Below, piece after piece: positions 1 to 64,000 of a stretch of 64,000 bases of DNA (within the stretch, counting starts at the first letter, position 1; each line of letters starts with the position of its first letter). The position numbers and the translations under genes were made by a program. A model generated the notes under the pieces. The model did not search any database. It was not told the DNA's origin and saw only the letters and a list, made by a program, of their open reading frames with translations. This DNA comes from a virus: the IMG/VR virus record IMGVR_UViG_3300018080_005856, positions 62,001-126,000 of that record; one strand, given 5' to 3'.

Positions 1-2896
1 CTTTCTTCCCTACAGTTGACTGGGTGATACTCGACAGTTTCTCTCTTGCAGTATCCATAGTAGACTTTAGATCTGACTCGGCCAGTTGACTTTCCTGGGC
101 ATACTTCCCCACTTTGGCTTTCTCTGATCTTAATGTTGTAGCCAACTTCCCTTTTGATGCATTATACAGCTCGGCAGATTTGGATTGTATTTCTCTGGCA
201 GCTGACTCCACGTGTTTTATGGCCTTTGCCATTGGGGCGGTGCCCATTACTTCCGATGTCTTCTTAGCTATGTCTTCAGCTAGGCCTGTAACGGTTTGCC
301 ATAAATCGCTTCTTAAGAATACATTTCTGGCAGTGTTTATAAGACCCTTCCATTCCTTTAATACTTCCTCTGCTGGTAAGCTTCTCAGACCTTTGAATAT
401 TGCGTGTGCCTTTTCTATTGGAGAACCCATAGGACTATGCGCTTTGTAACCCATCCTCAGTTGTGACTCTGGCTCAATAGAAGGGGACGAACTACTCCAC
501 TGTACTTTCTTTAATCTCTTAAACCTCTCCTGTCTTTCTCTTATGCTCCTTCTTATGTCCTTGTCACTTTTGATATGTGGTAATATGCCGAACGTAGCAA
601 TGCCTGCTATCCCACCAGCTACTATATATCTTGGGTTCTGTATAGCAAGGTCTGCTCCTTTTATGAGTTTCTTAACCTGTTCTGACACACCTACGCCAGT
701 GCTTTTCAGTATATTATTGAATTCCCCTCTGCTCTGGTTGGCGCTGCGACCTATCGCAACAGAATACATGTCTTTGAAATAGCTTCGGAATGCCTTAATG
801 TGGCGGTTTACTGTTTCTCCTCTTCCCAGTACTTTCCTCCACCTGGAACCAAAGTCACTGTACATTAATCTTCGTGATACCGTATATATGGAGGCGTGTG
901 AACCGTCATCTACTCTGTCCCGGTTGTGAGTAAGATAGAACTTCAGTTTCTCATACTTATTCTGGATTGCGGTCCTTACATTGTTTGCTCCAGCTATATA
1001 TGATAGTAGTCCTGCTATCATAAGGGTACCAACTGGAAACCTTGGAGCCCCTCTCCTAGCCTTCCCAACAATGGTGCCAAACGAGTTGTTCTTTGCCACC
1101 TGGGCCAGGAACATATCAGGACTGGACTCTAGAAGATTTCTATCCGTTAGTGCTCCTGTTATGGCTTTAAGAGGTAGGTCTTTTGTGTTTATGCCCATCC
1201 GTATAAGCTTATCATTGGATGTATTCAGGAGATGGCGGGTAAACTCGGTGTTTAGAGAATCTTGTACAGCTACTCCTACGTTTCTATCTATAGTTTTACT
1301 ATATTGTCTTAAAGCAAATTGGAAGTCGGATTCAAGTGTGGGATGGTTCTTTCCATACTTGCCCAGTGAGTAACCTAGTTCTGATAACCTTTTCTCTGTA
1401 TTAGTCATCATCAGTTTGTCAAGATGAGCAGCCAGTTCTCTATCTTTGAAAACGTTATCCAAGACCGTTTCAGTAGCAAAGTCTTTCCCTATATCGAAAG
1501 ACTTGGCCAGGTTCTCTATATATGTAGTAGAGTATGCCTGTATGTTCCTCCTTACCTGTGGACTCATCCACCTAGCGGTTGCTTCTGGATCTAATATGTT
1601 GAACATTAGCTTGGACCTAGCTGCAGCTGCACTTGCTTTTAGCCGGTCTTGGAAAAGACCTCTTCTATGGTACTTAAGGGCCTCTATGTCATTTGACAGA
1701 ACGTTGGCATCGCTCTCTGCAGTAAGTCTTATTACATCGGGGCTGAGGTCGAACTCCTCACTAAGTTCCCGCATACGGGTCTTGGTGAATTCCTCTTTCC
1801 TCCAGTTCCGTGACCTCTGGTATGTCTTCGAACTTTCCGCTATCTTCTGCTGGTCATCTACGTTCTTCAGCATATGAAGCTCAGAATCAAGGAACCTTTC
1901 ACCGTTCGAGGTACGCCTTGCTTCTTCAACAAATGTCTTGAACCGGCACTGATATCTCATCGGGCAGCTTGCGCAAGCGTAGGGATTACATGCCCCTTTC
2001 TCCATCTTTAGTAGGGCTTTCAGAGAACTTGCTTTCTTATCTCTAGTAAGGAGGGTAGTCCCCTCTCTCATTGTTGATGTTGTTCGTGATACTGCGTCTG
2101 CTACCTGTGACCGCAGTAGTGCATAATCTTCCTGCCTGCTGAATATAGTTGAGACTTTCTTACGCCTTGGTGCGTCTACACCGTTATCTTGATATATATC
2201 GTAAGTAAATTTGATAGTGTTTATATCGGGTCGGTTGTCGAATATAGAAAGAGCATATACCCTGGGTTGTATCTGTTCTTTCGGGTCTTTCAAGACGGAC
2301 AACAGGTCACTGCCTATATCGGCGCCCCTAGCCCGGGCATACTTGTAGTCTACTATCTCAGCTACGTCAGAATTGTCATAATGAAGTAATAGGTCTGTTA
2401 TACCTGCTGCTTGTTCTTTGAGAGGGAGTGTCATTGTACGAACTGGTAACTCTGTAAGCAGCGATAGTCTACCCCCTGATCTTAGGAACCGTTTACCATA
2501 GTCCCTTACCATCTTCTTGACAGCTCGACTTGGTTCTGCTAAAGCTGCTTCGCCCAAAGGAAGATGTTGTCTCAGAGCTTCCTGAGAATATGCTGTGGCT
2601 TCATCAAGTAACCTTTTTACATTGCTAGCACCAGGGAAAGTCTTGTCACTCTCTGCTGTTCTCTTTAAGAATCCTAGTCCGTCTTCTATGGCTTTATGAA
2701 CTGCTACCCCGTATGCATCAGCTGTGGATTTAACGTACGCATCATATGTTGATGTTCCGAGACGTTGCATCATTGCCCTAGCTGGACAAAGGTTCATTGA
2801 CGTCACAAATGACGGGGATATATCTCTGCTTGTACTTTTAGGAAAGGATTCCCAGGGGGTCTTTAGGGTTGTGTTTTCGTGAAATAAATCTGCCAT
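1..2896 (-). CDS. Giant protein with N-terminal Cas4/RecB-like Fe-S nuclease domain (partial, 3' end outside window)
   Basis: Reading the minus strand from the ATG at 2896 gives an uninterrupted frame of about 965 codons to the left edge. Residues 1-320 carry a PD-(D/E)XK nuclease signature: Cys37 in NLCPAR, a GxxxxH-type His68, Asp168 in GITD, the EIVDYK motif with Asp183 and Lys185, and Gln210 in QIQPRVYA. A cysteine cluster follows at Cys303, 308, 311 and 317. One N-terminal cysteine plus a C-terminal CxxCx5C is the 4Fe-4S arrangement of Cas4 and AddB-type nucleases. The remaining 640 residues are basic, largely helical-looking and unrecognised, with a hydrophobic stretch near VAGGIAGIATFGIL, similar in style to the other giant virion proteins here. 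I infer a DNA-processing nuclease tethered to a structural or internal virion protein. The gene starts 15 bases after the 295-residue gene, so the two are probably co-transcribed. The nuclease motifs are clear; the role is not. Confidence 0.85.
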   Translation of the reverse strand, partial: MADLFHENTTLKTPWESFPKSTSRDISPSFVTSMNLCPARAMMQRLGTSTYDAYVKSTADAYGVAVHKAIEDGLGFLKRTAESDKTFPGASNVKRLLDEATAYSQEALRQHLPLGEAALAEPSRAVKKMVRDYGKRFLRSGGRLSLLTELPVRTMTLPLKEQAAGITDLLLHYDNSDVAEIVDYKYARARGADIGSDLLSVLKDPKEQIQPRVYALSIFDNRPDINTIKFTYDIYQDNGVDAPRRKKVSTIFSRQEDYALLRSQVADAVSRTTSTMREGTTLLTRDKKASSLKALLKMEKGACNPYACASCPMRYQCRFKTFVEEARRTSNGERFLDSELHMLKNVDDQQKIAESSKTYQRSRNWRKEEFTKTRMRELSEEFDLSPDVIRLTAESDANVLSNDIEALKYHRRGLFQDRLKASAAAARSKLMFNILDPEATARWMSPQVRRNIQAYSTTYIENLAKSFDIGKDFATETVLDNVFKDRELAAHLDKLMMTNTEKRLSELGYSLGKYGKNHPTLESDFQFALRQYSKTIDRNVGVAVQDSLNTEFTRHLLNTSNDKLIRMGINTKDLPLKAITGALTDRNLLESSPDMFLAQVAKNNSFGTIVGKARRGAPRFPVGTLMIAGLLSYIAGANNVRTAIQNKYEKLKFYLTHNRDRVDDGSHASIYTVSRRLMYSDFGSRWRKVLGRGETVNRHIKAFRSYFKDMYSVAIGRSANQSRGEFNNILKSTGVGVSEQVKKLIKGADLAIQNPRYIVAGGIAGIATFGILPHIKSDKDIRRSIRERQERFKRLKKVQWSSSSPSIEPESQLRMGYKAHSPMGSPIEKAHAIFKGLRSLPAEEVLKEWKGLINTARNVFLRSDLWQTVTGLAEDIAKKTSEVMGTAPMAKAIKHVESAAREIQSKSAELYNASKGKLATTLRSEKAKVGKYAQESQLAESDLKSTMDTAREKLSSITQSTVGKK

Positions 2897-2911
2897 GCTA
2901 GTACCCGTATG

Positions 2912-3799
2912 TTAAATTTCATCGTCACTACCATTATCCTCCACTATCTCGGCATCTACAACGGTGCGATTTTCCACTCCGGATACTACTTTCTCCAGCC
3001 TATCTACAAGAGCTGCCGTTCTGGCCAAAGCGTCTTGGCCAGCTTTCTTCTTATACTTTTCAGCCATTTCAGGAGTAGCAAGAAGTTGACGGTATATCTG
3101 GTCCCTCTGTCTCCTTACCCTCTCCTTTATACGTATAGAAATGGCCTCCTCCTCCTTGTAGTACACCTCTCCAGTTTCTTCATTTACTACCGTAGGTACC
3201 TGGGTTGAAAACCCTTCAGCTGCAAGAGTACCATCAGCCCTCATGGATAATAGGTCGGCCTCTATTAGACCCATGATAAGGTTGTGTGGTATTATATCCT
3301 CTTTAAGCCTTTCAGGTTCTGTTCCTAGTCTTTCAGATACTGAGTCTACATATTCATCATACAACATTGTAACCATCTTTGATTCTATAGGGCATCTTTC
3401 TCCCACTGGGGCCCGGCCTATGATATCATATGGGCAGTTGTCTTTGTTGGAACATTTAGGACCACATACTTGTATTATAGCATTAGCAAGAGTATTTCTT
3501 GGGGATGTTATAGCCTTGCTTAGTTTCTTCAGGACAGACAGGGTCCACTTATTATCCCTGAAGAATTCCTCTCCGTATATACTTATTATATTATCCTTCA
3601 TATATGCGGGGATCTTATAGTGGGGAACAACTCTGTTTGGATCCTTTACACGATACACAGGTTCATCTGATTCCAGCTCGACAGTGATTATTTCCTCTGT
3701 TATGTCGGCATCTCTTATACTGGGAACCTGAGAATCTTCGTGCTCTAGATTCTCATTTGTTCTCCGCTGTCTCTTGGTTTTAGTAGGTTGATCTGGCAT
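2912..3799 (-). CDS. 295-residue protein with four-cysteine motif, unknown function
   Basis: The start at 3799 is preceded by AGAGG and overlaps the end of the upstream 98-residue gene by 20 bases, as in a coupled operon. Residues 112-136 hold a C-x3-C-x5-C-x13-C motif ending in GERCPIE, which looks like a metal site (zinc or Fe-S). The N-terminal 45 residues are charged and probably disordered. Residues about 225-275 are rich in Arg, Lys, Gln and Glu and could form a coiled coil, and the C-terminal tail is acidic. It lies directly before the Fe-S-type nuclease gene, which suggests but does not prove a joint role. No family was recognised. Confidence 0.8.
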   Translation of the reverse strand: MPDQPTKTKRQRRTNENLEHEDSQVPSIRDADITEEIITVELESDEPVYRVKDPNRVVPHYKIPAYMKDNIISIYGEEFFRDNKWTLSVLKKLSKAITSPRNTLANAIIQVCGPKCSNKDNCPYDIIGRAPVGERCPIESKMVTMLYDEYVDSVSERLGTEPERLKEDIIPHNLIMGLIEADLLSMRADGTLAAEGFSTQVPTVVNEETGEVYYKEEEAISIRIKERVRRQRDQIYRQLLATPEMAEKYKKKAGQDALARTAALVDRLEKVVSGVENRTVVDAEIVEDNGSDDEI

Positions 3800-4076
3800 T
3801 TGCCTCTTTGCGTGAGATCTCGTTGGCTTCTTTATTGAACCAGCCTATTGGGTCTTTTCCTATTTCCCGATTGATGGTTTCCCTCAGTTCTATTTGGTCC
3901 AATGATGGTGACATGGATGGTTCCTTCTCCAGTGCGCCAGTCATCAGCTTCCTGAAGGTATCTCTGTGTATGAACACAGACTTTAGCTCCCCTTTAGGTG
4001 AGAGAAAAGATATAGTTGCGGCATCCTTGACATTACTGAAGTCTACCATTCTTAGAGTTAAATCCTTATTAGCCAT
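3780..4076 (-). CDS. Small 98-residue protein, unknown function
   Basis: The frame opens further upstream at 4100, but the ATG at 4076 is preceded by GGAGG five bases away on the minus strand, so translation most likely begins there with MANKDLTLRMVDF. The protein looks like a small alpha/beta protein (TISFLSPKGELKSVFIHRDT resembles two beta strands) followed by a charged helical tail. It is the first gene of the leftward unit 98 aa, 295 aa, nuclease, downstream of a sigma70-like promoter at 4131-4159. No homology recognised. Confidence 0.7.
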   Translation of the reverse strand: MANKDLTLRMVDFSNVKDAATISFLSPKGELKSVFIHRDTFRKLMTGALEKEPSMSPSLDQIELRETINREIGKDPIGWFNKEANEISRKEANARSTY

Positions 4077-4130
4077 GCAATCCTCCAAGTCATTGTGCAA
4101 TATAATGTGGACATTTTAGCATATTGGTCA

Positions 4131-4159
4131 TAAATATACCACTATTTCATCAATGTCAA
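4131..4159 (-). promoter_or_regulatory. Candidate sigma70-like promoter for the leftward nuclease operon
   Basis: On the minus strand a perfect TTGACA (4159-4154) is followed by 17 bases and TATTTA (4136-4131). TATATT with a 15-base spacer is an alternative -10. It lies about 55 bases upstream of the GGAGG-led start at 4076. Confidence 0.5.
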
Positions 4160-4211
4160 GCATTTATTCCAGTTCTATATGAATATTTGAGCATAAAACG
4201 TTATAAATGTG

Positions 4212-4245
4212 TTGACTAATAGGGACCTACCTGGTAGGCTATATT
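4212..4245 (+). promoter_or_regulatory. Candidate promoter with embedded palindromic operator upstream of the HTH gene
   Basis: TTGACT (4212-4217) forms a -35 box. The best -10 is either TAGGCT (4235-4240, 17-base spacer) or TATATT (4240-4245, longer spacer). The 13-base perfect palindrome CCTACC-T-GGTAGG at 4226-4238 lies inside. Since the downstream gene encodes an HTH protein, autoregulation through this dyad is a natural inference. Confidence 0.45.
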
Positions 4246-4270
4246 AAATGAGACATATAGGTGGGGATAT

Positions 4271-4501
4271 ATGGCACTTCTTCATAAACCAGAAGGTTCC
4301 AAAGAAGAAAGACTAGAAGAAGCAGAACGTAAACACGGAAAGACAATGCATACCCTTATGAGCTATGGATGGAGTAATAAATCTATAGCGGCATATCTAG
4401 GGCTGGACGAGTGGACTGTGAGAAGGTTTCGCTGGAGGCATGATTTATCTAGAGAGTATAGACCTGATGGTATTCCGGTTTCCCAGTCTAGTGGTACATA
4501 G
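4271..4501 (+). CDS. Small helix-turn-helix DNA-binding protein
   Basis: A 76-residue basic protein with a helix-turn-helix segment at about residues 30-58 (MSYGWSNKSIAAYLGL then DEWTVRRFRWRHDL), the pattern of resolvase-type or phage regulatory HTH domains. A GGTGGGG ribosome binding site precedes the ATG. It is the only plus-strand gene in the left arm, and its last 14 bases overlap the 3' end of the convergent 485-residue gene. A perfect palindrome sits in its own upstream region. It is likely a repressor or regulator of the leftward/rightward switch; it is too small to be a recombinase. Confidence 0.65.
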   Translation: MALLHKPEGSKEERLEEAERKHGKTMHTLMSYGWSNKSIAAYLGLDEWTVRRFRWRHDLSREYRPDGIPVSQSSGT

Positions 4502-5945
4502 GGGCTTCATTCCCCATCAGATATCTGGCATTCATATGGGCATTTTGTATGGCTGCCACCGCCCTCTGTCTTTCGGTAGCCAATCTGGCATTGCTCAATA
4601 CATCCATTTCATTACCAAACTCTGTGCGGAATAATCCTTTTACTGTTGGTGCTAATCTGGTTATGAGTTCTTCACTCTTTCGGATACCCCATACTGCGGC
4701 TTTGAGACCTTGGGGTATAAGGAAAGCAGCCATTGCACCGGCCTTAAGGCGTTTGGCCATAGCTACTCTTCCAGCATAGTTATCTCCGACGTCTTTTGCA
4801 AAGTTCTGCAGAAGTTTGTAGTCTTGTACTGAAGCTAGTCCTGTTTCCTGAGCTGCTCTCAATGTTGCCTCAGTAGCAGTACCATACGCTCTACCATAAA
4901 GCGCTTTGTTGTGTTTTAGTACAGCTCTAGTAGATACTAGCCTCCGTTGTGCCATATCGTTTCCGGTTAATCTTATAGCATCTTTTCCAAAGAGCATTCT
5001 CTTTCTAGCAGCAAGCCTTTCTTTAGATAGGATATGCCTGCCCTCAACCGGTTTACCTGGCTCTATTCCCCTAACTATATCAGCTATAGAGGTGCGCTTG
5101 AATTCTTTCACACTTCGATCATAGAATTCTCTCAGTTCTCTAGTAGTCCTGGGCCTTTCTCCTCCCCAGGCTGTTCTCCTTGCCTTTATATCTGGCCATA
5201 TCTCACTAGGCATAGGTCTAGTTTCAGTAGGGAAAGGACCGCCAGTAATATCCACTATCTCCCTTGTTATCTTCTTGGCAAGCTCGTCATTCTCAGTAAG
5301 AGCATTGTACACATCAGAAGATATGTGGCCGCTATCTAGGAGGCGCTGAAGACCTCTGTTTATATTCTTGGGTGAGACATAGAACTTATCAAGGCTACCA
5401 TACTTCCATATACCCATGGCTCTGAGGTATTCTACTTCCCCCTCTTTTGTATATATGTGCTTCCATGGTTTTATAGGAGTTACATGTCTATTAGGTGCCT
5501 TCAGGGTTTCCCGGAACTTCTGCAGGCTCTTGAAAACGTTGTCCCTTGTTCCCTTTGTGAAAGAGTCTTTTATTGCTTTTGCACTACGGGCTATGTCCTT
5601 GGTTTTCCCAAATGTGAATGCTTCCCCTCGATATAGACGAGTAGCAGTTGTCTGTATACCATATAATGCTTTACCTAGGAGACCATCAACTGTGGTGGCG
5701 CGATATCCATGCACCATGGATCTCCGCTGGTATCTCCTGTTTATCTCAAAAGGAGATTTCGACATATGGTATGTAGATCTTATAGTATTGGCGTAAAGGC
5801 TAAGCTTCAAAGGAAGCATTGCCACGGATGCGAAGTCAGGAAGTATCTCATGATAGTCAGGCATACGGAATGGGTCAGTCCTGACTTCTCCCATACTGTT
5901 TGCTATTCCTACTAGGTTCTCGCTACTGAGAGGATTGAGTGGCAT
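4488..5945 (-). CDS. 485-residue basic protein, putative internal virion protein
   Basis: A strongly basic protein with many Arg and Lys residues and predominantly helical character. A hydrophobic stretch lies near the C-terminal third (AGAMAAFLIPQGLKAAVWGI). It starts six bases after the end of the 90-residue gene, so both probably come from the leftward half of the divergent control region at 6238-6285. Composition resembles the giant virion proteins elsewhere in the window, and I infer packaging with or near DNA. No named family recognised. Confidence 0.75.
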   Translation of the reverse strand: MPLNPLSSENLVGIANSMGEVRTDPFRMPDYHEILPDFASVAMLPLKLSLYANTIRSTYHMSKSPFEINRRYQRRSMVHGYRATTVDGLLGKALYGIQTTATRLYRGEAFTFGKTKDIARSAKAIKDSFTKGTRDNVFKSLQKFRETLKAPNRHVTPIKPWKHIYTKEGEVEYLRAMGIWKYGSLDKFYVSPKNINRGLQRLLDSGHISSDVYNALTENDELAKKITREIVDITGGPFPTETRPMPSEIWPDIKARRTAWGGERPRTTRELREFYDRSVKEFKRTSIADIVRGIEPGKPVEGRHILSKERLAARKRMLFGKDAIRLTGNDMAQRRLVSTRAVLKHNKALYGRAYGTATEATLRAAQETGLASVQDYKLLQNFAKDVGDNYAGRVAMAKRLKAGAMAAFLIPQGLKAAVWGIRKSEELITRLAPTVKGLFRTEFGNEMDVLSNARLATERQRAVAAIQNAHMNARYLMGNEAPMYH

Positions 5946-5951
5946 AAATTG

Positions 5952-6224
5952 TTACCTTCTCCTGAAGTTGAACTTCAAACCATCTATGCCGGCCTGGTTT
6001 CTATTTGTTCTTATTCCGAATCTTCCAGACTCCATGGGGAATGCACTTCCTGGATAAAGTCCCTTCATCATATTCTCTCTCCAGCTATTAGCTCCTCTTA
6101 TCATAGCGCCACCTGCTACTGTAGCTCCAAGAGTGTATAACGCCCCACGGGATACAGTTGATCCAGCTATTGACCCCATTGTGCGCCTTGTTCCCTTGAA
6201 TATTCCCCTGATAATATCAGACAT
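5952..6224 (-). CDS. 90-residue glycine-rich basic protein
   Basis: The protein has a short hydrophobic, glycine-rich segment at residues about 26-44 (RGALYTLGATVAGGAMI) flanked by basic sequence and ends in FNFRRR. GGAGAGA-type sequence precedes the start. It is the first gene leftward from the divergent region that also serves the terminase. It could be a small internal head or membrane-active protein; function is unknown. Confidence 0.65.
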   Translation of the reverse strand: MSDIIRGIFKGTRRTMGSIAGSTVSRGALYTLGATVAGGAMIRGANSWRENMMKGLYPGSAFPMESGRFGIRTNRNQAGIDGLKFNFRRR

Positions 6225-6237
6225 TCTTTCTCTCCAG

Positions 6238-6285
6238 TGGTATATTATGCGATAATATTCTACAATATATACCTGTAATATACCA
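6238..6285. promoter_or_regulatory. Divergent control region with 10-bp perfect inverted repeat
   Basis: TGGTATATTA at 6238-6247 is repeated inverted as TAATATACCA at 6276-6285, with the axis at about 6261.5. Two candidate -10 boxes overlap at the axis: TACAAT (6261-6266, rightward) and TAGAAT (6262-6257, leftward). Each lies 17 bases from the outer TGGTAT, which is a poor match to a -35 consensus. The symmetry suggests coordinated or mutually exclusive divergent transcription of terminase and the leftward arm. Confidence 0.5.
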
Positions 6286-6297
6286 TAAGAGGTCTAA

Positions 6298-7992
6298 ATG
6301 GGAAGACGCTTCACAGAGAACCAGCTTGCTGCGTTAAAGAAAGAAGTAACCGATCCCGAGGAACTACAGCTTTTATTACTCGCGGATGATCCTGTATTGT
6401 GGGGAGAAACATACCTATATGATCCAGACACAGGAGAAGATAAGTTTGAATGTAAAGAACAGTTCCTAGATCTTTTAAGGTGTCCTAGGCTTAATAGGGC
6501 TGCCCGGGTTGGCCGGCAACAGGGCAAAACTGTTCATCTCTGTGTTGACATTCTATACAAATGTGCCACAACCCAGAGGAATGTTATCCTTGTCTTTATC
6601 CCATCAAAGAAACATATGAACCGGATGCTTGAGATTGTCAGTAACCTACTTCGGACATCAGAATTAAAGGGTTCATATAAGATGGGGAAGAAGATAAAAG
6701 CCAGGGACTCTCTGGAGCCCGAATATGATTATGAGATAAGATGTAGCACTGGGTCGGTTGCAAGGTTCTTCTTTATGGATCAGAAACCAGATAAGGCGCG
6801 TGGACAGGCTGCAGATAGCATATACATAGATGAGGCAGAGTATCTTCCTGAGAAAGCATGGCCAGTTATAAATGGTATCATAAAGGGTGATCCTAACATT
6901 CCTATATGGGCATCATCAACTCCTTCCGGTCTAGAGGACACATGGTTCAGAAACTTCTGTGACAGGTGTAGTGACCCAAAGAACATAAACGGAGAGGAAT
7001 TTCACCTCCCGTCGAATAAGGAGAAGAACTGGCCAGAAATAGAGAAGAGATTGAGAGATCTCATATTTGACGAAGTAACTTGGAAACTAGAGGTCTTGGC
7101 GGAATGGGCGGAGGCAAGAGGAGCAGTATATAAGAAGGACATAATAGATAGATCCATAGAAAGGGCTACAATAGGGGGGATATACCCTACCATGGAGGAT
7201 CTGAGATCAACACTAGAGTATCAGCAAGGACGCAAGTTCATAGGCGTTGATTGGAACAACCCCCAAAATGGTGTCAGAATAATAGAACTTACCGAAATGT
7301 ATGATATGCTATGGCTCACTCGTCATGAAACGATAGCATACGAGAAATATACCCAACTATCATCTGTGGATACCCTACTAGCCTTGGAAGATGAAAACAA
7401 GTACACTGTAATATCAGTAGATATGGGATATGGTGAAACTCAGATAGAACTTCTCACAAAGGGATTGTCTGACAGGCGGCTGGATCCGGCAAAGCTGCTA
7501 AATGTAGTTGACTCAGCAAAGAAGGAAACTGTTAATATCGTATATACTTCTCCTGAAGGAGGAAGACGCAGAGAGACAATTTCAGTGAGGGTAAAGACTA
7601 AGCTAGTTGGTCTAGTAAGCAAGTACTTGGAGACCAAGCTAGTTATCCCAAAGGAAGAGGACGAGTATAGGGAAGGGCTTGTTAAGGAAGTAAGGAACTT
7701 CAAGAGAAAGGAATCACTGCGAGAAGGAGGGTTCGTATACTCTGATAAAACCCATTCACTGTCTGCCCTTCAGATGTGTCTTCATGGGTATGATAAGGTT
7801 GATTCCAACATAGTAAGCGATAATACTATAGGTAGAGTAGCTACTGGTGACTTGGTAGAAATGGTAAAAGCAGCTAGGCCTGAAAGGTCAAATACATACG
7901 CTATAGCAGCAGGAAATCTGAACTATCGAGGAAATAGAGGAGGGAGAACAGCAGGGTTAAGTTATGGCAGACAAAGACGAACTGTTTTATAA
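6298..7992 (+). CDS. terL: Terminase large subunit
   Basis: A 564-residue protein of normal length for a large terminase, the ATP-driven DNA packaging motor and headful nuclease. The ATPase domain shows Walker A GRQQGKT (72-78), Walker B IYIDEAE (175-181) and the coupling motif SSTPSG (206-211). The C-terminal RNase H-like nuclease domain shows FIGVDWN with Asp318 and VISVDMG with Asp375, and the LSALQMCLHGYDK segment fits the last acidic site. An AAGAGG ribosome binding site precedes the ATG. It is the first gene of the rightward late module and overlaps the next frame by 29 bases. No separate small terminase subunit was recognised. Confidence 0.96.
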   Translation: MGRRFTENQLAALKKEVTDPEELQLLLLADDPVLWGETYLYDPDTGEDKFECKEQFLDLLRCPRLNRAARVGRQQGKTVHLCVDILYKCATTQRNVILVFIPSKKHMNRMLEIVSNLLRTSELKGSYKMGKKIKARDSLEPEYDYEIRCSTGSVARFFFMDQKPDKARGQAADSIYIDEAEYLPEKAWPVINGIIKGDPNIPIWASSTPSGLEDTWFRNFCDRCSDPKNINGEEFHLPSNKEKNWPEIEKRLRDLIFDEVTWKLEVLAEWAEARGAVYKKDIIDRSIERATIGGIYPTMEDLRSTLEYQQGRKFIGVDWNNPQNGVRIIELTEMYDMLWLTRHETIAYEKYTQLSSVDTLLALEDENKYTVISVDMGYGETQIELLTKGLSDRRLDPAKLLNVVDSAKKETVNIVYTSPEGGRRRETISVRVKTKLVGLVSKYLETKLVIPKEEDEYREGLVKEVRNFKRKESLREGGFVYSDKTHSLSALQMCLHGYDKVDSNIVSDNTIGRVATGDLVEMVKAARPERSNTYAIAAGNLNYRGNRGGRTAGLSYGRQRRTVL

Positions 7993-10525
7993 ACCAGATA
8001 TACAAGAGCCTATAAGAGAAAGAGACCAGGCTCCAGACAAGGTAGTAGAGGAAAGGATATATAAGTCCCAGTTACAGGAAGAACTGGGCATACGCCCAGA
8101 AGATATACCAGACCCGTTAGCATCCTATGAAAGCAAATTCGAGGAGTATAGAAAAGTAGCCCTGGAGATAAAGGAAAGGGCTACATTCCTCCTGGACAAG
8201 ACTATAGAAGACCTAGATCTCTATGTCGGAGATGCTCCAGTACATATCTTGGAGCTTATAACAGACCTTACTGATATAAGTTTTGTAGATGAAAACAACA
8301 ATCTTAAACCCCCTACTGACCCTGTCTATACGTTACCAGTAGAAGTAGCGAAGTGCATCTTCAGAGTAGCTGGAAAGTATGAGCCGAAGGGTAGAGAAAA
8401 GGATCTACTAGCGTCGGCTAAAAGCTTCGACAGTAAATCCTTTACCGATACTGTAAAGAAGAAGATGGAGAGTAGGAGTTATACACAGTCAATTATGTAT
8501 GGACTTCAGCTTCTCCTTACTGTTCTGAAACTGTCCCACGTTATAGCTGTGCACTATTCTGTAGGCTATCTGTGTGGTTTCTTCAAGGGGAAGATAAAGA
8601 TAAAGATACGCTTTAAGATTCCCAAACCTGTAAATAAGAGAATTACCGTATTCAATAAGTGTGTAGGAGATTGGATTTCTAACGAAGTAATAGCTCCAGT
8701 AGAGAGAAAACTCCTTACGGTAGTTGGATATAGTTGCAAGACGAAACAGAAACCAATAAAGAGATGTGACTCTGAGAGTTGGAGAAAGATTGATTTCACA
8801 GAAGTAAACTGTTGTGAAATGTCACCTATAAACTTCGGTGGGACATCAAACCCAGATAAATTCATACAAACGAGCTGCTGGAAGAGAATAGTAAGATCCG
8901 AACTAGATCCTAACTATACCGCAAAGAGAACTATATGCAGTTATGCAACAGCTAAGCAGATAGATTGGACAAGTGAAGGATCTTCCTCCAGGTCTTCTGG
9001 TACAACTGGTATATCGGGCCCGGGGTCGTGGGAAGACGAAGTGTCAGAGTATGAGGCCCAGGCTGCAAACATAGTAGGAGCTTATATAGAGACTAGGCCA
9101 TCCTCATCCGGGAACATGGATCCTCAAAACATACCTACGTTATCAAAATCAATTGAAACGGCAGATGCCGGCGTGGTAATGACTGATAGTGTTCTCAGTT
9201 CTATAAAGAACAACAGGAGATATGAGAGAACAGGATACAGCGAGGAACCGTGGGATTGTTTTGGCATGGAAGATTCTGATCAAAGGACCCCGGAAGAGCG
9301 AATGATGGCTGCCATAAACGATGCAGCAGGTAAGTGGCTTCCGAAAAGTGGGGTTCCCATAGAGGGTAAATCCTATTTCCAGTTTCTAGAGTCTATAGAC
9401 TCAGTACTATCTACTATATTGATGTACGCTGATAAGATAGTATCTGCTGTTGCAAATTTGTCGAAATGGGGGTCATCTAAGCAACTATGCTGTTTCGTGT
9501 ACCTTCTCACAGCGTTTGCTACAATATGGCATTCTCTCGTGAAAAGAGGAACATTTTGTCCTGATATGGCCTATGCTGATGCCTTCAGAAATGAACTGAG
9601 GTGGGCATATAACCTTAGAAATAACAAGGATATGCAAGAGCTTACAAAGCTGCTTCAGGTTATAAAGAATATAGTAGATATATTCATAAACAAGATGAAG
9701 CGCCAAATAATGATCTCTGGGTTCGTTCTTCCACTTGGTGAGATGTGGCAAATGATCAAAGTGGTAGTATCAAATGGTCTGTCAGAGTTCCTTGATATAC
9801 TATTTGGGCCCCTTGATGAAGTGCTGGCCGGCATGCAGACTATTCCTGAAGTAAGACATATGATGAATAATAACTGCTTTGGTTTTGGGGACTTCCTAAA
9901 ATTCCTGCTATGTTTACTGGGCAACCTTAAATGGGGAATAATAAACAACATAATGAGTGTTCTTGACTTTACTCTTCCTGACATTGTTCTGCTGCAGGAC
10001 ATTATGTTGTCCAGAATGAGGTTAAAATCTCTTGAATCCCTATCCAAGTTGCTCGGAAACGTTATAGCGCTTATACTAGGGTTGAAAGACTGCTATGATC
10101 CTAATGAGTTGCCTTCTCAGATAGTACAAGAAGAGCTTAATAATGAGTACAGTAACGCGGAAAGTCTGGCCCAGCTCATGGGTCTAGAGGGACTCGAAAA
10201 GTTAGACGAATATAGTACTCCTATACTATCTGATTCTGCTCTTTTCACTCCGGACGAGCAAGATGCCATTGATAATAAACAAGGTGGGATAGCTCGCCAG
10301 TTTGGAGACTTTGGGCACGCTGCCAAAGAAATAGCAGACAATGTCATGTCTGGCAAAGATCTCTCTGTACAGAGATTCATAGACCCAGAAACAGGGGAGA
10401 TTGTTTCCTTCGGATCGTTTGTAACGATGATGGAAGATATGAGTGGGGTAACTGTAAGCGAAATCCAGGAGTCTATGCTGCATATATTTGATATACTCAG
10501 AGGATATGGTGACGAAGATGTTTGA
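7964..10525 (+). CDS. 853-residue head-region protein, unknown function
   Basis: It lies between terminase and portal, so a head or packaging role is likely. The start overlaps terL by 29 bases; a later start is possible. The N-terminal 130 residues are acidic and helical. The middle is unusually cysteine-rich (for example CKTKQKPIKRC and NCCEMSP), followed by a low-complexity Ser/Gly linker. The C-terminal half has several hydrophobic helices (CCFVYLLTAFATIWHSL, FGDFLKFLLCLLGNL, LGNVIALILGL). That mix is odd for a soluble head protein and might suit an internal or membrane-contacting virion protein. No family recognised. Confidence 0.8.
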   Translation: MADKDELFYKPDIQEPIRERDQAPDKVVEERIYKSQLQEELGIRPEDIPDPLASYESKFEEYRKVALEIKERATFLLDKTIEDLDLYVGDAPVHILELITDLTDISFVDENNNLKPPTDPVYTLPVEVAKCIFRVAGKYEPKGREKDLLASAKSFDSKSFTDTVKKKMESRSYTQSIMYGLQLLLTVLKLSHVIAVHYSVGYLCGFFKGKIKIKIRFKIPKPVNKRITVFNKCVGDWISNEVIAPVERKLLTVVGYSCKTKQKPIKRCDSESWRKIDFTEVNCCEMSPINFGGTSNPDKFIQTSCWKRIVRSELDPNYTAKRTICSYATAKQIDWTSEGSSSRSSGTTGISGPGSWEDEVSEYEAQAANIVGAYIETRPSSSGNMDPQNIPTLSKSIETADAGVVMTDSVLSSIKNNRRYERTGYSEEPWDCFGMEDSDQRTPEERMMAAINDAAGKWLPKSGVPIEGKSYFQFLESIDSVLSTILMYADKIVSAVANLSKWGSSKQLCCFVYLLTAFATIWHSLVKRGTFCPDMAYADAFRNELRWAYNLRNNKDMQELTKLLQVIKNIVDIFINKMKRQIMISGFVLPLGEMWQMIKVVVSNGLSEFLDILFGPLDEVLAGMQTIPEVRHMMNNNCFGFGDFLKFLLCLLGNLKWGIINNIMSVLDFTLPDIVLLQDIMLSRMRLKSLESLSKLLGNVIALILGLKDCYDPNELPSQIVQEELNNEYSNAESLAQLMGLEGLEKLDEYSTPILSDSALFTPDEQDAIDNKQGGIARQFGDFGHAAKEIADNVMSGKDLSVQRFIDPETGEIVSFGSFVTMMEDMSGVTVSEIQESMLHIFDILRGYGDEDV

Positions 10526-12098
10526 TAGTATGTCCAGGAAAAGAACAGAGAGGAAGTTCAACAAGCTATATGATAAAGCTATTTCGGAGAAGCAAAGAGA
10601 TATCACACCTAAGCTATTTGAGGAACATTCAAATGGGGTGGGTGATGATTTCCATGTAGTAGTAGGAAAGAGTTTATTCTCTAAGGATCGACCTTCTACT
10701 AGGAAAGTATCCAAGTATCTTACGGAAAGAAGAAGATCGCAATCTGTGAGTTTGCTTAACAGTACTATCATGAGATCCCCATACCTATACGAAAGGATAG
10801 ATACCTTCTATGATAGGGAATCCTACTTCTCGAGATCTCTCATTAGACAAGTAGAAACAATGATGAGGAATGGATATGAGTTCACATCAGAAGATCCCAG
10901 GAAACTAGCTACTACCAAACAGGAATTTACCAGGATACAGATGGATAGTGGGATGCCTCTAAACCAGTTCCTATTCACAATGGGCATGAACCTGCTGAAA
11001 TACGGCATAGCCATAGTTCATAAGGTAAGAGAGAGGGTAAAAGACCCAGTAGCGGTAGATGACAAGAGGAAAAGTAGAGTTACTAGATTGAGATTCGTAA
11101 AACCCCACACAGCAAATTTCTATGTGAACAATAAAGGAAAGATAATAGGGGTATGGGATGGGAACTCAAATTATATATCTCAGGCGATACAGGGATATCT
11201 GGCTAATAATAAGCAGCAGAAGTTCAACGGTATATTAGCAGAAGATCTATTCATAGCCTACATGAGTGACCCCGGGGATGATATATTCCCAGAACCTCCC
11301 TGTTTTCAAATGCTGGATGATGTTCTTACTCTCAGATCTATAGAAGAAACTGTAGAACTACTATGTTTTCAATATGGATCCCCGCTGCTTCATGCCAAGG
11401 TAGGTAATGATGACTATCTTCCAACACCAGATGAGATAGATATTGTAAATGACCAACTTGTAAATGTAGCTCCGAATGGAATGATTACTACGGACCATAG
11501 GGTGAAAATAGACGTTGTCAACATCCAGGATGGAATAGCAAATCTCATACCGTTCTTGGAACACTTCAAGAATAGGGTACTAATGGGGTCAGGCAGTTCT
11601 CCCATATCTATAGGAGAAGGTGATACTGCTAACAGGAACACTGCTGAGAGTATAGATGATGCTCTCGCTGACCACTGTACCTATGTAGCTAACGCAATAT
11701 GCGATCCAATCAACCATAATCTCATACCAGATCTACTGGTAAGATCGGAAACACCATGGTCTGAAACAGACCTTTTCGATGTGAACGGAGAGCTAAACGT
11801 ACGTCTAGAGTTCAATGAAACAAGGTTAGAAAAGCAAATAGCCAGGGACAATAATGTCATAAACCTATGGGAGGGTAATCTATTAAGATTCCCAGAGGCA
11901 AGACGTATCCTGAAGAAGGGCCCGCTAAGGCGTGGTGAAGAGAAGGAATTATATGTTAATATGGTTCAAATACCACTGAAGGAAGCGGGAGTTAAAGATC
12001 CTTTTGCTGATACTTCAGTGAAGAATAAGACTACATCCCAGAACCAGCCTACTAACCAGTATGGTACAAAGGCCGGCCCGGGATCTAGAAAAGACTAA
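10518..12098 (+). CDS. Portal protein
   Basis: The portal forms the dodecameric ring at the capsid vertex through which DNA is packaged. Sequence and context both fit: SLIRQVETMMRNGYEF, the FVKPHTANFYVNNKGKIIGV strand region, RSIEETVELLCFQYGSPLLH and the late GSGSSPISIGEGDTANRNT segment follow the order seen in large myovirus portals, and it lies between terminase and protease genes. The open frame extends back to a TTG at 10488. ATG 10518 is preceded by GGTGA five bases away and ATG 10506 is a second option, so the N-terminus is uncertain by about 10 residues. It overlaps the 853-residue gene by a few bases. Confidence 0.85.
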   Translation: MFDSMSRKRTERKFNKLYDKAISEKQRDITPKLFEEHSNGVGDDFHVVVGKSLFSKDRPSTRKVSKYLTERRRSQSVSLLNSTIMRSPYLYERIDTFYDRESYFSRSLIRQVETMMRNGYEFTSEDPRKLATTKQEFTRIQMDSGMPLNQFLFTMGMNLLKYGIAIVHKVRERVKDPVAVDDKRKSRVTRLRFVKPHTANFYVNNKGKIIGVWDGNSNYISQAIQGYLANNKQQKFNGILAEDLFIAYMSDPGDDIFPEPPCFQMLDDVLTLRSIEETVELLCFQYGSPLLHAKVGNDDYLPTPDEIDIVNDQLVNVAPNGMITTDHRVKIDVVNIQDGIANLIPFLEHFKNRVLMGSGSSPISIGEGDTANRNTAESIDDALADHCTYVANAICDPINHNLIPDLLVRSETPWSETDLFDVNGELNVRLEFNETRLEKQIARDNNVINLWEGNLLRFPEARRILKKGPLRRGEEKELYVNMVQIPLKEAGVKDPFADTSVKNKTTSQNQPTNQYGTKAGPGSRKD

Positions 12099-12115
12099 TT
12101 ACAGCAGGTGCCGTT

Positions 12116-12529
12116 ATGGCAAAACTCACTACAAAGAAGAGGAAAAGACTACCAGATTCAGCATTCTGCGGCCCAAATCGCTCGTTCCCGGCTCATGATT
12201 GCAGCCATGTAAAGGCTGGCCTATCACTGTTGGGAAGGTATAAGGGCCCCGGGAGTAAGGCAAGCATACGAGCATGCCTTTACAGAAAGGCGAAGAAGAT
12301 GAACTGCTTCAAGTCTGATTCAATAGCTATGGCAGAAACTAGTGTCCTCATAGAGCTTGTAAAGATGTATGAGGATGATGCAATAGGATTTGCTGACATA
12401 GCATCCTTGGTATCGGAAATGTGCAATGGTAAAGTACTACCTAAAGATATGTCCAACATATTGGTTATGATGGAGAAGGGATATGTCGAAAGGGGTTTTT
12501 CCTTATTGAATAAGCTTTTGGCGGGATAA
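12116..12529 (+). CDS. DUF6582-like small protein next to the protease
   Basis: A 137-residue protein. Residues 6-65 contain KKRKRLPDSAFCGPNRSFP, then a His-containing segment and GRYKGPGSKASIRACLYRKA. This is the layout of the DUF6582-type domain that accompanies phage prohead proteases and capsid genes, here with cysteines at several positions. The C-terminal half is helical. It sits 17 bases after the portal and just before the protease promoter. A head-maturation or core role is inferred from family and position only. Confidence 0.7.
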   Translation: MAKLTTKKRKRLPDSAFCGPNRSFPAHDCSHVKAGLSLLGRYKGPGSKASIRACLYRKAKKMNCFKSDSIAMAETSVLIELVKMYEDDAIGFADIASLVSEMCNGKVLPKDMSNILVMMEKGYVERGFSLLNKLLAG

Positions 12530-12550
12530 TAGGCTTCTGCAGTAATCCCG

Positions 12551-12578
12551 TTGTACACTATCACATAGATAGTATAAA
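12551..12578 (+). promoter_or_regulatory. Candidate promoter for the protease-capsid operon, with inverted repeat in the spacer
   Basis: TTGTAC (12551-12556), 16 bases, then TATAAA (12573-12578). The spacer is almost exactly filled by the perfect inverted repeat ACTATC-ACATA-GATAGT (12557-12573). The ATG at 12606 follows with GAGGT as ribosome binding site. Confidence 0.5.
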
Positions 12579-12605
12579 ATATAACTTTACTAATGAGGTA
12601 TTATT

Positions 12606-14069
12606 ATGCGCCTGAGTATATTCAATTATGGTTTGGATCCTAACGCTACAGTCCCAAGGGCGGCCAAAGCCGAGGATGACAAACTAGTATCCCTGGCTGA
12701 AGAAGTCATAGAGAAACATAACTTTGGTAAAGGTGCTGTAGTAGTATCAGAAGCATTTCATACCGGATTACCTAACTTCAACAAGAGAATTTACATGGAG
12801 AAGGGTATGAAAGAGGCAGTAAGCACCTTTTATACTCCCCATATCACTCCATTTCTCATGCATCATGAGATGGGAGGTGGTAGTTTTCTTTCTGATGGTA
12901 ATCCTACTCTGATATCTGTAGGTTCAAACTTGTTTGCGGCTTACTATAGGAAGAAAACCGAGACGGCCACTGGACTAGCTTCTGGGTATGGAAAGGTAGC
13001 CACCTTTGTACCAGAAACTTCCAAAGTTGGCGAACAGAGTGCTATAGACGCACTACAATCTCGGAGACTTCTCACTGTTTCTATAGGTGCAAAAGTAAAC
13101 GACAGTGATTATAGATGTTCCATATGTGGCCTATCCAGGTATGATAGCGAGTGTGCTCATACACTTGGAGAAGAGTACGATAGTGAGATATGCTACGCGG
13201 AAGTGTATAACCCGTTGTTTAGAGAGTACTCTGTCGTGTATAATCCATCTGACATCAACGCTATTATACGAAGAGTTGATGTTATGGAAGGCGAAGATAA
13301 GAATGATCAGAGGCAAGAAATAGACCAGAATCCTGCTATGGGATATATAAATATCTACGATAGTGTAGGAAAGAGGTTTTACCCATCTGCTTCTACAAGT
13401 ACAAAAGAAGGTGGTGATACGATGAGTGATACTAAACCCACGGCATCCGAGATTGATAAGCTTTTGGTACAATATCAAGAGACAATAAAGGCAAAGGATG
13501 CTATTATAGCAGACAAGGACCTTGTTATTTCCGCTCTAGCAAGGGCTTTAAGTGACAAACTGAGTGCGGAAGTTTCTATTCCCGATGAAGACATAATTCC
13601 TGAATCAGATGACACTGATGAAACGGATCCCGGGGATGAAGAGGAAACTACCGATGATGGTGAGCCTGAAGGAGACGAGACTCCTGAAGAGGAGCCAGCA
13701 GACGAGGAACCAGCGGGGGAAAGTGACGATCCTCCTGAAGGAGAAACCGATTCTGATGGTAGTGATACAGATGAGACTGGTAATAGAGCCGATGGCTCTC
13801 CAGATAACGGCCAGCCTGGTGAGAGCTCAAGTGCGGGTGTAGCTACTGATACGGCTGAAGAGTCGGATCAGGCCGGACAAACTCAAGAGGCAGCTCCTCA
13901 ATCAGAAACACCTGATGAGGGCGACGGCAGTACAGATACTAAGGCACCTAGTGTCAAGAGTGTCAGGGAAATGCTGTTAAGTGGGCGCTTTTCGAGGCAA
14001 CTTCCACCGACCAGCAGACCCAAGGGACTCCCTAGGAGACCCATAACGGTTGCCAAAGCAGCCGAATAA
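12606..14069 (+). CDS. Prohead serine protease fused to acidic scaffold-like tail
   Basis: The N-terminal 215 residues fit a phage prohead protease of the herpesvirus-assemblin fold: VVVSEAFHTGLPNFNKRIY, candidate catalytic His86 or His87 in LMHHE, and Ser159 in LLTVSIGA. Just after the serine lies a zinc-finger-like motif Cys171, Cys174, Cys183, His185. From about residue 275 a coiled-coil-like segment is followed by a long, extremely acidic Asp/Glu/Pro/Gly/Thr stretch (about 325-455), probably disordered, and a basic C-terminus. Such tails act as internal scaffold or core in other phages and are removed at maturation. The gene precedes the decoration and capsid genes. The protease assignment is good; the exact catalytic histidine is not settled. 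Confidence 0.85.
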   Translation: MRLSIFNYGLDPNATVPRAAKAEDDKLVSLAEEVIEKHNFGKGAVVVSEAFHTGLPNFNKRIYMEKGMKEAVSTFYTPHITPFLMHHEMGGGSFLSDGNPTLISVGSNLFAAYYRKKTETATGLASGYGKVATFVPETSKVGEQSAIDALQSRRLLTVSIGAKVNDSDYRCSICGLSRYDSECAHTLGEEYDSEICYAEVYNPLFREYSVVYNPSDINAIIRRVDVMEGEDKNDQRQEIDQNPAMGYINIYDSVGKRFYPSASTSTKEGGDTMSDTKPTASEIDKLLVQYQETIKAKDAIIADKDLVISALARALSDKLSAEVSIPDEDIIPESDDTDETDPGDEEETTDDGEPEGDETPEEEPADEEPAGESDDPPEGETDSDGSDTDETGNRADGSPDNGQPGESSSAGVATDTAEESDQAGQTQEAAPQSETPDEGDGSTDTKAPSVKSVREMLLSGRFSRQLPPTSRPKGLPRRPITVAKAAE

Positions 14070-14092
14070 ACCAATAAAGTCGAGGTGAAGAC

Positions 14093-15208
14093 ATGAGTTC
14101 AGATCTCTTCTACAATCCGACTGGTAGCGACTTTACCGGCAAGCTTCCTATGAAGACTGTCAGTAAGCTTGCATACCTTGACAGTATTGAAGACCTTTAC
14201 AGATACAATGGAGAAGTATCAGTAGGTGCATATTATCCTGTTAGGGTTCTCCCCTCGGTGTCTATTGATTTAGATGCTGAGTGGCCGGTAGTTATGCCTG
14301 CGGGAACAATCGTAAGCGTTGTTCCTATAAAGGATGCTCTAGGTTATACAGCGGATGATAATGAGTCTGGTATTCGTCAGAGCGGCACAGTTTATGTATC
14401 CATAAGTGCAATCGACAGCACAGCTTTGGAAAAGAATATTAATTTCCTCTATACCAAAGAAGTGGCTGGGTTGCTGGTGCCAGCAAATGGCGGAACTCAG
14501 ACGAACGACGCATACACTGACGATTGCGGGACATATGGTATTCTCACAATGTCTGGGACTGTTGCTGAAGCTGGTGATACGTTCACCAGAGCGGCAAACT
14601 ATCCAATAGGCATTGTCAACAACTCAGTGTACGCAGACATGAGGTACAGGTACCTCAACTATGACGCTAGGCAAGGAAGTAACAGTCAGGCTGTTGCTCT
14701 GGACGGCGTTATCACAATTCCATATATCACAATATATGGTGCTGGTGTTACAGACACAGTTCTCGCGGCCGTAAGAACAGCTGTTGATGCAAAACATCAA
14801 TATGCATGGTTCACTGGTGCAGATGCTGACACTGTAAATGCCTACATCAAACCTGGTTGCTTCTTGATGCCAGACATCAAGGGTAAGTTCACCAACTATG
14901 ATTCGGTTGATGAACACCAGAAGTTTGCAAAGATAATCGAGACCAAACACAGGGTCCCATGGGCTCTTGATGAGTTGATAGACTCGATTCCTAATTCTGG
15001 CATGAAGGGTACAGATACTGGCGGTCTTAAAGCCAGGATGTATCATTTCATCAAACAGATCCTGACTCAAACAGCAGTCAAGGGTGCCACTTATGCGGCT
15101 GTAAAGGCCAACCAAAAGAGCATTCTCCATACTGCTGTACTAACTGACACCGCCAACGTCACGATTGCCATAGGCATGATGGATGTTGCGTTCGGTAGCT
15201 TGAAATAA
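14093..15208 (+). CDS. Putative capsid decoration or head structural protein
   Basis: A 371-residue, beta-rich protein with many Val, Thr, Gly and Tyr residues. A GAGGTG ribosome binding site precedes the ATG. It sits between the protease and the major capsid gene and shares with the capsid gene a codon style different from the rest of the window (more ATC and fewer ATA codons), a sign of high expression. Decoration or head-stabilising proteins often sit here. No family recognised, so the role is inferred from position and codon use. Confidence 0.65.
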   Translation: MSSDLFYNPTGSDFTGKLPMKTVSKLAYLDSIEDLYRYNGEVSVGAYYPVRVLPSVSIDLDAEWPVVMPAGTIVSVVPIKDALGYTADDNESGIRQSGTVYVSISAIDSTALEKNINFLYTKEVAGLLVPANGGTQTNDAYTDDCGTYGILTMSGTVAEAGDTFTRAANYPIGIVNNSVYADMRYRYLNYDARQGSNSQAVALDGVITIPYITIYGAGVTDTVLAAVRTAVDAKHQYAWFTGADADTVNAYIKPGCFLMPDIKGKFTNYDSVDEHQKFAKIIETKHRVPWALDELIDSIPNSGMKGTDTGGLKARMYHFIKQILTQTAVKGATYAAVKANQKSILHTAVLTDTANVTIAIGMMDVAFGSLK

Positions 15209-15232
15209 GAGAGATAAGGGGGTAATCATACA

Positions 15233-16687
15233 ATGAGAAACGTAAAGGCTAACAGCCCATTGCGCCACGTCGAATCCTATGATCCGAACAAATCTCTCGA
15301 GAGAGCGGAAGCCAGTCTTGAAAAGGAAGGGTATTGTGTTAAAGACGAAAACGGCGAATACACCGACGAGTTCGTCCGCAGCGTTACAGAACGTGACGCA
15401 GCTGACATAAACGAGATCCTTAACGCTTTCGCTACAGGCAAGCTAGCCGGAGAGAATGTGACGCTCAAAGAGATCATGACCTCTGTGGATTTCCCGCAGC
15501 TGTTCTATGCAGCTACAGAAATCCTTATGAAGAGCAGGATAGTCCCGGATAGACTTATATCCAGGAACCTTTTCGAAACAATTCCCTACGCAGGTAACGC
15601 GATCAACGTAACGATCAGGACCCTGGGTGGAGTAGAAGTTGAGGAAGTTCCGGAAGGATCTAAGTATCCCGAAACCTCTAGTGCTGTTTCTGACCAGGCA
15701 TTCAGGATCTACCTGGAAATCAAGAAATATGGTGCTAAGGTAGCAGGAACAAGGGAACTCCTTGAGTCTGACAACTGGGGAATATTCGCCTACACAGTGA
15801 AATCCCTGGCAGATGAGCTCCTTAACAAGAAAGAGGCCCTCTGTGTTAAGATGCTGAATGAAATGGCAGGGCATACCCTTAAAGACAATGCAGACGCTGC
15901 AAATGTCCAGCTGGGTTCCTGTACAGGCCGCGGCATTGACGGTGCCCAAAATGGCGCCCTCGGTTTAGATGACATCATGGAAATCCTGGCATGGATGGAA
16001 ATGAGGGGGTATATGATAGACACTATCATGATACACCCATTCGCATGGGCTCTATGGGCTCGTGATACCGAGATCAGGGAAGTCATGATGGGTAATGGTG
16101 TAACCTACATTCCTCAGGGTGGACCAGCTCCTGGCTGGGATCCAATGCCATGGGGTTCGCTAGGTCAGCCATGGAGTAAGTACGGTGGAGCTGGAACACA
16201 GTCCCTTACGCCTGCAGCAGCTAATGCAGCCGGCGCTTCGAGCTGGAACGCTCCTGATTCACTGTATGGCAAGCTCGGTATAGGCACAGGTTATGCATGG
16301 CCTAACCTGACTCCTTTCGGAGCTACATACTACACTACTCCAAAACACGTTGATCGTCCTTTCAAGATCCTTGTTACTCCTCTGGTGCCTTACTACCAGA
16401 TATCAGGAGGAAGCAAGGCCGGTAAATATGCGTGCAATATCGTGTTTGCTGACTCGAGAAAGTGCGGTCTTATACTGCAGAAAGAGAATCCAACCATGGA
16501 ACAGTGGGCAGATATAGAGAGAGAAATCAACTATATCAAGATCCGCGAGAGATATGGTATGGCCCTCCAGGAGCAGGGTAGAGCCGTAGCGGTTGCAAGG
16601 AATGTTGTTATTGACAGGACCTATGCTTTTGACAATGTCAACAGCCAGACTCTGTCAGCACTAACGACAACCACCAACCTGGTGTAA
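15233..16687 (+). CDS. Major capsid protein, HK97-fold type
   Basis: A 484-residue protein in the canonical place after the prohead protease. The N-terminal ~80 residues are charged and helical, as expected of a delta domain removed by the protease. FPQLFYAATEILMKSRIVPDR and the following beta segments match the N-arm and E-loop region of HK97-fold capsid proteins, and DIMEILAWMEMRGYMIDTIM looks like the long spine region. Its ribosome binding site is AGGGGG. ATC for Ile and CGN for Arg are much commoner than in neighbouring genes, consistent with very strong translation. It is followed by two hairpins, one a good terminator. Confidence 0.85.
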   Translation: MRNVKANSPLRHVESYDPNKSLERAEASLEKEGYCVKDENGEYTDEFVRSVTERDAADINEILNAFATGKLAGENVTLKEIMTSVDFPQLFYAATEILMKSRIVPDRLISRNLFETIPYAGNAINVTIRTLGGVEVEEVPEGSKYPETSSAVSDQAFRIYLEIKKYGAKVAGTRELLESDNWGIFAYTVKSLADELLNKKEALCVKMLNEMAGHTLKDNADAANVQLGSCTGRGIDGAQNGALGLDDIMEILAWMEMRGYMIDTIMIHPFAWALWARDTEIREVMMGNGVTYIPQGGPAPGWDPMPWGSLGQPWSKYGGAGTQSLTPAAANAAGASSWNAPDSLYGKLGIGTGYAWPNLTPFGATYYTTPKHVDRPFKILVTPLVPYYQISGGSKAGKYACNIVFADSRKCGLILQKENPTMEQWADIEREINYIKIRERYGMALQEQGRAVAVARNVVIDRTYAFDNVNSQTLSALTTTTNLV

Positions 16688-16694
16688 GATAATA

Positions 16695-16710
16695 AAGATC
16701 AGAAGATCTT
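16695..16710 (+). other. Short hairpin between the capsid gene and its terminator
   Basis: AAGATC (16695-16700) pairs with GATCTT (16705-16710) across an AGAA loop, eight bases after the capsid stop. It may protect the abundant capsid mRNA 3' end. A hairpin in the same position follows the tail tube gene. Confidence 0.4.
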
Positions 16711-16721
16711 GATTATAACGG

Positions 16722-16755
16722 AAGCCGACCCCTTAATTGGGGCCGGCTTTCTTGT
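16722..16755 (+). terminator. Rho-independent terminator after the major capsid gene
   Basis: AAGCCG-A-CCCC pairs with GGGG-C-CGGCTT around a TTAATT loop (one A/C mismatch) and is followed by TTTCTTGTAT. Position directly after the capsid operon supports it. Confidence 0.75.
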
Positions 16756-16781
16756 ATCTAATACGGTATTTATGGTAGAAT
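16752..16781 (+). promoter_or_regulatory. Candidate extended -10 promoter for the neck genes
   Basis: TTGTAT (16752-16757), 18 bases, then TGG-TAGAAT with the -10 at 16776-16781; the TG gives an extended -10. The spacer contains the 11-base palindrome AATAC-G-GTATT (16760-16770). The next ATG at 16817 has an AGGAGG site. Confidence 0.5.
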
Positions 16782-16816
16782 ATCTCAGACTAACACACTA
16801 TAGGAGGACTTGAAAC

Positions 16817-17299
16817 ATGGGAACAGGTAATCAACAAGCTTTAAAGCCGGCTATACCAGCCGAGGAAGTAACCCCAGATGTAGTAAGAGATGGAGTTACT
16901 ATAGCTCTGGGAAACAGGGATGTCTTTTGGAAAACTGACTCAGGTAGCGTGTCCCTGAACGCATTCACCGGTGACATATCTACCAAGGTTGCTGGAAGAG
17001 GCCTGTCTGATATGGATGTTATGGCTATAGTTAATGGTGTAAGATCTGGGAGAATAATGATAGTAGACAAATTGATAAAGGGCGATCCAGTGGATACTAC
17101 TCTTTTAACGTCTGAATATGCTCCCGGGGCCCGTAAACTGTTAGATTATAACGATGGAGAATTCAGGGAAGCAGTAGAAAGCAATTTCTCTATCAAACTT
17201 CTAAAAACAGCTCTATCACTTGAGAAGAGTGGAGCAAATCGGAAGGAAAGGATAAAACTACTGGGCGATAAGTTGCTCGAGATTATGGAAAGCAGATAA
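16817..17299 (+). CDS. 160-residue putative head-tail connector component
   Basis: The first gene after the capsid terminator, with a strong AGGAGG site. Small, mixed alpha/beta, ending in a charged helix (RKERIKLLGDKLLEIMESR). Its stop overlaps the next start (TAATG at 17297-17301), implying coupled translation with the Ig-domain protein. It sits in the neck block between capsid and sheath. No family recognised. Confidence 0.6.
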   Translation: MGTGNQQALKPAIPAEEVTPDVVRDGVTIALGNRDVFWKTDSGSVSLNAFTGDISTKVAGRGLSDMDVMAIVNGVRSGRIMIVDKLIKGDPVDTTLLTSEYAPGARKLLDYNDGEFREAVESNFSIKLLKTALSLEKSGANRKERIKLLGDKLLEIMESR

Positions 17300-18558
17300 T
17301 GGCAATAACCGTTGTAAGCACCACTCCGGCCTCAGGGTCAACAGAACAGTATATTGATTACAGTATCTTTGTACAGTTTAGTGCTGAAATAGAGTCGTCA
17401 TATCTAGACAGTACGTATTTCAAGATATATCGTACAAACGAGTCCCACACATCGTTCTATGAGCTAGTTGCAGTTACCGTGTCTAAAGATGGGGCCGTTG
17501 TAGAAATAGACCCTATGTCGAACCTGAGACCGTCAGAGTACTACACTCTGATTATAGTTGGGGGCACAGCGGGAATACAGTCTATAACTGGGGATACTCT
17601 GGGCTCTAACTCTGTTATCTACTGGAAAACAGCAGCTACGATATCCCCGGTTACTAGTACACCCGGGGTAATACCCGATGTAGTACTATATCAAGATGGG
17701 GATCGTACTGACGACGAATATGAGCCTTCTTCTGATGCATTCTCAGCTACCGGTTCCGGCGCCGCGATTTCTCTGGTATCTACTTTCCCTACCAATAAGA
17801 GTGTTGGAGTTACTACTCTAGATAATCTGATATTCCTGTATAACGACGATATAGCTTCGGATTTAACTGTACCAGTCAACATTCTGAAAGGCAGATATAA
17901 TGATCTACCTGTTGATATGGATCCGTTTGGGGATAGAAGTATTACAATAACTGGAGTAGTTTCGTACGATAACCAGGTTGTTTTCTCCATGTCCGGGATT
18001 GTTGATAGTGAGAACAAAGAGTACACTTTTACAATGGCTCCCGGTGTAATACGAGGAGAAACACGTGAAGGGGTGGATTCTAGAACTCATGAAATAAAGC
18101 TCATGGGCCCACTAGATCCTGTTTATGCTACTCCTGACCAAATATCCACCAGGGTTACGGGTTGGGACGCAGAGGTAGACACATCATTCACAGACTATGA
18201 CCTATGGAAACTTATCCTTGAAGCATCAACCTGGGTTAGGGATGTCTACGGTGCTACTATGACTGAAGACAATATGATCCAGGTGAACAAGCTTACCATT
18301 TGTCTGGTTCTTCTAGAAATGTTCATACGTGGATTCATCTTATCTGGAGGAGTCAGAGCCAGAACTCTTCTAGCTATCAGAGTGGATTATGAGCAAACGG
18401 ATTGGAATACGGTAGTAGATGAGCTAGAGAAATGTATAAGAGATTCTATGCCTGATGATGTTGCATCTGCCGGTGGAGTAGCTATAGGGATTAAATCCGG
18501 TGCCGGATTAAACAGTATAGCTGGCTTTAACACCAAGAGATATGGGATATACCGATAA
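17299..18558 (+). CDS. Neck protein with two Ig-like (SbsA/Big_5-type) domains
   Basis: A 419-residue protein. Residues about 3-115 (VVSTTPASGSTEQYIDYSIF, then LRPSEYYTLII) match the SbsA-type Ig-like repeat, and residues about 158-270 are a second, more diverged copy beginning SLVSTFPTNKSVGV. From about 275 an unrelated helical domain (DLWKLILEASTWVRDVYG) resembles head-tail adaptor proteins. So an adaptor carries surface Ig domains, as on many phage capsids and necks, where they may bind cell surfaces or glycans. The start overlaps the previous stop and the stop overlaps the next start. Confidence 0.7.
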   Translation: MAITVVSTTPASGSTEQYIDYSIFVQFSAEIESSYLDSTYFKIYRTNESHTSFYELVAVTVSKDGAVVEIDPMSNLRPSEYYTLIIVGGTAGIQSITGDTLGSNSVIYWKTAATISPVTSTPGVIPDVVLYQDGDRTDDEYEPSSDAFSATGSGAAISLVSTFPTNKSVGVTTLDNLIFLYNDDIASDLTVPVNILKGRYNDLPVDMDPFGDRSITITGVVSYDNQVVFSMSGIVDSENKEYTFTMAPGVIRGETREGVDSRTHEIKLMGPLDPVYATPDQISTRVTGWDAEVDTSFTDYDLWKLILEASTWVRDVYGATMTEDNMIQVNKLTICLVLLEMFIRGFILSGGVRARTLLAIRVDYEQTDWNTVVDELEKCIRDSMPDDVASAGGVAIGIKSGAGLNSIAGFNTKRYGIYR

Positions 18559-19064
18559 TGCCTAGATGGATTAACATGAGGAGGCACGCCCGGGCCCTCA
18601 CCAGAGGGGATCGTATAACTGTTTCCCAGGGTAAGTGGATAGTTCTCAGACTCATGAGAATTGGCCATTATTCAGAATACTGGAATAATGATAGGCAAGA
18701 AGCTATCGGTGGGCCAAAATGGCTATACGATGATATTGTCTTGAGGGCAATTTCCAGGCCCGGTTCAGTACAGGCAGCGCTCCCGGGAATATCCCAGACA
18801 GCAGAAAACGTCATAGGGACTGCAGGTATAGAAGATGTCTCCCAGATGATATACGCTATAGAGATAACAGAGGATCTAGTAAGATATCCTATGGAGGGAG
18901 ACAGAATATATGAAATAACTGATTTTGCCAGCAGAACTAAACCTATTCCGCCACTGACTGCCACCAGTATGTACGAGGTACTCAATATGATACCGGATAT
19001 AGGAGACCATGGTAGAGTAGAAATCCTGTATCTTCATACCATAAGGAGAGCAGGGGAGTCATAG
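18558..19064 (+). CDS. 168-residue putative neck/head-completion protein
   Basis: Starts within the stop of the Ig-domain gene (TAATG). Basic N-terminus (MPRWINMRRHARALTRGDRI) followed by beta-rich sequence, similar in size to head-closure proteins of contractile-tailed phages. Position between connector and tail genes supports a neck role. No family recognised. Confidence 0.6.
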   Translation: MPRWINMRRHARALTRGDRITVSQGKWIVLRLMRIGHYSEYWNNDRQEAIGGPKWLYDDIVLRAISRPGSVQAALPGISQTAENVIGTAGIEDVSQMIYAIEITEDLVRYPMEGDRIYEITDFASRTKPIPPLTATSMYEVLNMIPDIGDHGRVEILYLHTIRRAGES

Positions 19065-19066
19065 AA

Positions 19067-19813
19067 ATGGCTATTAACTATTATGGAATTCCACAGAATC
19101 CTGCTTTTGATATGGATTCTTACCTAGAATTAAGGGACAAAGTAGAGGCATATAGACACCATATATGGACTTCTGATATCCTGGACCATCTAAGACTCCC
19201 AGGGCAAACAAGTATATGGGATCTTCTGATATATGTGGGAAAATGCCTAGAAGAATGGTTGGAAAACGTAGGCTATTCTGGTGAAAACATACTGTATTCG
19301 CCAGCCTATCCTGATATCATATATTCATTGCATGGGAGTTCTACTGCTACACAGGACTCTCCGCATAGAAAGGTTCAGCCCATCATAAGCTACATGGTGG
19401 AAAGAAGAGAGCCGGATTCCCAAGGTAAAAGCCCCTTCTCAGGAAAGGGTAAAATGTGGAAATTCAGGAACTGCGGAGAGTATAAGAGCCCTACAGGTGA
19501 AACTTATAGGGTAAGATACAAGTCCTGGGAAAGTCAAGTGAACTTTTCCTGTATACATAGGTCTGGGACAGAAGCGGAGGCATTGTGTATCGGATTTGAA
19601 CAGTTTATGGATCTGAACGAGAAGCACTTCCTGGAGGCTGGTATGAATAGAATGGTAGCCATGGGAAGATCTCCAGAACCAAACGTAGTTCTGCAGAATG
19701 CTGGAGTTCATTATCGTGAAACAAAGTTCTGGTTTAGAACACAGGAGTTCCAATTCGCTGGACCGTTTGCTAATATTACTGACGTCGATCTTGACGTCTC
19801 AGTTCAGACTTAA
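19067..19813 (+). CDS. 248-residue putative tail completion protein
   Basis: Begins three bases after the previous stop and is the last gene before the sheath, the usual place of a tail terminator or completion protein. Tryptophan- and tyrosine-rich, with an N-terminal helical part and a beta-rich C-terminal half (TYRVRYKSWESQVNFSCI, ETKFWFRTQEFQFAG) that resembles tail-terminator folds. Assignment is by position. Confidence 0.55.
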   Translation: MAINYYGIPQNPAFDMDSYLELRDKVEAYRHHIWTSDILDHLRLPGQTSIWDLLIYVGKCLEEWLENVGYSGENILYSPAYPDIIYSLHGSSTATQDSPHRKVQPIISYMVERREPDSQGKSPFSGKGKMWKFRNCGEYKSPTGETYRVRYKSWESQVNFSCIHRSGTEAEALCIGFEQFMDLNEKHFLEAGMNRMVAMGRSPEPNVVLQNAGVHYRETKFWFRTQEFQFAGPFANITDVDLDVSVQT

Positions 19814-19823
19814 GGGTCTGGAC
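19802..19823 (+). other. Small hairpin between the neck operon and sheath gene
   Basis: GTTCAGAC pairs with GTCTGGAC (one G-T pair) around a TTAAGG loop, overlapping the stop of the neck gene and just before the sheath GGGAGGT site. It could weaken read-through or stabilise the sheath mRNA. No T-tract follows, so it is not a standard terminator. Confidence 0.3.
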
Positions 19824-19845
19824 TATCTTCTCTGGGAGGTAAAAT

Positions 19846-22275
19846 ATGAGCCTTGAAGAATACAACGGTGTACGCTCAACGATCATAGATCAGAAGACTA
19901 ACCCTCCTGTTGGTAATGTATCCAGACAAAGTACATTCATCTTCGGGACGGCCAAGTCAGGCCCAAGACATACCCCTACTAGAGTAACCACAGATAGTGT
20001 CAGAAGTATATTCGGGGAGGTTCCCATAGACTCCAGTTTTGATACTTCTCTTGTACGTGGTTACTATGAGTACATACAGTCATGTAAGGGCACTCCTGAT
20101 GTTTCTTTGATCAGAGTTGGTACCACATCACCGGCCAGAATAGACCTATACGAGAATGTAACTACCCTATCTGGGGAGTTAAGCTATACTCTAGACGGAA
20201 GTACTCCATCTAAATCCATGTATATTCAAGCTTTGACCGAAGGGTCAGAGATGAATGCTACAACTGTGGAAGTCACAGAGGATGATACAACTGGATTACC
20301 TTCGTATATGGAAATAGAACTTCCGGACGGGACTGTAGCTGGCTATAATCTTTCTCCATCTTCCAGTGCGGCTGGAGTGGTTACACGTGTTTCAGAACTA
20401 TGCGCGTATATAAACTCCAATTCCTCATTGAATGAGTACATAGTAGCAGGGTTCACTGCTCTAGAAGAGACAATTGAACTCACTATTACAGCCGTTAGTG
20501 GAGAATTAACAAGAACATATGAGATAGAGCCCGATGCCCCGGCTGTTAACGAGTCATGGGGAGATAAACTCATAGCTGTAAAAGAAGCATATCAATCACA
20601 AACTATTTCAGGAGAAGTAGATGCTGGCGATATGACTGCAGAATTACCTGTTATTCCTGTAAAGAGTATGAACGAAGGAGTTCCGACAATAACGGACTTT
20701 ATAAGGTTCTCTACTCTTGAAACCGTTGTAACAGTAACGCCTGATCTTGTGGGTCAAACAAACTATGAGGCAGATCTGTACTGTGCATCAGTTACTGGAT
20801 GGGATAATAGCTACGACATTTCAGGAAACTCTGAGCATGGATGGAGCTTTAAGCTCTATGTTAAACGTTCAGGTTCCACTTCCAACACAGAACTTACCGT
20901 AGATACAGATTATACTATCGACTCTACGAATGGGGCGGTAACTATAATAGCTGCTCTTCAGGTAGGGGATGTGTATTATGCGACTTACCGGTATGAGGTT
21001 TCTTACTCTGAGGCCAAGAGGCGGTCAGAGTTAACTAGTGGATCGGCTAGGAGCTACTTCATTACTGGAGATGAGATCATATTTGGTGCGGCTCAGCCGG
21101 CCGATATGTTGGTATACTATACTACCAACGTATATATGGATTCATCTGATATAACTATCAACAGCTTTCTTGACCCTGTTATCACGTTCAACAATGCTGA
21201 TAATCTGCCGGAAGAAGGTGGTACGGTATACCTCACTATACAGTATGAGCCAGAACTACCGGCGGCCAGTGGGAAAGTATTGCCTGGTAGTGTAACACAG
21301 CCGGGTTCACTAAGTGGTGGATCAGATGGTCGTATCCTGAGCAAGAAAGACTACGAAGACGCTGTAGTAGATGCTCTTGTAGCAGTCGACCTTTACCCAA
21401 GGCGCCATAACGTAATTATGGGGTGTTACCTTGACGATACTGTATCAGGATACAACGCTGAAACAGGTCTTGCAGAGAATCAAGCTCTCAATATGTGGTC
21501 AACATTCTTGCCATATATAGATAGGGCATCTAATCTTACCAATGAGTGTGATATGGAGATTCCAGTTAGACCATGTGCAGACCTGACACAGGATAATGTA
21601 AACACCTGGATCGGTAAGCTGATAAACAACTCGGATACAGACCCAAATAGACCAGCTAATATCATAGACTCGGTCAACAACTTCCGTGCTGAAGCTCCTC
21701 TAGGGGTTCTCATTGTGACCATTCCAGAAGTAAACGGCGGTAGAAGGTACTTTGCTAACCCTGGCTGTATATATGCCGGCTACAAGCAAAATATGCCATA
21801 CGATAGGTCAGCTACCCATGACTTCCTTCCTGGTAATATTAAAGACCTTGGTGTCAAGATCTTTAACGCGGAGACAATAGGCAAGTTAAACCTGAAAAGG
21901 TATACAACTGCTATACTTGACTACGCGGGGAGATTCATATGGGCAGATGCTCCTACTCTCGGTATAAAGTACCGGTCCCAGTTTGACAGACAGTTTGTCA
22001 GGGATACCGTATACCTTGCGGTAGGTATGGCACGAGAAGTAGCTGAGAAGTACATTGGTAAACCAAGGCTACCTCAGTATATAATATCTATGAAGAAGGA
22101 TGTTTCGAAAGCTCTGGACATGCTAGTTCCGGATGTTCTCAACGACTTCTATGTAGATGTTGTACCAGTAGTTGATGGATACATCACTGGTAAGACTAAA
22201 CTGAGAATGATGCTGGTAACAGCTAAAGAAATCAGGACGGTCGAGATAGAGACTTCCGTCAGCTTGGTACAGTAA
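19846..22275 (+). CDS. Contractile tail sheath protein
   Basis: An 809-residue protein, longer than many sheaths, with the expected ends: the N-terminus shows PVGNVSRQSTFIFGTAKSGP and the region SLVRGYYEYIQSCKGTPDVS; the C-terminal half has SGGSDGRILSKKDYEDAVVD, LYPRRHNVIMGCYLDD and the terminal strand region KLRMMLVTAKEIRTVEIETS that interlocks sheath subunits. The middle (about 150-450) is beta-rich and probably a surface insertion. GGGAGGT lies seven bases before the ATG. Directly followed by the tube gene, as in most myoviruses. It forms the contracting outer tail tube. Confidence 0.88.
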   Translation: MSLEEYNGVRSTIIDQKTNPPVGNVSRQSTFIFGTAKSGPRHTPTRVTTDSVRSIFGEVPIDSSFDTSLVRGYYEYIQSCKGTPDVSLIRVGTTSPARIDLYENVTTLSGELSYTLDGSTPSKSMYIQALTEGSEMNATTVEVTEDDTTGLPSYMEIELPDGTVAGYNLSPSSSAAGVVTRVSELCAYINSNSSLNEYIVAGFTALEETIELTITAVSGELTRTYEIEPDAPAVNESWGDKLIAVKEAYQSQTISGEVDAGDMTAELPVIPVKSMNEGVPTITDFIRFSTLETVVTVTPDLVGQTNYEADLYCASVTGWDNSYDISGNSEHGWSFKLYVKRSGSTSNTELTVDTDYTIDSTNGAVTIIAALQVGDVYYATYRYEVSYSEAKRRSELTSGSARSYFITGDEIIFGAAQPADMLVYYTTNVYMDSSDITINSFLDPVITFNNADNLPEEGGTVYLTIQYEPELPAASGKVLPGSVTQPGSLSGGSDGRILSKKDYEDAVVDALVAVDLYPRRHNVIMGCYLDDTVSGYNAETGLAENQALNMWSTFLPYIDRASNLTNECDMEIPVRPCADLTQDNVNTWIGKLINNSDTDPNRPANIIDSVNNFRAEAPLGVLIVTIPEVNGGRRYFANPGCIYAGYKQNMPYDRSATHDFLPGNIKDLGVKIFNAETIGKLNLKRYTTAILDYAGRFIWADAPTLGIKYRSQFDRQFVRDTVYLAVGMAREVAEKYIGKPRLPQYIISMKKDVSKALDMLVPDVLNDFYVDVVPVVDGYITGKTKLRMMLVTAKEIRTVEIETSVSLVQ

Positions 22276-22286
22276 GGAGGTAATAA

Positions 22287-23087
22287 ATGAGTGTAGAAGG
22301 TTCAAACAGCGTAGTATCTCAGTTTACACAAACATATACTACGTTTAGTGGTGTCGATATAACGGCCCTGTTTGATGATATGACAGTAATGACTGTTCAG
22401 GGTATTGCAGTGTCAATTACCCGAGAAAAGGTCCCTGTCTACGTTTTCGGAAGAGCAAGGCCAGTCTCCATATCGCGTGGAAAGAGAGGTATAGCTGGAA
22501 CTTTACAGTTCGTTCTGTTTGACAGAGACGCGCTATACCATCTCATGCAAAATCCAGATCACTTCTATTACGCACATGCGGATGAAGTAAACTGGCTCAC
22601 AAATGCGGCAAATATGGCCAATTACCCAGGTCAACAGGGTACTGCTCAGATGGAAGACGGAACACAGCGTCCAGCTGGAGTTGCCAGGTCCCAAACAGCA
22701 ATACCCGACTACATGGATCAAATATGGCCATTTGACGTAACTCTGGTTGCCCAGAATGAGTATGGGCAAGGAGCATGGTCAGCCATAATAGGTCTGGAGA
22801 TCATAAACGAAGGTGGTGGTATCAGTATGGATGATCTCACCAATGAAGAGCAAGCGACATATATCGCGTTGCATAGAGTCCCATGGACAACCCTCTCACC
22901 TCTAGATAGAGATGAAGGTAATACCGACTACTGGGTATCTCAAGTACAGCTTTCAACAGATGGCAGGCTTGGTATATTTGGTGGCCGTCCTGGTGAGGAT
23001 TCTACCTTCGTTCCTGCTGGATATAACGAGGATGCGTATACTTATACAGCTAATCCTACTGAAGACGTTGTATATCCCAGCACCTAA
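22287..23087 (+). CDS. Tail tube protein (main)
   Basis: A 266-residue protein directly after the sheath, with a near-perfect AAGGAGGT site. The segment TFSGVDITALFDDM, VSITREKVPVYVFGRARPVS and SRGKRGIAGTLQFVLFDRDA is the signature of a tube-like virion protein family of large phages. Later conserved points are ADEV, FDVTLVAQNEYG and EIINEGGGISMDDL. The same pattern recurs in the 464-residue gene at 23462. It forms the inner tube around which the sheath contracts. A hairpin and a strong terminator follow. Confidence 0.8.
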   Translation: MSVEGSNSVVSQFTQTYTTFSGVDITALFDDMTVMTVQGIAVSITREKVPVYVFGRARPVSISRGKRGIAGTLQFVLFDRDALYHLMQNPDHFYYAHADEVNWLTNAANMANYPGQQGTAQMEDGTQRPAGVARSQTAIPDYMDQIWPFDVTLVAQNEYGQGAWSAIIGLEIINEGGGISMDDLTNEEQATYIALHRVPWTTLSPLDRDEGNTDYWVSQVQLSTDGRLGIFGGRPGEDSTFVPAGYNEDAYTYTANPTEDVVYPST

Positions 23088-23123
23088 CAATTAAGGCAGT
23101 TCCTCCTTTCCGTTAGTCCTCCA

Positions 23124-23147
23124 CTCTCCATCTAACAAGATAGAGAG
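23124..23147 (+). other. Hairpin preceding the tube-gene terminator
   Basis: CTCTC-c-ATCT pairs with AGAT-a-GAGAG around AACA. With the terminator that follows it forms a tandem-hairpin 3' end like that of the capsid gene. Confidence 0.4.
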
Positions 23148-23149
23148 CG

Positions 23150-23180
23150 AAGCCGGGTCAGAAATGGCCCGGTTTCTTTA
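23150..23180 (+). terminator. Rho-independent terminator after the tail tube gene
   Basis: An 11-bp stem (AAGCCGGGTCA with TGGCCCGGTTT, allowing G-T pairs) closes a GAAA tetraloop and is followed by CTTTATATT. Strong stem and correct position. Confidence 0.8.
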
Positions 23181-23189
23181 TATTACAGT

Positions 23190-23222
23190 TGCAAAAAGCT
23201 ACAGTATACGTTAACTTTTGCA
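23190..23222. repeat. Inverted repeat upstream of the zinc-ribbon gene
   Basis: TGCAAAA (23190-23196) and TTTTGCA (23216-23222), 19 bases apart, flank GTATAC and GTTAAC palindromes. It could be an upstream operator of the promoter at 23239-23268. Confidence 0.35.
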
Positions 23223-23238
23223 CTTAGAATATCATAGG

Positions 23239-23268
23239 TTGCGCATTATTGCGCTATGGTGATATAAT
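23239..23268 (+). promoter_or_regulatory. Candidate extended -10 promoter with inverted repeat in the spacer
   Basis: TTGCGC (23239-23244), 18 bases, then TGA-TATAAT with a perfect -10 at 23263-23268. The inverted repeat GCGCA-TTAT-TGCGC (23241-23254) overlaps the -35 and the spacer. The predicted transcript start near 23275 excludes the ATG at 23271 as start of the next gene. Confidence 0.55.
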
Positions 23269-23288
23269 TCATGAGAGGTATGACATAT

Positions 23289-23462
23289 ATGAGAAAGAGG
23301 GGAAACTACGTCAAATGCCCACTATGTGGGGGAAAGGGACAGGTGCAAGACAAGGATACTAAGGAACTGCTACCGTGTCCCAAATGTGACAGAGGCTTTA
23401 TCCATGTGTCTGATGTTGGTTCAACAATGATATTTGATGAGGATGATGGTTATATAGACTAA
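23289..23462 (+). CDS. 57-residue zinc-ribbon protein, DnaJ-like cysteine motif
   Basis: CPLCGGKG followed by LPCPKCDRGF is a DnaJ-type zinc module (CxxCxGxG plus a second CxxC). The frame opens at 23271, but that ATG lies upstream of the predicted transcript start; ATG 23289 follows GAGAGG by ten bases and is preferred. Acidic C-terminus. The stop overlaps the start of the tube paralogue (TAATG), so the two are coupled, and the zinc protein may assist folding or assembly of tail proteins. The same kind of motif is repeated inside the 1,966-residue tail protein. Confidence 0.7.
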   Translation: MRKRGNYVKCPLCGGKGQVQDKDTKELLPCPKCDRGFIHVSDVGSTMIFDEDDGYID

Positions 23463-24856
23463 TGGCTACTACAGATATTGACTCTCGTATAGCTAATATC
23501 GATCCAGATAAGGTAGATGATTATATATCATCACCGATGTATCCTACAGTAATGGACTACCCTGAGTCTATATCCGTTGGGGATAAGCTGTTTCCGTTGC
23601 TGTATATATACTATTTTGGGAACCCAACAGATTATTCAAAGATATCAAACACCAATCTATTCACCAAAGGTATGGAAGACTATATAGAGTTGATATCTGC
23701 GGTAGGTGGTTATTCTGAGTCTAAAAGTGCCCAGATGATAACAACATGGGTCAAAAGCACACAGGCGCTGAAGAAGTTCCGTCTTATGTTTGACTCAGCA
23801 TGCAAGAATAACCCGCAATTCGTATGGCTTATGGCAAACGCAGCATCTGCAGCAATGAAGAAGTACTCTAGTAGATTAAGTTACGATGATGAGAGGCCTC
23901 TACCTGGGTCAACATATTACAGACAACATTTGCCCAACGGGAAAACAAAGTTCTCATCTGTCCCTGCTATAAATGGAAATACTGGTACTGATATAGGAAC
24001 CTCCATGGAAGCTCTCAGAATACTATTTGAGAACGGACTTCTTACCTACGACTATGACCTGGGGATAAGGCCAATCAACATATTCACTGGAGAAATGTCA
24101 GAGGAGAAAGAGGAACTAAACAAGGAAAATGTTACTGCAAGATACTTAGGCCTCCCGACAAGAGGAATATTCACTGCCAGTAAAACCAAGAAGGGGTCCT
24201 CTATGTATCATACCTTTTCCGGTATAGATATAAATGCCCTAGCGTCTCTAGACACCAATGTTGCTGACCTGAACCAGCTGCTCTCATTATCCTGGTCCAT
24301 ACATAGGGGAACAACCTCTCTGAGAACTGTTGGGAAGGCTTCTCCCGGAGGTAGAGTTAAAGGGGGCAGAACTGTTGCTGGCACTATGGTATTCGCGCTA
24401 ACTGACCATCACCCACTACGGGATATTATCCCTGATACCTGGGAGGGGAGAAAGACTCAAGTGCTTAATGATCCAGACAACTGGAAGCCCCTTGTAATGG
24501 CGGACGAGATTCCAGGGTTTGATCTAGTATTAACCCTTACCAACGAGTACGGGTTTGCTGCTATCACTACGCTGTATGGTGTTCAAATAGCTGACGAGGG
24601 TGGGGTCTTCGGAATGGATAACCTTATGACTGAAATGGTACTACAGTATACAGCTGTAGCTATGGATCCTATAATGGAAGTATCTCTGGATGAGAATGGG
24701 GTCATAGATCCTTTTGGTATCCTACAGGGGGGTTATTCCAAAATGTGGAGAAAGCGGGAACTCATATCAGCCGGCGCTGGATTCTCAGACTTGGAAGCAG
24801 CATATGAGAGGTATTATGATACAGTACTATTCACTCCGAAAGTAAGAAGTAAATAA
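23462..24856 (+). CDS. Tail tube paralogue with extra N-terminal domain
   Basis: A 464-residue protein. Residues about 245-425 repeat the tube signature: YHTFSGIDINAL, LSWSIHRGTTSLRTVGKASP, GRTVAGTMVFALTDHHPL, ADEIPGFDLVLTLTNEYGFA and DEGGVFGMDNL, aligning point by point with the 266-residue tube protein. The first 240 residues are helical and unrecognised. Such fusions commonly initiate or cap the tube at the baseplate. Coupled to the zinc-ribbon gene upstream; the rightward transcript then meets the leftward lipoprotein genes. Confidence 0.75.
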   Translation: MATTDIDSRIANIDPDKVDDYISSPMYPTVMDYPESISVGDKLFPLLYIYYFGNPTDYSKISNTNLFTKGMEDYIELISAVGGYSESKSAQMITTWVKSTQALKKFRLMFDSACKNNPQFVWLMANAASAAMKKYSSRLSYDDERPLPGSTYYRQHLPNGKTKFSSVPAINGNTGTDIGTSMEALRILFENGLLTYDYDLGIRPINIFTGEMSEEKEELNKENVTARYLGLPTRGIFTASKTKKGSSMYHTFSGIDINALASLDTNVADLNQLLSLSWSIHRGTTSLRTVGKASPGGRVKGGRTVAGTMVFALTDHHPLRDIIPDTWEGRKTQVLNDPDNWKPLVMADEIPGFDLVLTLTNEYGFAAITTLYGVQIADEGGVFGMDNLMTEMVLQYTAVAMDPIMEVSLDENGVIDPFGILQGGYSKMWRKRELISAGAGFSDLEAAYERYYDTVLFTPKVRSK

Positions 24857-24861
24857 CTATA

Positions 24862-24972
24862 ATGGCCACAATCAAAGATGCTACTGGCCCTAGGGCCGCC
24901 AGCAAGGCAAAGCCTATTAACGCACCTATTACATGTCCAAAAGCTGATAACATTAGGGGTACTCCCAGTTAA
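24862..24972 (+). CDS. Possible 36-residue peptide (doubtful)
   Basis: An ATG five bases after the tube-paralogue stop opens 36 codons (MATIKDATGPRAASKAKPIN and on). It lacks a clear ribosome binding site and its end overlaps the convergent lipoprotein gene by 20 bases. No terminator was seen here; the 96 bases between the two convergent genes are otherwise featureless. Confidence 0.2.
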   Translation: MATIKDATGPRAASKAKPINAPITCPKADNIRGTPS

Positions 24973-25957
24973 TACCATCAGTAGTGTATCTGTTGTATAA
25001 AACGTAGTAGTGCTCCTGGTCGTCTGAATTCCACTCATAATAACCACCAACGATGTTCCATATTTTATCCTTGTATACTATTGCACTATAAGCCGGAAAC
25101 GAGAAATTGTATGGGCAACCCGTACCGTAAAGTGAATCCATGGATACTCTGGACCAGTTCTCTAAATCGTCTATAGTGGTATTCCATATATCATATAACT
25201 TTTGAGGAACTGTACCATATGCTTCTCTTCCTCCCATTACCCAGAACTTATTGTTATAAACAAGAAACGCATGGCCTGTTCTATGCGGGACCAGCGTGTC
25301 TAGAGTTATGGCTTCCCACGTAACAGCATTATCTGATACAAACAGACCACTGCCTGAAGATATATATATTCTACCGTCATATACGACACATCTAGGATGT
25401 CCAGATTCTAGGTTAGAATTATAACATCGCCAGGTTTCTCCATCGGTAGATGAACAAGCTGTACTGGCAGCTTCTAAGGAAGTGTGCATTCCACCTATGA
25501 CCCACATCGCACCATTGAAAACTATGAGAGAATGATATGCTCTTTTCCCGAAGGGGGCATGTTCTGTTACACAAGTCCAGTCTTTGCCATTAGAGGATGA
25601 CCATACGTCGTCTTCATATTCGTAAGCTGGTGTAGGACCATCTGATAATTCTCCACCAGTGATCCATAGCTTCCCATTGTACTCTACTATTCCATCCATC
25701 ACCCTGGGAGGAAATTCTGGTTTGTCCTTTATAAGAGTCCAGTCTTTGCCATTCTTCGAAGAATATATTCCACCATAGTCTACTACTCCGCCGTACTCTG
25801 TGTGGTAACCACAGTGGACAAATATCTTGTCCTTGAATATTGTGACTGTAGGCCAGCTCAATGCCGGAAGTTCGTCGTATATTACTTCCTCTTCCAATCC
25901 ACATCCTGGCAACAGAATGATAATGATGGCTATAATCTGAAATATCACTGGTTTCAT
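24953..25957 (-). CDS. Predicted surface lipoprotein, six-bladed kelch-like propeller
   Basis: The ATG at 25957 is chosen because GAGGTG lies seven bases upstream and because it gives a textbook lipoprotein signal: hydrophobic VIFQIIAIIIILLPGC with the lipid-modified cysteine at 19. The 334-residue product then repeats a kelch-like unit six times, each with an aromatic/Gly-Gly core: KDKIFVHCG, NGKLWITGG, NGAMWVIGG, DGRIYISSG, NNKFWVMGG, KDKIWNIVGG, interspersed with DVWSSSNGKDWT-type strands. Six blades would close one beta-propeller. It would be displayed on a cell membrane, not built into the virion, unless signal processing is bypassed. Possible roles are superinfection exclusion, surface adhesion or glycan binding. 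It lies ten bases downstream of a second kelch lipoprotein. Confidence 0.8.
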   Translation of the reverse strand: MKPVIFQIIAIIIILLPGCGLEEEVIYDELPALSWPTVTIFKDKIFVHCGYHTEYGGVVDYGGIYSSKNGKDWTLIKDKPEFPPRVMDGIVEYNGKLWITGGELSDGPTPAYEYEDDVWSSSNGKDWTCVTEHAPFGKRAYHSLIVFNGAMWVIGGMHTSLEAASTACSSTDGETWRCYNSNLESGHPRCVVYDGRIYISSGSGLFVSDNAVTWEAITLDTLVPHRTGHAFLVYNNKFWVMGGREAYGTVPQKLYDIWNTTIDDLENWSRVSMDSLYGTGCPYNFSFPAYSAIVYKDKIWNIVGGYYEWNSDDQEHYYVLYNRYTTDGINWEYP

Positions 25958-25967
25958 AACTTTCACC

Positions 25968-27941
25968 TCACCTATACCAAATGTCCCATGCCCAGCGGTC
26001 AGCTCCTTCACCTGTCAGCATAATAAGCTTATCTTTAAAAGATTCCATAGTATGCCCGCGTCTGGGTATAACTTCGCTATTAAAGCTTACAGGATTCCAT
26101 GTTATACCGTCAGATGACGACCAGGTGTCGTCACGGCGGCCAAAGGTGTAAGGGCTTTCATCATCAAAATGTACCCTTAAACATACAGCAGTACAGTAGG
26201 CGTCATGTGTATATTCAATAGTGCCGTAACTTACCAGTGTGACCCCAACTTCCAAATCTGTAATTTCCGCCCAGGTCCAGGGCACCCCGGTGTCCGGGTT
26301 GTCTGTCCAGGTGTATGTTCTGCCTTCATAATTGCCTGTTGTAGATATTATTGGATCCAGATCTGTAGATTCAAATATAGAACCGTTTGTCATTATAGCT
26401 GCCCTCGCATTTGCAGAGGAACCGCTCCTTCTCACAGAAACAAACACCTCTATGCTTGCTATATAGCCGCCCCAGGCCAGAGGATTGTCCTCTACCTCGT
26501 AGAGGTCCCTGTAAGTGCCTCCGGATGGAGGACCGCCTTCAGTAGATACCCTGGTTATATCACCATCTATTTCTCCCGGATCATTTACACTGCTGTAATG
26601 CGGAGAAGATGGGGGATACGGCATGCTGGTTTCTGAACCATCGCCAGTCACCATCAGTACACCTACTGCCGGGATCCCATACTCTCCGCCGTTGATCCAT
26701 AACTTCCCGTCATGCACTGCGGAAGCAAACATTGCTCGTGTTCCAAAACCTATACCAGCTGGAGGTACTTTGTCCCATACAAGGCCGTCAGACGAATGCC
26801 ACACTTCTGAACTATAGGTATAGCCAGTTATAAGACCATACGAAGACGGTGAAGAACTGTATGAGCATGACATGCCGCCGATAAGCCACATCTCATTATT
26901 GAATACCCGCAACTCAAATAGGGTCCTGCTGGTGAATATGTCCCTGACGTGAGCCCAGTCTGCTGCATTGAATGGATAAGAAGGCCCATGGTCAACTATG
27001 CACGTGTAATGAGAATTATAGTGTGTGACAATATCGCCTACAGAGTAGGACATATCGTACCGCCATCTTGGCGGAGTTACAAGCTCCCAGTCTACTCCGT
27101 TTGTAGACCGCCATACATCATTCTCAAATCCCATTCCGATACAGCCGCCTATAACCCACATGTAACCATCAAAAGAGACAGCTTTATGGCCGGCCCTACC
27201 GCAGAACCCGGGACTGTTCGTTGCTCTGTGCCAGTCTGTGCCATCATAAGAGTACCATACGTCATCGTTGTATGTAGTATCCAGAGACCGGCCTCCTATG
27301 TTCCATATTCTGCCATCATATACGCATGCTGCACTTGCATGGTTGGATATGTTTTCAAAGACAGGATGTTCTGTAGCCAGATACCAGTTGACAGCGTCAT
27401 CTGTATACCATATATCATTAATGAAGTTACCCGAATCGAAGGTGGCTGTATTTACATAGTTCTGGTACCCATTAAAACCACCTATAACCCATAACTTGTC
27501 ATCAAATATAACTGACTGGTACAGACTTCTGGATCTGAACCATGACATTGAGGAAAGAGAAGCCCAGTTATCACCAACTTTTAGAGTATGGCCGGCAGCC
27601 ATTTGACTGTAATCACTGTACCCCTTACTATCACAGTATGCCTGAACCTGGTAGTAATAAAAGTATCCGTCTTTTACGTCAGTGTCAGTAAAGGACAGCT
27701 CTGTAGTTTCACCGATGTAATCTACAACTTCACAAGCTGCCCCGCTCCTGTAAATATAGTAGAGTTCAGCATACTCTACAGCATCCCAGGTTATTACTAC
27801 TCTATCGGCATAATCACCGCAGGTAGCGTGTATGTTTTCCGGTGCCAGATAAGGGGGCTCCTCTTGCTCTATGTCATCATGGCATAGACATCCTGAAAGG
27901 AGAATTAGTAGGAATTGACATAATATTGTTGCAGTCTTCAC
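25968..27941 (-). CDS. Predicted surface lipoprotein: FN3, kelch-like propeller, inserted CBM-like and beta-sandwich domains
   Basis: A GTG start at 27941, six bases after GGAGG, is preferred over the ATG at 27962, which has no such site. It yields the signal MKTATILCQFLLILLSGC with lipid-modified Cys18. Domains in the 657 residues: fibronectin type III (about 28-115, ending YYYYQVQAYCDSKGY), three kelch-like blades (DDKLWVIGG, DGRIWNIGG, DGYMWVIGG), an inserted CBM5/12-like motif at about 290-330 (YSVGDIVTHYNSHYTCIVDH then DWAHV), two more blades (NNEMWLIGG, DGKLWINGG), an inserted beta-sandwich-like region, and a sixth blade (KDKLIMLTG). Together with its neighbour it forms a leftward two-gene unit. 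Surface exposure is well supported; function is not known. Confidence 0.8.
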   Translation of the reverse strand: MKTATILCQFLLILLSGCLCHDDIEQEEPPYLAPENIHATCGDYADRVVITWDAVEYAELYYIYRSGAACEVVDYIGETTELSFTDTDVKDGYFYYYQVQAYCDSKGYSDYSQMAAGHTLKVGDNWASLSSMSWFRSRSLYQSVIFDDKLWVIGGFNGYQNYVNTATFDSGNFINDIWYTDDAVNWYLATEHPVFENISNHASAACVYDGRIWNIGGRSLDTTYNDDVWYSYDGTDWHRATNSPGFCGRAGHKAVSFDGYMWVIGGCIGMGFENDVWRSTNGVDWELVTPPRWRYDMSYSVGDIVTHYNSHYTCIVDHGPSYPFNAADWAHVRDIFTSRTLFELRVFNNEMWLIGGMSCSYSSSPSSYGLITGYTYSSEVWHSSDGLVWDKVPPAGIGFGTRAMFASAVHDGKLWINGGEYGIPAVGVLMVTGDGSETSMPYPPSSPHYSSVNDPGEIDGDITRVSTEGGPPSGGTYRDLYEVEDNPLAWGGYIASIEVFVSVRRSGSSANARAAIMTNGSIFESTDLDPIISTTGNYEGRTYTWTDNPDTGVPWTWAEITDLEVGVTLVSYGTIEYTHDAYCTAVCLRVHFDDESPYTFGRRDDTWSSSDGITWNPVSFNSEVIPRRGHTMESFKDKLIMLTGEGADRWAWDIWYR

Positions 27942-28080
27942 AATGTACCTCCAAGGTAGCATGATCTAGATTTACTACCGGTGGGTTCCAGAAGTGAGCT
28001 ATGTGAGATACATATCTTAATGAAGCCGTCTCCAGGGACCCATCGCGTTGTTCCCGCACGGACTCGTACTTATTAGTCAT
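27877..28080 (-). CDS. Possible small protein upstream of the lipoprotein genes (doubtful)
   Basis: ATG 28080 opens 67 codons (MTNKYESVREQRDGSLETAS and on) just downstream of the promoter candidate at 28110-28137. No ribosome binding site is evident, and the end overlaps the lipoprotein signal sequence by 65 bases. It could be a leader or may simply be untranslated 5' sequence. Confidence 0.25.
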   Translation of the reverse strand: MTNKYESVREQRDGSLETASLRYVSHIAHFWNPPVVNLDHATLEVHCEDCNNIMSIPTNSPFRMSMP

Positions 28081-28086
28081 GAGTAG

Positions 28087-28110
28087 TTGTTCACTATGAT
28101 TTGTGAACAA
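28087..28110. repeat. Perfect 8-bp inverted repeat at the predicted lipoprotein transcript start
   Basis: TTGTTCAC (28087-28094) and GTGAACAA (28103-28110) with an 8-base centre. It abuts the -10 box of the leftward promoter and covers the likely start site, a typical operator position. The recA promoter carries a similar 7-8-7 dyad of related sequence. Confidence 0.5.
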
Positions 28111-28137
28111 ATATATCCAGTCAGTATCTGACTGTAA
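28110..28137 (-). promoter_or_regulatory. Candidate promoter for the kelch lipoprotein genes, inverted repeat in the spacer
   Basis: On the minus strand TTACAG (28137-28132), 16 bases, TATATT (28115-28110). The inverted repeat CAGTCAG-TAT-CTGACTG (28118-28134 in plus coordinates) fills the spacer. A long 5' leader of about 160 bases would precede the lipoprotein start. Confidence 0.45.
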
Positions 28138-28154
28138 TGCCTATCTCACATATG

Positions 28155-28170
28155 TAGGAAAGCTTTCCTA
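28155..28170. repeat. Perfect 16-bp palindrome
   Basis: TAGGAAAGCTTTCCTA reads the same on both strands. It lies between the end of the RNase H operon and the lipoprotein promoter. It may be a protein-binding site upstream of that promoter. No gene covers 28138-28233. Confidence 0.5.
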
Positions 28171-28203
28171 GTTGGAACTATATTTCGCGTTTCCGAGTGT
28201 TAG

Positions 28204-28222
28204 ACCAGAAGCATCTTCTGGT
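28204..28222 (-). terminator. Hairpin downstream of the RNase H gene, possible operon end
   Basis: ACCAGAAG and CTTCTGGT pair perfectly around a 3-base loop, 12 bases past the RNase H stop on the leftward transcript. There is no T-run after it, so termination efficiency is uncertain; it may be a processing or stabilising hairpin. Confidence 0.4.
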
Positions 28223-28233
28223 TAGTGCCTTTC

Positions 28234-28650
28234 CTATCTTGCTTCTTTACAAGCTTTATCCATTTCTTCGTTAAACTCCCGATTAACATGGACAGCTGTT
28301 ATTGTTACATCATTCTCCTTCTCTATTTTAGATATTCTATCTTTATATGGTCTTAGCTTTCTACTCTTTACATTGTATACTCCGGTTAATTGGAGAACAA
28401 CAAGTTCAGAGTCACCTATTACCCGTATCAATGTAGCATCTGGATCAGCAACCATGAGAGTTTCGATCCCAACCGTAACAGCTTCCCACTCAGCTTCATT
28501 GTTTGTATGGATCCCATCCATTCTCCAGCTCTGTTCTATGATTGCACCAGAATCTGAAGTTGCTTTGAACGCGCAGCTGGCTTTCCCAGGATTGGGACTA
28601 GCGCCTCCATCAAATCTCAGTGTCCATACGTGTAGCTTCTTCTGTTCCAT
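28234..28650 (-). CDS. rnhA: Ribonuclease HI
   Basis: A 138-residue protein of normal size for RNase HI, which cleaves RNA in RNA-DNA hybrids. The four catalytic acids are present: Asp14 in FDGGASPNPG, Glu52 in TNNEAE, Asp80 in IGDSELV and Asp131 in the terminal EEMDKACKEA; the preceding HVNRE also fits. AAGGAGG lies six bases before the ATG. It is the last gene of the leftward recA operon and overlaps the end of the zinc-ribbon gene by 41 bases. It probably removes primers or R-loops during phage DNA replication or recombination. Confidence 0.9.
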   Translation of the reverse strand: MEQKKLHVWTLRFDGGASPNPGKASCAFKATSDSGAIIEQSWRMDGIHTNNEAEWEAVTVGIETLMVADPDATLIRVIGDSELVVLQLTGVYNVKSRKLRPYKDRISKIEKENDVTITAVHVNREFNEEMDKACKEAR

Positions 28651-28819
28651 TGACAGCCTCCTTATTGGAATCCTTGGCTTCCAGAGGTTCTGTCTTCTTC
28701 CTACGTACTACTAGACGTTTTCCACACTTCAGACATTCCTTCTGACTTGGGTCATCTATGAAGTTCTTTACTCCGCAGCTGCATAGTATTTCCCTGTATT
28801 TATATCTTATCTCTTCCAA
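28610..28819 (-). CDS. 69-residue zinc-ribbon protein
   Basis: Residues about 13-36 form a CSC...CLKC-type zinc ribbon (ILCSCGVKNF then KECLKCGKRL), followed by a charged, probably disordered tail. The start is a TTG with GAGGG six bases upstream. Its 3' end overlaps the RNase H start by 41 bases. It may be a nucleic-acid-binding accessory of the recA-RNase H operon; no family recognised. Confidence 0.65.
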   Translation of the reverse strand: MEEIRYKYREILCSCGVKNFIDDPSQKECLKCGKRLVVRRKKTEPLEAKDSNKEAVNGTEEATRMDTEI

Positions 28820-28829
28820 TGCAATCCCT

Positions 28830-29123
28830 CTAGTTGTATTTTATAAGTGATGTAACGGTATAGGAAAAGAACGAGGTAAGGAATCCTTGTAGCACGGGAT
28901 ACAGCCATGTGTCTATCCCTTCGGGTTTGATGATGAAGGATCCAAACACCCCTACCCAGAAACCTATACATTGTGAACAGTATAAGAACTTGGATAGGTA
29001 CGTATCTACGGGAGGAGATACCATCTCTATTATCTTATCTTTAATACCATCAAGGAGAAAGGCATTACTCATAGAAACAGTTACAGCTACCCATATAGTA
29101 TTTACTATTATAAACTTAGTCAT
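28830..29123 (-). CDS. Small membrane protein, DUF1360-like
   Basis: A 97-residue protein with hydrophobic segments at about 3-24, 51-65 and 76-93. The YCSQCIGFWVGVFGSF motif (C-x2-C-x-GFW-x-G) is characteristic of DUF1360-type membrane proteins found in bacilli and several large phages. It overlaps the upstream gene by eight bases. Location in the host membrane is predicted; function is unknown. Confidence 0.7.
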   Translation of the reverse strand: MTKFIIVNTIWVAVTVSMSNAFLLDGIKDKIIEMVSPPVDTYLSKFLYCSQCIGFWVGVFGSFIIKPEGIDTWLYPVLQGFLTSFFSYTVTSLIKYN

Positions 29124-29499
29124 TTGACTCTTCTTCTAATAATGGTTTCAAAGCCAACCTCACCAGTCTGGCTATGTTAAAAGCCACGTCGAGAAATGAC
29201 CCCTCCTTTATAGCTTGTTTCACTCCGTCGTATTGATTACCACAGCCTGTCATTCCTGGCTCTTTCAGCACACAACCTTCACATCTATCCTTGATATATA
29301 TATGACATAGCGGGCACATTTCCTCAGTCGTAACGTGTCCTATATGTTGTCTGATACTCTTGTCTAAAACGGCTATAGTAAGATATTTACCAACAAGAGA
29401 ATAAGCCTGGAGAAGCTCATCAGGGTACTTTCCTCTCATCTCATTTACAGTATCTACGGACAGCTGTGCGATACGTCTTATAAGTTCTTCTCCATGCAT
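29116..29499 (-). CDS. 127-residue cysteine-motif protein
   Basis: ATG 29499 is chosen because a full AAGGAGGTG ribosome binding site ends nine bases upstream; the frame also opens earlier at 29535. The helical protein contains MCPLCHIYIKDRCEGC and a later MTGCGN, a likely metal-binding cluster. It is in the recA operon between the 78-residue gene and the membrane protein. Family unknown. Confidence 0.65.
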   Translation of the reverse strand: MHGEELIRRIAQLSVDTVNEMRGKYPDELLQAYSLVGKYLTIAVLDKSIRQHIGHVTTEEMCPLCHIYIKDRCEGCVLKEPGMTGCGNQYDGVKQAIKEGSFLDVAFNIARLVRLALKPLLEEESND

Positions 29500-29551
29500 C
29501 CGTTGCGGCACCTCCTTACAACCGGGAGTTCCCATCTCTTTCTATATACTC

Positions 29552-29788
29552 TCATTGTCCTGGGTCAAGCTCAATAATGCTGGATATAGTATGATAGTCT
29601 ATCACAGCTTTTGTATTCAGTATTATACTACTTTCCGTTATCTTTATTACTATTCCTGTCGCTATGTTTGTTGTCGGTGCTAGTTGAGTTGTAAAAGTAT
29701 TGTACCATATTCCTACAATCTTTCCCACTAGACCAGAGTACCTGACTATACTCATTAAACCGCTGCTGCCAGTGTGTTCAATCCTCAT
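29552..29788 (-). CDS. 78-residue small beta-rich protein
   Basis: AGGA precedes the ATG by six bases. The sequence alternates hydrophobic and polar residues (NIATGIVIKITESSIILNTK), suggesting a small beta-barrel. It is in line with its operon neighbours with gaps below 60 bases. No family recognised. Confidence 0.55.
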   Translation of the reverse strand: MRIEHTGSSGLMSIVRYSGLVGKIVGIWYNTFTTQLAPTTNIATGIVIKITESSIILNTKAVIDYHTISSIIELDPGQ

Positions 29789-29796
29789 GGTGTTTC

Positions 29797-30063
29797 CTAT
29801 CCAATAGAAACATCTATTTTAAGCTCAACTGGAACTACCTTACAATATCGAACGTTATTGGCTCCCCACTTTTCAACCGCCGTAACATATATGGCCTTCT
29901 TTATCTTCATGTCTTGTGGTGATGATGAATATTCATCAAAACTCACAACCGTCTGCGTCTGGCCCTTCGGCGTCAGCTTTCGTATCAGAAGGAACTCCAC
30001 TGTCGGGAGGTCCACCATTAGCTCCTCCTTGGTCTGGTTCTGCTCCTTTATCTTCCCCGCCAT
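29797..30063 (-). CDS. 88-residue protein overlapping the upstream gene out of frame
   Basis: AGGAGG lies ten bases before ATG 30063, inside the coding region of the 148-residue gene, and the first 128 bases are shared with that gene in another frame. The product looks like a mixed alpha/beta protein (VEFLLIRKLTPKGQTQTVVS, KKAIYVTAVEKWG). Recognisable strand/helix pattern and its own ribosome binding site argue that it is real. Unknown function. Confidence 0.6.
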   Translation of the reverse strand: MAGKIKEQNQTKEELMVDLPTVEFLLIRKLTPKGQTQTVVSFDEYSSSPQDMKIKKAIYVTAVEKWGANNVRYCKVVPVELKIDVSIG

Positions 30064-30382
30064 CTTCTGGTTTCCTCCTTCTTATAGCTGATATCTCTTC
30101 TTTCATGGTATGTGTGTCCAACCATCTCTCCTTTTCCTCTTCCATAATACTATTGAGTGCCTTAGACAGAGCATACTGGAGTACCTTAGCTGGTGCTCTA
30201 TTGTCACTCTTTACACTCATTCCTATGGATAACTTTCTTGTTATCCTCGACCCAGGCCCGTCTGGGCTGTCTGGGTCAGGAACAATAATATCGATAGATT
30301 CCTGATATGTTTGCCATAAGGAATCTGTCCATAGATTATCCCGCATACCTCTGGTAGCGTCATCAAGTTCATTATCACCCAT
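29936..30382 (-). CDS. 148-residue protein with low-complexity tail
   Basis: GAGG five bases before ATG 30382 supports the start, seven bases after the recA stop. Residues 1-105 look folded (SIDIIVPDPDSPDGPGSRIT, VLQYALSKALNSIMEEEKER). Residues about 106-148 are Gly/Pro/Asp-rich low complexity and coincide with the region shared with the 88-residue gene, as if this tail was generated by read-on into another frame. Unknown function, in the recA operon. Confidence 0.6.
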   Translation of the reverse strand: MGDNELDDATRGMRDNLWTDSLWQTYQESIDIIVPDPDSPDGPGSRITRKLSIGMSVKSDNRAPAKVLQYALSKALNSIMEEEKERWLDTHTMKEEISAIRRRKPEDGGEDKGAEPDQGGANGGPPDSGVPSDTKADAEGPDADGCEF

Positions 30383-30389
30383 ATAATCC

Positions 30390-31484
30390 TCACATTATTT
30401 CCTGTTGTTGTTCTGCAGACATCAGCTTGGTGTTGAGTACATTTGGATCCCTGCATATCGCAGCAATCTCATCTAGGATTGGCTTGTTGTTCAGAAGGAA
30501 TTCTGTGACATTAGCCGCTCCCTGCCCCAGTCTTTCGCCATTGTATGAATACCAAGTACCAGCCTTGGTTATGACTCCCAATTTGGAGCCCATATCTACT
30601 ATTCCAGATGCTACTGTCTTCTTGGCATCATAGTACATTGTGAACTCTTCAACAGCATAGGGAGGACCCACTTTATTCTTTATAGCTTTTACCTTTACAG
30701 TGTTTGCATACGCATCACTTCCAGATGTAAGCACACCAGTCTTTCTCATATCAAGACGAAGTGATGAGTAGAATTTCAGTGCATTTCCTCCAGTGGTTGT
30801 TTCGGGGCTACCAAACATAACCCCTATTTTGTGCCTTATCTGGTTTATGAATATGACACATGTCTTACTCTTGGCAATATTTCCGGTGAGTTTCCTTAGT
30901 GCCTGACTCATCAGCCTAGCCTGGAGACCCATATGGGAATCACCCATACTACCTTCCAGTTCAGCTCTAGGCACAAGAGATGCTACAGAGTCTATTACTA
31001 TTACATCTATTACTCCCGACTTTACACCGTCCTCTACCATACTCAGAGCGTCTTCTCCAGTATCTGGTTGAGCAATGTTCAGCTTCTTTACTCCTATATT
31101 GCTTACGTGTCCAGGTTCCAGAGCATGCTCCATATCAACATATAGATGTTTTCCACCCATGGCCTGTGCCTGCTGTATCACATGTAAACATAGGGTTGTT
31201 TTGCCAGACATTTCTGGGCCTATTATCTCGGTTATTCTTCCTCTGGGTATTCCTCCCACCCGGGTTACCCTGTCTACTGGAAGGATACCGGTGGGTATTA
31301 CTTCTACCTTAGAAGTAGTTTCTTCAGCCTCTTCAGCACTATCACCGAATACCATAATAGAACCATCTCCATAGGTCTTACGCATCTTGACAAGAGCCTC
31401 TTCATACAGTTCCTCTCTGCTCTTGTCTTTGTTTGGAGCCTCCTCAGGGGCTTTAGTAGTTTTACCTTTTGTTGCTTTACTCAT
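30390..31484 (-). CDS. recA: RecA recombinase
   Basis: A 364-residue bacterial-type RecA, the ATP-dependent strand-exchange protein. Walker A is GPEMSGKT (89-96; the usual form is GPESSGKT). VDMEHALEPG carries the catalytic Glu119. The L1 region VASLVPRAELEGSMGDSHMG and L2 region HKIGVMFGSPETTTGGNALK are intact, so it should be active. Differences from host RecA (Met in Walker A, GHVSNIGV after the Walker B region) mark it as a phage lineage. GGAGG lies seven bases upstream. It heads the leftward eight-gene operon ending with RNase HI, presumably serving phage replication or repair. Confidence 0.95.
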   Translation of the reverse strand: MSKATKGKTTKAPEEAPNKDKSREELYEEALVKMRKTYGDGSIMVFGDSAEEAEETTSKVEVIPTGILPVDRVTRVGGIPRGRITEIIGPEMSGKTTLCLHVIQQAQAMGGKHLYVDMEHALEPGHVSNIGVKKLNIAQPDTGEDALSMVEDGVKSGVIDVIVIDSVASLVPRAELEGSMGDSHMGLQARLMSQALRKLTGNIAKSKTCVIFINQIRHKIGVMFGSPETTTGGNALKFYSSLRLDMRKTGVLTSGSDAYANTVKVKAIKNKVGPPYAVEEFTMYYDAKKTVASGIVDMGSKLGVITKAGTWYSYNGERLGQGAANVTEFLLNNKPILDEIAAICRDPNVLNTKLMSAEQQQEIM

Positions 31485-31535
31485 TAGTGTTCCTCCTTGT
31501 TTATTTCCCTCTATAAGTTCCAGACCTCATAGTCT

Positions 31536-31583
31536 TTGTATCCTCAATATGATACAATACACCATGTAACTATATATTGTCAA
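31536..31583 (-). promoter_or_regulatory. recA operon promoter with dyad over the -10 box
   Basis: On the minus strand a perfect TTGACA (31583-31578), 18 bases, TATTGT (31559-31554). The inverted repeat TTGTATC (31536-31542) and GATACAA (31551-31557), 8 bases apart, covers the -10 and the predicted transcript start, an operator position. The rightward 31606 gene must also be transcribed from or through this 120-bp region; no clear rightward promoter was found. Confidence 0.6.
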
Positions 31584-31605
31584 GCACATATCAACGGAGA
31601 AATAT

Positions 31606-34600
31606 ATGGGTAATAGACCCTCTAATTCTGAGAATATAATACTTCCTGACCCTATAACCTATGACGCATACAACCGTGGCTATAAAAGCGGAGCTCAAAC
31701 ATCCATCTTTATAGGCCCTATATGGGTAGAGGAGCTCGTCTCAGTACAGGTAAGAAGTCAGACAACCGATGTACCAGTATGGGGATACTCGAATCCTTAC
31801 TATGGTGACATACTTCAAGGAAACTATCAGGTAACAGGACAACTAGCTGTTTCTTATACTGAACCAGATTATCTGTTGAGAATAATAAACACAGCCAGGA
31901 ACGCGAGTATTCAAGACGATGAACTTGCTGCTCTCATAGAGCAAAGGAAAAGCATATTTCTGGACACTGTGAAGTATAAGCTTATCCAAGAACAAAAGAT
32001 GCAGGGTAATCTGGATATAGATGATATCTCTACCATACAAACTGCTGAAAGGTTTGTTCAAAGAATAACAAGAGAGGTAGAAACAACTGTTCTGAACACT
32101 GGTGGGACTGTAAGGAATAATGCGTTCGAGATAACCATAATAACTGGGAACATAGAATCTGGTGACTCGTCCATAGACATATATGAGGGCGTTAAGATAA
32201 TGGGTACTGGTAAAGTAATCAGTACAGATGATACTGCCATTATAGAAATGTATGAGTTCATGGGTAGAAAGAAACCAGATCTTAAAAAGCCAATAGTAGT
32301 CCAGGCAATATCAAATAGACTGTCTAAAGCCAATCTCATGTCTATGGCTAAAGAAGTTACAGATAAACTTATAGATAGGGTAATGGAGCCGCCAACGATG
32401 TTGGCGTCAAGCCTAACACCGCGGGCAATGGAATTAGGATCCACGGACAAAATTGCTATAGCCGGGCATCTACCAAGGAAACCAAGGTTTTATGGAAAGG
32501 AATGCTCTTTCTCAGAAATATCATTCGCTATGGAGCACCCAGATACATTTACAGAGTATACCGATGAGAATGATGAAGTAACACCAATAGTATCGGATTC
32601 AAAGCTTAAGATATACAATAAAGACAGTATAACTCCCAGTGAAGTAGACATAAAGCTGACGTGCCCATTCGTAGATCCTGTTAATGAGGGGCAGCGGAAA
32701 GGGTTTGACAATAGATTCGGTAGACTGGTATCACCAGATAGAGAACATACTGCAAACCATGTAAATGCTGTGGCCCCTATAGAACCGGCAAGCATAATAG
32801 ACCATGTAGGTGGCTCTATAGTAATGCCAAGATACGAAAGCAAAGAGTTTGAGATAGGATCATATTATCCGCCAGAAATAGTAGACATAAGTACATTTGA
32901 ATACGATGAGGAAGACCTCCCTACTCTTACTGCAGGAACATTATGGTGCAATACACTTGGGTTCAGATCTAGTACATCTAAATATGTTAGAGCAAAAGAC
33001 CTGACACCGGAGGAACTTGCATCTGATGCAAGAATAGGAGATATAGCTCAGCCGATGAACACCCTGGCCATAATAGGTGGAGTAATGGCAGAGTGGGAAG
33101 AAGATGAAGACACATTCTCATTTAAGATAGATGTTCCTAGGGCTATTGACTATGTAAATACACATAAGGGTTCTGATAAAGTGACAAAGAGAGAAATGCT
33201 CCTAGGCAAGCCCGGACATTTCCTAAATATAAGAATGGATGCCTCAACCGAGGAATTTGACAGTGCATCCACAAGAAGAACAAACTACGACAATGACTCG
33301 TCAGAAACAGCCACATATGATTGGATCTCAATTGAAGGACCATTGGTAGATGAGAGCAACAGTGCTGTAGAGAATACACAGGCTGATGATACTTCTACTA
33401 CTACCCCTCCGCCCGTTAATGACTGGAAGATATATGAGAACTCTGAGTTCGCTATATCATATGAGTCAATAGATATGCCACTTCCCTCTACAGGAGATCC
33501 TGATACATTGTCTCCACACTACTTTGAGATAACTCTTAATATAACTCAGGCTGATCTAGCTACCTCACTGAATAAGACCCTGTATATTACACCATTTATA
33601 TTTATGGATAATGACTCAGCAGAGTCTACACTTACATCATACGGGCCTCCTCCAGAATATGGTATAACAGTAACCCCGGAGAAAACTCCATCTGGGACCG
33701 ATATAGATAGCTACTTTGGAAGCGACGATAAATCATCTTTTGACAGATTAGCATATTTCCTTAGCAGCAGAAATGGCAACGATGATAGTTGTGATGTAGA
33801 AATAGTGTTTGACTGTGTAGTAGCAGACCAGGCTGGGTATTATAGTACAGATGGAAGGGTAAAAATATATGGCATATATTTTATCAAAACACCAAACGAC
33901 TATGATACAGTGGTAGCTGATGATGGTTCTTCTCAGAGCAGAACCAGTCTGGGAGAACCCAGACAGGTAAGAGTGTTCTTCCTAGCCGGTATAATGCCGC
34001 TTCTCGCTCTTCCCACAGGCAAGGAGGACACAGATGCTATGGTAGATATATCTCACACAGTAGAAGGCCAATCAGGAAGATATCTTGAGATATATAATAT
34101 TACACGATGTGATGCTATGCTTCATAACGCCCAAGCTATTGTAGATTTGAACGCAGGCATATGGCAGGCGGTAAAGAACGCCATAATTGCTATATTCCAG
34201 GATCTATTGAATATAGATGCCCCCGTGACCGGGTACACGTACCCTGTAAAAGCCAGCTGGGATAGATTTGCCGGTTTTCTAGATGGGTATAGTATAAGAG
34301 TAAATTATGGTATAATAGCAGACCAGATAAAGAACTGCTCCTTCACTACTGAGGGTATAGATAAATATGTCAATAGGGCAATGGAAATAGACAGTTCAGG
34401 AAGAAAGTGGACATTAGCAAAGGCTCTTACCATAGCGGAAGAAATAGTAGAAAGCAAAGCATCAGGCCTCAACTCGGAAACTGAAGATGAAATAGAATCT
34501 ATGGTAATAGGAGCCATAGAGTCAAAAGTAACAGAGCTTGGTGGTACTATAATAGATAGAAACTCAGCCAAGCGAACATTTGTTATTGACATGGAAGTCC

Positions 34601-34734
34601 TTATGCCTGCAAGTGACGTAGTGTCATATGGATTATCATCGGCCGGATATGAATACCTGTCTTCGCTAACGACATCATCTGATGATACTACTGTACCAAC
34701 TGGTTACATAAACCTCGGAGGATATACTGAATGA
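31606..34734 (+). CDS. Large tube-like / baseplate structural protein
   Basis: A 1,042-residue protein. Residues about 35-95 (SIFIGPIWVEELVSVQVRSQ, VPVWGYSNPYYGDILQGNYQ, VTGQLAVSYTEPDYLLRI) match the tube-like module typical of large-phage baseplate/tube-initiator proteins, in which a strand pair ends in YGY and a GxxxVxGxL motif follows. The rest is acidic, Thr/Ser-rich and unrecognised, with helical segments near the end. GGAG precedes the ATG. It starts the second rightward tail block, and its stop overlaps the next start by four bases (ATGA). Confidence 0.65.
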   Translation: MGNRPSNSENIILPDPITYDAYNRGYKSGAQTSIFIGPIWVEELVSVQVRSQTTDVPVWGYSNPYYGDILQGNYQVTGQLAVSYTEPDYLLRIINTARNASIQDDELAALIEQRKSIFLDTVKYKLIQEQKMQGNLDIDDISTIQTAERFVQRITREVETTVLNTGGTVRNNAFEITIITGNIESGDSSIDIYEGVKIMGTGKVISTDDTAIIEMYEFMGRKKPDLKKPIVVQAISNRLSKANLMSMAKEVTDKLIDRVMEPPTMLASSLTPRAMELGSTDKIAIAGHLPRKPRFYGKECSFSEISFAMEHPDTFTEYTDENDEVTPIVSDSKLKIYNKDSITPSEVDIKLTCPFVDPVNEGQRKGFDNRFGRLVSPDREHTANHVNAVAPIEPASIIDHVGGSIVMPRYESKEFEIGSYYPPEIVDISTFEYDEEDLPTLTAGTLWCNTLGFRSSTSKYVRAKDLTPEELASDARIGDIAQPMNTLAIIGGVMAEWEEDEDTFSFKIDVPRAIDYVNTHKGSDKVTKREMLLGKPGHFLNIRMDASTEEFDSASTRRTNYDNDSSETATYDWISIEGPLVDESNSAVENTQADDTSTTTPPPVNDWKIYENSEFAISYESIDMPLPSTGDPDTLSPHYFEITLNITQADLATSLNKTLYITPFIFMDNDSAESTLTSYGPPPEYGITVTPEKTPSGTDIDSYFGSDDKSSFDRLAYFLSSRNGNDDSCDVEIVFDCVVADQAGYYSTDGRVKIYGIYFIKTPNDYDTVVADDGSSQSRTSLGEPRQVRVFFLAGIMPLLALPTGKEDTDAMVDISHTVEGQSGRYLEIYNITRCDAMLHNAQAIVDLNAGIWQAVKNAIIAIFQDLLNIDAPVTGYTYPVKASWDRFAGFLDGYSIRVNYGIIADQIKNCSFTTEGIDKYVNRAMEIDSSGRKWTLAKALTIAEEIVESKASGLNSETEDEIESMVIGAIESKVTELGGTIIDRNSAKRTFVIDMEVLMPASDVVSYGLSSAGYEYLSSLTTSSDDTTVPTGYINLGGYTE

Positions 34735-37700
34735 GCACTGATATAAAGGATCCATCTGACCTTGGAAATTCCATAAACTCTTTCAATATAGTAGAGTGTT
34801 GTGAGTATACCCCTATAGATATGTACATATGTATTCCTAATCTAGGATATGGGTTCCCATCTCATGTAATAGAGACATTTGCTTCCAAATTCCATAAGAT
34901 AATTCCGGATAATGCGCATTCTGTAGTAAGCGAGGAGGATTCCAAGATCCAGATCAGTGACGATGCTGGTATAATAATGGAAAAAGACAAGTTTGCTGTA
35001 GCAGGAAAAGGGTTTCTATCAGATCATATGATAACTAGAATACCTTTGAACAGCCCTTGTGCAAAGAAGGCTAGGCTCAATCCTCCTCTGAAACTGCCGA
35101 TACCTTTTAGAGTTAGAGATATAAGTGGTAGCGCAGCTACTGGTATGGTAATGACAAATCTATCTGTCAGAAACGAGCAAGCTGCTCTTTATAACATGAT
35201 GAGTAGTGTAGCTGAAGATGAGACTATGGATAACATCAAGGATTCCATAGCAAAAGCAATAGCCGCTTCTCATTTTAGAGCCGCTAGTGACCTGAACAAA
35301 GAAGGTACTGATGATGCCGGAACTTCTGCTGATAAGTTCACAGGAACTGTTGGAGAGGACACAGAGAGAGTAGAATTTACACATTTATTCAAGGGAGAAA
35401 ACGGCGAGCTTAGTGCAGAAGATGTTAATTATCAATCTATTGTAAGTAAATCTAACTATGATACCCCCTGGGCAGAATGTCTCCTAAGGCCCGCTATTTT
35501 CGTATCATACGTAAACGATAATGGAGATCTTAGAGTTTACTACTCTCCAGATCTTACAGCTCAATTGATGAAAAGCATAGTAATAGAGGGAAAGTCCACC
35601 CCTCCAGAACTAAAGTTTGAGAAAACTCTATATGCCTTTGGTGTTGATTCAGCATATAGAGGACTCATGCAAGACTGGATGACTTTTGTTGATAGTGGTA
35701 ATGAAGATGGGATTACAGGAAATAACGATCTCAGCTCGTTTTATATCTCATCAGAATTCGTACCATGTGAGATGTTCAGAGATGGGCTTCATATGGGAGA
35801 TATTGAAGACCTAAGTGTCAGAAATAGACTGGTGGATGGGGGAGCTGATCAAACCGTTACATGTACTCTAATAACTCCATCACCTCCCTTGTTCACAAAT
35901 GGTGAAATATACAGAGATAATCCTAAGAAGGATAACGAGTCATTTTACCTTCCTTTTAGCCAGGCCTACCTGCTCCCTCTGGCATCTTACAGTAAGTATG
36001 CAGTTGGCTGGGATGAATCAGAAACTTGTCAACTATGCGGAGGTACTGGAAGTATAGGATTCACTAGCTGCTTTGTATGCGATAAAGGGGAAGGAATACT
36101 ATGTCCTACTTGCCTCAATAACACAGAAAGAATAGACGGTACAGATGAAGAAGTATATGGATACCAATCTTCAGAATGTAGTTATTGTAATGCACCTGGT
36201 AATCAGTGGGAGGCTGTAAGCAGATTTACTGTTGTCTTAACATATTCACTTCTAGGAAAGATACCATGCCCTAGTTGTTTTAACCAAGCCATTCAGAGTG
36301 CCAACCATGATATATATCTTGTATCTGAATACATAGGGACTAGTAGGGGAAGCGGTGCAGGAACATGCTCCACATGCAAAGGTACGGGCTATGTTCAGTG
36401 TCCGAATTGTATAGGTAATCCGGATGGTCTCAGTGAAACTCCAGGATATCAGCGCAGCAAATGTCCAACCTGCTTCGATAGTAGCAGCGGAAGCTACAGA
36501 GGAAAAAGCACACCGGTGGCTGGAAGATTGTCATGCACTTCAGATAATCTCGAGTTTGTAGCTGGGGCCCCAGAGACATCCATATATTATGAGAATATGA
36601 GCATCAGGCTAGCGCCTACTTGCAATGATACTGGGACAGTAAGCTTAGATACATGTCCAGCGTGTGGAGGGACCGGAACATCTTATAGATTCTATGCTGG
36701 TTCGTATTGTATAGGGGGAGAATATACCTTTGATCAGAAACCACATACTTGTGTAGTACAGAGCGATCAAGAGAGTGAAACGGACTTTACATCAATGGCG
36801 TACGTATCTGGCAAGAACATGGTAAGCTGGTACAACAAATCTGCGTATCTAGAAATGCCTCTTTCCTCATCTAACGATGCTGGCTGGGCAGCTGATATGA
36901 CCTTCAATAGCGAAGCATCCAACCTAAAGTGGTTACCCCCATACATGTATGAGATATATTCTAATAATAGTGTAAAGGTATATTGCAGGCTACCAGAAGG
37001 AACCAAAGTACATCTCTACAACCCCCCGGTGATGACCTTTGCTGAACTACCAGAAGACTTGGGTCATATAATACTTGACTCTACTCCTGATTTGGCTGCC
37101 ACTACAGCATATGATGGTGGTACCTGGGCTTACGTAGAATCTGATTCAGATATACCTCTAGAATCTGGTATACGGTGTATTACAACTAAGAATAATGAGT
37201 TATATGATTTCACATATATGTCACCCCTGGTTGATATAACACTTTCTGGGAATGTGGAAGGAAATATGGTTCTCCATTCTGAGGGGTTCGCACACCTTTC
37301 CGAGTCTTTGAGAATGTACTATGACTTTCTGAGAGAATATAAAGATGTCTTAAAACATGTGGATACCGCTAGAGTAGAGGAAATACCTGATTACTCAACC
37401 ACGACCTCTAGATTTCTGTACGCCCCAAGCAACGCGGAAGATCTTAAACTCTCTGGAGATGATATAGATAATACAACATCATGGATATCTCTGACTGCAT
37501 TTAGAGATGTTCCTAGCTTTGGTACAGGCTTTCTATTCGCAGATAAAGACAGACAGAAAACTATATCAGAATTCAGCAATACCATATTGACTGATATGAG
37601 TAGTCTAATTGATGGCAGACCCGCCACAGACGATCAGTGCAGTCTTATTATAGACACAATACTTGGAATATCTACATCTCATTCTGATATGACATACTGC

Positions 37701-40631
37701 GAACCAGATCACGACCATAGGCTTTCTTATGTATCAAAGGGAGTAGCTAGTGAAATAACCAGCAATTATAGTGGAGACGATATACAGGCGGTTAAGGGCG
37801 CATCTATTATATACGATACAACTTCCGGTACAGAGCCTGAGGGGGATGGAACAGATGTAAAACCTATCAAGCCGTCTATCCATACTATAGACACTACAAT
37901 AGCTGATGATGGTGGAATATCTATAAGCACTCTATTATCTGCACCCATAGAATCTGATGACCTAACAGTATGTGATAATATGAAAACACTGGCTACCAGT
38001 CTGAAGAAGATGATAATAGATCTTTCTGATATGGTAACACATGTATTGATAAAACTGGATGATGCTTCTGATCTATCGTCACCAGTCCCAATGTTTTCTC
38101 CTAACTATTTCAGAAGAGACACAACATACGACAACTTTCTTACCGGCAAAATAGAGGACGTGAAAGCACTATTGGGCAGTGGAGAAGATGCTAGTCTACT
38201 TACCAGAGACTTTATAGGAGTGATTACAGAGTATGTAAAAGACCTAAAGAAGAATGGGAAAGCTGACAGGCCCAGCAATCTGATGCAATCAGTACAAACA
38301 GCAAGAGGAGAATATACCTTTGCCGCAGCTTACCTATCATCCATAGCAGGATGGTTAGTTAAGCAAAGATACAATGTTGATGATATAGAACATACGTTCG
38401 CTGCCATAGATAGCGATGGATTATCAACAAACGTAGTGTTTACAAAGGAAGCCAATCATAAAGGTCTTCTTGTTTATAATATGAGGAAAGCATACTATGT
38501 TATTGTATCAACTATATCATTCCTGGTAGCTACAATAGAAAGGTTGTTAGTGTACATGTACTCTGTAGATCTAAGGTACGACCCCCTGCCGGCATACCTC
38601 AACGATACAACCGGCGGAAATACTGTTCCTTTACATATATACGGATTCAAATCACAGGACGGTAACCCATGCTATCCTAAAGTTAAAAGCGACATAGTAA
38701 TATCTGAACTGTCGGCTAGTACTATAAACCTGAACACGATATCATACTTTGCAGATAATGACGATGATATAAAGTACGACGTTACATTAAAGATTCCTAC
38801 CCTAAGTGATATGTCCGTGAAACCTTTGCCACTTCTAGGATTCGGAGCTAACGCTACCACAAGAGCGTTAGCAAGTTGGGATGAGACTCATAAGTATGCA
38901 TTCGAGCCCAGAGGAATATTCGAGGGTTTTACCTCAGTGCCACCAACATTGGACGTATCTACATATAACATGGTTTCCCTCTCTGGAATGGTAAACATAC
39001 AGGATAATCTATCTAGAAGGGATTACATGGTATATGACGGAAACTATGTTACCTATATCAACTCTTCTGAAGAACATACGTACTCCGGTCTTATGGCTAG
39101 CACTATAAGAACCGAACTAGAAGAGGTATATGCATCAGAGGTAGTTCCTCCTATAGGCGCGTTGGAAGTAGAAGGAGAGATAAGCATGGCAGATGCCTTT
39201 CCATTCATAGCGGGGGGTCCCCTGGTTATAGCTTTACCTACCAGTATAAGAATGGACAACGTGGATTTCTTATCGGCACGACCACTGCCGGCTCAAACCT
39301 CAGCACTTTCTGGTGTATCAATAGACTACGCCACGTCGGAATCTATACCTTCAGGTATATTTTCAGATCCAGAAGGCGCTATATCTCGTATAGGTACAGC
39401 ATGCACAGATATGCTAGGCTTTGTATCGAATGCCAGGAATACCATGGTTATTTTCAGCAAGATGTCTTCTGACTCCAAGTATGAGTATGTGTTTCCTATA
39501 GCTGGACAAGCTGATACTCTATTGGGTACTACAAGCCAAGGAGAATCTCTCATGATGTGCTACCTCGCAGAAGCACTAGGTATGAGAATACGAACACCAT
39601 TCGGTACCGGAGGAGAGGTAAGTGCATCCAAGATATCGGCTATAATGGGAAGCAGTACTGGGTGGACTGATGGTGGTACAAGTGATTATCATATAATGAA
39701 TTACAATCTATGGTTGTCCAAAAGAAGGGCATACATGATCTTTAATATAATGATGTCAGTACTGTTGCATAGACGCCGGATGCATATAGCGGACTGGGAA
39801 AGCTCAAAATACTACTATGAATGGGACCTGGTGTTTTACTCAGACGCATATTATAAATGTACTACAGCACATACATCCTCTGGGTCTTTCGATATATCTA
39901 AGTGGACAGAAATAGCTATAGGTAGTAATGCAGAAGATGGGGAACCCCTATACAGGGAGCTGGTATCATACAAGAACCCATCTAGTGGAACAACTCTAAA
40001 ATATATGGTAGAATTAGTATACGCTACAGCTCAGCCCACTGAATCAACAACAGTAAAAGCACGAAAAGCTTTTCATTGTTACGGATTTGGCTCACTGTTT
40101 CAGAGCCCAAACACTGGAGATAATGCTGCTAGACGCAATCAGAGAGTTACCGACATACATATAAACGTACCGGTTTCATTAGACTCATCTAGAATGTGGG
40201 CATTCAACCATCTCAACAGAAGATTCGGGGCTCCATTCTGTGCAGACCTAGATATTTCTACTGTTCCTGTTACTCCTACACCACCAGGGAATAGTTACAT
40301 AGGAGGATGGGCATTGCCTAAGGCAGGAAAAACCCCAGGACAGTGGGAAACGTTGAACACGCCTGTAACCAGTAGCAACACGATAGAGGCAGCAAGTGCA
40401 ACCACAGAGGACTTCCTGAGGTCAAACCTAAAGTGGATGGCACAGGGATGGAATGGTATAGTTAAACAGAAGTTGAGAAACATATCTAAGGATACGGGTG
40501 GGGAAGCAATGAGTCTTAACAGTAAGATAAATAGTTTCCTTGGTTCAGAAGAAGGAATGGCAGCTTTTGCTATACCTAGATCTGGTAGGTTAACAGATCA
40601 GATATGGCTTAAAATAACAGACTTGAGTTAG
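34731..40631 (+). CDS. Giant tail/baseplate protein with DnaJ-type zinc motifs and CBM-like module
   Basis: A 1,966-residue protein, translationally coupled to the gene before it (ATGA overlap). Residues about 433-674 hold an array of zinc-type pairs: CQLCGGTGSIG, CFVC, CPTC, CSYC, CPSC, CSTCKGTGYVQCPNC, CPTC and CPACGGTG. These are the CxxCxGxG units of the DnaJ cysteine-rich domain, here in a structural protein. At about residues 1693-1730, YYEWDLVFYSDAYYKCTTAH followed by DISKWTEI matches a CBM5/12-like carbohydrate-binding motif. The remainder is acidic and unrecognised. The zinc region may fold a metal-stabilised knob and the CBM-like motif may bind host glycans. AGGAGG after its stop serves the next gene. 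Confidence 0.7.
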   Translation: MSTDIKDPSDLGNSINSFNIVECCEYTPIDMYICIPNLGYGFPSHVIETFASKFHKIIPDNAHSVVSEEDSKIQISDDAGIIMEKDKFAVAGKGFLSDHMITRIPLNSPCAKKARLNPPLKLPIPFRVRDISGSAATGMVMTNLSVRNEQAALYNMMSSVAEDETMDNIKDSIAKAIAASHFRAASDLNKEGTDDAGTSADKFTGTVGEDTERVEFTHLFKGENGELSAEDVNYQSIVSKSNYDTPWAECLLRPAIFVSYVNDNGDLRVYYSPDLTAQLMKSIVIEGKSTPPELKFEKTLYAFGVDSAYRGLMQDWMTFVDSGNEDGITGNNDLSSFYISSEFVPCEMFRDGLHMGDIEDLSVRNRLVDGGADQTVTCTLITPSPPLFTNGEIYRDNPKKDNESFYLPFSQAYLLPLASYSKYAVGWDESETCQLCGGTGSIGFTSCFVCDKGEGILCPTCLNNTERIDGTDEEVYGYQSSECSYCNAPGNQWEAVSRFTVVLTYSLLGKIPCPSCFNQAIQSANHDIYLVSEYIGTSRGSGAGTCSTCKGTGYVQCPNCIGNPDGLSETPGYQRSKCPTCFDSSSGSYRGKSTPVAGRLSCTSDNLEFVAGAPETSIYYENMSIRLAPTCNDTGTVSLDTCPACGGTGTSYRFYAGSYCIGGEYTFDQKPHTCVVQSDQESETDFTSMAYVSGKNMVSWYNKSAYLEMPLSSSNDAGWAADMTFNSEASNLKWLPPYMYEIYSNNSVKVYCRLPEGTKVHLYNPPVMTFAELPEDLGHIILDSTPDLAATTAYDGGTWAYVESDSDIPLESGIRCITTKNNELYDFTYMSPLVDITLSGNVEGNMVLHSEGFAHLSESLRMYYDFLREYKDVLKHVDTARVEEIPDYSTTTSRFLYAPSNAEDLKLSGDDIDNTTSWISLTAFRDVPSFGTGFLFADKDRQKTISEFSNTILTDMSSLIDGRPATDDQCSLIIDTILGISTSHSDMTYCEPDHDHRLSYVSKGVASEITSNYSGDDIQAVKGASIIYDTTSGTEPEGDGTDVKPIKPSIHTIDTTIADDGGISISTLLSAPIESDDLTVCDNMKTLATSLKKMIIDLSDMVTHVLIKLDDASDLSSPVPMFSPNYFRRDTTYDNFLTGKIEDVKALLGSGEDASLLTRDFIGVITEYVKDLKKNGKADRPSNLMQSVQTARGEYTFAAAYLSSIAGWLVKQRYNVDDIEHTFAAIDSDGLSTNVVFTKEANHKGLLVYNMRKAYYVIVSTISFLVATIERLLVYMYSVDLRYDPLPAYLNDTTGGNTVPLHIYGFKSQDGNPCYPKVKSDIVISELSASTINLNTISYFADNDDDIKYDVTLKIPTLSDMSVKPLPLLGFGANATTRALASWDETHKYAFEPRGIFEGFTSVPPTLDVSTYNMVSLSGMVNIQDNLSRRDYMVYDGNYVTYINSSEEHTYSGLMASTIRTELEEVYASEVVPPIGALEVEGEISMADAFPFIAGGPLVIALPTSIRMDNVDFLSARPLPAQTSALSGVSIDYATSESIPSGIFSDPEGAISRIGTACTDMLGFVSNARNTMVIFSKMSSDSKYEYVFPIAGQADTLLGTTSQGESLMMCYLAEALGMRIRTPFGTGGEVSASKISAIMGSSTGWTDGGTSDYHIMNYNLWLSKRRAYMIFNIMMSVLLHRRRMHIADWESSKYYYEWDLVFYSDAYYKCTTAHTSSGSFDISKWTEIAIGSNAEDGEPLYRELVSYKNPSSGTTLKYMVELVYATAQPTESTTVKARKAFHCYGFGSLFQSPNTGDNAARRNQRVTDIHINVPVSLDSSRMWAFNHLNRRFGAPFCADLDISTVPVTPTPPGNSYIGGWALPKAGKTPGQWETLNTPVTSSNTIEAASATTEDFLRSNLKWMAQGWNGIVKQKLRNISKDTGGEAMSLNSKINSFLGSEEGMAAFAIPRSGRLTDQIWLKITDLS

Positions 40632-40643
40632 GAGGAACTAACG

Positions 40644-41237
40644 ATGAGCGAAGAGAATAAGCAAGACAAGGATCATGAAACTGTGAACGGGGACGTAGAA
40701 GAAACCACAGTAGATCATGAGGAAGATCAGAGAAACCAGGATGAAGGGTTCTTCGATAATGTGAGTGATACGGTAAAGGACGAGTTCGAGAAAGTAGAGA
40801 TACTTATGAAAAGAGCTCGTGAGGAGCGTGATCGTGTGAGAGATGAGGTAAAGAAGAAGTATCCAGGAGTAAGAATGTTCTCAGTAGTTACACCATACTC
40901 TGGTGTTTACATCGTTCGCGCACAGGATGTAGCCGATATAAAAGCATCCACTAAGGCAGTGGACAAATATATCGATGACGAGATAGTGAAAGAGGGGGGC
41001 AGGGAGAAACTGTCAGCCATGCCAGAATCGGAAAGGAACATTATAGTGCAGCGTATAAATGCTGAAGCTGCTGATATAAGCAACGATATATCCTTATCCA
41101 GGTGCGTTCTCTATCCGTATGACTTTGGTAAAATGGTAGAAACGGGAGAAGGTATACCGGCCGGAGTATATCCCCTGCTCATAGAGAAAATATATGAGGT
41201 ATCCGGGTGGCAGGATGTGGACGTAGAGGAGATATAA
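40644..41237 (+). CDS. 197-residue putative tail assembly chaperone 1
   Basis: A strong AGGAGG site is seven bases upstream. The N-terminal 45 residues are acidic and probably disordered, followed by a long charged helix (EFEKVEILMKRAREERDRVR) and a mixed C-terminal domain. It and the next gene lie immediately before the tape-measure candidate, the usual place for tail chaperones. No family recognised; role by position. Confidence 0.5.
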   Translation: MSEENKQDKDHETVNGDVEETTVDHEEDQRNQDEGFFDNVSDTVKDEFEKVEILMKRAREERDRVRDEVKKKYPGVRMFSVVTPYSGVYIVRAQDVADIKASTKAVDKYIDDEIVKEGGREKLSAMPESERNIIVQRINAEAADISNDISLSRCVLYPYDFGKMVETGEGIPAGVYPLLIEKIYEVSGWQDVDVEEI

Positions 41238-41246
41238 AGGTCCTCG

Positions 41247-42038
41247 ATGAAACAGTATGGAATTAGAATAAAGGGGAAGAAGGGTAATGTAGAAACTCAT
41301 GTTGATGTGTTCCATCTTCCTCTATCTTATATGGACTGGGCTGTGTACTCGGGAAGTGATGAGCTATTTGACCATGCCACAATAAGATATCTCCTTTATC
41401 AATACGTAATAAGAGTGGTTGATAATGGGGTAGAGGTACCAACAGATTCTCTCTTGAAGATGGAAGTTTCTGTCATAGAGAAAGTAATCACCAACCTAAT
41501 AGAGACCTCAATATTCCACAAGCCCGAATCATTCTATGAACTCATAGAGTCATTGGATAAGAAATCAAAGACATTATCTGGCTGCTATGATCTGTTCATT
41601 TTCCAACAACTAGGAGTTGAATCATACCTTCAGCTCATCGAGAGAGATGCATATACCCGGGCTCAAATTATAATGATGATTGAGAAAAGCACGGGTATAA
41701 ATGTAAAAGCAAGGTTCGATGAAGCTGTTTCCAAGGGTATACCTCTGGATCTTATTTCTACCCCAGAACAATATAGAAAGGGAATGAAGCAAAGGGGATT
41801 CTCCAAACCAATGGAGAGAGCTAGGAAATCCCCTCTAGATGCCCATAGGGATGCTTTTGGAGATGCACAAAGGCCACCCAGAGAAGACATGCCATCTAAT
41901 ATAGACTCGATGCTTCAGGAATCTCGTGACTCTCTTGCAGCAGCACTACAGGCTGGGAAGAGAAAACCATCAGGTAAGAAGCCTACATTCGATTGGACAA
42001 AAGACCAAGGGGCATTCGACCAGTTCGACTCGGAGTGA
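41247..42038 (+). CDS. 263-residue putative tail assembly chaperone 2
   Basis: It begins nine bases after the previous stop. The N-terminal 170 residues are helical (SLLKMEVSVIEKVITNLIET, YDLFIFQQLGVESYLQLIER); the C-terminal 90 are low-complexity, basic and Pro/Arg/Lys-rich. It ends nine bases before the tape-measure candidate. No programmed frameshift joining the two chaperone candidates is apparent, as they do not overlap. Confidence 0.5.
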   Translation: MKQYGIRIKGKKGNVETHVDVFHLPLSYMDWAVYSGSDELFDHATIRYLLYQYVIRVVDNGVEVPTDSLLKMEVSVIEKVITNLIETSIFHKPESFYELIESLDKKSKTLSGCYDLFIFQQLGVESYLQLIERDAYTRAQIIMMIEKSTGINVKARFDEAVSKGIPLDLISTPEQYRKGMKQRGFSKPMERARKSPLDAHRDAFGDAQRPPREDMPSNIDSMLQESRDSLAAALQAGKRKPSGKKPTFDWTKDQGAFDQFDSE

Positions 42039-42046
42039 GGTAAACT

Positions 42047-45000
42047 ATGATAGGTGGCCTCCTTAAAATAGCTGGTCAAATGGCAGCATGGGGAGTATCC
42101 GTATCTGCCACAGCTGGTGTTGCAAAATGGATGGGTTCACGGTTATCTCAGGCAGCTACCAACTATGCTGTAAGGGGTGCCCAGAGTATACGGGTCAGAG
42201 ATAGGATAACTAGAGGTCTTCTCACCCATCTTACCGGTAGAGCAAATCCAAAATCTCAAGTAGAGCGTGCAAGAACGCTCATGTCTGCATCCAGAGCTAG
42301 AGCTCACAGCAGTTACAGCCAGGCTATTAGAAGATTCAACGAGAAAGGCCGGAGGAATGCCGGGTTCTTCATGAGAACTATGAGGGATGAAGCTCTGGCT
42401 CTTCCTATGAACTACACAATGTATCGTCTTGAAAGACACAAGGCTGTAAGTCCAGAGGAACGAGAGCAGACCGAATCATTCCGAAAGTGGTATATGGGAA
42501 CTCCAATGGCAATGAGTGTTGGCATTGGCTTTGCTATGGAAAGAATGCGCCATGGGAGAACAATGCGGGCAGCCACAGCTAAGCTTGCCAAGAAGCTTGG
42601 TTCATCTAGGGTTAAATCTGCCCTGAGACCTTTTGCTACACATGGTGGATCAAGCTCAAAGGCCTTATATAGTGCTGGCAAAACCTACCAGAACGTAACT
42701 TCAAGATTGGGAAGAATGGCTAGGGCCAAATTCGTGGCTACAGAAGGAAGGCCCATGCTTGGTATGCTAGGTACAATGGGGCCAGTAGCTCTTACAAAGA
42801 AGATATGGGATGCATATAAGAGTGAGGTAGTTCACGTAGCTGGAGGAGATAGGTCTGTATTTCTTGATAGAGTTATGCGAGATCATGAAAGTCTTCTAGA
42901 GACCACTAAGCAAATGTCCCTAAGAAGAGTAGCAGATGGTGAATTCTCAAACAAAGAAGCGTCAGCGTATGTTAAAACTATGACTTCCAAGATATCTGAT
43001 CTTACCCGTATGAGGGTAGACAAATTCAGAGATAAGATAGTTTCCAAGAACAGGTTTACACAGTTCTGGAATAACATGGTCAAGAGTCTTAAAGATCCGT
43101 CAGCTCAGTTAAACCCAGAGATGATGCAGGTAGATGGTAAGTGGTCAAAGGTACTCAACCGCAATGAGACCATACCAACCGGAAGATACATACTGGGCGG
43201 TAAGATGAACGAGAATGGTCTTATCACTGGTGGGACCACAATAGACTTTGGTGCACTCTCCATAGCTCGTGTCAAAGATATGGCACTCGGAATGGCCACC
43301 AAAGGTACAATGGGTAAGTTTCTACATCTATTTGGTGCTCGAGATGTGTTGGCTGCTAAAGATAGTGAACACGCTATGGTAGGTGCCGTTACAATGACCG
43401 GAAGTAACCCTCTATACTTTCCTATGGCATACTTTGATGAAAGCGGGGAATATTCTGCCAAAGATATTATGGCACAAATGATGGGATTCCATGATTACGG
43501 CTCAGCTCAGAAAGCCGATAGAACAAAGATAGAGGACTTCCTTAATACCCGTCTTGACATATATCAAAGAGAATATGGTATAAAAGATGACAGACAAATA
43601 TTAGAGAAGGCATTTCTGGCATCAGCTAGGCATGGTGAGCTAAAGATGAAAGCAGACGATATGCTGATTCATCAGCCTGGAGGAAGACTTCAGATACTCA
43701 CTATGCAAAAGAAGGATCAAATGTGGCAACCTCTTTCCGTGGATGTCGGAGGATTCAATGGTCAGTTGCTAGAGTTCATGAAGTTCACAAGGGAACATGA
43801 TAGCGTTCCTGCTAAGCTAATACGCAGTTTCACCGGTTATGAGAAAGCATCATACACTGCTGCTGCTGGTGGAGTCGTTGACGTAACCCATGGAATAGGC
43901 ATGCTTGGTAAAATAGTAGATGCTGCATCTATGGAAGAACAACAGGGGTTGATGTACAAACTAAAGAACCTGTTAGACTTTGGATATGCTCAAGATAGGT
44001 CGATATTTACCAGGGTAAAATCCATATTTACCAAACATACTGACCCGAGGTACCCAACTACATTCTTCTCCAAGGACTTTGTAGGATCTCCTGAATGGAA
44101 AGATAAGCTTATCAGAGGAGAGCGAAGTAGAGAGGACCTAGTAGAATTCTTCAGGACCCAGGCTGACAATGCTATGAATGAGTATTGGCAAGGTGCTGTA
44201 AGGAGATACGGGGGGTCAGATGAAGTTGTGCAAGTGTTCAAAGAGCTGAGCCAAAAACATGCAGACAAAGGCATGGGTGGATTTGCTGATTACATGATTA
44301 CTAAGAATACAAGTGTAGGCGAAGCCAAAAGAACCGTAGATGATCTGTTAGAAGCCATCAAGGCATTTCCAGATATAGACTCTGACCCAGGAGAGCTCAG
44401 AAGGCACTTTATGTTCAGAGATATAGAAGATCTCAAAGCGATAAGAAGAATGTTTACCGCCCCCACTGGTAAAACAGTTCTGGACGTAATGGGTCATATA
44501 TCATCCAGAAGAAGAACAGTATTCGGGGGAAGATGGACAGCACCTAACAAGCTCGATGAATATAATGCTCTAGTTCTCAGATTGGAAACTGGGATATATC
44601 AAAGTGGAAGACTACCCGTAGTTCCGGAAACCAGTAAGATGATAGGAGTCATGAGAGACTTTGGTGATTTGCCGGCACCATTGACAAATGCAGAAAGGTC
44701 AGCATGGTATGCCGGTTCTCATTTGGCCAGGGAGTATCACAACCTGGCTTCTATAGTAAATGAAGCAACTGAGGGAGCCCTATCTGATAATTCCAAGGGA
44801 AGAATAATGGGAATATTAGACAGCGTTGCCAATGTGAATGGAGCAACCTATAAGGACATCACAAGATACTATAGGAAACGGAAAAGGTTCGCACCGTGGG
44901 CCATGTGGGATTATGACCACAGAATGAAGTGGGAAGATTCGCACAATGTCAAGACGGGAATATACCTTGTACCTAAGAAAACTACACACGGGTTTGTCAG

Positions 45001-48000
45001 CAAGGAAACTGTTCCTCTTGGTAGCGGTGAGGAACTGAGTATAGCTCGAGGAGTAATGGATGCATCAAACATATCAGTAATGAGTATGTTTCATGCATTT
45101 AACCGGGCTGCTTCTGAAATGTTGGGAATAGGTTTCGATGAAACAAATCTGAGTACCCCATTCCAGTACTTTGAGAAGATGTTGTTTCAGAGAGTAGTTC
45201 CATTTACAGCCATGTATATGGGCTATAGCGTGCTAGACCGACTGGCAGATAGATACATGGACGGCACCCCTTTCGGTGAGGGGCTTACAACATTTGGAGC
45301 TAATGTTCTAGCTGGAGCAAGAGTAGGCGCGCAAGGGTTCCTAGATGTTACCGGGGCTACTGGTATAGCGTCATATATGGAAGATTTGATGCCAGGTATT
45401 GTCACTTCTCCTATGGGTGGTCTGACGAGAGGTATTGCTCCTCTGGGTGCTGGAATGTCTATAGGGATGAGAATGGCTGGACCTAGAGGTGCCCTGACTG
45501 GTGGCATCGTAGGATCTGCCGTTAGCATGCTAGTAGGTGGCGGGCCATTAGGTGCCTTTGGAATGTGGGACATAAGTAAGACTAGATCAGAACTGGTTCA
45601 AGAGCTCCTGGGAGAGAAACAGGTTCCTGTAAGAAAGGGAAGATGGTGGGAGTTATCATCGAGCCCCTTCGAGGGAACAAGAATACAATATTACAGGCCA
45701 CATATATATTCTCTCATGAGATCTGATTACAAGGAAACTCCCGGGTTTAAGGACTCGCTGTTTACTGAAATGGTAGGTAATATAGCACCAGACTGGTACG
45801 CTATGAAGAACTACTATTCTAGGCCATACCCAGTAACGGCAGGGCTTTTCTCAAACCTTCCTGTATTTGGTAACATGTTTGATCTCATGGCATCTACTAC
45901 CAGTCTAGGCCGCCTAGCCTCTTTAAGAGGCATACCTATGCATCGCGGAGAAGAATCTCCTCTATACATGCAGAGGATGGGGGAGGAAACAGGGTTTAGT
46001 TCAGAAACAGTGGCAAGAGACTTCGTATCCAGGGAGGGATATTTCTCTCAAACAGATGGTTCAGCCGGCACATCTGTAGGAGCTATGATGAGTTCTTATA
46101 CTGGACAAAGTCCAGTTCAGGCAGGAACTACTGCTAATTATACTGCAGCACCAATGATGAGGTCCTCCTTTGAATGGGGACTTGGTGAATCTGTCGAGAA
46201 TGTAAAGGATATAGTAGGTATCAGAGGTTTTATGCTAGGCTCTATGTTCGAAAACATGACAGGGCGCAAGAGTTTATTCGATTATGCTCCGCAGCTTGCA
46301 TCTCCAGTTGAGATACCCGGCATACAGCGTGAATATTGGGACTACGAGCTTGGAGGCATCCTTGGGATGTCTGAGATCATACGTAGGTATATAAACCCAA
46401 AGCGCGGGAATATGGAAATATACAACCCTATAAGAAATACTATGCCGCCATGGCTCCCGGGGCATGATTATTATATAGATTTCCAGCACGGGGATCCATA
46501 TACTATGGTTCCCATGGGAGAGGCTCGTCTTCCTGGCGCCTCATACGAAACTCTACATGATGTTGATCTTACTATGCCTATAACCTCAGAAATCATGGGA
46601 GAGAGTGCTGAAACTCAGGCATCATATTATCTGGGCATACCAAACTATATGGCAGAAAGAAACCGCGCTATGGAGGTTGCTAAGGAGATTGCTATAAGCT
46701 ATAGGGCAGATGCACAGAAATACGGTGAACTCTTATCAGAAGAGAGAACTGTATACAATGTAAACTTTGATGCATCAGCTACTGTAGACGCAATAGTGTC
46801 CCAAAAGAGGTCAGGAAGTTATATACCGGTAAAAGTAGTACCAAAGGGATTTGCCGGCCAATCTAATCTGAACGCCTTTCTCGTTATGGCCGATGTTGAT
46901 AAGGGTATCCTAGTGGAGGTAGACCCTAGAAGTGGAGGTATATCTGAAAGAATAGTCAAGAAAGACGTAAAGAGGTTCACACGGGATATAAAGGCGGCTA
47001 CCGCCGCCAGGACCCTAGCCTATAACCAAGTAACCTCTTTAGAGGACGAAAACAAAGCATTCAACCTAGCTAACGCATACTCATGGTTTGACAGATATAG
47101 AATTCTGGCCGACGTGGCTCATTATTCAAGAGAATACAGAGAAGCCAAAAGTATTGTGCGCAAACAGATAAATGCAGGCAGGTTACCAGTTGATAAGATC
47201 TCTGAATTCGAGATGATAGAAGAACAGGTAGAGAATAAGAAGAAGGCATTCGAGTTCTCTGAATATAGATTTAAAGATCTAGGGGAGGGGCTGACTCCGT
47301 ACACTAAGGCCCGGGACAGGTTCGTTGAAGACGAATATAATACTCTAGAACAGAATGTAGGTGCTCTATGGGAAAGAGCTTCACACATAAGAAATCCACT
47401 GCAGAGTAAGTTCTATCATAACCTGGATGCATTAGAGGAATATGAAAGGAATGCAATATATGGTAAAACACTAAAGATGTGGCAAAACCCTATAGAAGAC
47501 TGGGTAAAGTCATACTATCTTAGTGCAGTTGGTGAGGATAACCCGGTGCAGGCCTCTGTTAACTGGGCCACTGCTGGATATCTTTTGGGAGGGGGCCCTC
47601 TAGCAGCACTAGGAGCAAGTGCCGGTGGCGCCTTCACAAGCATAATGAATCTTGGAGATGAGGCTTACATACCCGAGAGGACAATGAAAGTCCGGGATAT
47701 TGTATCCCAAGCTGATGCAGTAAAGTACTCAAAGTACATGAAACTGTATCAGGAGACTGGGGATGAGCAGTACTTATCGAAAGCCAATCGTACTCTAACA
47801 GGAAAGTCATTGGAGGGAGAAGCTCTTACAGCCAGGAAGATAGGCAGATCATTAGGCCGCCCAGAGAAAGACTATGTTGAAGATATCATAAACAATGTTA
47901 CCAGATCAAACATATCCCGGGTAACACAGTTACTACCTACTCCAGCAGTTGCATCAGTTTACCATACAATGGGAGAAGTAGGTTATGCTGAAGATATGAT

Positions 48001-48364
48001 GAGACAATTCAGCCGTGCCCAGAAGGAAAGATATGTTCCGAGTATGGATTCTCCCATATATTCAGCTGATGTTCCTATAGAGGCGCCAATAATCTCTTCG
48101 TTCGAGCAGGAGGGTCTTAATGCTCATGATGCAGGATATGGCTGGTATAGCCAGATGGCTCAGATAGAGAGACTAAAATCTATGGGTGTATATGGTGGGG
48201 AAGGTATATATAATGAATTCGGTAGTCGTGTTTCAGTTAAAAGCTTTGAGAGATCTCTCAGTACGACTGAGTCTATTAGGAAATTACTGTCTAGATTCAG
48301 TACAAATGTACAAATAACTCAGGACGGTTCCGATAGAGTAGAAGTTGAGATAATAACGAGGTAG
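42047..48364 (+). CDS. Tape measure protein candidate (2,105 residues)
   Basis: A very long, basic, mainly helical protein with several Gly/Ala-rich hydrophobic segments (for example TGGIVGSAVSMLVGGGPLGA and YLLGGGPLAALGASAGGAFT), as in tape measure proteins that set tail length and are ejected into the host envelope. It follows the two chaperone-like genes. At about 1.5 angstrom per residue it would specify a tail near 0.3 micrometre, an inference only. RKGRWWELSSSPFEG near the middle is a conspicuous conserved-looking block. The next gene begins three bases after the stop and is of the same size, so the tape-measure role could lie there instead. Confidence 0.6.
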   Translation: MIGGLLKIAGQMAAWGVSVSATAGVAKWMGSRLSQAATNYAVRGAQSIRVRDRITRGLLTHLTGRANPKSQVERARTLMSASRARAHSSYSQAIRRFNEKGRRNAGFFMRTMRDEALALPMNYTMYRLERHKAVSPEEREQTESFRKWYMGTPMAMSVGIGFAMERMRHGRTMRAATAKLAKKLGSSRVKSALRPFATHGGSSSKALYSAGKTYQNVTSRLGRMARAKFVATEGRPMLGMLGTMGPVALTKKIWDAYKSEVVHVAGGDRSVFLDRVMRDHESLLETTKQMSLRRVADGEFSNKEASAYVKTMTSKISDLTRMRVDKFRDKIVSKNRFTQFWNNMVKSLKDPSAQLNPEMMQVDGKWSKVLNRNETIPTGRYILGGKMNENGLITGGTTIDFGALSIARVKDMALGMATKGTMGKFLHLFGARDVLAAKDSEHAMVGAVTMTGSNPLYFPMAYFDESGEYSAKDIMAQMMGFHDYGSAQKADRTKIEDFLNTRLDIYQREYGIKDDRQILEKAFLASARHGELKMKADDMLIHQPGGRLQILTMQKKDQMWQPLSVDVGGFNGQLLEFMKFTREHDSVPAKLIRSFTGYEKASYTAAAGGVVDVTHGIGMLGKIVDAASMEEQQGLMYKLKNLLDFGYAQDRSIFTRVKSIFTKHTDPRYPTTFFSKDFVGSPEWKDKLIRGERSREDLVEFFRTQADNAMNEYWQGAVRRYGGSDEVVQVFKELSQKHADKGMGGFADYMITKNTSVGEAKRTVDDLLEAIKAFPDIDSDPGELRRHFMFRDIEDLKAIRRMFTAPTGKTVLDVMGHISSRRRTVFGGRWTAPNKLDEYNALVLRLETGIYQSGRLPVVPETSKMIGVMRDFGDLPAPLTNAERSAWYAGSHLAREYHNLASIVNEATEGALSDNSKGRIMGILDSVANVNGATYKDITRYYRKRKRFAPWAMWDYDHRMKWEDSHNVKTGIYLVPKKTTHGFVSKETVPLGSGEELSIARGVMDASNISVMSMFHAFNRAASEMLGIGFDETNLSTPFQYFEKMLFQRVVPFTAMYMGYSVLDRLADRYMDGTPFGEGLTTFGANVLAGARVGAQGFLDVTGATGIASYMEDLMPGIVTSPMGGLTRGIAPLGAGMSIGMRMAGPRGALTGGIVGSAVSMLVGGGPLGAFGMWDISKTRSELVQELLGEKQVPVRKGRWWELSSSPFEGTRIQYYRPHIYSLMRSDYKETPGFKDSLFTEMVGNIAPDWYAMKNYYSRPYPVTAGLFSNLPVFGNMFDLMASTTSLGRLASLRGIPMHRGEESPLYMQRMGEETGFSSETVARDFVSREGYFSQTDGSAGTSVGAMMSSYTGQSPVQAGTTANYTAAPMMRSSFEWGLGESVENVKDIVGIRGFMLGSMFENMTGRKSLFDYAPQLASPVEIPGIQREYWDYELGGILGMSEIIRRYINPKRGNMEIYNPIRNTMPPWLPGHDYYIDFQHGDPYTMVPMGEARLPGASYETLHDVDLTMPITSEIMGESAETQASYYLGIPNYMAERNRAMEVAKEIAISYRADAQKYGELLSEERTVYNVNFDASATVDAIVSQKRSGSYIPVKVVPKGFAGQSNLNAFLVMADVDKGILVEVDPRSGGISERIVKKDVKRFTRDIKAATAARTLAYNQVTSLEDENKAFNLANAYSWFDRYRILADVAHYSREYREAKSIVRKQINAGRLPVDKISEFEMIEEQVENKKKAFEFSEYRFKDLGEGLTPYTKARDRFVEDEYNTLEQNVGALWERASHIRNPLQSKFYHNLDALEEYERNAIYGKTLKMWQNPIEDWVKSYYLSAVGEDNPVQASVNWATAGYLLGGGPLAALGASAGGAFTSIMNLGDEAYIPERTMKVRDIVSQADAVKYSKYMKLYQETGDEQYLSKANRTLTGKSLEGEALTARKIGRSLGRPEKDYVEDIINNVTRSNISRVTQLLPTPAVASVYHTMGEVGYAEDMMRQFSRAQKERYVPSMDSPIYSADVPIEAPIISSFEQEGLNAHDAGYGWYSQMAQIERLKSMGVYGGEGIYNEFGSRVSVKSFERSLSTTESIRKLLSRFSTNVQITQDGSDRVEVEIITR

Positions 48365-48366
48365 TA

Positions 48367-51300
48367 ATGGCATTTACAGACCCCAGAAGGGCAATAGCGA
48401 AGGCTGAACAGGGAGAAATGTCTGAATTCAGTACCATAAAGAACCTTGGTCTGATAGGAATGATATCTGTTACTGGTATACGGCTTAGTAATTACATGGA
48501 ACGTCAAAGAGCGGCCATAGAGGAAAACGTCCTAAGAGCAAAAACAGAGATAGAAAGAGCTGCTCTTATCTTTACTGACGATACTAATATGAAACTGAAT
48601 ACCAAGGAAGGTACAGTAAGTCGAGTAGAGTACATAGATACCGGTGAAGGTTATGACCCTATGGCTGAGTGGCAAGCGTTAAAGGAGAAAGGACTAAGTG
48701 AACCAGCTCCATTCACCGACACGATGATGCCAGCTGAGATGTCAGATGAATTATATGAACAGGCAAAGTTGGTAGATGATCTCAATATGAGACTTGCCGG
48801 CAGGGAACCAATGACTGCCAGTGAAGCAAGTCAATCTATGGCAAGATATAGGAGACTGAGTGATAGACTCCAAAAGGAGTACCCTGGATTACAAGCTTCC
48901 GTAGAAAGTGTAGAAGGTTTACGAATAACAAAGGTTACAGAAACTGGTACAGACTTTCTGATGCATGTACATGATGGTGTACGTCACGAGGTCATAAACC
49001 TACCTAAGTGGTCATCTGGTATATTGTCATGGGGTGGTAATATGTATGCTACCAAACAACCAGCCCAGATAACGGGAAATATGATACAGGTGGGCGGCAC
49101 AATAGAGAATGTTATCAAGAGAGTAGCGGAAAGATTAAGAAAAGGAACATTTGGAAGAGTAGGAAAAGCCAGAGAACTAAGGGATATAATAAGAAACCAA
49201 CTGCACGTAAACATAGGCAAACTAGTAGATGGCCATAGTATAAAGCATTTACTGACCAAGGAGGTCAGCTTTGAATCTCTGGCAGCAAAGTTTGGTGGAA
49301 AACCATCAGAAGCAGGTTCCCAAGCTAGGGAATGGGTAGCTTCTCTAACAGATAGGCTCAGTGTATATGCTAAAACAGGGCCGGGCCTCAGAAGACTGGA
49401 CAAGATATTTCCAGGTAATATACCTACAATAAGTCTTACATCATCATCAGAGGCTTCTTTCGTAAAAGGCTTTAACATGAGAACCAGGCTGCCATACGGC
49501 GTTGGACCATTGGATACACGAGCCAAAGCATCAACCACAAGGGCTAACTACATAAAGGGAAAATATATGTTTGACGCTCGTATGAGTCCAACAAAGGTTG
49601 CCTCCAAACTTGGGCCTCTTCCCATGGATGCTGCAGATCTACTATCTAAGGAAATGGTGGAAGGGCTCCCTGGTGGATTTATGAACATGGGAGTATATCT
49701 TGGAAAGGGGGAGATAGAAAAGTTAGGACCTGGTGGTGGTGTATATTTGCTAAGGAACCTGATGGATCCTACTGGACAAATGTCAGAAGACTTGCTGAAT
49801 GCCAGAGAGTTCGATGGTGTAAGAGAACGTGTGCATAGAATTCCTATAACTAGCAGACAGGAAGGGATGCAAATCCTGAGGGATATGAAAGCTATGATAG
49901 GAGATAAGAAAGAGCTCATTCTCAGAAAAGGTTCTCAGATAGGCCCGATAGGCTCACCGAGAGCCGTAGTAATGGATGAAAGACAGAAAGTTACCTATAC
50001 TAATATCATAGAAGATGAATTGATAATAAGGACAGAAGCAGACAGACCTCTTGGACTCATGACAAAAGCCACCCAGAGTAAAGTTATGATTCAGAGAGTA
50101 GAAATGGCCGGAACATCTTCTGAACTATTTTCCTCGCTACATCCGGAATCTACGCTAATAGGAAAGATGGTGCAACAGACAAAAGCAGCACAGCTTGGTG
50201 CAGAAATGCTCGTGAACATGGATGCCCTAATGAAATATCAAGGGGGTGGCCTAGGATGGGGAATTATCCAAAAGACCATGTCCGACCTCATAAACCTAAA
50301 GAAAGCTGAGATAGCTCGAATACATAAGGAGAATGCCTCTAAGATATTACCAACAGAGATGAAGAAATTAGAGGGGGAGCTTAAGGACCTCCTGAGAACA
50401 TTCTTAGGGGCTGATATAGATAACGTTGTACATAGTGTAGGTATAGTCCAGGATGCCAATAGACCATATATCATTCTAAAGGGTGCCGATCAGATGCCAT
50501 CAGGGGTAGCAGCAACTATGGCAGACCCCGCATTCTACAAACTCATCGATATAGAAGACGCATTCTTTAAAGCATCAGCAGGGGATTGGAGCAAACTAGA
50601 AGAGTATGAAAGAAGAGTTTCCACACATGCAAAGAATGTAGGATTACCACAGTATCGCATGATCACTACTGTGAGTAATGTAGAACGAGAAATGGCAAGC
50701 ATGGTGGAAAAGTCAGAACAGTTCATGCCCACTATAGTCAGAACCAGATTATCTAAGGGAGGAAAAGTAGGTCATAAAATGATATGGGCAATGGCCCAAG
50801 TCCCATGGATGACCCACCAGCAGAATGCCTATGAGTATGCTAGATTTGGTGGGCTAGTACGTTCCAAGGGTGGATACAGTGGGGGGTTTAGATCAACACT
50901 TGATCACTACGAAATAGCCAAAACGGCTGGTTGGCATCAATATGCCAGGTATCTGGATATGCTTATGGATCATGATATGGACTATATCAGAGATAAAATG
51001 TATACAGCTGAAGCCATGCTACTAGGTCCCAAAGCGTCATTACAGAAGCCACCCATAGGGACTATAAACGTTAGTGGGATGACAGTCATAAAGCAAGCCC
51101 AGCTGAACCAAACCGGTATAAACAAGCGTCTTGCCGAGTACAATTTCCATGAAGGAGCAATGAAATATGCCGGAATATGGAGAGTACACCATAGCAATTT
51201 ATCTGGACTGCAGGGAGCTATAGATGATCCAGAAGTGAAACATCTAATAGATGATGGAATTATCCAGTTTGATGACCTGAGGACTACCGCGCACGCTGCG

Positions 51301-54300
51301 TCAGGGCGCCACTCAGTAGATGTTACTGACTCAGCACTTGTACATGATATAGTAGACCTGATGAAAGGAGCAAAACCAGATGAAGCTGTGTTCTTAGAGT
51401 TACCGGAAACAATAGTTATGAACGGAAAGGAGGTAAGATACATACCTATAGATAAGTTCGATGTAGCTGATACCTTCGAACTAGAAGCACGAAGAGGACC
51501 AGATGGTACCACCCTGGATGATTATCTGCATAAGAAGTTTACAACCGGTTCTGGGTTTCACAGTAACCGAATGTACATAATGAAAGAGACAGCACGGATA
51601 TCCGAAGAGATGAGAATGTTGAAGAGAAATAGGAAGGGTACCTCTCATTTGAAAGAAGAAATGAAAATAGCTGTATCCAGGTATTATGCTGAGTTGGATA
51701 GACTTCTCAATATGAAGAACAGCCCGGCTCTAAAAGCAATGTTCTCATATAATATGCCTTTCAGTATGAGAGGGGTAATAAACAGTTTATCAAAACATGA
51801 CGCTGGCAAACTCGTAAAGGGAGTAGATGGTATACCGGTAGATCAAATGTATATACATGCTGACTATGCTACGCAACTTATATCAGGTGGAAAGATAAAG
51901 AGCATGTCACATGCCAGGAACTTGGCTAGAAGCACCGAGGCTATATTAAAAGTCCAGGAACTTCTAAAAGGAGTTGATACTTCGTTCTTCGAAACATCAT
52001 CAGTAGATGATATGGCAGAACTAACAGTCAAACTGGGTAAGAGCTTGGGGAGAATGACAAGAGAAACCAAGGCAACTATGGATCTTCAAACTGTCAAGGA
52101 ACTAATAGGCCTGGGCTATGCTGCCAGAAAGCGGGGATCTACTATGCTAAGGTCAATGTTGGAGTCTAAGGATGGACGCTCAAGAATGGGAAGGCTGGCA
52201 AATGAACTCAAGAACTCTTCATTGATGAAAGGTGAACTAGACGGCATGGCTGCAGACGATCTTAAAAGAGTAAGGGCCATGAGTAAATACACTCTAGAAA
52301 CAGTTCAGGCTATTCAAGAGGGTACCTTGGAAGTTGGGGGAGTCATGGTACGGGCGCCTGAGCTTTCCCAGATGTCCATGAACTATTTCAAAATGAAGGT
52401 CCTTGGAGCTACAGAGTTTTCCCAAAAGACTGTAAACGATAAGTTGGTCAAGGAAATACTAAGCCGCATGAAGGATGATAAGGGAAAGGGAGGCATGTAT
52501 ATAGCCAAAGAGGCGGCAAAGCAGATAAGCGGTGACCAGGATATGGACCCTAGCGGGTTTGTTGTTACTACCCTAGATGTGCTTGAAAACCAATCAAAGA
52601 AGGTTGCTCAGCTATCTATATTAAAGGAGGCAAAGCTTCTAGGAGTAAAGGGTAGTGATATACAGAAAGCACTGTATCATGACGTCACAGAAGAGACTCT
52701 AGTAAATCTTACCATGTCAAGATTATTCCAAACAGCTACAGACGACGAGGGAAAGATCATACTACAAAGACCAGCTAGTATATCCGCTATCACACAAATG
52801 GATGCCATGGGAGACCTTCTAAAGGAAGCCAGAGTAGATATAAAGGGAATAGAACAGTACGTAGGAGAATCGCTGTTGGGATTCTATCCGGATCCGGCTG
52901 ACCTAAAGGCACTAGGTCTTACTCATGTGCAGGTAAGAGACAATGTTGTTGATAAGATAATGAAGGAGGCCAGAAAGTATCTGGGAAACAACGCAAGGCT
53001 GGAAAACCTTTCTGTTATAGTAGGAACCAGGGAGTTACCTAATAAGTCCATAAGAAAGACTGTAGAGCAGCCGAGTATAGCTGTAAAAGATCCCCAGAAA
53101 CTTATATCTGAGACGCCCGAAGCAGCTCCAATAGTTGCCAAGCAGGCCATTACTGCTGATGAACTTTATGTTCGTGATGCAATATCAAAAGTAGACGCGT
53201 CAGAGTTCAAGGCTTATCAGGAAAGAGTTATAAGAGAAGAAGCCCCAAGGTTCCAAATAATAAAGGAGCAGGTACCGACTGGATACAACGCTGCAAAGGC
53301 CTTATACACTCTGAACTACAGTTACGTAACAAATGAAGCAGACAAGGCATTCCTTACATGGATGGCAGATAAAGTACTAGCACAGAATGTAATTTCCTCC
53401 AAGCATGGTACTCCCCAGGTTCTCGTAGACATGACTAAGACTCTTAGGAAACTTGGCAGCATACATAACGAAGTGATGGAAGCTGATATAACAAAGCTTG
53501 TTACGCAGAATGCGTATCTTACTGTGAGCCAAGCTGAGAAAGAGGACATGGCAAGATTAGGGTTCAAAACGGAAGATGTGAATATGGATCTTTACCAGGA
53601 CTATATTGACAAGAAGTTGGTCAATCTTACTGAGTTGAATAACATACATGAGACAGTTACCAATGATATGATAACAAACGCCTCTACTCTCCGTAGCAGC
53701 GAGATGGATATAGAGAAAGTGTTCCGTTCAACTGTAGATCTTAAAGTGAAGAACAGTTCTCTTCTCAAGAATTATCAAATGCTGGAGATGGATTTCACTC
53801 CTCTATTAGTATCTAATGAATTAAGAAGAGCTAAGGAAGCTAAAGAGAACGTAGCCAAGTTTAGAAAGAAGATGACAATGGCTAGTGTTCTGGGAGAACC
53901 TGAAGATGTGATAAGACAGAGATATATTACTATGATAGGAGCTATGAGAGAATACTCTTTTAAGAACAGGGGAATAAGTGTATTTGATGACCCAGCAGTT
54001 AGCACGTTCAGACATATGGAGGGAGGGGAAAGATCTGCCCTGGAGCTCATAAAACGATTCGTAAGCAGAGAATCAACAAGAACAAATAGCGCTGACGGGA
54101 TTGTCACAGTAAGAGCTCAAAATACCATAGAGGGAAGGCTCATTAAACTAGGAGCAGTTATCACAGGACGCAACGATATAAACCGTATGATAATAGGCGG
54201 AGATACGTTATCTGACCGCCAAATGAGATTAAATTACCTCCACAGCCGAGAATTACGGCAACTCAGAAGAAGCTATGCTGAAAGAATAGTAGAAGAGAGC

Positions 54301-54732
54301 AGTGTATTCCGTACTGGATCTATGTTTAATCTGATAGAGAAGAAAATAGTGCAGAGTACTGACACAGTAGCCCAGGATATGGCTCTAAAAAGAGTAGGTA
54401 AACTGAAAGGGGCCAGTTTGCTTGTAGGTCTTTTAGCTGGTACAATAATAGGGCAGTCAATAAATCAGATTGCACATGGATATCCTGTTCCAGATCTAGG
54501 AGGAATAAGAGAAGGTCTTGGGGGAGAATACTTTGAGAATAGATCGGGTTACCTCGGAAGAGAAATAGAGGCAACCATGGGGCACAGACCAACCAAGATA
54601 ACCTCCAACAGAATATACGAGAATGTGGTTAATCGAGAACTTGGTTCTATAGGCGACGCTGAGGTGGCTGCCGGGTCCACGGTGGGAGTACGGAACCTTT
54701 CACCATATCTCAAAGGTACTATAATAAGATGA
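48367..54732 (+). CDS. Second giant virion protein (2,121 residues), function unknown
   Basis: It starts three bases after the tape-measure candidate. Basic and helical, with long Lys/Glu/Met-rich stretches and a terminal hydrophobic segment (KGASLLVGLLAGTIIGQSIN) near residue 2025. A beta-rich part at about 490-570 (ELILRKGSQIGPIGSPRAVV, NIIEDELIIRTEADRPLG) differs from the rest. I searched for RNA polymerase catalytic motifs (DxDGD) and found none. It may be an ejected internal tail protein, a partner tape measure or a baseplate component. The stop overlaps the start of the 50-residue gene (ATGA). Confidence 0.65.
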   Translation: MAFTDPRRAIAKAEQGEMSEFSTIKNLGLIGMISVTGIRLSNYMERQRAAIEENVLRAKTEIERAALIFTDDTNMKLNTKEGTVSRVEYIDTGEGYDPMAEWQALKEKGLSEPAPFTDTMMPAEMSDELYEQAKLVDDLNMRLAGREPMTASEASQSMARYRRLSDRLQKEYPGLQASVESVEGLRITKVTETGTDFLMHVHDGVRHEVINLPKWSSGILSWGGNMYATKQPAQITGNMIQVGGTIENVIKRVAERLRKGTFGRVGKARELRDIIRNQLHVNIGKLVDGHSIKHLLTKEVSFESLAAKFGGKPSEAGSQAREWVASLTDRLSVYAKTGPGLRRLDKIFPGNIPTISLTSSSEASFVKGFNMRTRLPYGVGPLDTRAKASTTRANYIKGKYMFDARMSPTKVASKLGPLPMDAADLLSKEMVEGLPGGFMNMGVYLGKGEIEKLGPGGGVYLLRNLMDPTGQMSEDLLNAREFDGVRERVHRIPITSRQEGMQILRDMKAMIGDKKELILRKGSQIGPIGSPRAVVMDERQKVTYTNIIEDELIIRTEADRPLGLMTKATQSKVMIQRVEMAGTSSELFSSLHPESTLIGKMVQQTKAAQLGAEMLVNMDALMKYQGGGLGWGIIQKTMSDLINLKKAEIARIHKENASKILPTEMKKLEGELKDLLRTFLGADIDNVVHSVGIVQDANRPYIILKGADQMPSGVAATMADPAFYKLIDIEDAFFKASAGDWSKLEEYERRVSTHAKNVGLPQYRMITTVSNVEREMASMVEKSEQFMPTIVRTRLSKGGKVGHKMIWAMAQVPWMTHQQNAYEYARFGGLVRSKGGYSGGFRSTLDHYEIAKTAGWHQYARYLDMLMDHDMDYIRDKMYTAEAMLLGPKASLQKPPIGTINVSGMTVIKQAQLNQTGINKRLAEYNFHEGAMKYAGIWRVHHSNLSGLQGAIDDPEVKHLIDDGIIQFDDLRTTAHAASGRHSVDVTDSALVHDIVDLMKGAKPDEAVFLELPETIVMNGKEVRYIPIDKFDVADTFELEARRGPDGTTLDDYLHKKFTTGSGFHSNRMYIMKETARISEEMRMLKRNRKGTSHLKEEMKIAVSRYYAELDRLLNMKNSPALKAMFSYNMPFSMRGVINSLSKHDAGKLVKGVDGIPVDQMYIHADYATQLISGGKIKSMSHARNLARSTEAILKVQELLKGVDTSFFETSSVDDMAELTVKLGKSLGRMTRETKATMDLQTVKELIGLGYAARKRGSTMLRSMLESKDGRSRMGRLANELKNSSLMKGELDGMAADDLKRVRAMSKYTLETVQAIQEGTLEVGGVMVRAPELSQMSMNYFKMKVLGATEFSQKTVNDKLVKEILSRMKDDKGKGGMYIAKEAAKQISGDQDMDPSGFVVTTLDVLENQSKKVAQLSILKEAKLLGVKGSDIQKALYHDVTEETLVNLTMSRLFQTATDDEGKIILQRPASISAITQMDAMGDLLKEARVDIKGIEQYVGESLLGFYPDPADLKALGLTHVQVRDNVVDKIMKEARKYLGNNARLENLSVIVGTRELPNKSIRKTVEQPSIAVKDPQKLISETPEAAPIVAKQAITADELYVRDAISKVDASEFKAYQERVIREEAPRFQIIKEQVPTGYNAAKALYTLNYSYVTNEADKAFLTWMADKVLAQNVISSKHGTPQVLVDMTKTLRKLGSIHNEVMEADITKLVTQNAYLTVSQAEKEDMARLGFKTEDVNMDLYQDYIDKKLVNLTELNNIHETVTNDMITNASTLRSSEMDIEKVFRSTVDLKVKNSSLLKNYQMLEMDFTPLLVSNELRRAKEAKENVAKFRKKMTMASVLGEPEDVIRQRYITMIGAMREYSFKNRGISVFDDPAVSTFRHMEGGERSALELIKRFVSRESTRTNSADGIVTVRAQNTIEGRLIKLGAVITGRNDINRMIIGGDTLSDRQMRLNYLHSRELRQLRRSYAERIVEESSVFRTGSMFNLIEKKIVQSTDTVAQDMALKRVGKLKGASLLVGLLAGTIIGQSINQIAHGYPVPDLGGIREGLGGEYFENRSGYLGREIEATMGHRPTKITSNRIYENVVNRELGSIGDAEVAAGSTVGVRNLSPYLKGTIIR

Positions 54733-54881
54733 AGATAACATTGTATGTACGACCTGATGCCAATGTATCATCATATGCCAGGTCCATAAAGTCACTCATA
54801 GAAGAAGAAACCGGGCAGTTGTGTATAGTGAAGGTTTCTGAAAGTAAATTTAAGCCTGTGAAGGTAAAAGAAGAGAGTTAA
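54729..54881 (+). CDS. 50-residue coupled small protein
   Basis: ATG 54729 overlaps the preceding stop (ATGA) and its own TAA overlaps the next start (TAATG), so it is embedded in a continuous chain of coupled genes. The product (MKITLYVRPDANVSSYARSI and on, ending KVKEES) is basic with a helical middle. Too short to classify; the double stop/start overlap is the main evidence that it is real. Confidence 0.6.
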   Translation: MKITLYVRPDANVSSYARSIKSLIEEETGQLCIVKVSESKFKPVKVKEES

Positions 54882-56767
54882 TGAGTACTTCCTCGGATAA
54901 CATAAGAAGGATGGCTGCCGGAGAACCTATAGCTAGGATAGGCGCTATATGGTACGGTGATGTAAGCGGGACAACTATTCCTAACATATACTATTTCGGG
55001 AATAAGAATATGCAGAGTGTTATGCCACTGCGGGCAGAGTCAGCTATATCGTTCTCAACTTCTAGTCCTCCTGTAGATATGTTACAGATGGAAATAGTGA
55101 TCAACTACAGCAAGTTCGTCACACATCTCCAGCGCCTTATGGCACAGATACAGATATCTCCAGTGCTACCAGTACAAAACCCGGTTGTTGCTGCAATGAC
55201 ACAGCCTGTACAGACCAACAAAGAGGTGTACGTTGCCTATGGTTTCATGAATGTCAATGATAAAGATATAAAAGACTCCTCAAATCGCAGGGCACTTATG
55301 AACATGTATGCTACTGTGCCTGTCAATATGAAAATAGACAACGCAGTTATAGAAACTATTCCTGGCAATCCCAGAGATGTAAGAGTAATCCTGAGGCTTA
55401 CCAGGACATTAACAGCTACTGTATATGGTGATAAAACACAGTATATCAGAACTATGGAAGGGGCTGTAAATCAGAACAAGTACATAGAGAAACTTCTATC
55501 AGAAAGTGGCGATAATGAGCAAATAGCTGCTATGGCTACTATGATGGGAGTGAATACCCCAGCAATACAGGATGCTATAGATGCTATGTCTACTCCAATA
55601 TCGTTAGGAGAGGACATAGGTATAACTATAGGAGCAGAAGTGAATGAAGTACTTGCACCAGACCTATACCGGGTTACCACAGATGATGGTAATAGTGCTC
55701 TTATTATGCCATATGGTATTGAATGTTTTAACAGCAGAGAAAAGATAAGACTATTTATGGATGTAAGTCACTATGATGATTACCCAGTAAAAGGAGCAGA
55801 GAAGAACAGTGTAGAGGCTTTAGGATACTTTATAGGGAGTATGTTTGGACTTACCATTCCCAATGAAAGGTTGAGAATAACTGGACCTGATTTCTCAGGG
55901 GCCAATAACAGAATAACCATGCATACTATACAGAAGGGGCCAATAGGTCTTCTCGATAATCCCAATGCAAGCAATGAAGATGTTTCTATACATTATTGCA
56001 TCATAACTCATGATCAAATGGGAGATATAGGTAATACCTTATTATCGTTGGGAGAAGCTTTCGACTCTCCATTATATGATAGTGAGATAGTTCCAGAAGG
56101 ATACACAACAGCTAGGATTGCAGCAATAAAGGCTGGGGAAGAGACCGTATCAAAGCAAGAAGCTGGAGACACCTATAGTACGTATTCATGTGCCAAGGTA
56201 TTGACTAGGAATGCCAAGGCAGAAATACCATGGACACAAAGAAGAAACATGAGGAACAAGATTTCTACTGGGGTAGACCCATCTGTAGGATTTATATCAA
56301 GTCCATATACAGCTACGGTGGAATCTATAACTAATGGCGATACTATTGTTGTCAAGAAGTCAGACAATTCTTCAGTAACTCTTGGATTGTTTGGTATAGA
56401 TGCGCCGGAAACTGGACAACCTGGAGGAAATGAGGCAACAGCCTGTCTTTCTAGCTTGCTTCCAATAGGTAAAACTGTAACAATTCAACATGTTCCATCT
56501 GGTCCAGCCGGGGGTGAAGTAGATATATTTTCCAGATATTCATCAATAGTGAAATCAGGAAGACTTAATATAAATACAGAGATGCTGAAAAGGGGTATGG
56601 CGTGGGCATATCCTAACAAACGTTTTGATGTATTGAATGAAGAATACGAAAACCTTATGGTTGCTGCAAGAGATAGAAAGATAGGTATATGGGCATTGAC
56701 AGAGAAGAAAGCAAAATGGACTCCTGCCGAATACCGTAGATACATGCAGTCCAAGGGAAGGATATAA
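54881..56767 (+). CDS. Baseplate protein with C-terminal thermonuclease-like domain
   Basis: A 628-residue protein. The first 460 residues are beta-rich and unrecognised (GAIWYGDVSGTTIPNIYYFG, LQMEIVINYSKFVTHLQRLM). Residues about 478-610 match the staphylococcal nuclease fold: NGDTIVV with Asp487, LFGIDAPE with Asp507 and Glu510, DIFSRYSSIV with Arg552, GMAWAY and KIGIWAL. The position equivalent to catalytic Arg35 of staphylococcal nuclease is Gly502, so activity may be reduced or lost. The domain may act on or bind DNA at the tail tip, or serve as a fold only. Both ends overlap neighbouring genes (TAATG), so it is part of the coupled baseplate operon. Confidence 0.75.
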   Translation: MSTSSDNIRRMAAGEPIARIGAIWYGDVSGTTIPNIYYFGNKNMQSVMPLRAESAISFSTSSPPVDMLQMEIVINYSKFVTHLQRLMAQIQISPVLPVQNPVVAAMTQPVQTNKEVYVAYGFMNVNDKDIKDSSNRRALMNMYATVPVNMKIDNAVIETIPGNPRDVRVILRLTRTLTATVYGDKTQYIRTMEGAVNQNKYIEKLLSESGDNEQIAAMATMMGVNTPAIQDAIDAMSTPISLGEDIGITIGAEVNEVLAPDLYRVTTDDGNSALIMPYGIECFNSREKIRLFMDVSHYDDYPVKGAEKNSVEALGYFIGSMFGLTIPNERLRITGPDFSGANNRITMHTIQKGPIGLLDNPNASNEDVSIHYCIITHDQMGDIGNTLLSLGEAFDSPLYDSEIVPEGYTTARIAAIKAGEETVSKQEAGDTYSTYSCAKVLTRNAKAEIPWTQRRNMRNKISTGVDPSVGFISSPYTATVESITNGDTIVVKKSDNSSVTLGLFGIDAPETGQPGGNEATACLSSLLPIGKTVTIQHVPSGPAGGEVDIFSRYSSIVKSGRLNINTEMLKRGMAWAYPNKRFDVLNEEYENLMVAARDRKIGIWALTEKKAKWTPAEYRRYMQSKGRI

Positions 56768-59700
56768 TGGCAAATAAGGTACATATAACTGACGAAGATA
56801 GAAAAGCAGCTGCCGACGTTTTCTCTGCATATACCGGTGAACTGGATGAAGATCAATATATAGATCCAGGTACTATACCAGTCACTGATGATATGAGTGA
56901 GTGCCAACCATTCATAGACCTTGTTAAACAGCTTACTGGAGAATCCACTACCGACATAGCTGATCTTCCGTTTGATAAGTACACACCATTTGACCAAACA
57001 CGTTTGGATCATCAGTTCAGGATAACAACAGTACATAAGGATCTTACAGCTATTGTACCAGAGGTAGACAGGTTCAAGGAATTCTACAGGATAGCTGAGC
57101 AATTTACTAATGAGAGTTCTCTGATAGTATCAGCAGCAATGGACTCCAATATCAAAGATATCACATGTATGCCTCCCTCTTATGTGTTTTCATATGCAGC
57201 AAAGAAGATCAGAGAAGTCATTACTATGCTGCAGAAGGAGAACATACCAGGGTTATCTGACCTGAAGGACTATGCCGGCAGATTTGATCGGCTAGCCTCA
57301 GACGCGAAACATATGCAGGCACCATATCCTGACACATCTACTCCTGCGTTTGATCCAGATGATTATGCTATCAGAATAGTTGCAGATAGTGTTACGTTCC
57401 CGCTTGTACCACGACTTAACGAAACGGAACCAACTGGGGACTTTGGATTTATGACTCCTGAGAGACCCTCACATAGAGGACTAGATCTTAAAGTCTACAC
57501 CGAGCAGGCAGTAAGCAATACGGGGAAAATATATTATACTTCTTCACACCCTGTTGTTGCAATTGCAGAAGGCAAGGTAATACATTGTACCTCTTCTAAC
57601 AATCTAGCTAAACCATGTGTACGATTCGATACTGATACTAATCATGGAGAAGATGTAGACGGGAAGATATTCGAGGGTAGAGACGGTGGGAACATCGTAA
57701 TCATATGGCATCCTGATCTTGGTAAAATGTCAGCATACATGCACCTTAGTGAAATATCTGTAAAGAAAGGTAACAGTGTATTAGCCGGTGATGTAATAGG
57801 AGTAGCAGGAAATACTGGTGGATCTACCGGACCGCATCTCCATTTCGAGATGAGAGATCCTTCCCTAGCCAAGGGAGCGGCAGCAGATATCTCATCGTGG
57901 AGAAAAGGAGTACCAATAAACCCATGGCCATACATTGGTGGAGGATATAATGGGGATCCCACAAACTCTGAACCAGCCATAAAGCTTGAAGCAACTCAGG
58001 GAAACCTGAAGGCTGAGGATACAGTAGAAGACTTCAGAGAATATCTCAATTCTTTAACAATGTCACCGGCGGAGAACCCCGAAGATCAATCAAATGTACT
58101 ATATGCAATTCACAGACAGATAATGGCTAGGGTAACTTCTTCCGTTCACTCTGTGTATGTTAATGATATCAGCGGGAAAGCTGAACAAGTGACAATAAAC
58201 TGGATGCCGGGAACAAGCAAAGCTATTCCTATAGAGGGGCAAAGTGCACCGGTTATACAATCACTTGGTGGAAGAAACGTGCAGGTTTCTATTTCGTTAA
58301 AAGGCATTAGTCCTGTAGAAGTGGCCAAGATAGCTCTTATGTTTAAGGTTCCCAGTACTGACGAAACAATAGCAGGTATGCTGACGCTAGCAAGAAGTGG
58401 CATGTTCGGAGAAACATCCATCAGAAACAGTTACCTGCAAAGATGGTACAGAACTGATCAAATAGAGAGCATGTTACGTGGCATAAGTGGTTCCACCCAA
58501 AAAGTACATCTAGATGAACCAGTAATCGTAGATAATGAATACCTTAACTCTATGGGGCTTAAAACCTTTCATCCTATAAGTATGGAAGTGAAAACAGTTC
58601 CCCAAGCATCAGAAGCATATGACATACTTCTAACGCTATCATATATGAACCTCAGAAATAGAAGCTTAGAATCTTTGAAGAAAAGCAGACATGGTATTCA
58701 GGCACCAGTTTTACCTGTAACGGCTAGAGTTTTTCCAGAAAAGGCAACGGGAGATTCAGGGTTCGGACTAGAATCCGATTATCAAGCATATGGGATACTG
58801 AGTAGATTGTCCATTGTAAACTGTCTTGCTGAAATATTACCTCTGTATATCATGTCCAGAGTGTATAGGTTGTATAAAACTATGTCAGAATATACTCCAG
58901 GATCAGTAATAGATCTAGACGGACTAGATATCATGACAAAGATCCTAGCACCAACCGGCATAGATACGGCCATAGAGAAAGTATTCTCCACAGTAAGAGA
59001 TTACGATACGGATGTTCCCTCCTTCTCCAGTGCTATACTCGATGCATCTATGGAACTTGCCAACCTGGGGACTGTTGCAGCATTGTCACGTTACACTGAA
59101 AAGACAATAGAAGTAGCAAAACAGGGTACAGGCAGCAATAAGTTCTCAAAGATTGTTGCCGCAACACTTGGTGCTGTTACTACGTTAAACAGTGTTCTGA
59201 AATACGCTTTTGGTCCTGTTGGCACCCCAGAAGTAAACAGAGGAGCGGAGACAAGAACACTTTATATGAACATTCCCAGCCTTGCTCCTATAATGATATG
59301 GTCATTGTTAGCGGAATTTATAGACAGATTATCAGCCGGGAAGGAGAATGAGTTCTTTTCAGAAATATCCAATGATGTCATAGATATGTTGAATGATTCC
59401 TATGCTGAGCCCAATGTCAGAACACTCAGAATTGGTGGGAGCGATGAAGTATTCGTAGAAGTAAAGGGAGCTATAGGACAAGAAGCAGCTGGTGGAGAAT
59501 ACAAACCTCTGTTTATCGGAGAGATAAAACTCTCTATGATAATGGGAGGAGAACACGATGATAGTGAACGCAATACTCTATTCGGAAGCATAGATGTCAG
59601 TGAAGGTCTTGGTCAAATATGGTTCGGATCCGAAGATGCTAAAGCTTTAAGGAAGAAGCTTGTGGATGAAATCGAAACCATGGCCAGGAATCCGAGAGGA

Positions 59701-62700
59701 AACTACGATACGAGATTCCTATATCCGGCAGCTTATGGTGCTGTAGAGATAAACTGGTTAGCAATAGATGCTATAAGAGCTGCAGCTTTAGCTATAGGAC
59801 CAATGCTGGCCAATGATAATATGAAGCCGGGAGGTGATATTCCCGATGGACATATGAGTGAGTTCTTCCAAACCGCAGCAGAGCTTCTTAGAGATGAAAG
59901 TGCTAGAAACCATTGCTCCGACGTTCTTACATCTGTTCTCACGTATTCTATGGCAGATGTACTAGCAAATGGAATGATAGCTACTCATGGTAGAAAAGCG
60001 GCATATGCTCATAATGACTCTGTACTAAGAGCGTTTAACAAGATGTCCAGTTTAGAAACAGAGGATACAGTTGTTACAGCTCTGCAGTATTTGGGATCCA
60101 GAATACAATCACATATAGTGAAAGCCAGAAGAGTTACACAAAGCAGAGATATGTGCACACAGGTAGTATCCGGAGTGTTTGCCGATAGATCTTTCGGTGG
60201 TTCCAAGGACCTAAGGAAAGGATATTGCTGTGCTCTCGGCTCTGTTCTTAATTATATGTATCAAGTTGCCTATGCCGGCACAGAAACAGTGAGCAGCCTT
60301 CCGCCTGAATATAATGACTATACTATCCCAGCCATGCTACAGATAATAGATAGGGATCGTGGTGAGCTCATGATAGACGAGCTATTGCATCGTGGCAAAA
60401 GCTTCTTCGCTGCTACGGTCGGTTTTCTCCCTGACATAATAATAGGAGCAGCTATAGCTTTGTCAGGTCCTGGGGCAGTGCTAACCACTATATTCTATAT
60501 AATACGCGGAGCCATGGATATATGGGCAGTATGGGATCTAGTCATGAGTATATTCAAAGAGAATGCTATAGAATTTGCATTCGGAAGAGGTAACATATTT
60601 GCCATGTCCAGATGGTGTTCAGGAAGAATATCAGATGCAATGGATCAATCACAATTGCTAGAATGCTGTATTAAGAGCGGAATCTGGATGCCGGCAGCTC
60701 TAAAACCAAGGGGTGATACATTTGATGAAGAAAGAACATCATATAGAGATTTCCCTACTGTGCATAGGGGCGGAAAACCATTACCCCCAGACTTCTTCGT
60801 ATATAAAGTAGGCATTTTATCTAAGGCGTATGACGATATGAAATCGTACATAAACTCGGCTGTAGAGTCTACTAGAGACCGTTACGCCGACTTGGATAAC
60901 GATAATGTTGAGGCACTAAAGACTGAGCTAAAGCAAGAAATAGACGAATCGAGAGAACTATCTAGGGCTAGAGTTCAGGATGCTCTTACCAGAGCGCTAA
61001 TAGATAGTACTCCTGAGGACAAATCACTAAAGAAAGACTACATGCAGGCTGTAGGGAAATCTGGGGATATCATAAGCTATGTAGTATATGGTAATAGAAC
61101 AGATGCAGCAAAGAAAGGGCATATATGTTCTACAAAGTATGGGTCATATAGTAGTACAGTCAGCAAGGCCGGATCTATGTTGCATCTTGATATGAGTGAC
61201 GTAGGTGTAGTAGTAAAGATAGGCAGTTCTTTCACTCCTATATCGAAGGGACCAGAACTGTCAGAACTCATAACTAATAAAGGCGAGCTAATGCAAATGA
61301 TCGTAGAGGCCGCTAACTCGAGCCCCTATGGTAAAGTAAGAGAAAACCTGAAGTCATTCCTACAGAGATCTATAAGAGAAATACTAGATTATATAGCAGC
61401 TACAAAGGCTCTAGGGGGACAGTTCGTATACGGTCTTGATACCATGCCAGGAACTATAGGAAACTTGATATTAATCAAGAACATTGTTGGTTCCAACATA
61501 AGGGCTATAGGGAAACCGGGACTGGCATTGTTCAAGAGCCAGATGGATAAGGTTGGACGAGATTCTCTAAGAAGATCCTCTACTCTACAAACCCAATATA
61601 TATTCCCAACTGTGAAGCTATACTTTATAGAAGAAGACAGCGAGAACTTTTATCTATTTGATGATTTGTATTCATATGCATCTATAGTAGAAGTATCAGT
61701 TCATATGGATAAATACAGCCCGGTCCGTACATCTGAGATAAAGATAACAAACCTATTTGGTATGTTGAACGATATACTATCTGACTCAAAGAACAAGGAG
61801 TATAACTTCTTTAGCGGTCCAGATGAGAACGCTCCTCTAAACTCTGTTATGTTGAGACCGGGATGCAAGATAAAGATCCAAGCCGGCACTACTCCAATCC
61901 TAGACGAGCATGATACTATATTCACTGGAAGAATAAGCACTATAGATTTCAATGTTATCACAACTATTACAGCGGTAAGCGCTGGGGACATGTTTACAGA
62001 AAGCTTAAGCATGGACGTGGTAAAGGTCTATGGTAGTCAGGCCAATGCAACAGGCGGACTAGGTACTAAACTGATACAGGCACCTATCCGTGAGGGAATA
62101 CAGTCTATGGTTGGTGATGACTACATGGCTCCAATTACAAAGCTAAAGACTGTCATAGGGTATGTATTGTATGATGTTGTACAGTCCACGGAGAGGCTCA
62201 CAGATTTCTCGCTAAGGCCACCTGTAGAAGTACAGGATCCTGAAATATCTCCTGCTACCAGTAATCTCATGGATATACTGAAGAAGAAGCTTATTATAAC
62301 TCAGTCATCCTCGTTCATAGAATCAGTGAGCGGGGCCAGGGTAGATCTTCAGGAGAACCAACAACTGTTTGAAAACATATACCTTGATACCGATGTTATA
62401 GGGTCATCATGGTTCGGAAACTTGACGTTTATAGGAGAAGGTGTGTGGGTTTCTAGAGATGAGTCAGCATGGGATATAATGAGTGAACTAAATCTTCTCT
62501 TACCCAACCACGATGTTCTAGTGAGACCATATGATACTAGATCTACTCTAGTTTGGAATAACGACGATGGTTATTACCGGTTCAGGAGATGTGTAGACCT
62601 TGATAATATCCTTACTAATGCTCTTACAACCAAGCTTAGAATAGCAGGCCGGGACCCAAGGTTCAAACTTCTCCCTCTATTTGACGTAATAAATCAGGGT

Positions 62701-64000
62701 ATGAATGGTGGGAGCCCAAGAAGGAAAGCCGCGGCCATAGCGCTGCTTACGCAGCTGGCTTACATATCACAACGAATATATGGGAGTTTCATGCTTACTG
62801 CCCCCACAGAGTACAGGGCTGAGATTCCTGATGATAAACTAATTCTAATGTCACCAGATATATCAAACGAGGAAATGATACCTAAAGCTCTAGATTGGTT
62901 ATCCCCTGAACTCATAAAGAACACGGGATCTGTGTCTGTAGATATAGCAGAAATTCTTGAGAACATTGCAGACGAAAATGAAGAGGAGGACGAGTTCATA
63001 CAAAATGGTGTCAGTAACCTAAAGCTCGAAGATGTATCAATATCACCAGACTCATCACCAATACCGAGCTATATAAAGAAAGACGAGGCCAAGACTGCTT
63101 ATCTGTTGTCATTAAACCTTGCTGCTGATAGTACAATGAACTTTATGAGAGAATTAGCATTCACAAGGAGCAAGAACCACAGGAAAGTATCTGATATGCA
63201 CATTAAGGTGTCGGGTAGAGATATAATAAAGAACGATATAACACTCATGGAGCCATATAACACGGTGAGAATGTCATATCCGAAAGAGGACCTAAGCGAT
63301 GACGAGCTCTCAGCTGCAGCACTTTTGGGTGTGAGCGGAGAGGGAAATGAAATCATGGTACCCATTCATTATAAGCTTAAACCATGGGGAAGGAAGATAT
63401 ACCAGACACATTTTAAGAATGCGAATGTTCTTCCCACAGCACGTACCAGTGCTATATCCACCGCGACTACAAGCGTGTTGGCTAATCTTATGAAGGAAAC
63501 ATATGGTGGGACAATTACTCTGCTTGGGGACTCCAGAATAATGGAGGGAGATAGGATATTCCTATGGGATGAAAACAGGGATCTATACGGGGTAGTTGGA
63601 GTAAAATCACATACTTTCATAATGAGTCCAGAATCAGGTTGTATGAGTGTGATAGAACCGGAAATGATTACTAGGAACGATGGAAAGCTGAAGAGGAACC
63701 TGTATGATACTACTGTTACCACACTCAACATAATAACAAAGACACTAGGGACCTTGGTATTAATAGGCGGTTCATACCTGTTGTTCAGATATGCACGATC
63801 AAGATATAGAATGTCAAGTGCTCTACTGGATGTAACAGAACAGTCAGGATTCTGGGTGAGATTGTTAACGGGTATAGGAAGATCCTTGAGAAATCTAAGA
63901 GATAATCTTCCTCTTGCCAAACTCATAGGAAGAGGTTTTACTTCATGGTTCCATACTCTTGATAACGGTAAACTAGCGAAAGGGCTTTACCGTAGTTACA
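56767..64000 (+). CDS. Giant baseplate/tail protein with M23 peptidase domain (partial, runs off right edge)
   Basis: ATG 56767 overlaps the previous stop, and the frame stays open for about 2,411 codons to the window edge. Residues about 225-365 form an M23 (LytM/lysostaphin-type) zinc peptidase domain with all landmarks: His236 and Asp240 in HRGLDL, His326 in YMHLS, and HLHFE with His357 and His359. Such domains cut peptide bridges in peptidoglycan, so this is a tail lysin that opens the cell wall at infection. Two adjacent hydrophobic segments lie at about 1215-1265 and another near 2330-2345 (LGTLVLIGGSYLLF), unusual in a baseplate protein. The central part includes LYFIEEDSENFYLFDDLYSY and IEVSVHMDKYSPV-like beta regions, possibly hub modules. 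The C-terminus is not visible. Confidence 0.85.
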   Translation, partial: MANKVHITDEDRKAAADVFSAYTGELDEDQYIDPGTIPVTDDMSECQPFIDLVKQLTGESTTDIADLPFDKYTPFDQTRLDHQFRITTVHKDLTAIVPEVDRFKEFYRIAEQFTNESSLIVSAAMDSNIKDITCMPPSYVFSYAAKKIREVITMLQKENIPGLSDLKDYAGRFDRLASDAKHMQAPYPDTSTPAFDPDDYAIRIVADSVTFPLVPRLNETEPTGDFGFMTPERPSHRGLDLKVYTEQAVSNTGKIYYTSSHPVVAIAEGKVIHCTSSNNLAKPCVRFDTDTNHGEDVDGKIFEGRDGGNIVIIWHPDLGKMSAYMHLSEISVKKGNSVLAGDVIGVAGNTGGSTGPHLHFEMRDPSLAKGAAADISSWRKGVPINPWPYIGGGYNGDPTNSEPAIKLEATQGNLKAEDTVEDFREYLNSLTMSPAENPEDQSNVLYAIHRQIMARVTSSVHSVYVNDISGKAEQVTINWMPGTSKAIPIEGQSAPVIQSLGGRNVQVSISLKGISPVEVAKIALMFKVPSTDETIAGMLTLARSGMFGETSIRNSYLQRWYRTDQIESMLRGISGSTQKVHLDEPVIVDNEYLNSMGLKTFHPISMEVKTVPQASEAYDILLTLSYMNLRNRSLESLKKSRHGIQAPVLPVTARVFPEKATGDSGFGLESDYQAYGILSRLSIVNCLAEILPLYIMSRVYRLYKTMSEYTPGSVIDLDGLDIMTKILAPTGIDTAIEKVFSTVRDYDTDVPSFSSAILDASMELANLGTVAALSRYTEKTIEVAKQGTGSNKFSKIVAATLGAVTTLNSVLKYAFGPVGTPEVNRGAETRTLYMNIPSLAPIMIWSLLAEFIDRLSAGKENEFFSEISNDVIDMLNDSYAEPNVRTLRIGGSDEVFVEVKGAIGQEAAGGEYKPLFIGEIKLSMIMGGEHDDSERNTLFGSIDVSEGLGQIWFGSEDAKALRKKLVDEIETMARNPRGNYDTRFLYPAAYGAVEINWLAIDAIRAAALAIGPMLANDNMKPGGDIPDGHMSEFFQTAAELLRDESARNHCSDVLTSVLTYSMADVLANGMIATHGRKAAYAHNDSVLRAFNKMSSLETEDTVVTALQYLGSRIQSHIVKARRVTQSRDMCTQVVSGVFADRSFGGSKDLRKGYCCALGSVLNYMYQVAYAGTETVSSLPPEYNDYTIPAMLQIIDRDRGELMIDELLHRGKSFFAATVGFLPDIIIGAAIALSGPGAVLTTIFYIIRGAMDIWAVWDLVMSIFKENAIEFAFGRGNIFAMSRWCSGRISDAMDQSQLLECCIKSGIWMPAALKPRGDTFDEERTSYRDFPTVHRGGKPLPPDFFVYKVGILSKAYDDMKSYINSAVESTRDRYADLDNDNVEALKTELKQEIDESRELSRARVQDALTRALIDSTPEDKSLKKDYMQAVGKSGDIISYVVYGNRTDAAKKGHICSTKYGSYSSTVSKAGSMLHLDMSDVGVVVKIGSSFTPISKGPELSELITNKGELMQMIVEAANSSPYGKVRENLKSFLQRSIREILDYIAATKALGGQFVYGLDTMPGTIGNLILIKNIVGSNIRAIGKPGLALFKSQMDKVGRDSLRRSSTLQTQYIFPTVKLYFIEEDSENFYLFDDLYSYASIVEVSVHMDKYSPVRTSEIKITNLFGMLNDILSDSKNKEYNFFSGPDENAPLNSVMLRPGCKIKIQAGTTPILDEHDTIFTGRISTIDFNVITTITAVSAGDMFTESLSMDVVKVYGSQANATGGLGTKLIQAPIREGIQSMVGDDYMAPITKLKTVIGYVLYDVVQSTERLTDFSLRPPVEVQDPEISPATSNLMDILKKKLIITQSSSFIESVSGARVDLQENQQLFENIYLDTDVIGSSWFGNLTFIGEGVWVSRDESAWDIMSELNLLLPNHDVLVRPYDTRSTLVWNNDDGYYRFRRCVDLDNILTNALTTKLRIAGRDPRFKLLPLFDVINQGMNGGSPRRKAAAIALLTQLAYISQRIYGSFMLTAPTEYRAEIPDDKLILMSPDISNEEMIPKALDWLSPELIKNTGSVSVDIAEILENIADENEEEDEFIQNGVSNLKLEDVSISPDSSPIPSYIKKDEAKTAYLLSLNLAADSTMNFMRELAFTRSKNHRKVSDMHIKVSGRDIIKNDITLMEPYNTVRMSYPKEDLSDDELSAAALLGVSGEGNEIMVPIHYKLKPWGRKIYQTHFKNANVLPTARTSAISTATTSVLANLMKETYGGTITLLGDSRIMEGDRIFLWDENRDLYGVVGVKSHTFIMSPESGCMSVIEPEMITRNDGKLKRNLYDTTVTTLNIITKTLGTLVLIGGSYLLFRYARSRYRMSSALLDVTEQSGFWVRLLTGIGRSLRNLRDNLPLAKLIGRGFTSWFHTLDNGKLAKGLYRSY

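Follow-up and report, generated by a model that had tools for sequence, protein, structure and literature searches.

Exclusion lipoproteins are already known from phages, and so are kelch proteins. Llp of the lytic phage T5 is a superinfection-exclusion lipoprotein of the outer membrane, and its structure indicates how a lipoprotein of a phage can block a receptor from within the periplasm (PMC9586334); thus, surface exposure is not required for exclusion. Ltp, from Streptococcus thermophilus phage TP-J34, is a phage surface lipoprotein with a role in superinfection exclusion (PMC3952083). A kelch protein, CBB_552, was found in the virion of phage CBB (PMC5259590), while BamI, a surface lipoprotein of the Bacteroidota outer-membrane assembly complex, combines an Ig-like domain with a six-bladed propeller (PMC12578637). 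Large kelch-headed phage lipoproteins were found neither in the papers searched nor among 50,697 deposited phages.

The two adjacent genes described here, k1 and k2, share features with each of these systems. As with T5 Llp and similar exclusion lipoproteins of small size, their products are predicted lipoproteins of the infected-cell envelope in a probably lytic phage. Llp, though, is a small protein that lacks a propeller, whereas k1 and k2 encode products of 657 and 334 aa that bear kelch heads, with further modules inserted in k1. As in Ltp, a lipid anchor is predicted to carry a repeat-built binding head; in Ltp, however, the spacer is rich in serine and the repeat domain is of another kind, and the protein belongs to the lysogeny module of a temperate phage, whereas the spacers here are acidic (by inspection) or Ig-like, so that neither the small size nor the serine-rich spacer typical of Llp or Ltp was found. 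The resemblance to BamI extends to a lipoprotein with an N-terminal Ig-like domain (k1), a six-bladed propeller and acidic residues following the cysteine, but both proteins fall far under the family cut-off (BamI_Bacteroidota, NF053688, 370 bits; k2 scores 28.4 bits and k1 has no match), with no sign of a Bam complex or of a Bacteroidota host. Chromosomal proteins of Flavobacteriaceae (L007-L010) have a lipoprotein-like signal and six DVWSSxDGxxW units, and in L007 also an N-terminal beta-sandwich; unlike k1 and k2 they are cellular, are ~25-35% identical, and lack a CBM-like or phage beta-sandwich insert. With kelch virion proteins (CBB_552 and, by fold, virion proteins of Noxifer and PhiPA3) the pair shares a phage-encoded kelch propeller, but the kelch proteins of CBB lack both a signal peptide and a lipobox. 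The working principle of k1 and k2 is of a known kind, and we do not assign the two proteins to the Llp, Ltp or BamI families.

The phage genome and the k1-k2 pair

The window, the whole stretch of 64,000 nucleotides analysed, corresponds to bases 62001-126000 of a 150,487-base record, which comes from a large contractile-tailed bacteriophage (myophage). Its plus strand carries genes for terminase, portal, major head and contractile sheath, together with two tail-tube-like genes that are related to each other; after them comes a leftward block that includes the genes for RecA and RNase H as well as k1 and k2. PHROG names the family matched by the tube-like genes 'major head protein'; we call them 'tube' from their position after the sheath gene. 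These tandem paralogues (22287-23087 and 23462-24856, the second with an additional N-terminal domain of ~240 aa) are both retained in three relatives (L011, L012 and L143). The nearest deposited phages are very distant by terminase (28% identity to Moorella phage MTATph1), and a terminase query of viral contigs gave no match. Since no tyrosine integrase (Phage_integrase, PF00589) was found in the 150-kb record, which is possibly incomplete, while all 14 control genomes had one, the phage is probably lytic; the search covered integrases of the tyrosine type.

Shine-Dalgarno (SD) sites stand ahead of 63-73% of the longer genes compared with 6-16% at random ATGs, a percentage on which the slight preference for SD in start choice during gene calling has some bearing. 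Such strong use argues against a Bacteroidota host. Genes resembling those for a sugar-nucleotide transferase, an epimerase/dehydratase and a glycosyltransferase lie at the left end of the record (L017:1179-5170, record bases), and the relative L012 has a GDP-mannose-dehydratase-like gene and a glycosyltransferase gene near recA. Judging from these genes, the host is probably polysaccharide-coated and Gram-negative; an attempt at host assignment found no informative tRNA in the record and only metagenomic relatives. The record also holds a putative tail-fibre gene built of BspA/DUF285 leucine-rich repeats (L017:12978-14534, minus strand).

The two adjacent leftward genes that had been predicted are both present, each with a ribosome-binding site. 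Their features, in the direction of transcription and in window coordinates, are as follows.

27942..28233, minus strand: hairpin-rich intergenic leader upstream of k1 (fold z-score -3.4)
25968..27941, minus strand: k1, kelch lipoprotein gene (predicted), 657 aa; GTG start, SD TTGGAGGT upstream
27891..27941, minus strand: k1 predicted lipoprotein signal peptide MKTATILCQFLLILLSG, cleavage before Cys18 (sequence; rule scan with shuffle control)
27588..27887, minus strand: k1 FN3/Ig-like domain; an acidic tether (LCHDDIEQEE) precedes it (weak matches)
27069..27569, minus strand: k1 kelch units 1-3 (Pfam; confident part of the k1 model)
26940..27068, minus strand: k1 CBM5/12-like insert at the boundary of kelch units 3 and 4 (E 0.0016, below the curated cut-off)
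26664..26939, minus strand: k1 kelch unit 4 with the initial strands of unit 5 (Pfam; model)
26151..26663, minus strand: k1 beta-sandwich insert within kelch unit 5 (PHROG 6368; DSS3phi2 orf37)
25971..26150, minus strand: k1 remaining part of kelch unit 5, then unit 6 (DTWSSSDGITW motif in the sequence)
24953..25957, minus strand: k2, kelch lipoprotein gene (predicted), 334 aa; ATG start
25904..25957, minus strand: k2 predicted lipoprotein signal peptide MKPVIFQIIAIIIILLPG, cleavage before Cys19 (rule scan with shuffle control)
24956..25873, minus strand: k2 six-bladed kelch propeller (Pfam; AlphaFold2 pTM 0.80; Foldseek)

An alternative in-frame ATG for k1 at 27962 has no SD, and the signal would be retained if it were used. 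The k2 start lies ~10 bases beyond the k1 stop codon, with the k2 SD immediately downstream of that stop. Located directly downstream of the tail-tube genes, the pair is on the strand opposite the virion cassette and runs in the same direction as the recA block. Recent foreign origin could not be read from base composition, as k2 is typical (42.0% GC) and the excess of k1 is too weak (46.3%, slightly above the 95th percentile of 45.8% for genes of this genome).

Lipobox cysteines had been proposed at residues 18 and 19, and our scan, a regular expression combined with a hydropathy rule rather than SignalP or LipoP, confirmed them (k1, LLSG/C18; k2, LLPG/C19). Both N-termini have the charged n-region, hydrophobic h-region and lipobox cysteine of SPII signals, such that lipidation is predicted; they are textbook lipoprotein signals save for an unusual proline at -2 in k2. 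The rule was loosened once because a stricter first version missed k1, and in its loosened form it still missed signals recognised by eye in the viral protein L157 (LCAC) and in Flavobacteriaceae (e.g. NSC, IAC). Among the 129 genes called in the record, only k1, k2 and one 90-aa open reading frame were positive by this rule. Shuffled N-termini pass at 8e-5 per gene (0.01 expected per genome), and at that rate the signals of k1 and k2 are not due to chance. Neither protein has the virion-type N-terminus, free of a signal peptide, of phage kelch virion proteins. The 90-aa product (L018:11794-12066, minus strand; MRKLCVILLATMWLG/CSCDHDYG) gives this phage a third candidate lipoprotein, which is small and nearer in size to the known exclusion lipoproteins than k1 or k2.

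By eye, each protein shows six kelch units, as expected, and Pfam kelch matches exceed the curated cut-offs in both (k1: Kelch_1, 53.9 bits against 20.1, and Kelch_4, 45.6 against 21.6; k2: PF24681, 52.3 bits against 50, and Kelch_1, 30.2 against 20.1). For k2, the six-bladed propeller was borne out by an AlphaFold2 model that resembles solved six-bladed kelch domains such as that of KLHL12 (Foldseek, TM up to 0.76 on target), whereas k1 was modelled only in part, poorly outside the blades and without capturing its inserts. The two genes had been described as differing in module order; in k1 a kelch head of the k2 type follows an FN3/Ig-like domain and is split by two inserts, and k2 is better described as lacking all three.

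Of the additional modules foreseen in k1, the beta-sandwich (~170 residues) found matches: 30 residues align with PHROG 6368 (E 2.5e-5), and orf37 of roseophage DSS3phi2 is similar (E 7e-4), all three sharing the motif NPxTGxPWTxAEI. DSS3phi2 orf37 has no signal peptide and is encoded near rIIA/rIIB. The FN3-like region had no Pfam match and matched only weakly the Fn3 structure 3mpc (E 0.05) and phage major tail protein regions (PHROG, E 1e-4). The CBM5/12-like stretch of ~43 residues had no PHROG match and is suggestive only, its Pfam match being under the cut-off, and the proposal of glycan binding is thus not supported. Two enzymatic identities were set aside: the sugar mutarotase NanM/YjhT (N-acetylneuraminate epimerase; k2 13.8 bits against a cut-off of 416, k1 no match) and galactose oxidase, to which nothing but the generic Kelch_4 motif points. 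Duplication, also part of the original prediction, finds no support as a recent tandem event in pairwise scores, in which k2 ranks 51st of 76 for k1 and k1 26th of 74 for k2; the tree neither supported nor rejected a single k1-k2 clade (p-AU 0.81).

Kelch proteins in other viruses and on chromosomes

Direct searches of viral contigs with k1 or k2 found no relatives. Pattern and alignment scans of a limited IMG/VR sample for the DVWSSxDGxxW type yielded at least 87 non-redundant viral kelch proteins. Among the matches listed, 53 of 87 share a virion-like N-terminus, three are lipoproteins (L026 and L105 by rule, L157 by eye), and a few have other export signals. Kelch proteins are therefore not rare in phages, but the lipoprotein form is uncommon, at those three of 87 among the matches listed. 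The three viral lipoproteins measure 320-380 aa. The L105 gene lies between genes for ParA and an XRE-type repressor on a contig with a portal gene, that of L026 adjoins an antirepressor gene, and that of L157 is near tail-fibre and spanin genes; a signal-anchored kelch protein, L059, is encoded beside an O-antigen acetylase (PHROG class 'moron'), with a baseplate gene nearby. The four contigs are independent, and L105 and L059 represent exported kelch proteins at phage accessory positions. A tblastn search of the 50,697 deposited phages with the k1, L105 and L059 proteins recovered no kelch lipoprotein, its only match being a weak one to an unexported Pawinskivirus protein. One further viral contig encodes a protein of 1531 aa in which profile matches mark ~25 kelch units, enough for several consecutive propellers (L153:5422-10014, plus strand).

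Lipoproteins of the same build occur on chromosomes of marine Flavobacteriaceae (L007-L010), L007 having a lipobox-like signal, a beta-sandwich domain and six kelch units, and a Nitrospinota genome encodes the same build with a plain secretion signal.

The corresponding slot in sister phages

Alignments of the tube proteins gathered seven related loci. In L143, the sheath, tubes, 97- and 139-aa proteins and RecA are kept in order (identities to the record: sheath 58%, tubes 69/46%, RecA 52%), and the interval corresponding to k1 and k2 encodes a very basic protein of 1274 aa with a Sec signal (L143:13122-16946, minus strand) that matched no Pfam or PHROG family. In L012, where gene order is rearranged, the interval holds a 203-aa protein with a Sec signal; more distant relatives have no such exported-protein genes there. 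No kelch protein occurs in any of the relatives' records, and in L143 and L012 other exported proteins take the place of the pair. Because sisters keep the flanking genes while carrying a different exported protein, the k1-k2 locus looks like a variable exported-protein slot.

The leader upstream of k1 matched no Rfam family. A likewise hairpin-rich non-coding leader precedes the exported gene in the slot of L143 (L143:16947-17760); both contain short perfect stems with 3-base loops (e.g. CAGTCAG-ATA-CTGACTG and TTCCAAG-ATA-CTTGGAA), and the two have no sequence in common. It is conceivable, if rather doubtful, that one group of large myophages shares a locus reserved for the display of sizeable exported proteins on infected cells. 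Such a locus would lie between the tail-tube and recA blocks, preceded by a hairpin-rich leader, and its contents would be swappable, with the kelch pair and the 1274-aa basic protein as two of its cassettes.

Possible functions of k1 and k2

We tentatively favour the view that k1 and k2 are envelope-anchored binding proteins, most likely serving superinfection exclusion or receptor masking. The genes would form a two-gene accessory unit in a phage with a contractile tail; their products would be exported by Sec, lipidated at Cys18 and Cys19, and retained in the infected cell's envelope, the outer membrane being the likeliest site since residue +2 is not Asp in either. Each kelch propeller would act as a binding head that holds its ligand on the propeller face, k1 adding an Ig-like stalk and two inserted modules. 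Binding of a surface component of the infected cell, whether receptor protein or glycan, may then prevent later phages from adsorbing or injecting, or keep progeny off debris. The lipobox scan and the kelch fold support what had been proposed of exported phage lipoproteins with propeller binding heads and a surface or envelope role; of the two settings proposed for their display, a lytically infected cell fits better, and a lysogenic one is doubtful given the lack of a tyrosine integrase in the 150-kb, possibly incomplete, record.

An envelope location is favoured by lipobox signals above chance and by the absence of the tail-fibre-type N-terminus of virion-type phage kelch proteins. The latter bear on the distinctly unlikely alternative that k1 and k2 are fibre or whisker heads of the virion with an incidental hydrophobic N-terminus: most phage kelch proteins among the matches listed are virion-like, CBB_552 is present in the CBB virion (PMC5259590), and the pair directly follows the tail-tube genes, but the CBB and Pawinskivirus kelch proteins lack signal peptides, whereas k1 and k2 both have a full lipoprotein signal of low chance probability and lie opposite the structural genes. 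Their strand and the other exported proteins in the sisters' slot favour exclusion at the envelope, as do the independent kelch lipoproteins of viral contigs, the O-antigen acetylase beside L059, the sugar-nucleotide and glycosyltransferase genes of the record and L012, and the precedents of Llp (PMC9586334) and Ltp (PMC3952083). The exclusion reading is weakened by size, as known exclusion lipoproteins such as Llp are described as small.

Because lipoproteins of the same build, the closest cellular relatives, are found on chromosomes of marine Flavobacteriaceae (L007, L008-L010), an ordinary host-type function is possible, and with the sub-threshold CBM5/12-like segment of k1 it gives some ground to a somewhat unlikely alternative: lipoproteins acquired from bacteria would alter adhesion or the binding of nutrients or glycans by the infected cell, with no role in exclusion. 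A phage that is probably lytic, by the lack of an integrase match, would gain little from long-term host traits, however, and the k1 beta-sandwich was found here only in phage families. Mimicry of BamI, acting on outer-membrane biogenesis, is very unlikely; the architecture is the same (PMC12578637) and among NCBIfam models k2 matches BamI best (E 1e-6), but the kelch proteins of unrelated phages match equally weakly and the strong SD use speaks against a Bacteroidota host. A part in lysis or particle release, e.g. outer-membrane disruption, seems extremely improbable: exported kelch genes do lie near lysozyme-like genes (L059, L214) or a spanin gene (L157), but k1 and k2 have no spanin-like length or coiled coil, and no lysis gene was recognised adjoining them.

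To our knowledge, lytic phages have rarely been thought to use large proteins to remodel the surface of a dying cell. Several unrelated viral contigs with kelch-headed lipoproteins, together with a slot in which exported proteins appear to be swapped, would offer a testable entry to phage competition at the level of the envelope, lying outside the few small exclusion lipoproteins known.
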